From Myxococcales bacterium (lineage in GTDB: Bacteria; Myxococcota_A; Polyangia; Fen-1088), in contig PMKP01000223.1 in assembly GCA_003157775.1 (NCBI GenBank), positions 1 through 47,956 of the forward strand: 47,956 nt of DNA. The letters are read 5' to 3'. Under the pieces are notes generated by a model that saw only the letters and a list, made by a program, of their open reading frames with translations, ran no database searches and was not told where the DNA came from. The stretch's first letter is position 1. Each line of letters begins with the position of its first letter. Made by a program: the position numbers and the translations under genes. This document shows, one piece after another, positions 1 to 47,956 of this stretch.

Positions 1-249
1 GAACTCCACAATGCGCGCACCGTGCTTCGCATCCACGCCAAAGACGTATGAGCCCCAGGAAAAGGTGCAAATCTGCGTGCTGTCGCACGCGGGAACGACT
101 CCGTTGGGAGAGACCTCATACCTGACATTGCTGAGCACGTCGCCCGATTCGGGTTTGTTCTGCGAATCGCTCGCATCCGCGGGTTCAGGCGCCGTGGAAG
201 CACAGGCCCCAAGCGAGCCCACGAAGGTGATCAAGACAACGCGCTTCAT
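1..249 (-). CDS. Putative lipoprotein, N-terminal part only (runs off the window)
   Basis: Reading leftward from the ATG at 249, the frame stays open for 83 codons to the window edge, so only the N-terminus is visible. It begins MKRVVLITFVGSLGACAS: basic residues, a short hydrophobic stretch and a lipobox-like LGAC, so it is probably an exported lipoprotein cleaved at Cys16. A polar stretch follows, then a folded-looking segment with two Cys that may pair, ending GVDAKHGARIVEF. The G-A-R-I-V-x-F pattern recalls the opening strands of galactose-mutarotase-like/DUF4380 beta-sandwich proteins, but too little is visible to assign a family. An AGGG lies about 9 nt upstream of the ATG. The next gene on this strand (587-1018) lies upstream, 337 bp away, so shared transcription is uncertain. 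Confidence 0.6.
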   Translation of the reverse strand, partial: MKRVVLITFVGSLGACASTAPEPADASDSQNKPESGDVLSNVRYEVSPNGVVPACDSTQICTFSWGSYVFGVDAKHGARIVEF

Positions 250-586
250 GTGCGGACCCTACCATTAACGGACTTCGTCGAGAAGGTCATCCGCCTCAAC
301 CGGCGACGGCATAGGCTGGTGAAAGCCAAGGACAACAACCATCTGGCTTGAGACAGCATGCACCGGGTTCTGACCGCGAACGCAGAGAACCGGCCTGGTC
401 GAGGGAGTCCTCCAGTCCGAGCCCCAAGACCCGGTCAGTGCCGGCTTTTGCAGCACCTTTCAACCTGCATCATCTGTTTCCGCGTAGCACTGAGGCCAAC
501 TCACCAATCGTTGTCATCGGCGTGGCGTCGGTCGGACGAGTGGCGCGGGTGCGTGTAGCGGGGGCTGACTGCGTGGTCGCGCAACA
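250..586. other. Intergenic region, no convincing gene
   Basis: No gene is supported here. A 33-codon plus-strand frame opens with GTG at 250 and stops at 351 (basic peptide ending KDNNHLA). It has some protein-like character but no ribosome-binding site, and it abuts the divergent lipoprotein start at 249. The rest probably holds the promoter of the leftward gene and the 3' region of the 587-1018 gene. I see no terminator with a T-run and no tandem repeat. Confidence 0.4.
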
Positions 587-1018
587 TCAACGACGTGGCG
601 CCACAATCACGACGTCGAGCTTGGCGGGTTTCCCTTGAACCATACCGAATCCGACGCGGAAGCTTCCCGGCTGGCTTGGCCTAATGTCGAAGTGATCGGG
701 ATCGGGGCTTGTGCGGATACCGTTGGCACCAATGCGCACGTAGCCGTGTCGCTTGGCGACGAGTTCGAGCGGTGGGTGCTGCGGTTGCAGCTCGAAGTCC
801 TCGCCGGTGAACTCAAAATTTACGGGCAACCGGTCGCTGGGCTGGAATTCGATGATGAGTGGCTCGGCTCCTGTGTACCCCTGCAAGGCGCCGTTGTTGA
901 TGTCGACATAGCGCACGTGTCTCGGTGCCACGGCATGCGCGCAGCCGAATGTCGTCAGACCCGCCAACGCGCCCCAGAGCACGAGCGAGAATCGCGTCAC
1001 GTGTAGTTTGTTCGGCAT
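587..1018 (-). CDS. Small putative lipoprotein, unknown function
   Basis: 143 residues from the ATG at 1018. A longer reading would begin with TTG at 1039, but the ATG sits directly before the basic-hydrophobic signal (MPNKLHVTRFSLVLWGALAG) and is preferred. The lipobox is around TTFGC, so Cys26 would be lipidated. The mature part is about 118 residues with no other Cys and alternating beta-strand-like segments (PLIIEF, VNFEF, FRVGFG, KLDVVIVAP), suggesting a small beta-sandwich. I do not recognise the family. It is on the same strand as the lipoprotein gene at 1187-1867, 168 bp downstream of it, with a perfect inverted repeat between them. Confidence 0.6.
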   Translation of the reverse strand: MPNKLHVTRFSLVLWGALAGLTTFGCAHAVAPRHVRYVDINNGALQGYTGAEPLIIEFQPSDRLPVNFEFTGEDFELQPQHPPLELVAKRHGYVRIGANGIRTSPDPDHFDIRPSQPGSFRVGFGMVQGKPAKLDVVIVAPRR

Positions 1019-1090
1019 GTCTGTTCCGTCCAAGTTCAAGAGCTGCGTGCGCAGCTGCGCACCAGAGGATTGTGGATAGTCATTTTGAGC

Positions 1091-1128
1091 GCCATTTTGC
1101 CTTCACCGAATCGCATCTGCAAAATGGC
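1091..1128. repeat. Perfect 10-bp inverted repeat with 18-nt loop
   Basis: Arms gccattttgc (1091-1100) and gcaaaatggc (1119-1128) are exact reverse complements. The element lies between the stop of the 1187-1867 gene and the start of the 587-1018 gene, both leftward. It could be a terminator-like hairpin without a separate T-run, or an operator for the downstream gene. One such repeat is expected by chance in a window this size, so only its intergenic position adds weight. Confidence 0.4.
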
Positions 1129-1186
1129 TGATAGCCGATCTTACATTCACCTGCACGCCCGAACTATCCCTATACCGAACTTTGGC

Positions 1187-1867
1187 TTAGTGCCCACAGT
1201 ACCACACTGACGTGGCGGGGGCCGGCGCGGATGCATCAATGGGGAGCGCGTGGCTGGTCGTACCGCCGTCTAGGTCGATGGGCCCGCAGTGGGGGTCGAT
1301 GAGCGCCAGTGGGTAGTCGAAGATGATCCTGTCGCCCACGCATTGTGATTGCACGCATCGAACCTGAATGGCGGGCGGGATGCACGCCGTGCATACGCCC
1401 GCAGGGCTGGTCGAGAACGTGGGCGCCGGAGCAGCCCCCGGGGCACGGCTGTACAGGTACGCCACATTCATGCAGCCGTCGATTTCGATGCAGCAGTCTG
1501 AATCGTTGCTACAAGGGAAGCCTTGGGCGTCGGGGCTCACCAGGACGTCCACACCTCCCCCGTCGGCACCGCTGCCACCGCCGTTGCCGCTGGTTCCGCC
1601 GGTTCCCCCAGCACCTCCAGTGCCTACCGCGCCGCCCGTGCCTTGCACGCCACCGGTCTCGCTGTCGCCAGAGCCTGAAGTCGTAGTCCCTCCGTTCGCA
1701 CCACCTCTTCCACCAGTACTAGCTGTCATGCCACCGTTCGCGTTGCCTGCCGAGCCACCGCTCGCGTTGCCACCCGAGCCCCCCTGCGGCGACGTGCTTG
1801 AGCTGCAAGCCGCAAGGAGAACCGCGAGTCCAACGCTTGGGATCGATACACGTGCTTTATTGAGCAT
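1187..1867 (-). CDS. Exported lipoprotein with Gly-rich linker and Cys-rich C-terminal domain
   Basis: 226 residues, ATG at 1867. The N-terminus is a lipoprotein signal (hydrophobic VGLAVLLAAC; lipobox LLAAC, Cys21). Residues about 25-105 are a low-complexity Gly/Ser/Thr/Asn linker (GGSGGNASGGSAGNANGG and similar). The C-terminal 115 residues hold at least eight Cys (SNDSDCCIEIDGCMN, VCTACIPP, RCVQSQCVGD, DPHCG), consistent with a small disulfide-stabilised domain such as those seen in many myxobacterial cell-surface proteins. The linker would hold this domain away from the membrane. Function is unknown; no catalytic motif is visible. No strong Shine-Dalgarno precedes the ATG. Confidence 0.7.
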   Translation of the reverse strand: MLNKARVSIPSVGLAVLLAACSSSTSPQGGSGGNASGGSAGNANGGMTASTGGRGGANGGTTTSGSGDSETGGVQGTGGAVGTGGAGGTGGTSGNGGGSGADGGGVDVLVSPDAQGFPCSNDSDCCIEIDGCMNVAYLYSRAPGAAPAPTFSTSPAGVCTACIPPAIQVRCVQSQCVGDRIIFDYPLALIDPHCGPIDLDGGTTSHALPIDASAPAPATSVWYCGH

Positions 1868-2244
1868 AGGAATCTTGGAAGTATGGTGTTCACGAGCAAG
1901 TCACGGCTTCCGAGAATAGCATCTGTCGGCAGTCAGGGTGAGTTTCACGCGGCAGGGGGTTGGTCTAGCATGGACCAAATCTGAGGTTGATGGGCCGCTG
2001 ATCTTGGGGCATTCCACGCTGGTGCCCCCATCAAGGGATCCAAATGCATATCTGAATTAGGGCTCTTCGGGTCATAGCCAAGTCCATGCGGTTCTGGAGG
2101 GTCCGGGGGCGTCCGGGACCGGCCCCCGGCCCACACCTATTTCGCTAACCCCGATCCATCCTGCGATTCGGCGGAAGGGCTTCCGTTCCCGCAGTCGCCC
2201 GACAAGATCAGGCTCGTTCTCCCTCGCAAAGGAGGGGCTGGTGA
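1868..2244. other. Intergenic region with a strong GC hairpin
   Basis: No coding potential on either strand looks real. The notable element is a nested palindrome at 2103-2129: CCGGGGGC (2103-2110) pairs exactly with GCCCCCGG (2122-2129), and the interior contains GTCCgGGAC. There is no T-run after it, so it is more likely a regulatory or 5'-UTR hairpin than a classical terminator. It ends 115 bp before the kinase start. The region is flanked by divergent genes and must hold both promoters. Confidence 0.4.
2228..2235 (+). promoter_or_regulatory. Strong Shine-Dalgarno that fixes the kinase start
   Basis: AAAGGAGG lies 9 nt before the ATG at 2245. Later in-frame ATGs (2272, 2305, 2356) lack comparable sites, although the kinase domain proper begins only about residue 46. 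The SD therefore favours the long N-terminus. Confidence 0.6.
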
Positions 2245-3975
2245 ATGCGATGCGCCCAATCGGCCTGGTGGATGTATGATGGATCGTCTCGAAAGCTGGC
2301 CCAGATGCATCCCAGCAAACCGACAGGCAAGCCTGACAAAGCGGTGGATACGATCATGCACGCTGGCCAGATCGTTGATGGGAAATACCGAGTGGATCAC
2401 TTGCTTGGGCAGGGTGGGATGGCGGCGGTGTGGGCCGGTACGAATGAACGTACGGGCAAGCAAGTTGCCTTGAAAGTGATTCTGCGGTCCTTGGCGATCA
2501 CGCGCGAAGCGGAGCGTCTCGTTTACAGCGAGGCACTGGCCGCCAGCCGCGTGAATCATCCCAATGTCGTGACGGTCTTCGATGTCATCGAACACGAAGG
2601 CCTGGCGTGCATCGTGATGGAGCGGCTTGACGGAGAGCCGTTGGGCACGTACATCGCTCGCAAGGGATGCCTCAGCGTGAGCGAAGCGACGTCGCTACTC
2701 TTGCCCGCCATGCGTGGAGTGGCCGCCGCCAACGCACAGGGTGTAGTCCACCGCGATCTCAAGCCGCAGAACATCTTCATCTGCATCGGGCCCGACGGGC
2801 ACATCCTGACGACCAAGGTATTGGATTTTGGTATCTCGGTTATGATGGAACGAGTCGTGGATCCCTCGGCCGGGCCCGCCCTTGCCTTGGCCATGGGCAC
2901 CCCAGCCTATATGGCTCCCGAGCATATTTCGGGTGAGAGACGCATCGATGAACGTGCCGATGTGTACGGCTTCGGTGTGTTGTTCTACGAAGCGTTGAGC
3001 GGAAAGGTGCCGTTCCCGGGCGAGCCAGGGCCTGATCTCTTCGAATGCGTCTTGAATGAACCCGCTCCGCCCTTGGCGCGGTTCCGTCCCGATTTGCCCC
3101 CGGGTTTGGTGCGCATCATCGAAGTCGCCATGGCCAAGAAGCCGGACCATCGCTACTCCGATCTGAATCTGATGGTGAGCGCTCTGGAAAACGAACTGCT
3201 GCCGTCCACCCCAGTCTCGCGTTTGATCACGCCGCTGGTTGGCGTGGCCTCGTTTGCCTTGGGTGATGTCCCGCACGGACAGTCCGTGGCGCAACCCACT
3301 CCTAGCAGGGAGGCGTCCAGTCCGCATCAGGAGACGAAGATGCTCTTCGCCCTTCCCCTGGACAAGGATAACGAGCACAGCGCCACCAACGGTGGACCGG
3401 ATCGCGCATGGAATAATTACTCCGAAATGTCAAGGCCGACCACAGCCACATGTCGCGAGACGATTCTGGTGCGTCTGAAACCCCGGTTCTGGAAGGCACT
3501 ATGGCGCATTCGGTCGCTCTCTGCCATTCGTGCCAGGTTGTTCTCCGCCCTTCGCGCTTGGTCGCTCGCTGCCCTCCGTGGTCGGCGAGGATTGGTGGGC
3601 GCAGGTGTCGCGGTCGCTCTCGTTTTCGCGGTTTTGATAGCCACGCGAGGCGCCGGTCACGTACATCGAGCTGTGCGAGCACCCGTCGCGAACACCACGC
3701 CCGCAGCGATCTCGCCCGCTGTTCCAACCGTGGAGCCAACTGTGATCGCTGTCCCGGTAGCGCTTCCGGCCGCTTTCGCAGCTTCGCTATCCCCACCTGC
3801 GCCGGCCACGCTCGCAACGGACGGACACAGCGAGCACATGAGCCACGTGGGCGGGCGTGGCATTTTGAGAGCGTCTGGACCGGCGCGTGCGCGGTCACGA
3901 GCCCCAAGGGCGCGCGCTTCGATCAAATCCCCGTCGACACGTGCCGGGAGGCTGACCGCGGATGATTTTTTCTAG
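2245..3975 (+). CDS. Eukaryote-type Ser/Thr protein kinase with C-terminal membrane anchor
   Basis: 576 residues. The kinase domain spans about 46-315 with all key motifs: glycine loop GQGGMAAVW, ATP-binding Lys77 in VALKV, catalytic HRDLKPQN (169-176, Asp171), metal-binding DFG (194-196) and APE (224-226). After it come a Pro/Arg-rich stretch, a predicted transmembrane helix at about 449-470 and an Ala/Pro/Thr-rich tail that would be extracytoplasmic. No PASTA or other sensor domain is recognisable. This Pkn-type layout is common in myxobacteria, where such kinases number in the dozens to hundreds. The last residues (RLTADDFF) are encoded within sequence that, on the other strand, reads as a transposase fragment, so the native C-terminus may have been replaced. 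The start is set by a strong SD. Substrate unknown. Confidence 0.93.
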   Translation: MRCAQSAWWMYDGSSRKLAQMHPSKPTGKPDKAVDTIMHAGQIVDGKYRVDHLLGQGGMAAVWAGTNERTGKQVALKVILRSLAITREAERLVYSEALAASRVNHPNVVTVFDVIEHEGLACIVMERLDGEPLGTYIARKGCLSVSEATSLLLPAMRGVAAANAQGVVHRDLKPQNIFICIGPDGHILTTKVLDFGISVMMERVVDPSAGPALALAMGTPAYMAPEHISGERRIDERADVYGFGVLFYEALSGKVPFPGEPGPDLFECVLNEPAPPLARFRPDLPPGLVRIIEVAMAKKPDHRYSDLNLMVSALENELLPSTPVSRLITPLVGVASFALGDVPHGQSVAQPTPSREASSPHQETKMLFALPLDKDNEHSATNGGPDRAWNNYSEMSRPTTATCRETILVRLKPRFWKALWRIRSLSAIRARLFSALRAWSLAALRGRRGLVGAGVAVALVFAVLIATRGAGHVHRAVRAPVANTTPAAISPAVPTVEPTVIAVPVALPAAFAASLSPPAPATLATDGHSEHMSHVGGRGILRASGPARARSRAPRARASIKSPSTRAGRLTADDFF

Positions 3976-4179
3976 AAGACCGTCTTTGTCCGCCAGCGTC
4001 AGGCGCCGACGCTGATCCGGGGTGAAAGGAATCCACTCTTGGCCCGTGGCGGCCCGGACGGCCTCCTTCAGGACGCGAACCTCCTCCAGCGTCCGCTCGT
4101 TGATCGCAGAGACGATCGTGGCGATGACAAACTGGAGCGTCAACGGAAGCATTGGGCGCCAACCTGCCCGTTCAGGCAT
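3895..4179 (-). pseudogene. Remnant of a transposase/integrase-core protein (N-terminal fragment)
   Basis: The 94-codon frame reads, after about 16 residues, TIVSAINERTLEEVRVLKEA, then a short Thr-Gly linker and FTPDQRRRLTLADKDGLLEK. This hydrophobic start, 'leaving Leu-Arg-x-Leu/Lys' helix and 'F-T-x-x-Q-R-R-R-L' block is the usual N-terminal layout of IS-family integrase-core transposases found in Myxococcota and Planctomycetes. Everything after about residue 72 is missing: the expected catalytic DDE core is absent, and the frame instead runs antisense into the kinase 3' end. It is therefore a decayed fragment. No terminal inverted repeats or target duplications are visible. Family assignment is from pattern recognition and moderately uncertain. 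Confidence 0.5.
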
Positions 4180-4376
4180 GCCGATTCAAGCTGCGCATCT
4201 TCGCGAATTCATGCCACAATTCCCGCGACGACTCCTTGTACACCACGGGTTCGGATTTGCGCCAGATTCGGGTATATAGAGGTCGCCGGAGCCCCCAGCG
4301 CACCCTTTCCAAGAAAACCACCAAGAAGGACCTCAAGCGAGGCCGGCCCAACCCATCCTGCGTTTCGGTCAAGACC

Positions 4377-5267
4377 ATGAAGCACGCGCGCGTTTCTCCT
4401 TTTCTGGCTTCTTCACTTCCTTTTCTGGCGTGCGTCCTGACCCTGCTCAGCGCCTCGGCTGTCAGCGCAGCTGAGTGCCCAGCCAGTCCGCCAGATCGGA
4501 CCAACGAGCGGCGGGTGCTGGCCAAGGAATGGTGCGCGCGGGCTGAGGCGGCCGAGAGCGCTGGCAACGACGTCGAGGCCGTGCGTGCCTATGCCTGTTC
4601 CATGAGGATGATGGCCCAGGCGTCCACTGTGTACAGCCTCGCGCGGGTCGCCCAGCGTTCAGGCGACGTCGAGCTGGCACTGCAGTCGTACCGGGCCTAT
4701 CTGACTTTGAAGCCTGACGCCTCAGAAAGAAACGAGGTGCAGGCCAAGATCCGGGACCTGGAAGCGAAGATCAAGGGAGTCCAAGAGATCGGCGTCGGAA
4801 AAGAGCCACCAACCAAACAACCTCCCGCGGTAGAGGCAAAGCCGGAGGTCCCGGTCGCGCCACGCAATCCGGTCAAGGTGGTCGTTCCCGAGCTGACGCC
4901 TCAATTGACCAGGCAGGGAGGAAAAGGGCGCTTTCCCTGGCAGAAAGATCCGGGACCCATTGCTGGCCGCTGGTTTGCGATGTGCGAGGAAAAGGCGGGG
5001 ATGGCTATTGAGTTCAGCGTGGATGGGAAGAGAGCGACGGGACAAGTTTCTAGCCTGGGCACGGCGGGCATTTTCGGCTACTCGATCGGCGAGCAAGTTT
5101 TTCGGCTCGAAGCCGCCGACAACGGTGATTGGGTGGGGCAGCTTCACTGGCGGGGTGTGGGCAACCGTGAACGCTGGGATCCGATTCGATTCGTGGCGAC
5201 TTACTGGCAACTGGATGCCACCATGACCACGGACAACTGCTACAAGAAGATGCCCCGGGCTAGATGA
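4377..5267 (+). CDS. Secreted TPR-type protein with C-terminal beta domain
   Basis: 296 residues from the ATG at 4377. The frame is open upstream to 4152, but only this ATG is followed by a signal peptide (MKHARVSPFLASSLPFLACV, then SASAVSA as a type-I cleavage site). Residues about 40-135 are helical with TPR-like A and G positions (AKEWCARAEAAESAGNDVEA, TVYSLARVAQRSGDVELAL, SYRAYLTLKPDA). A Pro/Val-rich spacer follows (about 150-190), then a C-terminal beta-rich domain of about 95 residues (GRWFAMCEEKAGMAIEFSVDG), with two Cys that may pair. Such proteins are usually periplasmic or outer-membrane scaffold factors. I cannot assign a pathway. There is no good SD before this ATG. Confidence 0.7.
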   Translation: MKHARVSPFLASSLPFLACVLTLLSASAVSAAECPASPPDRTNERRVLAKEWCARAEAAESAGNDVEAVRAYACSMRMMAQASTVYSLARVAQRSGDVELALQSYRAYLTLKPDASERNEVQAKIRDLEAKIKGVQEIGVGKEPPTKQPPAVEAKPEVPVAPRNPVKVVVPELTPQLTRQGGKGRFPWQKDPGPIAGRWFAMCEEKAGMAIEFSVDGKRATGQVSSLGTAGIFGYSIGEQVFRLEAADNGDWVGQLHWRGVGNRERWDPIRFVATYWQLDATMTTDNCYKKMPRAR

Positions 5268-5937
5268 CCGGTCGTGCCACCGCGGCGCTGTCCTGACGAC
5301 ATCCCAGTGGGGCGTATGGCCGATATGGCTGTCTTTGGCATAGCTATCCCGCCGCAAGATCCGGGATGGCGGCAGCTCGATCGGAGCGCTGGACGCCAGC
5401 CCCAGCGCGGGCACTGTGCCCTCCACAGCGCAGCACTCGACACGCCCTCGTGCCTGCGCTGCCACCGATCGCGGCCGGCCTGGAGCGGGGCATGGGCGAG
5501 CCGGCTGGGTGTGACCTGCGGCCAGAGGGGTGAGCATGGGTGTGGCGGAACCCATCCGCTGGCGTGGGTGAGCATCAAGCAACACGTCGGCTCTGGCGAG
5601 ACGCTGCGGAAGGGCCGGAAAGCTGGCCTTGAGCAGCACGGCGGGACAGTGGCGCCCAGCTCGGCGCACTTCACGCCGGCCAAGCGATGCAACCACCAGG
5701 TGCCAGCCGGAAAAACCCGCCTTGACAGCGCTCCCAGACATCGGCGCCGACGTGTCTATACTGTAGCAAACGGTGCCGCTCCGCCCGACCGTCACGCTCC
5801 CGACTGAGTTTGTGCCGCTGCAGGTAGCCAAGAAAGAGGGACACAGTGCGGAACGCCGGCGGACGGCCGTGATAGCCGTTGATAGCGGTGGCTCTGAATA
5901 TGTGTCAGGCACCTTCCCCGGTGGCGCCCGCCCACGA
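5268..5937. other. 670-bp region without a supported gene
   Basis: Open frames exist on both strands (for example 5274-5807 plus, 5240-5692 minus), but their translations are rich in Arg, Pro, Cys and Trp in the manner of GC-rich non-coding frames, and none has a ribosome-binding site. A TATACT hexamer at 5758-5763 and a TTGACA at 5722-5727 are too far apart to form one promoter. It is probably a remnant or long untranslated region between the convergent genes ending at 5267 and 5938. Confidence 0.35.
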
Positions 5938-7311
5938 CTACTTCTTCGCTGGAGCCGCGGCGTAGACTTGGCCAAGGTCGGTCAAGGTGTCGTCGGTGTT
6001 GTAAACTTCACAGTTCGGGGACCACTGGTACCAGGCATAGCGCGCAAGTCGCGGGTGTTTGGCAAAGACCGCGAGCGCTCCGTTGAAAAAGGCGATCACT
6101 CCCGCTGCGGTCGGGGCGCTCTGGTTCAAGCAGCCCCACTCAGTCAGCCAAATGGGGCGATTGCCAGGAAAGCTTTCCGCGTAGTTGATGTAGCTCTCAA
6201 GCTGTGAGGCCGCGGCGTCGCACGAGCCTGCGTTCCAGCCGTACCAGTGAATGGCGATGAAGTCGGCTCGCAGCGCGGTGTTGGCCGCAACGTCCGCCAT
6301 GTACTCTTTGAACCACGCTTGCCCGGTGGTGTTGGCCTGAGTCCCGGGCGTTCCCACCGCGATGTTTGCCACACTATCGAATGCCGGCAAGAGCGCAATC
6401 GCCGACGCCACTGTGATGTTGGACCCACCCCCCGCCGCCGTGTTGTCCGGCTCATTGAAGCCAAGCACGTACTTGGAGCCCTTGCTCGCGAAGCCCGCGA
6501 CAGCGGTCTGGATGTTGGCCGCGGTATCCGCGCCCCAAATCATGGGCACATACTCGACGCCGTTCACGACAGCGCACGCCTCGTTCTCGGTCCCGGACCA
6601 GTTGTAATACCAGGACACGTTCATGGCAGTGCGCACCTTGCACGCCCCGCCGGCGATGCCCTTGAACGGCTGCCCACCGCCCGTGCCGCTTGCTCCACCG
6701 CCACCGGCGCCGCCCGTGACAATTGCGCCGCCGGCTAGCTTGCCGCCTGTACCTGTGCTGCCGCCTTTGCCACCTGTCGTGCCGCCGGTGCCCGCACCGC
6801 CGCCACTTCCTGCGCTGCCGCCGCTTCCTATGCCACCACCAGTACCTGGAACGCCACCGGTGCCGACGCTGCCGCCCCTGGATACGCTGCCACCGGTACT
6901 GCCGCCGCTGGCGACACTCCCGCCGTTGCCGACACTCCCACCGGTGCCTACGCTGCCGCCGCTAGCTGGACTCCCGCCGCTGGACACGCTCCCGCCGGTG
7001 CCTACAGTGCCACCGCTGGCTGCACTTCCGCCGGTGCCCACAGTGCCACCGCTGGCTGGACTCCCGCCGCTGCCTACAGTGCCACCGCTGGCTGCACTCC
7101 CGCCACTTCCTACACCGCCGCCGCTGCCGGTGCTTCCACCGCTGCTCTTGACTCCGCTCTGACCTCCTGAGCCCAACGTCCCACCTGTGCCAGTGTCAGA
7201 TGCGCTGCCGGGGCTAGAGCAACCGGCTCCAAGTAGCGCGATGAGTGTGCCGCAACAGAATGCGAAACCCGTAAACGACGGTAGCAGATCAGTTTTCATA
7301 TTCTCACTCAT
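5938..7311 (-). CDS. GH128-type glycoside hydrolase lipoprotein with long Gly-rich linker
   Basis: 457 residues from the ATG at 7311 (a second ATG at 7299 is possible; the frame upstream does not look coding). Lipoprotein signal with lipobox LLGAGC. Residues about 38-195 are a Gly/Ser/Thr/Val linker built of GGS/GGT blocks. The catalytic domain (about 205-457) is an Asl1/GH128-like TIM barrel: NVSWYYNWSG at its start, GFNEPDN with probable acid/base Glu287, IAIHWYGWN, and LTEWGC with probable nucleophile Glu391. Characterised GH128 enzymes cleave beta-1,3-glucans, so a role in degrading fungal, algal or plant glucan at the cell surface is likely. Palindromes at 7375-7417 lie upstream of the start. 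Confidence 0.88.
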   Translation of the reverse strand: MSENMKTDLLPSFTGFAFCCGTLIALLGAGCSSPGSASDTGTGGTLGSGGQSGVKSSGGSTGSGGGVGSGGSAASGGTVGSGGSPASGGTVGTGGSAASGGTVGTGGSVSSGGSPASGGSVGTGGSVGNGGSVASGGSTGGSVSRGGSVGTGGVPGTGGGIGSGGSAGSGGGAGTGGTTGGKGGSTGTGGKLAGGAIVTGGAGGGGASGTGGGQPFKGIAGGACKVRTAMNVSWYYNWSGTENEACAVVNGVEYVPMIWGADTAANIQTAVAGFASKGSKYVLGFNEPDNTAAGGGSNITVASAIALLPAFDSVANIAVGTPGTQANTTGQAWFKEYMADVAANTALRADFIAIHWYGWNAGSCDAAASQLESYINYAESFPGNRPIWLTEWGCLNQSAPTAAGVIAFFNGALAVFAKHPRLARYAWYQWSPNCEVYNTDDTLTDLGQVYAAAPAKK

Positions 7312-7374
7312 GAGAACGGCAATTCCACCTCTTCGTCCGCCTGGTGCAGACCGCGGATAACTACTCACGACGTA

Positions 7375-7417
7375 GGTGGATAGTATCATATCCACCACTC
7401 TATAGGCTTGACTCAAG
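7375..7417. promoter_or_regulatory. Two palindromes upstream of the GH128 gene
   Basis: GGTGGATA (7375-7382) and TATCCACC (7389-7396) are exact inverted repeats around a 6-nt centre. A second palindrome, CTTGA-C-TCAAG, occupies 7407-7417. Both lie 64-106 bp before the start at 7311, in the position expected of operator sites. The first overlaps AT-rich sequence that could include a -10 element. The regulator is unknown. Confidence 0.4.
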
Positions 7418-7583
7418 TCTGACGCGGTAGCTGTCTCGCTGCGAAACGTCCGCACGGCGGAGGCGCTGGAGGAGCAGGCCAGCGCGACCTTCAGCCTCCT
7501 CACTTTTTTGCCGTCAAGCGAAAAGTGCAGCTTCGGTGTGCTCTTCGGCGGTGTGGGCTTGCGTGCGAAGACGTTCGGAACCT

Positions 7584-8609
7584 CTAGTAGATTTCCACTT
7601 CAGCCAAGTGGAAGAAGTTGGGCGGGGTGTTCAGGAGACGAACGTAGCGGCCTTCGGCGTGGAGGCCGCCTGCGGTCCATTGATCGAAGGTTTCTTTCCG
7701 TTCTCTCAGTAGCGTGAAGTTGATATTGTCCTTGCTCACTTCCAATTTGATGGGAACGGCCCGATCTTGGTAGCCGTCGGATCGGTTGTATGCGACCAGC
7801 TTGTTGAACTTGCGGACTGACCCGAGGTCGATGACTACCCATTGCTGGCCACCAGACTGCGTGTGGAAACCCATGTTGTTGCGGTCACCATCGACCAGCA
7901 GGCTGTGATCCGTTCCTTGCCAGGGATACTGGCTGCTGACGGTGACCGGGCAATGGAGCGCGATGTTGGGCTTTTCTAGTTTCCTGTCCAGCCAGTTCCC
8001 GCCGGTGGCAAGAAATGCGGCCAACACCAAAGCCGCGACTATCACGCGTAACCATCGCGCGACAAGCGCGCGGCCAAGGCGATTCGCCTCGAACTCAAGC
8101 GGCTCGGATAGCCTCGTGGCCAAGCCGCGCACGGCGCCAGCGAGGGACTCTCGATCTGCCCCGGTCAGTTTCGCGAGGGTGGCGTCCCGGTCCGGGGCAA
8201 GTATCGCTGTCAGCATCGAGCGTTGGGGAATCGTGAGCTTCGCGAATGCTTCCGCCAGCAGCGGCAGCTTGCGGGTGTTCGCCCAGTCGGTATCGCCAAG
8301 TGGCCCAACGCCGGAACGCAGACCTTCGCGCTCCAAGTAGGCGCGAACCAGCAAACCGACCCGATCGCAGTCAAGCAAAAGAGCCGCCAAGTTGCTCTCG
8401 CCAGTTTCTCCAATCTCGGCGACGTCGTCGGAAAGCTGGCGTGCGATGTCGAACCAGGCAAACCCGGGCTTGCCTGGGCCGAATGTGGCCTCGCGTGCCT
8501 CGGCCACGCGCGGCCCCATCCATAGGAGCCTGCTCAGCCAATTGGGCGTGGCTTGCTCTGACGCCACCGTTCTCTGGGCATTGACTTTTTCAGCTCGGTC
8601 ATCGCTCAT
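7584..8609 (-). CDS. Membrane-anchored discoidin (F5/8 type C) domain protein
   Basis: 341 residues, ATG at 8609. Residues 1-185 are a helical, probably cytoplasmic region with no recognised domain. A single transmembrane helix lies at about 187-203 (LRVIVAALVLAAFLA). Residues about 214-341 form a discoidin/coagulation factor 5/8 C-type domain: PNIALHCPVTVSSQYPWQGT, HSLLVDGD, QQWVVIDLGSVRKFNKLVAY, ending RYVRLL...HLAEVEIY, which is the classic closing strand. These domains bind glycans or other surfaces, so the exported half is probably a carbohydrate-binding module. The gene starts 32 bp after the stop of the upstream glycosyltransferase, on the same strand, so the two likely form an operon acting on a surface glycan. 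Confidence 0.82.
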   Translation of the reverse strand: MSDDRAEKVNAQRTVASEQATPNWLSRLLWMGPRVAEAREATFGPGKPGFAWFDIARQLSDDVAEIGETGESNLAALLLDCDRVGLLVRAYLEREGLRSGVGPLGDTDWANTRKLPLLAEAFAKLTIPQRSMLTAILAPDRDATLAKLTGADRESLAGAVRGLATRLSEPLEFEANRLGRALVARWLRVIVAALVLAAFLATGGNWLDRKLEKPNIALHCPVTVSSQYPWQGTDHSLLVDGDRNNMGFHTQSGGQQWVVIDLGSVRKFNKLVAYNRSDGYQDRAVPIKLEVSKDNINFTLLRERKETFDQWTAGGLHAEGRYVRLLNTPPNFFHLAEVEIY

Positions 8610-8641
8610 GGCAAGGCCAACAGTCTGCTGGTGTTCGTGCC

Positions 8642-10357
8642 TCAGAGGTGCGCTGGCAGCATTCCATCGGCGAGCGTGGTCTCAAAGGGGTACTCGATAA
8701 TGAGCCCACGTCCCGTCGTTCTTCGTGCCGCGGAGAATCGCTCATCCCGCCTTTGCAGGAAGTAGAGCGCTTCTCCCGTCTCTGGCGATAGCGCACGTCC
8801 TACCGCAAATACTCCCTTGAAATCGATATAGCGCCCAATCGTGTCGTTCTGCCAAACATTGGCGATCACTTCATTTGGCGAAGAGAAGGCGGGCTCCTTC
8901 CGCACCATCGGGGCTATCACATGAAAATACTCTGGCTGCAGTTCGGGATAGCACGCAGGACAGGTCCTGCCGAAGATGGGCTGAACCCCCTCGGTGCTTC
9001 CTCGTGTGGCAATCGTGGCGTTTGCCAAGCCCCACATTTCGATGACAGATCCCTCGGTGTAGTAACCAAAGACACCACCGTAGTCGGTCACCAAGCGTCC
9101 GCCGGGTGGCACGACCTGGCTCAAGAACTCCGCCGCCCGCAGGTAGTTTTTGACGTTTGAGGTTTCCCGGGCGACGCCAGCCAGTTTGTTCTTTTCGAAA
9201 TCGTCGTTGAGAAAACGATGGTCCGTTCGCACAGCCATCATTGCGGCGAGCAGAACAAACGGGACCGGAATAGACCACCGAAGGCGGCTTCTAGAGCGAA
9301 AGAAGGCGATCGTGGCGTTCGCTCCTGACACAACCAAGAAAACCACTAAGAAAGGCACGGTTGGCAAGAGAAACCGCCCGTAGGGCATCCAATCCCCTCC
9401 CACAGCGACGACGTACAGCCAATGAATTACGACAAAAGCGCCCACCAAGGCAGCTCCAAGCCTTCTGCGCCAAAGCAGCCAAAGCCATGCGACTAGTCCA
9501 CACCAGAGCCAGGCCCCTGTCGCTTCACCGAGCAGGTATTCGATGCCTTGGCGCGGCAAAAGCTTGGGTAGAAGCGCCTTCGCATAGTAGGTGCTCGGCA
9601 GGAACAGGCCGTAGTAGTGCCAGCGCCACATAAACCACAAAATGTAGACCGCAACCGGCGGCGCAAAAGTGCGAATGAATCGCCGGATCGATCGAGCATC
9701 ACCCCTGGAAAACACGCGCAGAAATGACCAGCCCAGCATGGTCCCCCAGGGAACGAATCCGTCGATCCGCATGAGTGCAACACAGAGCCCACCCCAGGCC
9801 GCCCACTTTTGCCATCGCGGCTCCGCGAAAGATTGTACCGTCGCCGCGAATGCGAAGACAACCAGCGCAACATAGGGAAGAGTCTCCATCCCCATGAGGT
9901 AGGAAACCGCAAGGTCGGTATTGAATGAAAGTAAAAGCACGCAGACCGAAGCGACCAGGCTCGATGCTCCGAACGAGCGTGCAAGTCGGTAGACAGCCCA
10001 TCCCAACAACACCACGAAGGGCACCCCCATGACCCTGGCCATGGTAAGGGGCGCCGCGCCTCGAGTAACAATCAGAGGCAGCGCTACGAGCACCATCCAT
10101 AGGAAGGTCGAGTAGCCTTCCACCCGGACGCCATGGCTGTAGACTGGTCCATGACCCAGCGCCAGGTTCTTCGAGGACGAAAAGGTAATGAATGCGTCGT
10201 CGATTCTTGCGTCACCGAGCGACACACACTGCAAGACAAACATCACGATCGCAAAGAACGTTACCAACCACAGAGGCCACTGCCGCACGCCCGTCCCAAT
10301 CCAATGCACCGCTGTGGCGCGCCATAGCTGTCGATGTATTGCGGAAGTGCGGTCCAA
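8642..10357 (-). CDS. Polytopic GT-C-type glycosyltransferase (AftB/PMT-like)
   Basis: 571 residues as read from a TTG at 10357; GTG codons at 10309 and 10288 are also possible starts and none has a clear SD, so the exact start is uncertain. The first membrane span (about 30-46) is followed by the GT-C signature DDAFITF (Asp53-Asp54) and then LALGHGPVYSHGVRVEGYST, as in AftB-type arabinosyltransferases and related lipid-linked-sugar glycosyltransferases. About ten further hydrophobic helices follow, then a soluble C-terminal part of about 150 residues (VVPPGGRLVTDYGGVFGY, YLQPEYFHVIAP-like). It should transfer a sugar from a polyprenyl phosphate donor on the outer face of the inner membrane. 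First gene of a two-gene operon with the discoidin protein. Confidence 0.8.
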   Translation of the reverse strand: MDRTSAIHRQLWRATAVHWIGTGVRQWPLWLVTFFAIVMFVLQCVSLGDARIDDAFITFSSSKNLALGHGPVYSHGVRVEGYSTFLWMVLVALPLIVTRGAAPLTMARVMGVPFVVLLGWAVYRLARSFGASSLVASVCVLLLSFNTDLAVSYLMGMETLPYVALVVFAFAATVQSFAEPRWQKWAAWGGLCVALMRIDGFVPWGTMLGWSFLRVFSRGDARSIRRFIRTFAPPVAVYILWFMWRWHYYGLFLPSTYYAKALLPKLLPRQGIEYLLGEATGAWLWCGLVAWLWLLWRRRLGAALVGAFVVIHWLYVVAVGGDWMPYGRFLLPTVPFLVVFLVVSGANATIAFFRSRSRLRWSIPVPFVLLAAMMAVRTDHRFLNDDFEKNKLAGVARETSNVKNYLRAAEFLSQVVPPGGRLVTDYGGVFGYYTEGSVIEMWGLANATIATRGSTEGVQPIFGRTCPACYPELQPEYFHVIAPMVRKEPAFSSPNEVIANVWQNDTIGRYIDFKGVFAVGRALSPETGEALYFLQRRDERFSAARRTTGRGLIIEYPFETTLADGMLPAHL

Positions 10358-10697
10358 TTGGGCACCATCGGCCGTTCTAGAACCACGGATGGAGGGTTGT
10401 GTTCATGCCCTTGCGGTGGGCTGTATGGGCAAGAGGCATGCCAGCGGAAGATGGCCTTTTACCTACGGTTGACGGTGATTTGCAGGCCAGCGACGCGAGA
10501 TTCGCGACTTTGGTGTCAGAGTTTGGTCGTGATCTCTTGAGCCCCACTAGGCAGGCCATCTCCAGATGACAAATGACGGCATCTGCGATGGCAAAGATCT
10601 CCAACTTGCGCGGATTCTTCAGGTCGAATCCGCGCCCAAGAGATCAACTCCACCCCTCTGCCCCAAGGGGAAGTAGGCCGAAACTGTCCGCTGCTGT
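10358..10697. other. Intergenic region upstream of a truncated-looking gene
   Basis: No supported gene. The frame of the plus-strand gene at 10698 is closed by TAG at 10674-10676, and no other frame here supplies a signal peptide or the missing N-terminus. It must contain the promoter for the leftward glycosyltransferase operon. No clear promoter, terminator or repeat is visible. Confidence 0.35.
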
Positions 10698-11750
10698 ATG
10701 CTGCAGCAGATTCCTGACACACTGGACTTCGGCAAGGTTACCCTCAACACCACCGCCAGAGGCGCCATCACCCTGACCAACAACGGCAGTGATGTTTGCC
10801 AGGTTTCTGGCCTCGACTTCGGCCCAAGCACCGACCCGGGCTTTGGGTTTGACCCGGACCAGGCACGCGCCTTCACGGTTGCGCCAGGGTTGAGCCAGGC
10901 TATCTCCGTCACTTTCGGCGCGTTCGACAGTGCGCCGCCGCACCTTCGGACCGGGACAGTGGTTCTGCAAACTGGCAACTCGCGTTCGCCGACGGCGTCG
11001 ATCGAATTGTCAGCCACCGTCAGCACGGCCTGCGTCGAGGCCAGCCAGTGGATTTACATCGTGGACGGAACCAGCAGCATGTTCTCGCGCTTTGATCCAG
11101 CTACGTTGACCTTCACCGACATCGGTGTGCTCGACTGTCCGGGAGATTCCACGCCCTATTCGATGGCGGTCGATCAGGACGCGGTTGCTTGGGTGGTATA
11201 CGGCGACGGCCAGCTCTATAAGGTGGATACCAGAACTGCACGGTGCGAGGCGACCAGCTTCCAGGTGGGACAGCATGGGATTATCACATTTGGAATGGGT
11301 TTCGTGTTCGCGCCGGCAAAGGACGTGGATACTCTCTACATCGCCGGTAGCGACGAGACTGGCTACACCAAGCTGGCCACCGTGGCGTTTCCTTCGCTGG
11401 TGGTAACGCCGATTGGGACCGTGACGGCCGGTGATGTGGAGCTGACCGGAACGGGTGACGGCAGCTTGTGGGGCTTCGTCCCGTCCGGGGCCAACCCAGA
11501 CGACCAGTCGGTGCTGGTGCGGCTCGATCCGGCCAGCGGCGCGACGCTGGAGAGCTACTCCTACCCGACTGTCGTGGGAGACACGTCTTGGGCCATGAAA
11601 TTCTGGGGCGGATCGTTCTGGATCTTCCTCGACGGGGCGGTGTATGAGGCGCCACGCGCCACGCCGCAAACCATCCGCACCGTCATCGCCGATACTGCTG
11701 GCCGCGACATCGTGGGCGCGGGGGTATCGACCTGCGCACCGCTATTCTAG
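10698..11750 (+). CDS. ASH-type domain plus beta-propeller protein, probably 5'-truncated
   Basis: 350 residues from ATG 10698. It starts abruptly with an Ig-like ASH/'choice-of-anchor' domain (LDFGKVTLNTTARGAITLTN; residues about 8-108), a domain that in myxobacteria normally follows a lipoprotein signal and one or more earlier repeats. No signal peptide is present although Cys-containing, extracellular-type sequence follows. Residues about 115-345 are repeating beta-propeller blades (WIYIVDGTSSMFSRFDPATL, LYKVDTRT, GSLWGFV, SFWIFLDGAVYE). An in-frame TAG lies only 8 codons before the ATG and there is no SD. The likeliest reading is the 3' portion of a longer exported surface protein whose 5' end has been lost; a frameshift or assembly error is the alternative. 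Confidence 0.6.
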   Translation: MLQQIPDTLDFGKVTLNTTARGAITLTNNGSDVCQVSGLDFGPSTDPGFGFDPDQARAFTVAPGLSQAISVTFGAFDSAPPHLRTGTVVLQTGNSRSPTASIELSATVSTACVEASQWIYIVDGTSSMFSRFDPATLTFTDIGVLDCPGDSTPYSMAVDQDAVAWVVYGDGQLYKVDTRTARCEATSFQVGQHGIITFGMGFVFAPAKDVDTLYIAGSDETGYTKLATVAFPSLVVTPIGTVTAGDVELTGTGDGSLWGFVPSGANPDDQSVLVRLDPASGATLESYSYPTVVGDTSWAMKFWGGSFWIFLDGAVYEAPRATPQTIRTVIADTAGRDIVGAGVSTCAPLF

Positions 11751-12109
11751 CCCCTTGATGGCCAATGCCAGGCTTCAAGTCGGAAGCGAACATAGATGGT
11801 TCAGTGCGATGGTGACGGCGTGCTCGGACACTCTGCCACCGTCGGCCAGAGCGGGGACACCGATGGAGGTTTGGCTAGGCGCAAATGCTACGACTAGCTC
11901 GCGCGCAAAGGATGGTGAGCCGCCGGCGCGCGCAGCGGCGGGGCAGGCCAGCGACGCCAATCCTAGCCCATAGCGTCAGAGCTGAACTAGCCGCGCCGAT
12001 GGCCAAGACATCGGAGCCATTTGACAGCGAGGGCACTCCTGCGTAGAAGGACGCCAGGTTGACGCTAGGACCCCAGAGGTCCCGTCCCCTTTACCCAAGG
12101 AGAAACAAC
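11751..12109. other. Intergenic region, possible gene debris
   Basis: On the minus strand, a 61-codon frame from TTG 11960 to 11775 reads as a signal-like start (LASLACPAAARA) followed by a beta-like segment (ELVVAFAPSQTSIGVPALAD). It has coding-like third positions but no ATG, no SD and no downstream domain, so it is best seen as the remnant N-terminus of an exported protein. The final 50 bp carry the leader and SD of the gene at 12110. Confidence 0.35.
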
Positions 12110-12412
12110 ATGACCCGCACGATCAAGGCTCTTTCGACGCTGGCTCTCGGTGGAATGCTATTTGGTGTCACGGGCTGCGAGGACACTGTCTGCAAAGAGG
12201 CGCTGGCCAAGGCGACCGCCGCCACCGCCGATGTGCAGAAGACGGTGAGTGCGCAGGCCGCGGAGATCAGCGGCTTGCGAGCCAGGCTGGCCGCAGCGGA
12301 TCAGGCCACGGCAGCGGCGAAGAAGGCGCTTGAGGAAGCCAAGGCGGCGGCTGCCAAGCCTGCCGAGCCCGCAGCTCCGGCCGCGAAGGCCGTCAAGGGC
12401 AAGAAGAAGTAA
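12110..12412 (+). CDS. Small coiled-coil lipoprotein
   Basis: 100 residues, ATG at 12110 with a strong SD (AAGGAGA, 12097-12103, 6 nt before the ATG); in-frame codons further upstream have no such site. The lipoprotein signal is MTRTIKALSTLALGGMLFGV with lipobox VTGC (Cys23). The mature part is an Ala/Lys/Glu-rich heptad-like helix (KEALAKATAATADVQKTVSA, ISGLRARLAAADQATAAAKK), ending with an Ala/Pro/Lys tail (AKAVKGKKK). It resembles Lpp-type or periplasmic spacer lipoproteins: a lipid-anchored helix whose basic tail could contact peptidoglycan or the envelope. No enzymatic motif. It stands alone between gene debris on both sides. Confidence 0.75.
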   Translation: MTRTIKALSTLALGGMLFGVTGCEDTVCKEALAKATAATADVQKTVSAQAAEISGLRARLAAADQATAAAKKALEEAKAAAAKPAEPAAPAAKAVKGKKK

Positions 12413-12561
12413 GCTTCTGTGTCTAGCGCGGGAGGGGGGCTCGCAGGACTGCGTGCACCCCCTCTTGATGTCGCGGGCCTGCCTCCCGACCGCGAGAAGT
12501 AGCGCGCAGCCGAGGGGCAGGTGGAGCCGACGAGGCTGACCCTCGCTTTCGGCATGTGGGC

Positions 12562-12708
12562 ATGGTCATATGCATGGCCTGCCATGCGTGTGTCGAGGAC
12601 GCGGCTCGCAAGGTGGGCGAGCGCTTCGCCAGCCGCAAGTCGGCCTTTGGCGAGCAGGGCGACATCACCGCCGAAGCCGCGGTTCAGATCGTGCGCGCAA
12701 GAGCGTAA
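12562..12708 (+). CDS. Possible 48-residue CxxC peptide
   Basis: A short frame from ATG 12562 to TAA 12706-12708 encodes MVICMACHACVEDAARKVGE followed by a basic/acidic helical tail ending IVRARA. The third codon positions are about 80% G or C, as in genuine genes here, and the C-x-x-C-x-x-C pattern near the start is suggestive of metal binding. Against it: no good SD, and the frame is open without ATG back to 12469, so it may be the tail of a lost longer gene. The rest of the 12413-12724 gap shows nothing else of note. Confidence 0.3.
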   Translation: MVICMACHACVEDAARKVGERFASRKSAFGEQGDITAEAAVQIVRARA

Positions 12709-12724
12709 AGTGCGCGCAGGCGCC

Positions 12725-14410
12725 CTACTGTGGCTGCGTGTAGGGCACGCCGTTGGCATTGCAAAGGTAGAAGGCCTGGTACTGGGGGTCCGTCACTAGC
12801 CCCTTTTGGGTGGTCCAACTGATCGAGGCGCAGGAGGGACGGCAGCAGTCCTCCATGGTGGTGGTTTCGTACATATTGTTGGAACTGCCGGTCTTGGAGC
12901 GAAAGTCCGGATCCTTGGCTGCCTGCGCTGCAGTCGTCACGTTCTTTTTCACTGCGGGCAATCCCTGGGGTGCCAGCTTGCAGCCGGTGACTCGGGTGAG
13001 ATTCTCGGGGCACTCGACCTTCGCCACGTAGACCGACCAGTTGAGGTGATAGAAGGTATCGATCGTGTTCGCCTTGATGCAGCCACTTTGAGACTGCTGG
13101 GTCAGACCTGGGATATTCGAAGCGATCTCATCGCAGGCGTTTGCGGTCTTCTGTACGCAAGCCGGAGAGGTCAGGGTCGCCTCGGTAACCCAACTAACCG
13201 CGGTCTTGCACTCCTGATAGAGGCTTGCAGGCTTTACCCCACCTTGGCTTGGCTGACCGTCGGCTGGGTAACTGGTGTACATGTAGAGGCCCGATCCCGA
13301 CTTGGCTATGACATTGCCGCTGCTATCAACCACTCGCGCGCAGGCGTTGTTGGCCCCCAACCCACCGGCGGGCATGTACACGTCGAAAGTCGTCGGTGTG
13401 GCCCCCGTGTTGAATGCCTGCGCGATGAGCGGAGGCGGAACCGGGATGGCCGAGGCTGGAGGATTGGGATTGTCGGGATTGAGCTGCACTTGCCGGTCGT
13501 TGCTGGGGCTCGGATAGGCATAGACCAGTTGGTAGCATTGACAGCAGGCACTCTGAGCGTTGCCGTCGATCCCTCCTGGATCCCCAACGTCGTGTCCGAC
13601 AACCGCGTAGTGAAAGCCAATGTTTCCGTCGTCCGCCGCGGCTTGTTCCATCTCGGGGCTGAACAACTGGTTCCGCTGGCACATGAAGGTCATGTCGGGC
13701 TGAGCCTTGGTGCCGGTGGGGGGGGCCGCACAAGCGTTGGCGACCGTGCATTTCCCGCCACAGTCAGTGGTCGTGTCCCCGTCCAGACACCCCGTCTTGG
13801 CGTTGTAGTCGTAGGGGATGAAGTCTTGATCGTGGCACTGATCGGGCGGCGGAAGCTTGTAGCTAACTGCGCTGCCACCCGCTCCCCCCGCGTCACCGGT
13901 CGTACCGGCTGTGCCACCGGCTCCCGCATTGCCCCCGCCGGCAGCCATGCCGCCGGCTCCGGCGTTTCCCCCGCTGACAGTCGAGCCGCCGGCTCCGGCA
14001 TTTCCCCCGCTGACAGTCGAGCCGCCGGTTCGGGTATTTCCCCCACTGGCAGTCGACCCGCCCGCTGGTTGCGTGCCGCCGACTGGTTGCGTGCCGCCGC
14101 TACTCGGGGCGCCGCCCATCGCCGTCGAGCCTGCCGTGGCGGTGGAGCCGCCCGTGCTCGTGCCGCCCGTGGTTGATCCGCCGTTTCCACCGGCAGCCGA
14201 CGAGCTTGAGGAGCCTGCGGAGCCGCCGTTCCCCGAGGCACCTCCGCTGCTCGTGCTTCCTCCTGCCGGCTTCGTGGAAGGCCCCGTCGATCCGCCATTG
14301 CCAGACCCAGTTGCCGTCACCTTGGCGCACGCCCCGACTCCTGCCATCAATGCGCACACGGCCCCTGTCGTTATGAGTCGTGGGAGTCGTATAGTCGCGA
14401 TGAAAGCCAT
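12725..14410 (-). CDS. GH45-like endoglucanase lipoprotein with circularly permuted catalytic domain
   Basis: 561 residues from ATG 14410, which opens the signal MAFIATIRLPRLITTGAVCA with lipobox-like GVGAC; the frame runs on upstream into the ygiQ region but only antisense-like. Residues about 32-180 are a GGS/GGT linker. The catalytic part (about 190-561) matches GH45 in pieces: DYNAKTGC (201-208), CCQCY (289-293), FDVYMPAGGLG with probable acid Asp343, then PENLTRVTGC near Cys467. The GH45 signature with the catalytic base, normally at the extreme N-terminus (T-R-Y-x-D-C-C-K-P-S-C), occurs instead at the C-terminus as TTTMEDCCRPSC (Asp521), followed by LCNANG, the segment that in fungal GH45 directly precedes the D-x-x-A-K-S-G-C block. 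The order is thus rotated. Predicted role: cellulose or glucan hydrolysis at the cell surface. Confidence 0.82.
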   Translation of the reverse strand: MAFIATIRLPRLITTGAVCALMAGVGACAKVTATGSGNGGSTGPSTKPAGGSTSSGGASGNGGSAGSSSSSAAGGNGGSTTGGTSTGGSTATAGSTAMGGAPSSGGTQPVGGTQPAGGSTASGGNTRTGGSTVSGGNAGAGGSTVSGGNAGAGGMAAGGGNAGAGGTAGTTGDAGGAGGSAVSYKLPPPDQCHDQDFIPYDYNAKTGCLDGDTTTDCGGKCTVANACAAPPTGTKAQPDMTFMCQRNQLFSPEMEQAAADDGNIGFHYAVVGHDVGDPGGIDGNAQSACCQCYQLVYAYPSPSNDRQVQLNPDNPNPPASAIPVPPPLIAQAFNTGATPTTFDVYMPAGGLGANNACARVVDSSGNVIAKSGSGLYMYTSYPADGQPSQGGVKPASLYQECKTAVSWVTEATLTSPACVQKTANACDEIASNIPGLTQQSQSGCIKANTIDTFYHLNWSVYVAKVECPENLTRVTGCKLAPQGLPAVKKNVTTAAQAAKDPDFRSKTGSSNNMYETTTMEDCCRPSCASISWTTQKGLVTDPQYQAFYLCNANGVPYTQPQ

Positions 14411-14450
14411 ATGAGTAGAGTAGCTATGTCCCGCGGATTTGGAAAGGGAC

Positions 14451-14475
14451 CCGCGCGCAGTAACAGTTCGCGCGG
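14451..14475. terminator. GC hairpin between ygiQ-type gene and GH45-like gene
   Basis: CCGCGCG (14451-14457) and CGCGCGG (14469-14475) are exact inverted repeats with an 11-nt loop. The hairpin lies in the 109-bp gap between two same-strand genes, after the ygiQ-type stop. It has no T-run, so it is a weak candidate terminator or leader hairpin. Confidence 0.3.
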
Positions 14476-14519
14476 CGGGCTGTGGAGATCTACGCACGTC
14501 TTGGCGGTAGCTGGCACGG

Positions 14520-16592
14520 TCAACGCACTGGCCGTGAAACTCGGTGGCTCGCAGCGGTTGAGCGACGGTGCGTGCTTGGTGGCTTGTTCGCAGGGGGACG
14601 GGCTCGGCGGGCCTGCTGGTGGTCAGGCGGGACCAGGCAGTCCCGGCCGTTGCCGATGAGATCTCTCCGGCCCAGGTGGACGAGGGCAGCGCGAAGTAGC
14701 GGCCAGTTTTCCGGATCGTGGTAGCGCAGAAATGCCTTGTGCAGCCGGCGCTCTTTCTCGCCGCGGGCCACGTAGACTTCTTCGCCGCCGCGCCGGCGCA
14801 GGGGACGCAGGGGGTTCTTGCCTGTGTGGTACATGGCTGTGGCAGTGGCCATGGGTGTGGGCAGAAAGGCTTGCACCTGGTCGGGCCGGAAAGCGTTGCG
14901 CTTGCACCAGAGGGCGAGCGCCACCATGTCTCGCAGGGTGGTGCCCGGGTGCGCGGCGATGAAATAGGGAATGAGATACTGTTGCTTGCCCGCCTGGCGC
15001 GAGAAGCGTTCAAACAGCACGCGGAACTCCTCGAACGCGGCGATGCCGGGCTTGCCCATCTTGGCCAGCGGCCCGGGCTCACTGTGCTCAGGCGCGACCT
15101 TGAGGTAGCCACCCACGTGGTGCCTGACCAGCTCTTCGATATAGGCGGGCGAGGCCAGGGCCAAGTCGTGGCGCACGCCTGAGCCGATGGTGATCTTCTT
15201 CACCCCTTCTGCCTGGCGCGCCCGCTGGTAGAGATCAATGAGCGGGCCGTGGTCGGTATCGAGGTTGGGACAGATGCCTGGGAAAAGGCACGAGGGCCGG
15301 CGGCACGCTGCCTCGATCAAAGGGTTCTTGCATGCCAGCCGATACATGTTGGCGGTGGGCCCGCCCAGATCGGAAATCACTCCCGTGAAGCCGGGCGTTC
15401 TCTCGCGTACCGACGCGATCTCGCGCAAGACCGACTCGGGCGATCGGCTTTGGATGATGCGACCTTCGTGTTCAGTGAGCGAGCAGAAGGTGCAGCCGCC
15501 AAAGCATCCGCGCATGATGGCGATCGAGCACTTGATCATCTCATACGCGGGAATGCGCGCGCCGCCATAGCTCGGGTGGGGCCGGCGCGAAAAGGGAAGA
15601 TCGTAGACGGCGTCCAGCTCTGCTGTGGTGAGCGGCAGAGCCGGCGGATTGACCCACAGGTCCCGGCTGCCGTGCCGCTGCAGCAAGGCGCGCGCGTTAC
15701 CCGGATTGGATTCGAGATGGACGATGCGCGAGGCGTGGGCGTAAAGAACCGGATCTTTGGCCACCGCTTCGAAACTGGGCAGGCGGATGACCTGTCCGTT
15801 GGACCCACGCCTACGGCCGATGGTGGTGCAATCGATCTGATATGGCTTTGGCGCCTTGGCTGACAGGGCGAAGGCCGTGCCGCGCACGTCGGTGATCGCT
15901 GCGACTGGCTCGCCCGCGGCCAGACGACGGGCGATCTCGACCACCTGGCGCTCGCCGTTGCCGTAGACGAGCAGGTCCGCCTTGGAATCGAAAAGCACGG
16001 ATCGCCGCACCTTGTCCGACCAGTAGTCATAATGAGCGACCCGGCGCAGGCTGGCTTCGATGCCGCCGATGACCACGGGCACGTCGGGAAAGGCTTCGCG
16101 GCAACGTTGGGCGTAGACTGTGACCGCGCGTTCCGGCCGCAGGCCAGGCTTTGCGTCCGGCGAATACGCGTCATCGCTGCGCACCCGCTTCTCCGCGGTG
16201 AAAAGATTCACCATCGAGTCCATGTTCCCGGCGGTCACGCCGAACATGAGGGCAGGGCGGCCGAGGCAGGCGAATGCGGTTGCCGAACGCCAGTCGGGTT
16301 GGGCGATGATTCCGACGCGAAAGCCCTGTTCCTCCAGCACCCGGCCGATCAGCGCTGCGCCGAAGCTCGGGTGATCGACGTAGGCGTCGCCGGTCACCAG
16401 GATGACGTCGCAGCATTCCCAGCCGAGCTGCTCCATCTCGGCGCGCGACATGGGCAGGACCGGCGCCACGCCGAAACGATGCGCCCAGTACTTTCGCCGC
16501 GCGAACAGGGTTGGGCGCAATCGATTGGGCGAGACGATCTGCCAGCGGGAGGAGGTAGGCATCGAAGCTTCTTTGCCATCGGGTGTAGGCAT
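14520..16592 (-). CDS. ygiQ: YgiQ-family radical SAM protein (UPF0313)
   Basis: 690 residues from ATG 16592 (an ATG at 16562 is a possible later start; neither has a strong SD). The N-terminal region carries the family hallmarks [40 protein letters not shown] and [12 protein letters not shown]. The radical SAM cluster motif is CFGGCTFCS (C-x3-C-x2-C), preceded by the [11 protein letters not shown] strand, and the SAM-binding region follows ([15 protein letters not shown]). The C-terminus includes HPGTTLRDM and [11 protein letters not shown]. Its length is close to that of the E. coli protein. The reaction is not established for this family. It is divergent from the collagen-like lipoprotein gene, and nothing nearby suggests a partner. 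Confidence 0.93.
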
Positions 16593-16675
16593 GAGACGGC
16601 TACCCTGCCCATGAATCTGTCAGATCCGCAGGCCAAGTGCGGCTCGAACCCCCCTTTACCCTTCGCTTTTCCGCG

Positions 16676-16708
16676 TTGACACTGACTGCTCGCAGTGATA
16701 GGCGAGCA
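16676..16708. promoter_or_regulatory. Palindrome and -35-like hexamer in a divergent promoter region
   Basis: TGCTCGC (16687-16693) and GCGAGCA (16702-16708) are exact inverted repeats around 8 nt. A perfect TTGACA occupies 16676-16681, but no good -10 hexamer follows at the right distance. The element sits between the divergent ygiQ-type and collagen-like genes, where an operator is plausible. Confidence 0.35.
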
Positions 16709-16783
16709 AGCGGCGATTGATACGTCGCTGACCGACGGCAAAGCGATCCATTCTCACATCTTTCGTATCACAGGAGGCGTCCC

Positions 16784-18181
16784 ATGATTGCATCTCGGTG
16801 TTCAGGTTTGGCATCTTTGTTGTCGCTGGGGTTGGCTGCCAGCCTGGCTGGCTGTTTGTCAGACGACCAGGGTTTGGCCGATCCATCGCCGCCAGTGTCC
16901 GGCGTCCAGTTCGCGTTGTCTACCAGCGGCCTCCCGACCTGCAGCAAGTCCGTAGACGGTGAAATCTGGTACGTGTGGAGTTCTAGCAATTTCTATGTCT
17001 GCAAGGGTTCTACCGCGACATGGACCGTGACCAACATCAGTGGCCTTAGTGCGGCAGTACGCGTGACTCCACTGAGCGCGGGCACAGCGTGCCCCGCTGG
17101 TGGAATGACCGTCCAATTCGGGCTGGACACGAACCGGAACGGGAAGCTGGACGATTCCGAGGTGGCGACCAGCACGAATGTCTGCAACGGCACCAATGGG
17201 GCGACAGGCGCCACCGGGGCGACAGGCGCTACCGGGGCCACGGGCGCCACCGGCCCGCAGGGTGCCAACGGGACTCCAGGAGCCACGGGAGCGACAGGCG
17301 CCACCGGGGCCACGGGCGCTACCGGCCCGCAGGGTGCCAACGGGCTCAACGGAAACAATGGGCTCAACGGAAACAACGGGCTCAACGGCGCTCCAGGTGC
17401 CACCGGGGCTACCGGGCCGAACTCCCTGGTCACGCTTACGCCTGAACCGGCAGGGACCAACTGTGCAAACGGCGGCGTCAAAATTGAGACGGGGCTCGAC
17501 AAGAACGGGGACAACATCCTGAGTGCCGACGAAGTGACGGACACGCAGTACGTATGCGATGGGGCCACTGGAGCAACCGGGGCGACGGGCGCGACAGGCG
17601 CAACGGGCGCGACGGGCCCCACTGGCGCAACGGGCGCTACCGGGGCAGCCGGGCCCAAAGGTGCGACAGGCGCAACGGGCGCCACAGGCGCGACGGGCGC
17701 GACAGGCGCAACGGGCGCGACAGGGGCGACGGGCGCAACGGGCGCGGCCGCCTACGCCCCGATCGTCACCTCTTGCAATAGTTATTACGCATCGGCCAAT
17801 CTCACCTCCGACAGCTACTACGACTACTTTGGCTGCTACATCTACGCGCCCGTCGCGGGCGGCACCGCCGTTGTGTCCGGAAACGCTCACTACTGGGTAT
17901 ACCGCGACGACGACACCTTCGACCTTATTTACATCTATGTCGGTAGCGCGTCCCTCTGCGCGGCCGGTTGCGATCTCGCAAACGCGCACAGGCAAGAGTA
18001 CAACTCCAACGCGGCGACGTACTGGAACCAGGAATCCGCCTCTGCGAGCGACACCTACTACTACGTCCCGGCGGGTTCCAATGCGTACTACTTGACCTCA
18101 TATTTTTCCACCAACGGATCGACCACGGTCTATTGGGATTCGGGCGCGATGTCCATAACCTGGTATCCGCCGGCGCCTTAG
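16784..18181 (+). CDS. Collagen-like surface lipoprotein with two Ca-loop-like modules
   Basis: 465 residues, ATG 16784 with SD AGGAGG (16772-16777). Lipoprotein signal with lipobox SLAGC. Two related modules (about 92-135 and 217-262) each contain a G-x-D-x-N-x-x-x-x-L-x-x-x-E-V loop, as in [15 protein letters not shown] (113-127) and [15 protein letters not shown], which resemble single EF-hand/dockerin-type calcium loops and the short repeats found beside collagen-like tracts in myxobacteria. Each is followed by a Gly-X-Y tract, mostly GAT with some GPQGAN and GLNGNN units. The C-terminal domain (about 325-465) is Tyr/Asn/Ser-rich, contains four or five Cys, and is probably a beta-sandwich head. 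The protein should form a lipid-anchored trimeric stalk with a head; the ligand is unknown. Confidence 0.85.
17200..17750 (+). repeat. Collagen-like coding repeats (Gly-Ala-Thr triplets)
   Basis: 9-bp units encoding Gly-Ala-Thr (ggcgcgacg and close variants) are tandemly repeated in three blocks: about 17200-17330, 17386-17420 and 17562-17745, separated by the second Ca-loop-like module. Near-identical units make this tract prone to length change by slippage or recombination. Confidence 0.85.
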
Positions 18182-18190
18182 CTGCAGCGG

Positions 18191-18208
18191 GCCGCCATGC
18201 CCGGCGGC
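18191..18208 (+). terminator. Weak hairpin after the collagen-like gene
   Basis: GCCGCC (18191-18196) and GGCGGC (18203-18208) pair exactly around ATGCCC, ten bases after the stop codon at 18181. No T-run follows, so an intrinsic terminator is only possible. The next gene is convergent and ends at 18255. Confidence 0.3.
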
Positions 18209-18254
18209 GGGTTCCTATGCTGATCGAGAAAATCGGCTCAAGGGCGGATGGTCG

Positions 18255-20222
18255 TTATTTCGCCCCGTCCTTGAGCCGTTTCGCTTCGGCAAACGATTGA
18301 TCGGCGAGTTCCTTCTGGCCTAGCTTCGCTGCCAGCTCGCCGATGTTCTGCTGCACCCACCAACGAGCTGGGTAAAGCCTGTCGATCTCCTGGAAGTAAC
18401 TGATGCCGGCCGGATACAACTCGGCCCGGTCCCAGAACGGGGTGGAGATGGCAACGATCTGGCCTTCAGTCTGCTGCGGGTCCAGGCCCCGGCACCGGGT
18501 GGTATATTCCACGCTCGCGCGCCAGTCGCCGAGCCCGGCCGAGGCGGTCGCGATCCCCTTGTAGATGGCGAACATCTCCCGGCTCAAGGCAATGCTCGCC
18601 TTGAAGTCCTGCAGCGCAGCCGCATATTCCTTTCGCTTGAGGAAATACTCGCCGCGGTAGACCAGCGCTTGGGCCGAATACTGTTCGGTCTGCACTGCCC
18701 GGTCGAAGTGGTACCTGGCCTGGTCCCATTTGCCGAGTTGCTGATACGCGATGCCCAGGTTGATGTGGATGATGTGCCAATTGGGCGCCAGTTCCAGAGC
18801 CAGGCGATAGTACCTGAGCGCCTCGTCGTACTGCCCTCGGCGCATGAAGATCAGCCCGTAATTGACGTACGCGCGCGAGGAAGGCGCCTTCTTGATGATG
18901 TCGCGGTAGTAGGATTCCTCGTTGACAAACACCCGGTTGCGCTGCAACGTCAGGGAAAAGAACGCCGCCAACAGGATGGTCAGGCCGGCTGCAGCGAAAG
19001 CACGGGCAACCGCACTTGAGCGGCCGATGCGGAATGCGAAGAGCGACGCGGGGATGATCCAGGTCAGCGACAGGATGGCAAGCGGCAGGTAGGGCCGGTG
19101 CTCGTTCACCATCTCGGCCAGCGGCATGATCGACGAGGTTGGCGAGATGAGAGCGAGCGCCGAAAGCGCGGCGAACGCGAGATACGCGTGGCGCGGGAAG
19201 AACCACCGGATGAGGCCGGCCGCCAGCACCCAGCCCGCAATGGCCAGCAACACTTCGGGCGCCAGCAGGGAACGGAACACCGGATAGGTCAGGTCGTCGG
19301 CCACGAGCTGCACCGGCGCGAACCAGGTCAGCACGTAGTGCCACCAGGCTGTGGTCTGGGTGAAAAGATACGCCGACGACGTCATATCGGCCGCATGCCG
19401 TGCCGCCTGGTGGTAGCCGGCCATGGCGTGCAGGTAGCACACAAGATACAAGCCGGTGATCGCGACGAAGACCGAAATGCGCTTTAGGGTTGCCCGGTTG
19501 CAGGTGGCCGCGATGTCGCGCAGCAGGCCGCCGTGCATGACCTGCGCAGGGTTCCCCGCCCGTTGTCGGGCCGTGTGCGTGACGTCGTAGAAGAAGTACA
19601 CGGCCAGGCCGCCGATGGCCTCGATTTTCGTGAACAGCGCGAGCGCATAGAGGATCGCCGCAGCGACGGGAAAGATTGAAGACGAATCGTGGTGCCGGGG
19701 TCGCATGTACAGCACGATCGATGGAAGGAGGAATGCGGCGGCAAGCAGTGACGACCGGGCCGAAAGGTAGTTGATCACGCCCGACGTCGTGGGGTGCACG
19801 GCGAACAGCAGTGCTGCGACAAGGGGAATGGTGGCGTGCTGCAAGAGCGGCAGGTCGGGATGGAACTCTTGCAGGATGCGACGGCAGAGAAAGTACAAGC
19901 CCAACACGCACACGAGGTGCAGGAGGATCTGTGCCAGATGCCACGACCAGGTGTCGTATCCGCTGATGGCGTAGTTGATCGCATGGGTAACCTGCAGCAC
20001 CGGCCGGTAATCGGCATTGGCGGGCAGGCTGGTGAGCGTGCGGCCGTCGAGAAAGTACTGCGGAATGAATTTCAGACTCCTGACATAGGAGTTCTCCAGC
20101 AGGAGATGACTGCAATCGAGCGGATAGTCATGCCGGTAGTTGTTCGAAAATACGGCAAAGACAGCCACCGTCAGCACGGCGGTGTGCAAAGGCACATGGT
20201 ATCGGAGAAAGAAGCTTCTCAT
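18255..20222 (-). CDS. TMTC/PMT-like membrane glycosyltransferase with C-terminal TPRs
   Basis: 655 residues from ATG 20222, chosen because the first transmembrane helix follows at once (VPLHTAVLTVAVFAVF); the frame is open further upstream but overlaps the btuF end. About nine to ten hydrophobic helices fill residues 1-430, with the GT-C-like early loop NYRHDYPLDCSHLLLENSYV and ADYRPVLQVTHAINYAISGY (the R-P-x-x-x-x-T/S-x-x-x-N pattern of TMTC-type proteins). Residues about 450-655 are tandem TPRs (YGLIFMRRGQYDEALRYYRL, NLGIAYQQLGKWDQARYHFD, YRGEYFLKRKEYAAALQDFK). Probably a polyprenyl-phosphate-sugar-dependent O-glycosyltransferase. It lies 101 bp after btuF on the same strand, so read-through from the B12 operon is possible but no functional link is evident. 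Confidence 0.83.
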   Translation of the reverse strand: MRSFFLRYHVPLHTAVLTVAVFAVFSNNYRHDYPLDCSHLLLENSYVRSLKFIPQYFLDGRTLTSLPANADYRPVLQVTHAINYAISGYDTWSWHLAQILLHLVCVLGLYFLCRRILQEFHPDLPLLQHATIPLVAALLFAVHPTTSGVINYLSARSSLLAAAFLLPSIVLYMRPRHHDSSSIFPVAAAILYALALFTKIEAIGGLAVYFFYDVTHTARQRAGNPAQVMHGGLLRDIAATCNRATLKRISVFVAITGLYLVCYLHAMAGYHQAARHAADMTSSAYLFTQTTAWWHYVLTWFAPVQLVADDLTYPVFRSLLAPEVLLAIAGWVLAAGLIRWFFPRHAYLAFAALSALALISPTSSIMPLAEMVNEHRPYLPLAILSLTWIIPASLFAFRIGRSSAVARAFAAAGLTILLAAFFSLTLQRNRVFVNEESYYRDIIKKAPSSRAYVNYGLIFMRRGQYDEALRYYRLALELAPNWHIIHINLGIAYQQLGKWDQARYHFDRAVQTEQYSAQALVYRGEYFLKRKEYAAALQDFKASIALSREMFAIYKGIATASAGLGDWRASVEYTTRCRGLDPQQTEGQIVAISTPFWDRAELYPAGISYFQEIDRLYPARWWVQQNIGELAAKLGQKELADQSFAEAKRLKDGAK

Positions 20223-20322
20223 TGGCTGCGGTGATGTGACGATCTCACGAAATTTGGTAGGTCGTCCAGCGGGTGCGAAAATGAGTCGCCCTAGCCGGGG
20301 TCGAAACGCAGCGCAGAGGGAA

Positions 20323-21267
20323 CTACCTTTGTTCTCCATACACTCGACGGTAGATGGCTTCAGCGGCTTCCAGCATGGCAGGGCCGGGCTCGTCGAGCAG
20401 CTCGGCGGGAAGCTCGATGATTCGGTCGGGCTCGTGGCAGGCGGCCAGGTGGTCGGCGCCAGGAAAGGCACAGACCGCCGCGGACATTCCCTGCTTGGTC
20501 ACAATCAGGTCGGGTTCCATGGCCAGAAGCTGCTCGGCTGAATAGGCGGGCCAGTCGCGATAAAGGGCGGCAGCGATGTCGACCAAACCAGCCGCGGTCA
20601 GGACGTCGTGCAGCGCCGTGCCGGTGGTGCCGCCTTGCACCTGGTTGCCAATGATCGACAGAAACAGGGCGGTCTTGCGCGGCCGCCCAGTGAGCGCCGC
20701 AGCCACGCTATTCATCCGTTGCACAAAGCTGCGCGCAAAGTTCTGGCCGCGTTCGGGCTGCCCCAAGAGTTCGGCCAGAGTCTTGGCTGCGCTGACCAGG
20801 CTACCGACACCGCGCAACTCGCCCAAGTCAAACACCTCGATGCCAGCGGAACGCAGCTTGGCTGTGCGTCCGGGTGTGCCGAAGCTGTTGCTGAGCACGA
20901 GGTCCGGCCGCAACGCAATCAGCGCCTCAACCGGGCCGAAGCCGTCGACAATCGGCTTGCCGGAATAGCGATAGCCGTCTTGCGGCCGCTCGGCAGCGGC
21001 GCGACTGAACGCCAGGATGCGGTCAGGCTCGGCGAGATCCAGGAGCAAACGATCGGTGACCAGATTGGTGGACACGATGCGGGTGTAGCGCCGCAACGGC
21101 ACGGGGTGGGAGGTTGCATCGGGAAGGCTTTCACGGGCAGTCGAACCCGGCGAAGTCGATGGGCCTCCGTGGACGGGCATGGCTCGGCCCGGGCCGCGGC
21201 CAAGCTGAACGGTCAGCCCGACAGCCGCTGCCAGGGCGCAAGCATTGGCCAGGGTCGCGCGGTTCAT
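20323..21267 (-). CDS. btuF: Vitamin B12 ABC transporter substrate-binding protein
   Basis: 314 residues, ATG 21267. N-terminal export signal (ANACALAAAVGLTVQLG) without a clear lipobox. The body is a class III periplasmic-binding fold: RIVSTNLVTDRLLLDLAEPD, then RPDLVLSNSFG, a long connecting helix (LVSAAKTLAELLGQPERG) and the second lobe (MEPDLIVTKQG). That is the BtuF/FhuD layout; cobalamin as substrate is inferred from the riboswitch and operon rather than from binding residues. Its ATG overlaps the end of btuD by 4 bp (ATGA), indicating translational coupling. It is the last btu gene of the operon and would hand B12 to BtuCD in the periplasm. Confidence 0.9.
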   Translation of the reverse strand: MNRATLANACALAAAVGLTVQLGRGPGRAMPVHGGPSTSPGSTARESLPDATSHPVPLRRYTRIVSTNLVTDRLLLDLAEPDRILAFSRAAAERPQDGYRYSGKPIVDGFGPVEALIALRPDLVLSNSFGTPGRTAKLRSAGIEVFDLGELRGVGSLVSAAKTLAELLGQPERGQNFARSFVQRMNSVAAALTGRPRKTALFLSIIGNQVQGGTTGTALHDVLTAAGLVDIAAALYRDWPAYSAEQLLAMEPDLIVTKQGMSAAVCAFPGADHLAACHEPDRIIELPAELLDEPGPAMLEAAEAIYRRVYGEQR

Positions 21268-22046
21268 GGCGAGCTGTCTTTCCCAGCCGGTATGCGAAAG
21301 CCAAACTGGGCGGCAGGCACGATCTCGACGCCGTAGACCCGGCGCACCGGCTCGGCAGAGATAACCTCGGCCGCAGGGCCCGCGCTAACCAAATGGCCAC
21401 TGGCGAGCAGCAGCGCCTGATCGCTCGCCTGCGCGGCTTCGTTGAGCTGATGGAGCGCCACCATGACCAGAGCACCGCGGCTCGCCAGGTCGCGCAGCAG
21501 GTGCAGCAAGCCAAGCGCGTGGGTCACATCCAGCGCTGCCGTGGGCTCATCGAGCAGGAGCACGCGTGCCTCCGTGGCCAGGGCGCGCGCCAACAGCACC
21601 AGCCGTCGCTCGCCGTAGGACAGGCGACTGAAGGATCGGCCGGCCAACCGGCGCGTGTCGGTCAGCTCCATGGCCCGCTCGATGGCCGCATCGTCGCGCT
21701 GGTCAGGCCGACCCCAGACATCCCGATAGGCGAAGCGGCCATGCGCCACCACATCGCGCACAGGCAAAGCCGCGTCTAGCGCCGAATGCTGGGGCACGTA
21801 GGCGACCAGGCGCGCGCGTTCTTGCCGGTCAAGCTGGGATGCCTCGCGTCCGTCGAGCCGCAGTTCACCCGAAAACGGCAACAAGCCGGCCAGGGTTTTG
21901 AGCAGGGTGCTCTTGCCCGCGCCGTTCGGCCCGAGCAGCGCCACGACCTGTCCTGCCCCCAGAGAAAAGGAAATCTCGTTGAGCAGCACGTGATTCCCCC
22001 GCTGTACTGTGAGCCCCTGCGCCTCGATGCAGGCCCGGTCAGCCAT
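21264..22046 (-). CDS. btuD: Vitamin B12 ABC transporter ATP-binding protein
   Basis: 260 residues, ATG 22046, overlapping the btuC end by 8 bp. Walker A is GPNGAGKST (39-47), the signature is LSYGERR (one residue off the usual LSGGQ, as is fairly common in BtuD/FecE types), Walker B is VLLLDEP and the switch His lies in MVALH. The size and motif spacing match the FecE/BtuD family for siderophore, heme and cobalamin import. Cobalamin specificity is inferred from the upstream riboswitch. Two copies would energise the BtuC dimer at the inner membrane. Confidence 0.92.
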   Translation of the reverse strand: MADRACIEAQGLTVQRGNHVLLNEISFSLGAGQVVALLGPNGAGKSTLLKTLAGLLPFSGELRLDGREASQLDRQERARLVAYVPQHSALDAALPVRDVVAHGRFAYRDVWGRPDQRDDAAIERAMELTDTRRLAGRSFSRLSYGERRLVLLARALATEARVLLLDEPTAALDVTHALGLLHLLRDLASRGALVMVALHQLNEAAQASDQALLLASGHLVSAGPAAEVISAEPVRRVYGVEIVPAAQFGFRIPAGKDSSP

Positions 22047-23025
22047 GGCTCACCTCGCGCTGAGAGCGCGCCAGCAGGACCAGAAACACGGGCGCTCCGA
22101 TGATGCCGGTAATCACGCCCAGGGGCAGCTCGGACCGGCTGGGGAAGACGCGCGCGATGATGTCGCAGGCGACGAGGAATGCGCCGCCCAGAAGGGCACA
22201 GGCAGGAATCAGGCGCCGGTGGCGCACGCCCACCAAGGGCCGCAGGGTGTGCGGAACGATGAGACCCACAAACCCCACGTTGCCGCCCACCGCGATGGCG
22301 GCAGCGGCCAGCACCGCCACCCAGGTCACGGCCCAGCGCCGGGCTCGGCCCACTTCTACGCCCAAGCTGGTGGCTTCCTCTTCGCCGGAGAGCAGCAGAT
22401 CGAGGGTGCCGCTCCACAGCCAGGATGCGACGATGCCGATGCCGACCAGGGGCAGGACCGCCAGGAGCTGGCGCGTGCTGACGCCACCCACGCCGCCCAG
22501 GGTGAAGGAAACCACGGCTCGGCTCATGTCCCAGGAGTCCTGCGCCAAGCTGGTGATGAAGCTGGACAGGGCCAAAAAGAGCGACGACAGGATGAAGCCG
22601 GTGAGGATGAGAGTCAGCGTGCCGGTGCGCTCGCGACAGAAGGTGAGCACGATGGTAAGAGAAAGGCCGGCCCCGAGAAGACAACCGAGGGGCAAAACCA
22701 TTTCGGCGCTGACCGCCACGCTGGCCAAAGGTGAGCCAGAAACCAAGGCCAGCATGGCCAACTGTCCGCCCAAGCTGGCGCCCGCGGTGGTGCCCAGAAT
22801 AGACGGGCTGACCAGCGGATCGCGAAACACGCCCTGGACCACGGCCCCGCCCGTGGCCAGGGCCGCGCCCGCGAGCAAGGCTGCCCCCACGCGGGTGGCC
22901 CGCAGGCCAAGCAGTGTTGAACGCAAAACCGGGTCGGCCAGACTGCCGTGCCCGACCAGCAGAGCCAACCCCACCGCTCCAATCAGGAGCGCCAGCAGGA
23001 CAACGTATGTGAGCGCGATCTTCAT
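22039..23025 (-). CDS. btuC: Vitamin B12 ABC transporter permease
   Basis: 328 residues, ATG 23025, two bases after the stop of the propeller lipoprotein gene. The sequence is very hydrophobic with about ten membrane helices. It carries FecCD/BtuC hallmarks: GAALATGGAVVQGVFRDPLV (the G-x-x-x-Q-x-x-x-R-N/D-P-L motif), PSILGTTAGASLGGQ, and GNVGFVGLIVPHTLRPLVG, the coupling region, followed by PACALLGGAFLVACDIIAR and ELPLGVITGIIGAPVF. It is of normal family length. With BtuD it forms the inner-membrane importer. No frameshift or missing motif is seen. Confidence 0.93.
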   Translation of the reverse strand: MKIALTYVVLLALLIGAVGLALLVGHGSLADPVLRSTLLGLRATRVGAALLAGAALATGGAVVQGVFRDPLVSPSILGTTAGASLGGQLAMLALVSGSPLASVAVSAEMVLPLGCLLGAGLSLTIVLTFCRERTGTLTLILTGFILSSLFLALSSFITSLAQDSWDMSRAVVSFTLGGVGGVSTRQLLAVLPLVGIGIVASWLWSGTLDLLLSGEEEATSLGVEVGRARRWAVTWVAVLAAAAIAVGGNVGFVGLIVPHTLRPLVGVRHRRLIPACALLGGAFLVACDIIARVFPSRSELPLGVITGIIGAPVFLVLLARSQREVSHG

Positions 23026-23027
23026 GG

Positions 23028-24263
23028 TCAGTACAGTCCCAAATTGCGCGGTAGCAGGCCTGCGGCTGGGTCGCTTGAGAATGAAGGCAGCTCGGCGGGC
23101 GGCCAGACACTCACGTCAAACACATGCAGCTTGGGTGACTGTGGATCGGCATCGCCAAGAAGCACGCGCTGCGCATCCGGGTCAAAGACCAGACCTCCCA
23201 GCACCCAGGAGGTACTGGCGTCGAGAAGCTTCTGCGGCACGCCGCGGGTAAAATCGAACTGCCACAGTTGATCAGGTGGCGAGCCTGAAAAGTCGCCGGG
23301 CACGACAGCAAAGGCGAGGGTGGGGCTCACCACGGCGAGATCAGCGAATGAGAGCGGCCGGCCAAAGGCCGCGGCCATGAGAGGCTGCACCGTGGCAGGC
23401 GACGCCGACGTGTCAATCAGTGCCACGCCCGAGCCTTTGATCTGGTCCGCACCATCGGCAGGGGCCCCGAAGCATGCCACAGCCAGCGCTCCGTCTTGCC
23501 CGGGTACCGGCACGATGGCCCCGCAGTCTTTGAAGGCGGGCAGGTCGATGACCGAGCTGACGGTGTCGGTCGTCGGATCCACAACCACCACTCGGCCTGG
23601 CCCGGCCTGGCTGAAATCCGCGCTGAAGTTGTTGAGGGTGATGTAGATCTTGCCGCCCAGAACACGGGCGCGGTCGGGATTGGGATTGATGCCTGCTCCT
23701 CCCGTGGCGTAGGGGGAAAGGTCGATGCGGGCCACCGGCTTGCCGAGATCTAGATCCAAGATCAAGAGATCCGCGCCCTCGTCGAGGTCAGACGGGTCAG
23801 CGGTTGGCTTGGGGTTGGTCGAATTGCGGGTCACGTAGAACTTGTTGGCGGCAACCGCCACCACGTCATGCGGGTCAGCAGCAAACCCCGTGCTGACGCC
23901 GATTTCGCTGGTCACGGTGCAATCCGCGGGATTCACCCACACCAAGGCATTGTTGCCACGATCGATAAGCACCAGTGGATGGCCAGGCAGGGGCGCGCTG
24001 GGCAGCACTACGTCTCCGGACAGCCCCTGCGAAAGTTGTGGCGGCACAGTGCCCGAATTGAGGCAGTTGTCATACACCAGTGTGGCTGTTGCAGGATCAA
24101 CCAGGGAAAGCAGCGACGAAGTGTAGTCGACGCTGGTGTGGATGACGGCCAATCCGCTTGGGCCGCCGCTACCCGACGCCGGCGTAGCACCGCTGCCGCA
24201 AGCCAGACCAAGCAGTGCAGGGAGCACAAGAGCGAAAGCAGAATTGAAGCGTCGGTGGGTCAT
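23028..24263 (-). CDS. Beta-propeller lipoprotein inside the B12 operon (BtuG-like candidate)
   Basis: 411 residues from ATG 24263, preceded by SD AAGGAG and overlapping the btuB stop by 4 bp (ATGA). Lipoprotein signal with lipobox LGLAC (Cys22 or so). The mature protein is built of repeating four-strand blades typical of YVTN/WD-like propellers: SLLSLVDPATATLVYDN, VLIDRGNNALVWVNPADCTV, DLLILDLDLGKPVARIDL, GRVVVVDPTTDTVSSVIDLP, VALIDTSASPATVQ, QLWQFDFTRGVPQKLL, KLHVFDVSVWPP, which suggests seven blades. In Bacteroides the surface propeller lipoprotein BtuG caps BtuB and captures B12; the same fold class, lipidation and position next to btuB suggest an analogous job here. This is inference; direct BtuG homology is not shown. 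Confidence 0.85.
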   Translation of the reverse strand: MTHRRFNSAFALVLPALLGLACGSGATPASGSGGPSGLAVIHTSVDYTSSLLSLVDPATATLVYDNCLNSGTVPPQLSQGLSGDVVLPSAPLPGHPLVLIDRGNNALVWVNPADCTVTSEIGVSTGFAADPHDVVAVAANKFYVTRNSTNPKPTADPSDLDEGADLLILDLDLGKPVARIDLSPYATGGAGINPNPDRARVLGGKIYITLNNFSADFSQAGPGRVVVVDPTTDTVSSVIDLPAFKDCGAIVPVPGQDGALAVACFGAPADGADQIKGSGVALIDTSASPATVQPLMAAAFGRPLSFADLAVVSPTLAFAVVPGDFSGSPPDQLWQFDFTRGVPQKLLDASTSWVLGGLVFDPDAQRVLLGDADPQSPKLHVFDVSVWPPAELPSFSSDPAAGLLPRNLGLY

Positions 24264-26350
24264 TCCAGAGTCTCCTTGTTTGGGTCGGGCGTGGACCATT
24301 GCAGGGTGAGAAAAACCGAGCGGCCGGGCATGGGATAGCCGACCAGATCGACGACAGGGGTGTTGGCCAGGTTGTGCGCGCTGGCCACCAGGCGCAGCCC
24401 CCAATGGGGCGCGTCGATCTGGCCGCCGGCACCGAAAAGCACGCGCGGGTTGACCTCGACCAGGTTGGCAGAGTCGAGATAGTTGCCGCTGGTCGCGTCC
24501 AGGTCGGCGTACAGCCCCCAGCGCCAGCGCCCCGCCAACCTAAGATTGCGCAGCTCGGGCCGCGCGTAGGCGCGCAGGCGCGGTCGGTGGGGAAGCTGCT
24601 TGTCGTAGCTTCCGCTCACGTCCTCCAGGTCGCGGGCATCCGTGAAGGTGGTCTGTCCGAAGAAGCGAAAGCGGTGTCGCCAGTCCATGGTGGCCGAAAC
24701 TTCCGCGCCCAGGATGCGCGCACTACCGAGGTTGGCAGGGCGCAGGTACGTCCCGACTTGGCGGAAGTAGATCAGGTTGCGCGCCCAGGCGGCAAACAGG
24801 GAACCGTCGAGAGAAAGCCGCAGCCGCTCGCCCTTGCGGGTCCAGTTCGCGCCAAGGTCTGCATTGGTACCGGTTTCGGGCACAAGATCGGGATTGCCCA
24901 GTAGCTGGCCAGTGTTGCCATAGCGCTCGATCAGCGAGGGCAGACGACCGTAGTGCCCCAGATTTGCGCGCAGAGTGACCTGCTCGCTAGTCCATTGCAC
25001 AAGGGCCAGGCGCGCGTTGGGCAGCCAATAGGTGGCGGGTTGGGTGTCCGCGCCCAAGAGACGATAGCGCTCTGGGCGCGTGATGGTGTCTTTGGCTGCT
25101 TCCAGACGCAGCGACGGGATTATGGCCAGACGCAGGGAATGGATCAGCGTGCGCCCCTCAAAGCCGCCCGCACCAAAGACGCGCGATCCGGGTGGAATGG
25201 AAGCCGCGCCGGGAAGAACGCTTGAAGGATCGAATCGTTCGTAGCGACCCTCGGCAACGGCGGAAAACTTCAGCCATCCAGCAAGCGGCTTCGAGCCGGC
25301 GAGCGTGCCACCAGAGCTGGTCGAAAGGTCCCGCGTCTGGGTAGGCTGGCCCCCCGACAGATCGCCGCAGGGATCGTCGAGGCGCTGCCAGGTGGCCACG
25401 GTGTAGAGCTGGGCGCGCAGGTGGCTGCCCAGTTCGTCCCGTGACTCGTAGGCCGCAGTGGCGATGAGTCGGTCAGTGCCGAGCGAAGCCCCATTAGCTG
25501 TCACCGAGCCTGCCGGTGGTACGCCCTGGTCGCGATGAAGGAAGCTGGCCGTGCCCCAGATCTGTTGCCGCCCTGGCAAGAACCCGACGACATGGGCCAG
25601 GCCGTCGACTTGGCCGAGGGCATTGTTCTGGCGGCGGCTGATAGTATCGTCGCTGGTGGTGAAGCCTGTGGCGTTGTCGTTGGCATAGGTGAAGTCACCG
25701 GCTGAGCCAAGCCCATTCACGCTGCCGAGCAGGTGCAGATTCTTGCCGGCCCAGCGCGCTTGCACACCGCCGAACTCGGTGCCGAAAGAGCCGCCGCCGG
25801 CGTAGGCGCGCATGCCCGAGACTTCGGCTGTGGCACTGGACAGCGACACGATGCCGCCCATGGCCGAGGTGCCGAACCCGATGGGGCTCATGCCCCGGTA
25901 GACCTCGACCGAATCGAGATCTACGACCGGGATGAGCCCGATGTCCACTCCGCCACCAGAAGCTGCCGAGAGTGGCACGCCGTCGAAGTACACCTCGACC
26001 TGGTTGGCCGATGATCCGCGCAGCGACAGGGTGGCCAGCGAGCCGAGTCCGCCCAAGCGCGTGACCGAAACGCCGGGCAGCTCCGCAAGAAGCTGGGGCA
26101 GATCCTCGGCGCTGCGGGGAGTGCGTCCGGACGTGATCAGCGAAGACGACGCCGCGTCATCCTGGCGAGCCCGGTCCTCGGCCCCTGCCTCGGCCACCAC
26201 CACGGTCTCGTAGAGTGGTTCGGCCGCTTTCGCGGCGCCCGCCGCCATGCACAGAAGCGCCGCCGCGGAAGCGGCGCCTGGAAACAAAAGATTGTGCTTG
26301 CAGTCCCGATCGGCGATCTCCGCGCCAGTCGGCACCCTTTTCGACCACAT
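24260..26350 (-). CDS. btuB: TonB-dependent outer-membrane vitamin B12 receptor
   Basis: 696 residues from ATG 26350. A hydrophobic signal (SAAALLCMAAGAAKAAE) is followed by a TonB-box-like ETVVVAE. The plug domain spans about 60-170 (LPQLLAELPGVSVTRLGGLG, LSLRGSSANQVEVYFDGVPL, VDLDSVEVYRGMSPIGFGTS, AMGGIVSL), then a beta-barrel of about 520 residues ends with an aromatic strand (RSVFLTLQWS). The start is seven bases after a riboswitch-type terminator stem; the G-run of that stem is the only SD-like sequence, so a start at a later GTG (26335) is possible. First gene of the btu operon. B12 as substrate follows from the cobalamin riboswitch upstream. Confidence 0.92.
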   Translation of the reverse strand: MWSKRVPTGAEIADRDCKHNLLFPGAASAAALLCMAAGAAKAAEPLYETVVVAEAGAEDRARQDDAASSSLITSGRTPRSAEDLPQLLAELPGVSVTRLGGLGSLATLSLRGSSANQVEVYFDGVPLSAASGGGVDIGLIPVVDLDSVEVYRGMSPIGFGTSAMGGIVSLSSATAEVSGMRAYAGGGSFGTEFGGVQARWAGKNLHLLGSVNGLGSAGDFTYANDNATGFTTSDDTISRRQNNALGQVDGLAHVVGFLPGRQQIWGTASFLHRDQGVPPAGSVTANGASLGTDRLIATAAYESRDELGSHLRAQLYTVATWQRLDDPCGDLSGGQPTQTRDLSTSSGGTLAGSKPLAGWLKFSAVAEGRYERFDPSSVLPGAASIPPGSRVFGAGGFEGRTLIHSLRLAIIPSLRLEAAKDTITRPERYRLLGADTQPATYWLPNARLALVQWTSEQVTLRANLGHYGRLPSLIERYGNTGQLLGNPDLVPETGTNADLGANWTRKGERLRLSLDGSLFAAWARNLIYFRQVGTYLRPANLGSARILGAEVSATMDWRHRFRFFGQTTFTDARDLEDVSGSYDKQLPHRPRLRAYARPELRNLRLAGRWRWGLYADLDATSGNYLDSANLVEVNPRVLFGAGGQIDAPHWGLRLVASAHNLANTPVVDLVGYPMPGRSVFLTLQWSTPDPNKETLE

Positions 26351-26351
26351 G

Positions 26352-26384
26352 AAAAAACCCCCGTTCCGTCGGCGGAAGCGGGGG
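26352..26384 (-). terminator. Rho-independent terminator of the cobalamin riboswitch
   Basis: In the transcribed (minus) sense, CCCCCG-C-TTCCG, a 4-nt loop, CGGAA-CGGGGG and six T. The stem is 11 bp with one bulged base. It lies between the aptamer and the btuB start, so it should end transcription when B12 is bound. Its 3' G-run also lies 7-12 nt before the btuB ATG, so the hairpin may also hide the ribosome-binding site. Confidence 0.9.
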
Positions 26385-26437
26385 TCGCAAGCTGCAAGCT
26401 CGGCGCCCGGTTCCTCCTCGGGAAAGGCATCGTGGCT

Positions 26438-26635
26438 GACGCGGGCAGGTTTCCTGGCTCGTGGGTCTTGCGGCAAAGCCGCGTCGCCTGTTCCAGCCTT
26501 CCCAGAGTGTGTTCTCCAGTGGCGAGATCGAAATAGGCTTCCCACATACAGTGGCGGGACCGCGCCGGAATGGCACCCTTGGGTGCGCACCGGCTTCCCT
26601 TATCAGCGGGGCCGTCGAGGCCCCACGCCCGCGTC
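26438..26635 (-). promoter_or_regulatory. Cobalamin (B12) riboswitch aptamer
   Basis: Read on the minus strand, the leader has the conserved elements in order: GGGAAGCCGGTGCGCACCC, CCGGCGCGGTCCCGCCACTG (the B12 box GCCACTG), a GGGAAGCC block, a second GCCACTGG with CTGGGAAGGC, and finally AGCCAGGAAACCTGCC. A closing P1-type stem is visible: GACGCGGGC (26635-26627) with GCCCGCGTC (26446-26438). A small hairpin (GGGGCC-TCGAC-GGCCCC, 26607-26623) lies just inside it. It controls btuB and the rest of the operon. Confidence 0.95.
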
Positions 26636-26771
26636 GCTATTCAGTTGTCAGTGAGGCGGCAAGCTAGTCTGCGCCCTGGGGTCTGTCAAGCGTGTGGTAG
26701 GCGCGACCTGCGGTCGCCCCGCGGCGCGCGTTTTTTTTGGCGCTTTGATCGTTTCTGCTAGTCTCCCAACC

Positions 26772-29237
<2,466 letters not shown>

Positions 29238-29248
29238 GAACTCGCCTC

Positions 29249-29266
29249 GCGGCCGCGTCCGGCCGC
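29249..29266. terminator. GC hairpin between convergent genes
   Basis: GCGGCC (29249-29254) and GGCCGC (29261-29266) pair exactly around GCGTCC. It lies 11 bp after the lon stop and overlaps the last base of the convergent lipoprotein gene, so it could stop transcription from both sides. No T-run is present. Confidence 0.4.
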
Positions 29267-30468
29267 TACGGCAGAGGAACGGGCCCAACAGACGTGAGGG
29301 CTACGTCGTCGATCCAGACCCCGAACTTGGCGTCGACCGGAATCTGGAACTGCATTTCGTAGATGGTCGACGGGTCGAAGGCCGCTCCTAGGCGCCCCCA
29401 TCCATCCTGGGTAAGTGAACTGAAGGCGATGGTGTACTTGGTCCACTGAGTCGTGAGGCCGGGGGCGGGTATGCGATAGCCGTAGTGGTCCCAGCACTGT
29501 GTCGGACCCGAGACGCCCGCCTGGCAGAGCCCGCCATCAGGCTGGGTGTCCTTGTCTGGGAACGCGACCCGCAAGCCCGACGATGTGCCGCCGTCGATCT
29601 TTGCCCAGAAACTGATGCCTGTGTACGCGGATGCGTTGTACGGGCTGCCGATGCCGAACCCAAAGGTAGCGCCTGTGTCTACAAATGGCCCACCGTACAC
29701 GTACGCGGAGTATCCGGTACAGCCGTCGCCCGTGGCTGTCATGGTGAATAATCCCGCTGGATTGGGGAACATGGTTGCGCCCGGTGTGCCGTCGTCGCTG
29801 TCTTTCCAGGCCCCGGCACGCCCGTTGACCTGCGGGATGAAGCGATCACCATCGTTCATGTCGTCGATCAGTTCCTCGTTGCTAGCCAAGCCTGGGCAAG
29901 ACGTGGTCCCGGCCGTCCCGCCACTGCCCGCGGCACCAGTTCCACCTGCGGTGCTCGACACAGCGGAGCCGCCGCGTCCGCCGACCGCAGTGCCGCCGAA
30001 TGGCTGGGTTCCGCCGGAGCCGCCGCGTCCGCCGACCGCGGTGCCGCCGAATGGCTGGGTTCCGCCGGAGCCGCCGCGTCCGCCGACCACAGTGCCGCCG
30101 GGCGGCTGGGTTCCGCCGGAGCCGCCGCGTCCGCCGACCACGGTGCCACCGGGCGGCTGGGTTCCGCCGGAGCCGCCGCGTCCGCCGACCACGGTGCCGC
30201 CGGGCGGCTGGGTTCCGCCGGAGCTGACGCGTCCGCCGGTCGCGACCTGCCCCCCGCGGGAGTCGCCGTCGCCCTGGCCTCCAGTTGCGAAACTGCCCCC
30301 AAGGCTCGCGGAAGTTCCGCTTGTACCGCCGCCCTGGGAAGTGGCTCCACCGGCCAAGGGGCTAGGCGATTGGCCCGGCTGCAAGTCGTCGAGCGGTGTT
30401 CGTGCTCCGCATCCCATCGCGAGCAGTAGTGAAAGAGTCAGCCAGGACGTCGAGTGATTTGCTTTCAT
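29266..30468 (-). CDS. Lipoprotein with 17-residue repeat linker and CBM-like C-terminal domain
   Basis: 400 residues from ATG 30468, preceded by an AGGGG about 8 nt upstream. Lipoprotein signal with lipobox AMGC (Cys20). Residues about 38-185 are Gly-rich; the central part is a 17-residue unit (GGRGGSGGTQPPGGTVV) repeated about five times and matched by a 51-bp DNA repeat. The C-terminal about 200 residues form a beta-sandwich that opens LIDDMNDGD and includes YTGISFWAKID and KFGVWIDDVAL. This 'D-D-x-x-D-G...W...D-D-V' pattern is typical of CBM11/CBM-like jelly-roll domains in secreted myxobacterial proteins. No catalytic domain accompanies it, so it may be a surface glycan-binding protein. 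Confidence 0.8.
   Translation of the reverse strand: MKANHSTSWLTLSLLLAMGCGARTPLDDLQPGQSPSPLAGGATSQGGGTSGTSASLGGSFATGGQGDGDSRGGQVATGGRVSSGGTQPPGGTVVGGRGGSGGTQPPGGTVVGGRGGSGGTQPPGGTVVGGRGGSGGTQPFGGTAVGGRGGSGGTQPFGGTAVGGRGGSAVSSTAGGTGAAGSGGTAGTTSCPGLASNEELIDDMNDGDRFIPQVNGRAGAWKDSDDGTPGATMFPNPAGLFTMTATGDGCTGYSAYVYGGPFVDTGATFGFGIGSPYNASAYTGISFWAKIDGGTSSGLRVAFPDKDTQPDGGLCQAGVSGPTQCWDHYGYRIPAPGLTTQWTKYTIAFSSLTQDGWGRLGAAFDPSTIYEMQFQIPVDAKFGVWIDDVALTSVGPVPLP
29966..30235 (-). repeat. 51-bp tandem repeat in coding sequence
   Basis: Units begin at 29966, 30017, 30068, 30119 and 30170, with a diverged start at 30221. Each 51-bp unit encodes the 17-residue Gly-rich linker block of the 29266-30468 lipoprotein. 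Copies differ at only a few bases, implying recent duplication or homogenisation. Confidence 0.92.
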
Positions 30469-30602
30469 GATCGTACCCCTGCGTGCGCACGTGACGCAGC
30501 TACTAGGATCATAACGGATCTCAACGTTAGAGAGGGAAACACTGAAGGCGCGTCGGTCTTTTGCTCGGCGCGGATCTGCTGTCGCCAATTGATAAAGAAT
30601 AG

Positions 30603-30630
30603 CTCATAACTACGCATAGATAGATGCCAA
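30603..30630 (-). promoter_or_regulatory. Possible sigma-70-like promoter for the 29266-30468 lipoprotein
   Basis: On the minus strand, TTGGCA (30630-30625) and TATGAG (30608-30603) are 16 bp apart in an unusually AT-rich stretch, 135 bp before the ATG at 30468. The match is approximate. Confidence 0.25.
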
Positions 30631-30693
30631 TCTCAAATGTGTCAGTTGAATTCTCTTAGCCGCCCCCCAGTTCCGACTCCGTGTCCCACTTTT

Positions 30694-31530
30694 TCATTTC
30701 TGCGTTCTCGGCGGCGGGCCGCTATCGAGGTGAATGACCTCGCCCGCTTTGCGATCCAGCAGATGAGACAGATTCACATTGCCCAGCGCCGCCAGCATGG
30801 TCTGGCGCAGGTTGGGGTGCTCGGCTTCTAGGCGCGACAGCAGGGCCTTCATCTGCTTGCGCTGGGCATCGGGCTGCGAGCCGCACAGGTGGCAAGGCAG
30901 GATGGGGAAGCGCTGGCTCTTGGCGAAGCGGGCCAAGGTTTCTTCGGCACAATAGATGAGAGGCCGAATCACGATGGACGCGCCATCGTCGCTGAGCAAG
31001 CGCGCAGGGATGGCGGCCAGCTTGCCCGCGAAGAAGACGTTGAGCAGCAGAGTCTCCACCGCGTCGTCTCGGTGATGACCGAGCGCAATCTTCGTGCACT
31101 GGAGTTGGCGGGCCACGCGGTAGAGAATTCCCCGGCGCAGACGTGCGCACATCGAGCAGTAGCTGCGGCCTTCAGGGATCTTGTCGACCACGATCGAATA
31201 GGTGTCCTCGCGCACGATGCGGTGATCGAAGCCCTGGGTGCGCAGCCAGTCGGCAAGCGGGGCGGGATCGTGGCCAGGCTGGCCCTGGTCAAGGTGCACA
31301 GCCACAAGGTCGAAGTGAACCGGGGCCCGCCGCCGCAACGTCTCCAGTAGAACGAGCAGGGAATAGCTGTCCTTTCCGCCTGAAACCGCCACCAAGATCC
31401 GGTCGCCCTCTGAGATGAGGTCGAAGTCCGCCACAGCGCGACCCACCCCATGCAAGAGGTCGCGTTCGACAAGCTGCGCCGGCCGGTTAGGAGGCTGCTC
31501 GGGCTTTCCGGTTTGCACGGGGCGGCTCAT
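30694..31530 (-). CDS. ttcA: tRNA 2-thiocytidine biosynthesis protein TtcA
   Basis: 278 residues, ATG 31530. The PP-loop motif SGGKDS is at 50-55. Two Cys pairs typical of the 4Fe-4S-dependent TtcA group are present: CSMC (125-128) and CHLC (213-216). Other family blocks are HLDQGQPG, LGHHRDDAVETLLLN and NLRQTMLAALGN. It would activate cytidine 32 of certain tRNAs with ATP and thiolate it in the cytoplasm. The gene is divergent from the TonB/TolA-like gene at 31607, with a 76-bp gap, so the two promoters overlap. No unusual features; the length is normal for the family. Confidence 0.95.
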   Translation of the reverse strand: MSRPVQTGKPEQPPNRPAQLVERDLLHGVGRAVADFDLISEGDRILVAVSGGKDSYSLLVLLETLRRRAPVHFDLVAVHLDQGQPGHDPAPLADWLRTQGFDHRIVREDTYSIVVDKIPEGRSYCSMCARLRRGILYRVARQLQCTKIALGHHRDDAVETLLLNVFFAGKLAAIPARLLSDDGASIVIRPLIYCAEETLARFAKSQRFPILPCHLCGSQPDAQRKQMKALLSRLEAEHPNLRQTMLAALGNVNLSHLLDRKAGEVIHLDSGPPPRTQK

Positions 31531-31606
31531 GCTGTGGACGTGCTACCATAGAGTGATTGTTGAGGAAAAGTGGCTACACTAGTGGGTGTAGGGCGGGTCT
31601 TACGCC

Positions 31607-32803
31607 ATGGCGATTTTCGATTCATCCCGGCGACGGAAGGGCTCCTCGCTCGGCCGATGGGCCGCGCTGGCCGTGCTCATCCACCTGCAGCTCCTGCTGG
31701 TCGCTGGGGTGGTGCTGCACATCTGGGCCCCGCGCGACGCCGACATCTTGGCGGCGCGGCAGCGGGCTGCGGCCCAGGGCTCGGCCGAACCCATCGCGGT
31801 GAGCACGGTTGACGACGATACGGCGCGCAAGCTCATCGCCGATATGGAGCGCCTGGAGGAAAAGGCGAAACAGGAGCAGTTGAAGAAGGAGGAAGAGTCG
31901 ACCAAGGCTCCTGGGCAGGTGGTGGATTTGGCCCGGCCGCGTGAGGAGAAGCGGCCTGAGAATGCGCGATTTGCCGCCGAGTACGATTCCGCGGTCGAGC
32001 ACGAAACCCGCAAGTACGGCAGGTTCGATCCCAACGAACTGCAGCGCTCACGTGGCGACAGCGATCGCAACCGGGCAGCGGTACCTGACCAGGCGAGCTC
32101 GCCCAAGCCCCCGGGATCGGCGGGTGCCTTGGCCATGCGCACCCCCCTGCATAGGAGGCCGAGTGCCTTGTCAACCCCGGGCGATCCCGACAAGGTTCCT
32201 GGTGAGACGGGCGAACAGGTCACGGGACCCTCGGATCCCGAGGGACTATTCGCCCCGTCGGGCGGCGGTGGGCCGCGCCGACTTCAGTCGCTGGAACGCG
32301 AAGGCGAGTCCCTGCTCTCGCCCGGCCCCGGCGTGGCCCCGCTCATGCCCTCCGAACAGGAGGTCGCGCATGCGGTGGGCAGCGGAACCCAGGACTACCT
32401 GCGCGACGTCGACGAGGGCGAGGAGACGGCTCTCAATGCCAAGCGTTGGAAGTTTGCGACCTTCTTCAATCGGGTCAAGGAGCAGGTGCGCGACCACTGG
32501 AAGCCGGTCGAGGAGTACCGGCGCCGCGACCCAACCGGCGCCATCTACGGTGCGCAGGACCGTCTGACCCAGGTCCACGTCCAGCTCCGGCCCGATGGCT
32601 CGCTGGCCAGGATCTCGCTGGCCCAGACCTGCGGGGTGGACTTTCTCGACGACACGGCCATGGAGGCGTTCAAGCAGGCGCAGCCGTTCCCTAATCCGCC
32701 CCGTCAGTTGGTGCAAGCTTCTGGCCTCATCGACTTCGACTTCGGATTCTATCTCGAGATCTCCGGCTCACCGCGGGTGAGGTTCTTGCGCTACAAGATG
32801 TAG
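31607..32803 (+). CDS. TonB/TolA-family envelope protein
   Basis: 398 residues, ATG 31607. A short basic N-terminus precedes one transmembrane helix (about 17-38, RWAALAVLIHLQLLLVAGVV). A charged, helical Lys/Glu/Arg spacer follows (about 75-135), then a Pro/Gly-rich disordered stretch to about 260. The C-terminal domain (about 285-390) has the TonB/TolA pattern: W-K-P-V near the start, LTQVHVQLRPDGSLARISLA, GVDFLDDTAMEAFKQAQPFP. It therefore spans the periplasm from the inner membrane to a partner at the outer membrane. ExbB/ExbD or TolQ/R genes are not in the window. It could energise TonB-dependent receptors such as the BtuB encoded 5 kb away, but this is inference. Confidence 0.8.
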   Translation: MAIFDSSRRRKGSSLGRWAALAVLIHLQLLLVAGVVLHIWAPRDADILAARQRAAAQGSAEPIAVSTVDDDTARKLIADMERLEEKAKQEQLKKEEESTKAPGQVVDLARPREEKRPENARFAAEYDSAVEHETRKYGRFDPNELQRSRGDSDRNRAAVPDQASSPKPPGSAGALAMRTPLHRRPSALSTPGDPDKVPGETGEQVTGPSDPEGLFAPSGGGGPRRLQSLEREGESLLSPGPGVAPLMPSEQEVAHAVGSGTQDYLRDVDEGEETALNAKRWKFATFFNRVKEQVRDHWKPVEEYRRRDPTGAIYGAQDRLTQVHVQLRPDGSLARISLAQTCGVDFLDDTAMEAFKQAQPFPNPPRQLVQASGLIDFDFGFYLEISGSPRVRFLRYKM

Positions 32804-32891
32804 CTGGTGCTGCCAAGTGGAGAATCTGTCCTATAATCCCACCTCGGATGGGTCGCCAGGATGGGCCCCCAAAAGTGAGAAGGAGAAGCAG

Positions 32892-34034
32892 ATGAAGAAA
32901 CTAAGCGCCTTGGTCATCGTTGGCCTTTTCGCGGTTGTGCAGGGCTGCGCACAAAGCCCCAACAACACGACGGCCACGGGTGGTAGCAGCGGCGGGACTA
33001 ACACGTCGGCCAAGGGAGGCAGCGGCGGCGGCAGTGGCGGGACCAGCACGGCCGCCAGCGGCGGGTCTCTGGGCTCGGGTGGAACTTCTGCCCGCGGAGG
33101 CAGTAGCAGCGGTGGAACCAGCACGGCCGCCAGCGGCGGCAGCAGTGGCGGGACTAGCACGGCCGCCAGCGGCGGGGTATCGGGCTCCGGCGGATCTCTT
33201 GCCTCAGGCGGCAGCAGTGGCGGGACTAGCACGGCCTCCAGCGGAGGAAGCAATGGTGGCACGACCGCCAGCGGCGGCGGAACCACGACATCCTCGGGAG
33301 GTTGCGTGTGCGTTGGAGGTACCAGCATGAGTGCGACCGGCGGCAGCGGCAGCGGAGGCAGCACGACAGACGCGGGAGGCAGCGCTGGCGGGGCCGGCGG
33401 GACAGCCAAGGGCGGCAGCGGCGGTGGAACAACCAAGGGAGGCAGTGGCGGTGGGGCGGGCACAGATGCCAATGGGGGCAGCGGCGGTGGAACCGGGGGG
33501 ACAGTCAAGGGGGGCAGCGGCGGTGGGGCTGGGGGGACAGCCGCGGGAGGCAGCGGCGGCGACAGCGGCACTGCATCCACTGGAGCTTGCGTCTGCAGTG
33601 GCCCCGTGTGCGTGCTGCCGGACTGTCTGAAGAACCTCGGCACCGACTGCGCCGAAAGTGGAACTTGTGCCATGCAGACGGATTTGGACACGGGAAGCTC
33701 GAACACCTGCTACGCCAACGGGGTCAAGGAGATCGTTGTCCACGACGTGAATACTGATGACAGAACCCTGACCGTGACAAAGGGCGGCGCAACCTGCTTT
33801 TCTACGGAGTACAACGGGAACGACGTATACAGCAACACGGGCGCTATCACGGTGATGGACGCATCCGGCGTAACCGTGGCGAGCGTGATGTATGACGACA
33901 CGCTCACCTTCTACTTGGTCACTTGCACGGGCGGTCAGGAGGTGGCGCTCGATCCGTCTTGCGGGAACGTCTGGCCGGCATCCGTGCTGATGGGCTCAGG
34001 CTGCCAGAACGAGGGAGGCTGCGCCACGCCCTAG
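32892..34034 (+). CDS. Lipoprotein with Gly-rich linker and Cys-containing C-terminal domain
   Basis: 380 residues from ATG 32892, set by SD AAGGAG (32880-32885). Lipoprotein signal MKKLSALVIVGLFAVVQGC, Cys19. Residues about 22-230 are a linker of GGS/SGGTSTAASGG-type blocks, interrupted once by CVCVGGTSM. The C-terminal domain (about 235-380) starts CVCSGPVCVLPDCL and contains 11-12 Cys and beta-strand-like segments (EIVVHDV, RTLTVTKGGATCF, GAITVMDASGVTVASVMYDD). The CVC motif inside the linker repeats the first residues of the C-terminal domain, a sign of internal duplication. Function unknown; no hydrolase motif is visible. Probably a surface-exposed disulfide-rich head on a flexible stalk. 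Confidence 0.78.
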   Translation: MKKLSALVIVGLFAVVQGCAQSPNNTTATGGSSGGTNTSAKGGSGGGSGGTSTAASGGSLGSGGTSARGGSSSGGTSTAASGGSSGGTSTAASGGVSGSGGSLASGGSSGGTSTASSGGSNGGTTASGGGTTTSSGGCVCVGGTSMSATGGSGSGGSTTDAGGSAGGAGGTAKGGSGGGTTKGGSGGGAGTDANGGSGGGTGGTVKGGSGGGAGGTAAGGSGGDSGTASTGACVCSGPVCVLPDCLKNLGTDCAESGTCAMQTDLDTGSSNTCYANGVKEIVVHDVNTDDRTLTVTKGGATCFSTEYNGNDVYSNTGAITVMDASGVTVASVMYDDTLTFYLVTCTGGQEVALDPSCGNVWPASVLMGSGCQNEGGCATP

Positions 34035-34082
34035 CTCCACGGCTTGGGCCAGCACCAAGGTTGATCCGCTGATCTTTGGACT

Positions 34083-36359
34083 ATGCATCCGCCCCGTGGC
34101 AACGGTGGCCAATCCATCACCGCCCAGTTGGGGCCCACCAATACCGGGAAAACCTACCGTGCTGTCGAGCGGATGCTGCAGCACGGAAGCGGGATGATCG
34201 GCTTGCCCCTGCGCCTCTTGGCGCGTGAAGTGTACGACCGGGTAACCGCGCGGGTGGGTGAGGGAGCGGTGGCGCTCGTCACCGGGGAAGAGAAGCGTGT
34301 GCCGCCTCGGCCGCGCTACTGGGTTTGCACGGTCGAGGCCATGCCGGCGGAGCGTGAGGTGGATTTCGTGGCGGTCGACGAGATCCAGTTGTGTGGCCAC
34401 TCCGAGCGCGGTCATGTGTTCACCGATCGGCTTCTGCACGGACGCGGTCGGCAAGAAACCTGGTTCTTGGGCGCCGAGACCATACGGCCCATTCTTGAGC
34501 GGTTGGTACCCACCGCGGTTCTCGATAGGAGGCCACGCTTGTCACGCCTGCATGGTGCGGGCTCCCTGCCGTTGCGCGGCCTTCCCCCGCGCACCGCTGT
34601 GGTTGCCTTTTCGGCTGGTGCGGTGTACGGCCTGGCTGAACGGTTGCGCGTGCGCCGGGGCGGGGCTGCGGTGGTGCTGGGCGCGCTGTCGCCGCGCGCA
34701 CGCAATGCCCAGGTGGCCCTCTACCAGGCTGGCGAAGTGGACTACCTTGTGGCCACGGACGCGATCGGCATGGGCCTCAACATGGACGTGGATTGTGTGG
34801 CGTTCGCCGAGTTGAGCAAGTTCGACGGCCGGCAGACGCGAGAGCTAGATGAAGCCGAACTGGCGCAGATCGCGGGCCGCGCCGGACGGCACCACAATGA
34901 CGGTCGTTTTGCCACGCTGGCGCCGCTGCCACCGCTATCGGCCGCGGTCACCCACGCCATCGAAGACCATCGCTTTCCGGTACAAAGACGCATTCTTTGG
35001 CGCAGCCGCGATCTCGACACCAGTTCGGTGGACGCTCTGACGGCGTCCTTGCGCCAGCGGCCTTTCGCTGCCTGCCTCGAACTTCAGGACCGGGCCGAAG
35101 ACGCGCGCGCTTTGGCGCGGCTGCGGCAAGACGGCGAGGTGATGGCCCACGCACGGGACGCCGAGAGCGTCGGCTTGCTGTGGGAGGTCTGCCAGATCCC
35201 TGACTATCGCCAGTTGCAACTCGACGACCATTTCCAACTTCTGCGCGCCGTGTTCCTGCAGCTTCGCGGATCGCGCCAGCGACTGGCAGACGACTGGATC
35301 CGACGCCATGTCGATCCACTCGACGATGCCCAAGGTGACATCGACACCCTGCTGGCGCGCATGGCCTTCATTCGAACCTGGACGTACATCACGCACCACA
35401 CGCGCTGGGTGAACGACGCCCGGGCATGGCAGGAACGGGCACGCGCCATCGAGGATCGCCTAAGCGATGCCCTGCACGATCGGTTGGTAGCGCGCTTCGT
35501 GGATCCCGCATCCCGGCGCACGCGCTCGCGCGGGCCGCGCGACGGGTCGCTGGGCGAGCAACTGCGCGCTGTCGTGCCGCTGGCCGAAACTCGGCGTGAG
35601 GAAGCGGACCTGAGCGACTCGATCCCACGCTGGATCGATGGGTTGGTGGAGGCTGCGCACGAGCGCTTTCGGTTGGACGATGCTGGCCGCATTCTGGACG
35701 GCGATCGGGTGCTGGCGCGGCTGGCAGCGGGCGTGGATCGCTTGCGGCCTGAGGTTACGCTGTTGGTGGATGACCTTCACGCCGGCCAGCGGCTGCGTCT
35801 GCACCGGCGGCTTGTTGCCTGGACTCGCGATTGGGTGGCCCAACTGCTGGCGCCCTTGCGTGATGAAAGGCTGGCCAGCCTGGGGCCGGCAGGGCGCGGC
35901 CTTTGCTATCAGCTTGAACAGGGGCTGGGCACGGTCCTGGTCGCCGACGCGTGCGAGCAGGTGGGCGCACTGGCACCGAGCGATCGCAGCGCGTTCGGCC
36001 GCGCCGGCGTGCGCGTGGGCCAGCACGTGGTGTTTTCGGCCAGTCTGCTGCAGCCCGCGGCGTTGCGCGACCGCACTCTGCTGTGCCAGGCCGAGATGGG
36101 CCGCCGGCTCGAATCAGCGAGATCCCATGCGGTGTCGTTCTTGCCCAGTTCCGAGGTAAGCGACGCAAGCTACGCAGCCATGGGATTCCCGGTGATTGGG
36201 GGGCGCGCCATCCGGGCGGATCTGGTGGAAACCGTCGCCAGCCGCGTGGCCTCGGGCGCGCGCCCGGCGGAGATCGCACGGCGCTTGGGCTGCTACCCCG
36301 ACGAGGTCGAGCCCATCCGGCGGGCGTTTGCGCCGTCACGTGGGTGTTCGCGTTGCTGA
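34083..36359 (+). CDS. SUV3-type DExH RNA helicase
   Basis: 758 residues, ATG 34083 (weak SD). Helicase motif I is LGPTNTGKT (16-24), motif II is DEIQL, motif V is ATDAIGMGLNMDVD and motif VI is QIAGRAGR, exactly the pattern of mitochondrial SUV3 and its alphaproteobacterial relatives. The intervening VCTVEAMP and FLGAETIRPIL also fit SUV3. After about residue 270 comes a large helical C-terminal part (about 480 residues) that includes the SUV3-C-like region and a tail with a SF2-accessory look (GFPVIGGRAIRADLVETVAS). SUV3 enzymes unwind RNA for degradation. Such genes are sporadic in bacteria outside Alphaproteobacteria. It is convergent with the histidine kinase, 7 bp apart. Confidence 0.85.
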   Translation: MHPPRGNGGQSITAQLGPTNTGKTYRAVERMLQHGSGMIGLPLRLLAREVYDRVTARVGEGAVALVTGEEKRVPPRPRYWVCTVEAMPAEREVDFVAVDEIQLCGHSERGHVFTDRLLHGRGRQETWFLGAETIRPILERLVPTAVLDRRPRLSRLHGAGSLPLRGLPPRTAVVAFSAGAVYGLAERLRVRRGGAAVVLGALSPRARNAQVALYQAGEVDYLVATDAIGMGLNMDVDCVAFAELSKFDGRQTRELDEAELAQIAGRAGRHHNDGRFATLAPLPPLSAAVTHAIEDHRFPVQRRILWRSRDLDTSSVDALTASLRQRPFAACLELQDRAEDARALARLRQDGEVMAHARDAESVGLLWEVCQIPDYRQLQLDDHFQLLRAVFLQLRGSRQRLADDWIRRHVDPLDDAQGDIDTLLARMAFIRTWTYITHHTRWVNDARAWQERARAIEDRLSDALHDRLVARFVDPASRRTRSRGPRDGSLGEQLRAVVPLAETRREEADLSDSIPRWIDGLVEAAHERFRLDDAGRILDGDRVLARLAAGVDRLRPEVTLLVDDLHAGQRLRLHRRLVAWTRDWVAQLLAPLRDERLASLGPAGRGLCYQLEQGLGTVLVADACEQVGALAPSDRSAFGRAGVRVGQHVVFSASLLQPAALRDRTLLCQAEMGRRLESARSHAVSFLPSSEVSDASYAAMGFPVIGGRAIRADLVETVASRVASGARPAEIARRLGCYPDEVEPIRRAFAPSRGCSRC

Positions 36360-36366
36360 AACCGCG

Positions 36367-37143
36367 CTACGGCACCGGCGTCGCAACTCCGTTGTCGACG
36401 GGAAGATGGACGCGAAAGGTGCTGCCTTGGCCAAGCTCGCTTTCGACTTCAACGCGGCCCCCATGGGCGCGCACCAACATCGCGGTGATGTAGAGCCCCA
36501 AGCCCAGGGCTTCCCGCCGGCTGTTGTCCTTGGCACGGGAACTGCGCTCGAACAGGTGGGGCAAGTCCTGCCGGGCAATGCCGACGCCGTGGTCGGTGAC
36601 CGCCATGGTAACGAACCCGTCGGCGCAGCTTGCGTGCACGAAGACCTCAGCTGGCGCATCGGAGTACTTGAGCGCGTTGCTGAGCAGGTTCACCAGGATG
36701 CGTTCCAGCCGGTCGGGATCAGCCGGCAGGGAAGCCAAGCGCGCCTCGAAAGACAGCCGGACGCGCTCGGTGGACAGGGTTCCCGCCAGCTTTTCAACTA
36801 GTTCGGTGATGAAGGTCTGCACATTGATGGGTTTCCGGGCAAGCTGGATCCGGCCGCTTTCGAGACGAGCCGAGTCCACCAGGTCCCGGATCATGGTGGC
36901 CAGACGCTGGCCGTTGGCGATGATGGTGGCGACGCGTTTGGCATGGCGATCCCCTGGCGCAAGCGATCGTTGCAGCATCTGTGCCTGCAGGAGCAGGGCG
37001 GACAGGGGCGTGCCCAGATCGTGCGACACCGCGCGGAGTAGAGCATCGCGCTGCTCCTGCAACTCCTGCAGACGCGTAACGTCGACCAAGGTGGCGACCA
37101 CCGCATCCACTTTGTCGTCTGCTTTCTTGTCCACCGGATCCAT
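36367..37143 (-). CDS. Short histidine kinase lacking a complete sensor domain
   Basis: 258 residues from ATG 37143. The frame continues to a TTG at 37251 (294 residues), but that extension has low GC at third positions and looks non-coding. It begins close to the end of a PAS-like unit (VVATLVDVTRLQELQEQRDA). HisKA contains the phospho-acceptor His in RAVSHDLGTPLSALLLQ. HATPase blocks follow: N box NLLSNALKYS, G1 DHGVGIA, G2 GLGLYI, then GSTFRVHLPV. The histidine kinase core is intact, but no transmembrane or full sensor domain precedes it, and no response regulator is adjacent. It may be a soluble orphan kinase or the 3' part of a longer gene. Confidence 0.75.
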   Translation of the reverse strand: MDPVDKKADDKVDAVVATLVDVTRLQELQEQRDALLRAVSHDLGTPLSALLLQAQMLQRSLAPGDRHAKRVATIIANGQRLATMIRDLVDSARLESGRIQLARKPINVQTFITELVEKLAGTLSTERVRLSFEARLASLPADPDRLERILVNLLSNALKYSDAPAEVFVHASCADGFVTMAVTDHGVGIARQDLPHLFERSSRAKDNSRREALGLGLYITAMLVRAHGGRVEVESELGQGSTFRVHLPVDNGVATPVP

Positions 37144-37259
37144 TTCTGCGTCCGAAGGTTGCTGCACAAATGCCAAGACAACAACTATAGCCGCGGGCAG
37201 CGGCCATGCAACCGCCAGCGGGTGCAGAGAACCTCTTGGCGATTGCGCCAATGTAGGGC

Positions 37260-38624
37260 ATGACAGGGAGCATGGCGGCCGATACCACCTTTGCAGCGAA
37301 GTCGTACTCCGAACGCGAGGCGCGCCGCATTCTGCTCGAAGCCCTGAAGGGCCAGGGCGGCCAGTTGACCAAGGCTGATGCAGTCGCCAAGTCCGGCCTC
37401 CCGGTGCCGGTCGCCGAGGATGCGCTCGGCAGTCTGCTCAAGGAATTCCGCAGTCATCTCGCAGCCACCGAGAGCGGCGAGTTGATCTATCAGTTCGATC
37501 CGTCATTCACCCGCAGGGACGCGGTGCCTTTGCGCGAGAAACTGGCCAAGCTGGGCAACGGGTTATGGAGGGGGTTCACTTTCCTTTTCAAGATCTCCAT
37601 CGTGACGACGCTGGTCGTGTACTTCGTAGCGTTCGTCGCGATGCTGATCGCGGTCCTGTTCGCGCGGCGTAGCTCAGACGATCGCGACAGCGGCGGTGAC
37701 ATTGACTTCACCTGGCCGCTATTTTGGATGTGGGGCTGGGGTCCAAGCTACGATGGCGGCCGCTACCGCCGCCGCCGCCGGCTCCCGGACAAGCCCCTTT
37801 ACAAGAAGGTCTTCGAGTTCGTCTTCGGGCCGCCCAAGCCGCCCGTGGATCCGTTGGCCGAAGAAAAAGAGGTCCTAGCCTTCATCCGGCAGAAGAATGG
37901 CCGCATCGCCGCGGCGGACTTGGTCATGCTGATGGGATGGGATTTCGCGCGCGCCGAGGAGGAGGCCACCCGCTTGCTGGTCAACTACGGCGGCGAGCCC
38001 GAGGTCACGGATGACGGCGTGGTGGTCTACGCGTTCAAGGAGATCCGCAAGACAGCAGGCGAAGAGCAGCCGGCTCAGACGACGGTGCGCTGGGCCTGGG
38101 AGCGCCTGGAGGCTCGGCCGCCGCTCACGGGAAACCGCACCGGTACCAACGTGGCCATCAGCCTGTTCAACGGGTTCAACCTGCTGGCGCCGCTGTGGAT
38201 CGTACCGGCTTTTGAGGCCGGCCTGCGCGCACCCATCCCGGGCCAAGAGTTCCTACTGCACGACTATCCCCTGGTCTTCTCGTCGTTGCTGTTCGCGGTT
38301 CCACTTGGCCGCTGGCTGGTCGAGCGGGCGCGCGAGCCGGGCCGGCGCAGGCGCAACGCCCGCCGACGCCTGCTGCAAGCGGTGCTGGCCAAGCAGGGCC
38401 AAGCCGCGTCGGTCGAGGAGCTGGCGCCCGAGCCGGTTGCGGCAGAGGCGCTGTCAAGGTCCCTGGTGGACTTGGGCGGCGATGTGGTGACCGACGACAA
38501 CGGCCAGATCCGCTACGCCTTCCCGCGCATCCGTCAGGAGCTTGCGGAAATCGAAAAGGCCCGCGCGGGGGCCTCGGGACGCGAACGAGATCCCGGTGCT
38601 ATCGTGTTTTCGTCGAAAAACTGA
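37260..38624 (+). CDS. Membrane protein with three winged-helix-like repeats
   Basis: 454 residues, ATG 37260 (ATG 37272 also possible). Three related segments of about 60 residues occur at about 20-80, 201-262 and 366-425. Each opens with a helix (RILLEALKGQGGQLT, KEVLAFIRQKNGRIA, RLLQAVLAKQGQAAS), then a helix-turn-helix-like part, and ends with a strand like LIYQFD, VVYAFK or IRYAFP. Between them lie one strong membrane span at about 107-135 and two weaker ones at about 300-318 and 335-353. This resembles the 'three winged helices plus membrane' layout of chloroplast At5g03900-type proteins and their cyanobacterial and myxobacterial relatives, whose function is not settled. The repeats likely face the cytoplasm. 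Confidence 0.7.
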   Translation: MTGSMAADTTFAAKSYSEREARRILLEALKGQGGQLTKADAVAKSGLPVPVAEDALGSLLKEFRSHLAATESGELIYQFDPSFTRRDAVPLREKLAKLGNGLWRGFTFLFKISIVTTLVVYFVAFVAMLIAVLFARRSSDDRDSGGDIDFTWPLFWMWGWGPSYDGGRYRRRRRLPDKPLYKKVFEFVFGPPKPPVDPLAEEKEVLAFIRQKNGRIAAADLVMLMGWDFARAEEEATRLLVNYGGEPEVTDDGVVVYAFKEIRKTAGEEQPAQTTVRWAWERLEARPPLTGNRTGTNVAISLFNGFNLLAPLWIVPAFEAGLRAPIPGQEFLLHDYPLVFSSLLFAVPLGRWLVERAREPGRRRRNARRRLLQAVLAKQGQAASVEELAPEPVAAEALSRSLVDLGGDVVTDDNGQIRYAFPRIRQELAEIEKARAGASGRERDPGAIVFSSKN

Positions 38625-38650
38625 CGGATTCTCTGTGACCGGGGCGCGAC

Positions 38651-39574
38651 GTGACCGACAGCGACGAGATCATTCGTGGCATTCTCGAGAATGGCCGGGC
38701 GCGGGTGGTGGCTGTGACCACGACGCAGACGGTGCGTGAGATCGCGAGACGGCACCGCGCCGGTGCAGTGGCCGCGGTTGCGCTGGGTCGGGCGGTCACC
38801 GCCGGGCTGACCCTGGCCACGCTGACCAAGGACGAGGAACAGGTCACCCTGCAGATTCTCGGAGACGGGCCGCTGGGCAGTATCACAGTGGATGCGCGCT
38901 CATCTGGTCGTGTGCGCGCCTACCTAAAGCATCCCGGCGCAGTTCCCTGGGTCGGCGCATCCGAGCAGGCCCGCCTTTCCCTGGCGCAGGCGGTGGGAAC
39001 CAAAGGCGTGGTGAGTGTGATCCGCGATCTGGGCCTGGCGCAGAACTACGCCGGTCAGAGCGCGCTCGCGACCGGAGAGATCGACAGTGATGTGGAAAAG
39101 TACCTGTCGACCAGCGAGCAGATCGACAGCGTCCTCCGCTGCGATACTTTGGTCGATGGCGAGGGCGAGATCGTCGCTTCGGCGGGTCTGTTGGTGCAGA
39201 CACTGCCGCAGGCGGGGGGTGAGGCGTTGGTCGACTTCATTCGCCAGACGTTGGACGAGCAGCGACTGGGTCAGGTGCTGCACGAAGCGGCGGGTGGGCT
39301 GGACGCCGAGACTCTTGCGCGCCGATTGCTTGGGCCTGTGTCCGAGAGCCTGCAGACACTTGACCGTCGGCCGGTGACATTCGCCTGCACGTGCAGCCGC
39401 GCGCGCGCCGCTGCCACCCTGGAGATGCTTCACCAGGAGGATCTGCAGGCGATGATCCTGCAGGACAACCAGGCTCGGGTCACCTGCAATTTCTGCGGCG
39501 AGCACTACGTGTTCTCCGAAAGCCAACTGGAACTCATCCGCCGCAAGCGCCAGCCCGCACGGCCGGCGAGCTAG
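38651..39574 (+). CDS. hslO: Redox-regulated chaperone Hsp33
   Basis: 307 residues, starting with GTG at 38651, 26 bp after the upstream stop, so probably co-transcribed with it. The N-terminal substrate-binding domain includes REIARRHRAGAVAAVALGRA and LTLQILGDGPLGSITVDA-like strands, with RAYLKHPGA. The C-terminal redox switch has the Hsp33 zinc cysteines: C-T-C (246, 248) and C-N-F-C (279, 282). On oxidation these form disulfides and activate the holdase in the cytoplasm. Length is normal. The stop overlaps the convergent sulfatase-fold gene by 4 bp. Confidence 0.96.
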   Translation: MTDSDEIIRGILENGRARVVAVTTTQTVREIARRHRAGAVAAVALGRAVTAGLTLATLTKDEEQVTLQILGDGPLGSITVDARSSGRVRAYLKHPGAVPWVGASEQARLSLAQAVGTKGVVSVIRDLGLAQNYAGQSALATGEIDSDVEKYLSTSEQIDSVLRCDTLVDGEGEIVASAGLLVQTLPQAGGEALVDFIRQTLDEQRLGQVLHEAAGGLDAETLARRLLGPVSESLQTLDRRPVTFACTCSRARAAATLEMLHQEDLQAMILQDNQARVTCNFCGEHYVFSESQLELIRRKRQPARPAS

Positions 39575-41784
39575 CCGCCCGTCGCTTTCACGAATTCCTC
39601 GGTCTGATTGTTGACCGTGCCCCAAGTGGCCTCGTGCCAGCGGGTACGATGGGCCAGATAGAAGCCGGCGCAGTCACGCAGGTAGCGTAGGGCCATGGGG
39701 CGCTGGCCTTTGACATCGGTCTTCTCGATGGGATCGGCAACCGTGTCGTAGAGCATTTCCTTGCCGGAATAGTCCACGATGTAGCGCAGATTGGCGGCTC
39801 GCAGCGAGTAACTGCGACCATACTCCGACGGGATCACGCGCGGTGTCCACGGGCCCTGCCGCAGGGCCAGTGGCAGAAGGCTCTGTCCCTGCATGCGCGC
39901 CTCGGGTGGCAGACCCATCAGATCCAGGATGGTGGGCGCGACGTCCATGTGGCTGACGGTTGTGTCGACGGTAATCTCCTTGTCAGTCAGGCCCGGCACC
40001 CACAGCACCAGCGGCACCTGCGTGACCTCGAACCAGTGGCCGTAGGCATGGCCCAGACTGCCGTGCTCGAAAAAGCCCTCGCCGTGGTCCGCCAGCAGGA
40101 TGACCGCCGTGTCGTCACGCAGGCCGCGCGTCGCCAGGCTATCGACCAACGTGCCGAAACACTGATCGAGATATTCGACCTCGCCGTCATAGAGCCCGCG
40201 CAGTTGCTGCCAGCGCGCTGGGGTCATCGGCAGTTTTCCCTTGACGATGGCGGTCAGGATGACGCCGTCGGGGCTCTTGCCGATGGCCGGGTCGAACTCG
40301 CCCTTCACGTAGTGTTCAGTGATGCCCTGGTGATAGATATACGGCGTGTGCGGCTCGAAGGCGATGGATGACAGAAAAAAGCGCCGTCCTGCCTTGATCT
40401 GCTCGTCGGCGAAGCCCAGCATCATCTTGACAAGGGTAGGGCAGCCGCCACCTTTGCCTTCCTGCGAGGGCTGATGATACGCGGTCCACTTGGACGCGGC
40501 CCGAAGCCGGCCCATGGCAAATGAATTGTCGCCGAAATATCCGGTGGCGATCTTGTCCGCGCCCAGTACGGCGCTGATCATGGGCGTGCCCGGGTTGAGC
40601 TTGGCCTTGTCGCCCAAGATGCCGTTCACGCGCGGCAAGGTGCCGCTCTGGATGCTGGCATGCGAGGGCGGTGATGAAGGCGAGGCGGCCTCGGTGTTAA
40701 GAAAGACCACGCCGCTCTTGTGGCCGGCCTCGGTGATTCGCGGGGTGAGAACTTTGGTCTGGTGGTAGAGCGCGAGACTGTCGGCGCGCATGGCATCGCC
40801 GATCAGGAGCACCAGGTTGCGCACCGGTTTGGGGCGCGGGAGCGACGGCGCCGCAGCCAGCAGGATGCGCGGCGCGGCCCACAACCCATCGCCGCCGTCG
40901 ACCACGACGAATTCAAGCTTCACCAGCTTCCCGGCCAGGGCCGCCAGCGAAAGCGTATGAGGTTGCCAGCGCCCTGGCGGTTGGGTCTCGTCGAACAGGA
41001 TCTGCGCCGGCTGACCTTCGGGCTGCATCGACACGCGCAGGTGCGCGGCTGCCTGCGCTGCTGCGGTTTCGAGCACCAGGAACGACTGGCGCGGGACTTC
41101 CAAGAGCATGGCATAGCGGCGAAATCCGGCGAGAGCGGCCTTCTCTTGTCCGGCGACGTTGGCCGTGACCACAGGCGATGCGGGCCAGGCGTCAGCCGGC
41201 TCGGGCGCTGGGCCGGCCAGCACCTCCAGCGAGTGAAAGAGTGCGCCCCTTCTGGCCACCGCGATGCCGAGATCGTTCTCGCCCGTGCGAAGCACGCCCG
41301 TGGGCACGCTGACGGCCACTGTCTGCCAGCCACTTGCCAGCGCAGCCGTCTTCAAGGGCCTGCCGTTCAGGCGCAACGACAGCCGCTGTCCGGACTCCCC
41401 GCTCATGCGCACGACGATGGTGGCTGCCCCGGTTTCGCCCTCCCAGGGAAAGCGCAAGCTGCTGGTGGTGGAGCCCAAGACGCGACCGGCGCGATCTTGC
41501 AGCTTGCTCACCCCCCGCCACGGGCTGGCGTATTCCTGGGTGTACTTTCTGAATCCTTCGCTGCCAAAAGGAATGGTCAGCCCTCTCTGAAACAGGTGCC
41601 AGAGAGCTCGGTTGGCCAACAGATCCACGCGCGGCCCGGACTCATCCAGTCGCGGCGCGGCCGACGGGGCCGCCTTGGGCGAGCCAGCAGAAGAAGGCGC
41701 CGCCGCGTGCGCAAGCAAAGGTGCGCGCTGACAGCCGAGGCCGGCGACAAGGACTGTGGCAAGACGAATCAGGACACGAGACAT
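39571..41784 (-). CDS. Exported sulfatase/alkaline phosphatase-superfamily hydrolase
   Basis: 737 residues, ATG 41784. Signal with lipobox-like VAGLGC, then an Ala/Pro/Ser-rich spacer and an N-terminal beta domain of about 260 residues with repeated strands ([38 protein letters not shown]). The catalytic domain begins [15 protein letters not shown] (Asp330 as likely metal ligand). The nucleophile region is SSPPSHAS: Ser371-Pro-Pro-Ser-His stands where sulfatases have C/S-x-P-S-R, so the activation motif is degenerate (Arg to His). Later blocks are [29 protein letters not shown] and [13 protein letters not shown]. Activity may be sulfatase, phosphatase or phosphoglycerol transferase-like; the substrate is unknown. 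Confidence 0.83.
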
Positions 41785-41856
41785 GCGTCTCTTCTAGCGC
41801 ACTTGCGAGGTCTGCGGGCAATGCCTTCCGCAGTGGCGGGCGCGGGCTGCTCTAGC

Positions 41857-44800
41857 CTACGGAGTCGTCGGCACGGTCATCGGATTCGGGAAGTTGCCTG
41901 ACAGGAAGAGCATGGAATAGACGCCGAGCGATTCCTGGAAGTACCTGTCATTCTCGACGGTGGTTGACACGGCTTCTTCCATGGCTTCCTGCCGGATGTC
42001 CGAGGTGGTGGCCCCGCCATCATTGTACACGCTGACATACGAGCACATGGCCGAGTTGACCGTATAGGAGTTGTGGCCATTGGCCGGATCGCAACCGCTG
42101 ACGGTGCCATCTGGACCCATTGAATCACAAATCGTCGAGAACCGATTGGCATTGGGCTCGGGCGGATTGTTCTTGTAGAAACTATTGAAGTAGTTTTGAA
42201 CGTTGTCGATCTCCGCCTGGACGCGCGTCTTGCCGGGATAGTGATTAGAGGAGTTGGCGGCATTTTCCGGCAGGCTGGTATTGTCGCCGAACCAGGCAGC
42301 GTCGATGCCCACACGCCACAAGAAACGCTCCCATTCGTAGGGTTGGCCACCGCCAACGTTGGAGCAGGGAGCGCTCATTGAGCCTTCGTACCCGACAAAG
42401 CCCGGCTGCAACCCTGCCTGGTCGTAGCATCGCTCAAGCATCTCGTAGACGGTCTGGGCGGTCTTGTACCAGAAAGCTTGGTGGGTCTGCCCGTTGGCCG
42501 CCGTTGCCGCGCTGCCCAGTTTGGCAGCCAAGAAATCCCCGAACACCCGGAAATATCCCGGTGGGTAGTAATCCATGTGCACGTTTACCGACATGTTGCC
42601 GGTCTGGTAGGTGCAAGGCCCGTTGGGATAGTTCTGACAGTCCTTGGGTCCGGTGTCCCCTTCCGTGGGGTAGTTCCAGATTCCGTCGGCCTTGGTGTCG
42701 ATCTCGCATTCCATCTTGGTAAGCCAGTCGATAGCGAATTGGGTGTACTTATCCGGCCATTGCAGGGCTGCGAACACCAACCCAATCGCGATGTCCACGT
42801 CACCATCGAAGGCGCTGTCTTCATTCCCGCCGCAACTTTCCTTGGCCGGATCGCAGGGCGAATCGAGCGTCCGGCACGGAATGCTGCCATCCCACATCCA
42901 GCCCATGAGGCCGCCACAGTACTTGTCCGCGGCTTGCGAGAGAAAATGCCGGACGAAATTCCACAAGGCATCGAAGGTTGGCTGGTCGCCGATGGCAGCG
43001 GCAATGGCCATACCATAGCCCTGGCCCTCGCTTACCGTCTTGGGTGGGTCGGTCTTGATGCGCGCGGTACCCGGGCCGCACACGGTATCGGTGGTCGTGA
43101 CGTAGTTGTCTCTCCAGATCAGGTACCGCTGGTACACAAAGGTATTCAGCAGCTCTTGGACGCTAGCTACCTCGGTATAGATGTAGGCCAACGATCCTCC
43201 GTTGGGATAGAGGTAGTTGGTGCTGGCGTACGGGAACCAACCCCCGAATCCCACGGTGATGGGCGTGGCCGGCGGTTTGGGCGCGCAGGCGCTGTCGTTC
43301 CAGTTGCCCGTGGCGGACCAATCGCCGCCGTCTCCGTCCGGATAGTAGGTGAAGAACTTGAAACGGCTGGTGGCCGGGATGTCGGGTTTGCCGTAGTCCC
43401 AGCGCAGCCAGTATTCGTTAGGCGTGTCGGGGAAGGGACGCGGCTGGACGGTGTTCCACTCGGGGTTGTGGGTCTTGTCCACCGCCCGCCAGGTGGCATT
43501 CGCGACAAAGAATGCATCAGGGACAGGACAATTGAACCACGGGCGATCGGCCTCGCGGAAGCAGATGACCTTGTTGCTGGTCACCTCCATTTCCATCCAT
43601 TTGGGCATGAGCGCGGGCTTGGGGAAGAAAGTGAAGGTCTTCTGTCCGGCCCAGATATAGCGGAAGTGGACGGTGTGGAAGTTGTTTGGAACCGGCGGGC
43701 TGCAGGGATCGACCGGGCCGGTGGACCCACCGCAGTAGGCATATCCAGGACCGGGGTTCTTCGTGTAGAAGTAGTAGGTGAGTGGATCTTGTGACCAGTC
43801 CATGCACATGGGAATGGACGCCGCGGTGTTGTCTGGCGCGCCCGCGTAGCCGATCCAGTATTCGTTGACGCCGGTAGTGAGCACGGGCAGGGGCAGATTC
43901 GGCGTCCACAAACCCACGCTATCATCAGGGTAACGGAATGTGATGTTCACCGGGTTTGCGGCGGTCTTCGTCCAGTCGCTGGTGGGGATGAGCACGAAGT
44001 ACCAGGGGCAATTGCCGTCCTGGTATTCGAGCATGGCCTGCATCTCGCAGCCCACCCCAGTGACTTTCAGGCTGCTGGGGTAGGGGGGCGTGTCGTAGCC
44101 CAGCTTGACCTTTCCACAGGCCGAGCCCGGGAATCCGGTCTCCTGCGGATCGCCCCAGGGCCAGCGGAAGTGAACCTTGATGTAACCGCTCGGGACGGAT
44201 TGATCGGGCTGTCCTTGCGGGCACGCTTCGGAAGCGACCACGGTCTTGTCGTTGGTGAGGCGGAAATGCTGGTTTCCCACAGTGGCGTTGGGATAGGCGC
44301 TGTAGTCAGCAGCCAGGGTGCTGGACGGGCCGGTGTAGTCAAGCCAGATGTCAGGGCTGGTGGGCGCCAGTTTCGAGATATCGAAGTCGCCCGAGGGGTT
44401 GCCGCTGGGGCAGCCATCAGGACCGATCGGCTTGATCTGGATAGTGGTCAAGGTGTTGGGGATACACACCGAATACCAAGAACAGCTCGCCGAGTCCTGG
44501 CGCGCACCGTACTGCACGTAGCTCCCGGTTGGGTTGATGACGAGAACCGACAACGGTGGAGCAGACATCGTGTTCATGGTCGGGTTGACCCCGCTCGACC
44601 AGATGTCTCGTATGTGCATGCGGACCTCCCCGACTGGACAAGAGAAGGTCTCGCCCTGGTCCGGCGATAGATCCGGCGACGGCGGCCGGGTATCGGGAGG
44701 GGGGGGCGGGGCAGCATCGTGAGCAGCTTGGCCCCCGGTTGAACTCGTCGTGGCAATGGTGGTGCCGCCTGTAGAGACGGCTGTGTTGCCGCCCATGCCT

Positions 44801-45129
44801 TCGATGCCGCCCATAGTCACCGTACCGCCAGACGCCGGCACGCCGCCTGTGCTAACAGTTCCCCCGCTCGCGAACGGGTTCCGCCCGGAAGACGAGGAAG
44901 CGGTCGTCGTGGCAATCGTGGTTCCGCCTGAGGCAGTGCTTGCGTCGGGTTCTTCTGACCACACATGGCCGAATGTCCCGCTCGACATGGGATGGGCGTT
45001 GCAGCTCCACAGCACGAGGAGCATGCCTGTGGTCAGCAAGAACCAGCGCGTTACGTTCCAGGTTGCTCGCACGACCTGACGCAGCCTTGCCGGTAGTCGG
45101 CGGCTATTCGAAGATTGAACCATGGTCAT
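41857..45129 (-). CDS. Very large GH8 endoglucanase lipoprotein with three accessory modules
   Basis: 1090 residues from ATG 45129; ATG 45123 is equally possible and better spaced from the only SD-like AGG. Signal with lipobox LVLWSC; then a Gly/Ser/Thr linker to about 165. Three related modules follow at about 168-305, 315-470 and 484-615. Each begins with a strand like RMHIRDIW, KVHFRWPWG or TVHFRYIWAG and closes DIWLDYTG, EYWIGYAG or EYWLRWDYG, suggesting tandem carbohydrate-binding modules. The catalytic domain (about 620-1090) is GH8: VSEGQGYGM with acid Glu701, FDGDVDIAIGL (Asp775-Asp779), NMSVNVHMDYYPPGYFRVFG and YEWERFLWRVGIDAAWFGDN. Predicted cellulase or beta-glucanase on the cell surface. 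A structured RNA hairpin overlaps the translation start. Confidence 0.9.
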   Translation of the reverse strand: MTMVQSSNSRRLPARLRQVVRATWNVTRWFLLTTGMLLVLWSCNAHPMSSGTFGHVWSEEPDASTASGGTTIATTTASSSSGRNPFASGGTVSTGGVPASGGTVTMGGIEGMGGNTAVSTGGTTIATTSSTGGQAAHDAAPPPPPDTRPPSPDLSPDQGETFSCPVGEVRMHIRDIWSSGVNPTMNTMSAPPLSVLVINPTGSYVQYGARQDSASCSWYSVCIPNTLTTIQIKPIGPDGCPSGNPSGDFDISKLAPTSPDIWLDYTGPSSTLAADYSAYPNATVGNQHFRLTNDKTVVASEACPQGQPDQSVPSGYIKVHFRWPWGDPQETGFPGSACGKVKLGYDTPPYPSSLKVTGVGCEMQAMLEYQDGNCPWYFVLIPTSDWTKTAANPVNITFRYPDDSVGLWTPNLPLPVLTTGVNEYWIGYAGAPDNTAASIPMCMDWSQDPLTYYFYTKNPGPGYAYCGGSTGPVDPCSPPVPNNFHTVHFRYIWAGQKTFTFFPKPALMPKWMEMEVTSNKVICFREADRPWFNCPVPDAFFVANATWRAVDKTHNPEWNTVQPRPFPDTPNEYWLRWDYGKPDIPATSRFKFFTYYPDGDGGDWSATGNWNDSACAPKPPATPITVGFGGWFPYASTNYLYPNGGSLAYIYTEVASVQELLNTFVYQRYLIWRDNYVTTTDTVCGPGTARIKTDPPKTVSEGQGYGMAIAAAIGDQPTFDALWNFVRHFLSQAADKYCGGLMGWMWDGSIPCRTLDSPCDPAKESCGGNEDSAFDGDVDIAIGLVFAALQWPDKYTQFAIDWLTKMECEIDTKADGIWNYPTEGDTGPKDCQNYPNGPCTYQTGNMSVNVHMDYYPPGYFRVFGDFLAAKLGSAATAANGQTHQAFWYKTAQTVYEMLERCYDQAGLQPGFVGYEGSMSAPCSNVGGGQPYEWERFLWRVGIDAAWFGDNTSLPENAANSSNHYPGKTRVQAEIDNVQNYFNSFYKNNPPEPNANRFSTICDSMGPDGTVSGCDPANGHNSYTVNSAMCSYVSVYNDGGATTSDIRQEAMEEAVSTTVENDRYFQESLGVYSMLFLSGNFPNPMTVPTTP

Positions 45130-45130
45130 T

Positions 45131-45191
45131 CGCCTGTAGCCCAAAGAGCTTCGTGTAACGATAGCACCCTGCTGGGCTAACAGGAAAGGCG
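45131..45191 (-). promoter_or_regulatory. Long structured hairpin at the GH8 translation start
   Basis: In mRNA sense (minus strand), the 5' arm CGCC...TGTTAGCCCA (45191-45173) pairs with the 3' arm TGGGCTACAGGCG (45143-45131) with one bulge. Inside sits a second hairpin, GCTATCGT-TAC-ACGAAGC (about 45165-45148). The 3' arm contains the AGG that would serve as the ribosome-binding site and ends one base before the ATG at 45129. It could act as a translational switch or thermometer. No known riboswitch consensus is recognised. Confidence 0.55.
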
Positions 45192-45549
45192 AACCGAATG
45201 GGAAGTGTGGGTTTGGTGACGGCCCTGGGCATGGCTGTCTCTGCGCGCCAACCTGTGGTTCCGGGGCCGTGGAGGCCGGGAGGATCATTCGTCGGTGAAT
45301 CGCTGCGCGAGGCGCTGCTTGACGAGCAGTTTGGAGAGGGGTTTCTGCAAGGGCCTCGGCTTCGGTCGTGCCCGAGTGCGCCAGGGAGGCGTCTTCGCGA
45401 CCGGCGCGACCTTGCAGAGGGCGCGGGAAGGGGTAGAAGGCACACTGTGAGCGGTAGCGTAGCTGAGCCAGACGGGGCGATAGCTGCTACTGCACCCGTA
45501 CCGTTGGGTGAGTGACCTGCGGCGGGCCGATCGCCAAGAGTAGCAAGAC
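45192..45549. other. Intergenic region between divergent GH8 and beta-helix genes
   Basis: No gene is supported. On the minus strand, a frame ending at 45285 (TGA 45287-45285) reads a basic peptide (KPRPLQKPLSKLLVKQRLAQ) with coding-like third positions but no convincing start, so it may be the tail of a lost gene. The region must carry promoters for both divergent genes; none is clear. Confidence 0.35.
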
Positions 45550-47547
45550 GTGAAGCCAAAGATCATTTTTTTCACCTTGTTGTCGGCCACCTGGGCCATC
45601 GTGCCTTCGGCGCATGCTGCGATGTATTACTACGGCCCCAGTGGACTCAGCAGTGCGGCTTGCACCCAGGCGGCGCCTTGCGCCCTCGACTACAACCTGA
45701 GCGGCAAGACATTTCAGCCAGGCGACACCATCTATCTTCTCGGCGGAACGTACTCGGGTCAGTACATTCGCAATGGAGCAAGCGGCAATTCAGGGGCGTG
45801 GATTACCTTCAAGGCCGTCGACGGCCAACTGCCGATACTTGACGGCGGAAACGGGGTCGGCTGTGGCGCGGAGCCCAACGCTGTGGTGCAGTACGTGATC
45901 TTCGACGGCATCGCCTCGCGCAACTGGCAGTCCAGCGGCTTCTCCAACGGGTGGAACAATCCTTCGAGCCACATTCAGTTCATAAATTGCATTGCGGACG
46001 GCAATGGCGTCAACGGCATCGCCTTCTACAAGGCGACGGGTGTGCTGATTCAGCAAAGCATCGTTGCCCACAATGGGAATCAGCAGCCGTCGTGGTCTAG
46101 TGGGGTCAACTTGTATACCGCCGGTGGCAGCTACCAAGACAACATCATTCGCAGAAACGTGTCCTTCGAGAACATCGACATATCATCTCACCATTCGGAC
46201 GGCAGCGGCTTCATCCTGGACCAAAGCAGCACCGGCGCCTTGTTTGAAAACAATATCGGTTTTCGCAACGGCGGTTCGTGCATTCGGCTGAATAGTCCTG
46301 GTTCGCACGTGGTGAACAATACTTGCTACCACGATGGTCTCGAGCCGAGCGATGCGCAGGGTCTGCCGGCAAGTCCGGGTGAAATCTACTATTCGGATGC
46401 GACGACGAAAAGCGGAGCGGTGTTTCAGAACAACTTGGCTGCGGCGAGTGGATACAACAACACGCAGACTGCATTTGGCGGACCATTGCCGACGCAAACG
46501 ACGAATTATGCGGTCAATGCCAATGCGGCGACACCATTCTTCGTGAATCCGGCGGGCGCGAATCCAGATTTTCACCTGACCTCGTCCGCGGCGGCGAACA
46601 TTGTGGACAAGGGAACCGCTTCCGGCGCTCCCACGCAGGATATCGGATTTGATCCGAAGTGCATCAAGAGTGGCAGCCCAGGCGGAGCGAGCTGGTGGAG
46701 CTATACGATTGACTATACCTACATCGCGGGCATCGGCGGTGTGGCGAAGTGTTTCAATCCTGCGACCCGGTCCACCACCCCAGACATCGGTGCCTATGAG
46801 TACAACGGGACGACTGGGACCGGCGGGGTGTCCGGGACAGGGGGCGCGACGGGCGCCGGAGGCTCGAATGCGACGGGTGGGACGCCTGCGACAGGCGGGA
46901 CCACGGCTGCTGGGGGCTCGAAAGCGACGGGCGGCACTACGTCCACCGGCGGCACCACCAGTGCCGGCGGTTCGAAAGCGGCGGGCGGCAGCGTACCCGG
47001 CAACGGCGGCACCCAAGCTGCGGGTGGCATGACGGGAACCGGCGGGACCGTGATAGTTGGAAGCGGTGGCCTAGCCAACACCGGCGGTGCCAAGACCACT
47101 GGCGGCACGACCAGCACGGTGCCGGGGACCGGCGGCGCGATCGCCGCAACCGGGGGTTCGTCCAACGCGGGCGGTGCATTGGGCACAGGTGGGCTGGCGG
47201 GAAGCGGCGGCATCAGCCCAACCGGGGGTATCGTTGCCACGGGGGGCAGCACGAATACGAGCGTGGGTGGCTCAGCCAGCGGCGCCGCTGGCGGTGCCTC
47301 GAATGCAGGCGGCGACATGGGCGGGGCAGGCACCCACGGATCCGGCAATTCCGGTGATGTTGGAGGTTGCGGCTGCCGCGTGGCGGGCGGGCCGTCGCGC
47401 TCGACCCTCGCAGGCTTCGGCCTGCTCAGTTTGATTGTCCTGGGTTTCGCCAGAAGGTTATCCGCAAGGTCTGCTTTCCGACGTGCTATTCGGGGAGGCG
47501 CCACCTTGTCGAAGGCGGACAATACTGGTAGGAGGGTGGCCAACTAG
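45550..47547 (+). CDS. Right-handed beta-helix protein with Gly-rich linker and MYXO-CTERM-like anchor
   Basis: 665 residues, starting with GTG at 45550. Sec signal MKPKIIFFTLLSATWAIVPS, cleaved near AHA-A. Residues about 25-415 form a right-handed parallel beta-helix: an opening PGDTIYLLGGTYSGQYI block, then ladder turns such as VQYVIFDGIASRNW, HIQFINCIADGNGVNGI, GALFENNIGFRNGGSC and HVVNNTCYHDG. This is the fold of pectate/alginate lyases and related polysaccharidases, so polysaccharide binding or cleavage is likely; the catalytic residues are not identifiable. Residues about 420-600 are a GGT/GGS linker. The end, GCGCRVAGG, then a hydrophobic helix and FARRL, matches MYXO-CTERM sorting signals, but 25 further residues follow the Arg cluster. 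Confidence 0.85.
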   Translation: MKPKIIFFTLLSATWAIVPSAHAAMYYYGPSGLSSAACTQAAPCALDYNLSGKTFQPGDTIYLLGGTYSGQYIRNGASGNSGAWITFKAVDGQLPILDGGNGVGCGAEPNAVVQYVIFDGIASRNWQSSGFSNGWNNPSSHIQFINCIADGNGVNGIAFYKATGVLIQQSIVAHNGNQQPSWSSGVNLYTAGGSYQDNIIRRNVSFENIDISSHHSDGSGFILDQSSTGALFENNIGFRNGGSCIRLNSPGSHVVNNTCYHDGLEPSDAQGLPASPGEIYYSDATTKSGAVFQNNLAAASGYNNTQTAFGGPLPTQTTNYAVNANAATPFFVNPAGANPDFHLTSSAAANIVDKGTASGAPTQDIGFDPKCIKSGSPGGASWWSYTIDYTYIAGIGGVAKCFNPATRSTTPDIGAYEYNGTTGTGGVSGTGGATGAGGSNATGGTPATGGTTAAGGSKATGGTTSTGGTTSAGGSKAAGGSVPGNGGTQAAGGMTGTGGTVIVGSGGLANTGGAKTTGGTTSTVPGTGGAIAATGGSSNAGGALGTGGLAGSGGISPTGGIVATGGSTNTSVGGSASGAAGGASNAGGDMGGAGTHGSGNSGDVGGCGCRVAGGPSRSTLAGFGLLSLIVLGFARRLSARSAFRRAIRGGATLSKADNTGRRVAN

Positions 47548-47587
47548 ATTTGAGTTGGCGCGATCTCTCACAAAGGGGCTAGAAAAA

Positions 47588-47956
47588 ATGCGAAAGACAG
47601 CAACGACTTGTTCGACGATCACCACATGGATCGGATGTTTGGTCATCGCTGCGGCGGCGGCGAATTGCACTCAGTCGAGCGGCGGCAACCAAGGCTCTGG
47701 CGGAAAACAAGCCACGGGTGGTTCGTCCAGTACGGGCGGAACTTCAGCTACAGGCGGGTCGCAGGGCTCCGGCGGCAACCAAACCACAGGCGGGTCGCAG
47801 GGCTCCGGCGGCACTCAAGCCACGGGCGGGTCGCAGGGCTCTGGCGGCACTCAAGCCACGGGCGGGTCGCAGGGCTCTGGCGGCAACCAAACCACAGGCG
47901 GGTCGCAGGGCTCCGGCGGCAACCAAGGCTCGGGCGGGTCGCAGGGCGATGGCGGC
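47588..47956 (+). CDS. Repeat-rich lipoprotein, N-terminal part only (runs off the window)
   Basis: From ATG 47588, with AAAGGGG (47572-47578) as a well-spaced SD, the frame is open for 123 codons to the window end. Signal MRKTATTCSTITTWIGCLVI with lipobox AANC (Cys27). Everything visible afterwards is linker: QSSGGNQGSGGKQATGG, then a 12-residue unit (GGSQGSGGTQAT and variants) repeated. It is the same kind of lipidated stalk as in several other genes here; the head domain lies beyond the window. It starts 40 bp after the beta-helix gene on the same strand, so the two may be co-transcribed. Confidence 0.85.
   Translation, partial: MRKTATTCSTITTWIGCLVIAAAAANCTQSSGGNQGSGGKQATGGSSSTGGTSATGGSQGSGGNQTTGGSQGSGGTQATGGSQGSGGTQATGGSQGSGGNQTTGGSQGSGGNQGSGGSQGDGG
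47753..47956 (+). repeat. 36-bp tandem repeat in lipoprotein linker
   Basis: Units start at 47753, 47789, 47825, 47861, 47897 and 47933 (the last cut by the window end). Each encodes 12 residues, GGSQGSGG plus NQTT or TQAT. Adjacent copies are nearly identical at DNA level, so copy number may vary between strains. Confidence 0.95.

Follow-up and report, generated by a model that had tools for sequence, protein, structure and literature searches.

The gene that runs on the minus strand from an ATG at position 14410 to position 12725 of the window (the whole stretch of DNA analysed, 47,956 nucleotides from a soil myxobacterium of the Myxococcales) very probably encodes a naturally circularly permuted GH45 lipoprotein, subfamily-A-like and base-containing, that hydrolyses beta-1,4-glucan. 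This variant of GH45 is real and new. Our analysis shows the order, the homology, the fold class, the conservation and the purifying selection; the Asp-Asp geometry, the catalysis, the substrate and the lipid anchor are parts of the reading that we infer. The original prediction, made from the sequence alone, was that the first part of a GH45 domain had been moved to its end, and this permutation is supported by rotation scans, PDB matches in permuted order, a fold search, conserved Asp and Cys residues and a base-last order throughout the family.

The frame encodes 561 residues plus a stop, and its parts are listed in the table. The protein begins with a signal and a lipobox-like stretch (MAFIATIRLPRLITTGAVCALMAGVGAC), and a pattern search found lipobox-like sequences at about half of the homologue N-termini; the protein is probably secreted and anchored by lipid in the outer membrane. 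A Gly/Ser-rich linker follows, which in homologues spans 57-356 residues and is in many of them low in complexity, and the Cys-rich domain occupies residues ~185-561. Within this domain the motifs lie in the predicted order, namely DYNAKTGC, CCQCY, FDVYMPAGGLG (with Asp343), PENLTRVTGC, TTTMEDCCRPSC (with Asp521) and, at the extreme C-terminus, LCNANG, and the numbering of both Asp residues was correct. The acid motif and the motif of the old C-terminus, ECPxxLTRVTGC, precede the base segment (DCCxPxC) at 513-561. We looked upstream for a full N-terminal GH45 signature, which would have spoken against a permutation, and found none: residues 1-28 are signal-like and ~29-184 are linker. Two details of the prediction need revision. 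The relocated piece is ~49 residues long (513-561) rather than about 35, and the stretch that does join the old ends after residue 480 is not a loose linker, as residues ~481-512 are conserved and confidently modelled.

Table. Features of the permuted gene and its product (positions in the window)
Feature	Position	Strand	Basis
Gene, circularly permuted GH45-like protein, 561 aa + stop	12725..14410	-	homologues 42-93% identical; domain dN/dS 0.10-0.21
Signal sequence, residues 1-28, ending in lipobox-like LMAGVGAC, probable lipidated Cys28	14327..14410	-	sequence
Gly/Ser/Thr/Ala-rich linker, residues ~29-184	13859..14326	-	sequence
GH45 domain core, residues ~185-480, canonical ~C47 to C199; CCQCY, FDVYMPAGGLG, ECPENLTRVTGC	12971..13858	-	hhalign against canonical GH45; PDB profile matches; AF2
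Asp343, counterpart of Asp121, the catalytic acid (proton donor) in Humicola Cel45A	13382..13384	-	alignment; invariant 46/46
Strap, residues 481-512, old C-terminus to old N-terminus	12875..12970	-	conserved GLPxVxPxVTTxxQA; AF2 pLDDT ~87-98 over corresponding blocks
Moved segment, residues 513-561, canonical N-terminus: strand b1, catalytic-base loop DCCRPSC, FYLC / C31 equivalent	12728..12874	-	hhalign; AF2
Asp521, counterpart of Asp10, the catalytic base in Humicola Cel45A	12848..12850	-	alignment; invariant 46/46

Elsewhere in the window, a Glyco_hydro_cc (PF11790) protein and an F5/8 type C (galactose-binding) protein adjoin each other (5938-7503 and 7584-8609, both minus strand) ~4-5 kb from the permuted gene. 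A collagen-like repeat protein with DUF7151 repeats is encoded at 16784-18181 (plus strand), and the 1143-residue frame at 41857-45288 (minus strand), possibly a divergent or altered GH8, matches that family only in part (residues 721-850 against profile positions 27-136 of 341).

Comparison of profiles supports the permutation. When an alignment of 46 permuted members was rotated stepwise and compared by hhalign with a canonical profile (35 bacterial and three fungal sequences), the native order scored 104.5, starts at 480-522 scored 136-146 and starts at 528 or later fell to ~102; with smaller alignments the native order scored 95.7 and starts at 483-518 scored 123-128. In the best rotations almost the whole canonical model is covered (columns 1 or 7 to 226 of 235). 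Starts placed beyond the acid motif but still within the core form a side plateau of 119-120, since they too put the moved segment ahead of that motif. One may ask if the DCCxPxC segment is not a displaced GH45 N-terminus but a chance or convergent Cys-rich motif, given that Cys-rich segments match readily and that this one is short (26-27 aligned columns). We consider this very improbable, since (i) the moved segment alone scored 54.7 against canonical GH45, whereas none of 300 column shuffles exceeded 21.8 and the reversed segment reached 13.0, controls relative to which alone the one-against-one E-values of hhalign are meaningful; (ii) the match falls on canonical columns 7-32, the exact N-terminus; (iii) the rotation optimum is sharp and (iv) the core is without any other base segment. 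Searched against the PDB, the family profile (46 members) gave 10 matches, all to GH45 or cellulase entries and the best at 1.5e-10, and the matched stretches stand in permuted order in both printed alignments. In that to 6mvi, for example, profile positions 317-343 align with chain residues 20-45, 109-179 with 102-162 and 270-294 with 203-228.

Single-sequence searches behave quite differently. It had been proposed that a GH45 profile run against a duplicated copy of the domain would give one full-length match across the joint; plain single-sequence HMMER gave no spanning match in 44 of 46 members, likely because extra residues separate the joined pieces, and the expectation held only for profile-profile comparison of rotated alignments. 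Rotating or mid-rotating single sequences for HMMER brought no useful gain. In Pfam, the window protein has no match to PF02015 even at E=10, native or hand-rotated, and so lies below the curated cut-off of that profile; it has no NCBIfam match in native order, and alone it reached nothing in the PDB by phmmer, GH45 being reached only by the family profile. PF02015 matched five of 24 family members at E<=0.01, and these matches are partial (e.g. 43-165 of 214). With the family profile, by contrast to the single protein, canonical GH45 genes are picked up across the class, often at E 1e-6 to 1e-10. Given that Pfam and NCBIfam miss most of the permuted members tested, bacterial GH45 is probably undercounted; a 2024 survey lists it in only 31 of 16,401 bacterial species (PMC13084967).

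Structure prediction points the same way. AlphaFold2, run on the native-order family alignment, gave a model with a pLDDT of 93.8 and a pTM of 0.92, although its training included GH45 structures, so that this evidence is not wholly independent. In the model, residues 513-518 form a strand that leads into the base loop, and the C-terminal 50 residues have a pLDDT of 91-96. Foldseek against the PDB returned six matches at E<=0.001, all GH45, and for a second, divergent member (L092), whose first 55 residues are disordered and whose core is confident, likewise only GH45 matches at that threshold. The target TM-scores were 0.46-0.57, as expected of a sequential comparison if one strand is out of order; being order-dependent, Foldseek shows the fold class and not a strand-by-strand superposition. 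The model would thus assign the domain, at the level of fold class, to the GH45 double-psi barrel. Of the structural check proposed at the outset, the model confidence and the fold class agree with the permutation; that Asp521 would fall beside Asp343 is a prediction from them. In principle, the C-terminal segment could instead complete the barrel of a neighbouring molecule in a domain-swapped dimer, as sequence and a single-chain prediction cannot separate intra- from intermolecular docking of the terminal strand. This arrangement seems improbable, however, given the conservation of the strap, the confidence with which it is modelled and the pTM of 0.92 that one chain reaches by itself.

The proton donor of Humicola Cel45A is Asp121 and its base is Asp10, 11.3 A away (PMC5829257). 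The base sits on a loop directly after strand b1 and is absent in subfamily C, expansins and loosenins (PMC10909974). As predicted, both residues are retained in the permuted protein and invariant in all 46 family members. Asp343 lies in an FD ahead of the GG motif, as the acid of GH45 does, and Asp521 stands between the strand at 513-518 and CC, in keeping with the base of GH45 subfamilies A and B, which comes just after strand b1. The family departs from canonical GH45 in linear order, its base segment not being N-terminal to the acid, and, with Asp521 invariant, from the base-less subfamily C and expansin-like proteins. The cysteines in DCC..C and CC.C, C176 and C286/C296 (domain numbering) are also invariant in 46 of 46, as are by alignment the equivalents of C11, C12, C16, C31, C56, C86, C87, C89, C135, C189 and C199, which make up the subfamily A framework. 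The canonical pairs are C11-C135, C12-C47, C16-C86 and C31-C56; the cysteines of the moved segment are invariant, and so are most of the core cysteines that they would face. The dN/dS ratios are low (domain, 0.10-0.21; moved segment, 0.15-0.27), and the gene product is therefore under selection. Given the invariant Asp and Cys residues and the purifying selection, we infer that the permuted protein is most likely a working inverting beta-1,4-endoglucanase.

A competing view is that the permuted GH45 fold has lost its cellulase function and either has a different polysaccharide of the wall as its target or, like expansins and loosenins, loosens or binds walls non-hydrolytically. Two features are in its favour. 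The canonical Arg7-Tyr8-Trp9 beside the base is Thr-Met-Glu/Gln in the family (M519 is invariant and residue 520 is E or Q), so the subsite near the base is changed, and there are family-own invariants without a canonical GH45 counterpart, namely Y268, G272-H273-D274, D282, H455, N457 and W458. Nevertheless, expansins, loosenins and subfamily C have no base (PMC10909974), and the invariance of both catalytic Asp residues makes a loss of cellulase function unlikely in our judgement. The invariants themselves (YxxxGHD, D282 and HxNW, at residues 268, 272-274, 282 and 455-458) may mark a metal site or new substrate contacts. We regard it as possible, though somewhat doubtful, that these surroundings together with the Met-Gln/Glu pair give the permuted lineage a new substrate or mechanism and a place in a GH family or subfamily of its own.

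The permuted GH45 is an old, conserved family in two phyla and not one odd gene. Among 59 related genomes there are about 25 homologues of the domain (42-93% identity), and scanning 84,980 species genomes yielded 52 loci, some in Myxococcota (Polyangia MAGs and the isolate Polyangium fumosum DSM 14668) and the others in Fibrobacterota/Chitinispirillaceae MAGs; searches of the class (318 genomes) and of the phylum of a MAG labelled Fibrobacter (168 genomes) agree with the genome scan. More than 40 related genes in the two bacterial phyla have the identical rearrangement. Among frames in which both motifs could be scored, the base came last in 52 of 52 distinct family frames and first in 42 of 42 canonical GH45 frames, with no mixed cases; this tally rests on motifs, and truncated copies of one gene may account for some of the frames. 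An artefact of assembly, binning or gene fusion in one metagenome genome might be suspected, as the genome of the window is fragmented (485 contigs), but dozens of independent genomes, among them that of the Polyangium fumosum isolate and one in two contigs, have this order too, and the chance of an artefact is close to nil. We found no permuted GH45 in viral, phage and plasmid collections and no paper on one in a literature search made largely without subscription journals.

Several individual members deserve mention. The genome of the window holds two permuted genes and one canonical, base-first GH45; the second permuted paralogue (L036, G000:C144:1740-2783) is 52% identical, and the canonical gene (L007, G000:C170:13192-13833) has a lipoprotein-like start and a similar Gly-rich linker. 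In two Fibrobacterota members (L055:3314-5089 and L072:3329-5062) an N-terminal carboxypeptidase-regulatory-like domain replaces the Gly-rich linker. At a locus of Polyangium sp. y55x31 (L099:3149-4168) only the C-terminal end of the permuted domain is in frame, and this may be a broken copy.

As to origin and mechanism, our working model is that a single event in the family's ancestor would have carried strand b1 and the catalytic-base loop from the front of the domain to its end, the conserved strap linking the old termini. The C-terminal strand would pack back into the barrel such that Asp521 faces Asp343 across the groove, and beta-1,4-glucan would be cut by single-step inversion, as in Humicola Cel45A. 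In an unrooted tree the permuted family forms one clade (support 100/100) with a long branch to canonical GH45; this fits a single permutation event followed by spread within Polyangia and by at least two arrivals in Fibrobacterota, probably through horizontal transfer. Circular permutations usually arise when a gene is duplicated in tandem and the outer parts of the pair are lost. Fibrobacterota genomes contain tandem arrays of two or three canonical GH45 genes (L147-L158 and other matches), a plausible starting point, and neighbouring canonical copies are present in a genome from the window's class (G056:C58). We found no full-length duplication intermediate with a base segment at both front and end, there being no mixed frame in the motif tally; odd Fibrobacter frames proved to be canonical genes cut at locus edges. 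We also set aside the idea that the permuted order is ancestral, since expansins and all GH45 subfamilies begin with strand b1, though the unrooted tree is no proof of this. Thanks to the canonical paralogues in the same genome and the Fibrobacter arrays, the route of permutation can be tested directly; for the engineering of cellulases, the new termini provide a natural scaffold.

With GH45 subfamily A (Humicola insolens Cel45A/EGV, Melanocarpus Cel45A and Neurospora Cel45A; PF02015) the permuted family has in common FDxxxxxGGxG, DCCxPxC, CCxCY and CPxxLxxxTGC, the cysteine set and the double-psi barrel fold class; it differs in having the base segment last, a new strap, additional residues ahead of the barrel and inside it, and the Thr-Met-Glu/Gln replacement. 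The canonical bacterial GH45 proteins of Myxococcota and Fibrobacterota (for example L007 and the Fibrobacter tandem genes) have a homologous domain and a similar secreted, multi-part architecture, but they are base-first and separated from the permuted family by a long branch, and the canonical myxobacterial proteins are without the second Cys of CCxC and the Cys of TGC, both of which the permuted family keeps. Subfamily C, expansins and loosenins share the double-psi barrel and the catalytic-acid motif but are unpermuted and without the Asp base. Few glycoside hydrolases have an active site that is naturally permuted such that the base lies on a relocated terminal strand. There is precedent for natural circular permutation defining a GH family of its own in the GH70 glucansucrases, permuted relatives of the GH13 alpha-amylases, although their fold and chemistry are unrelated to those of GH45.
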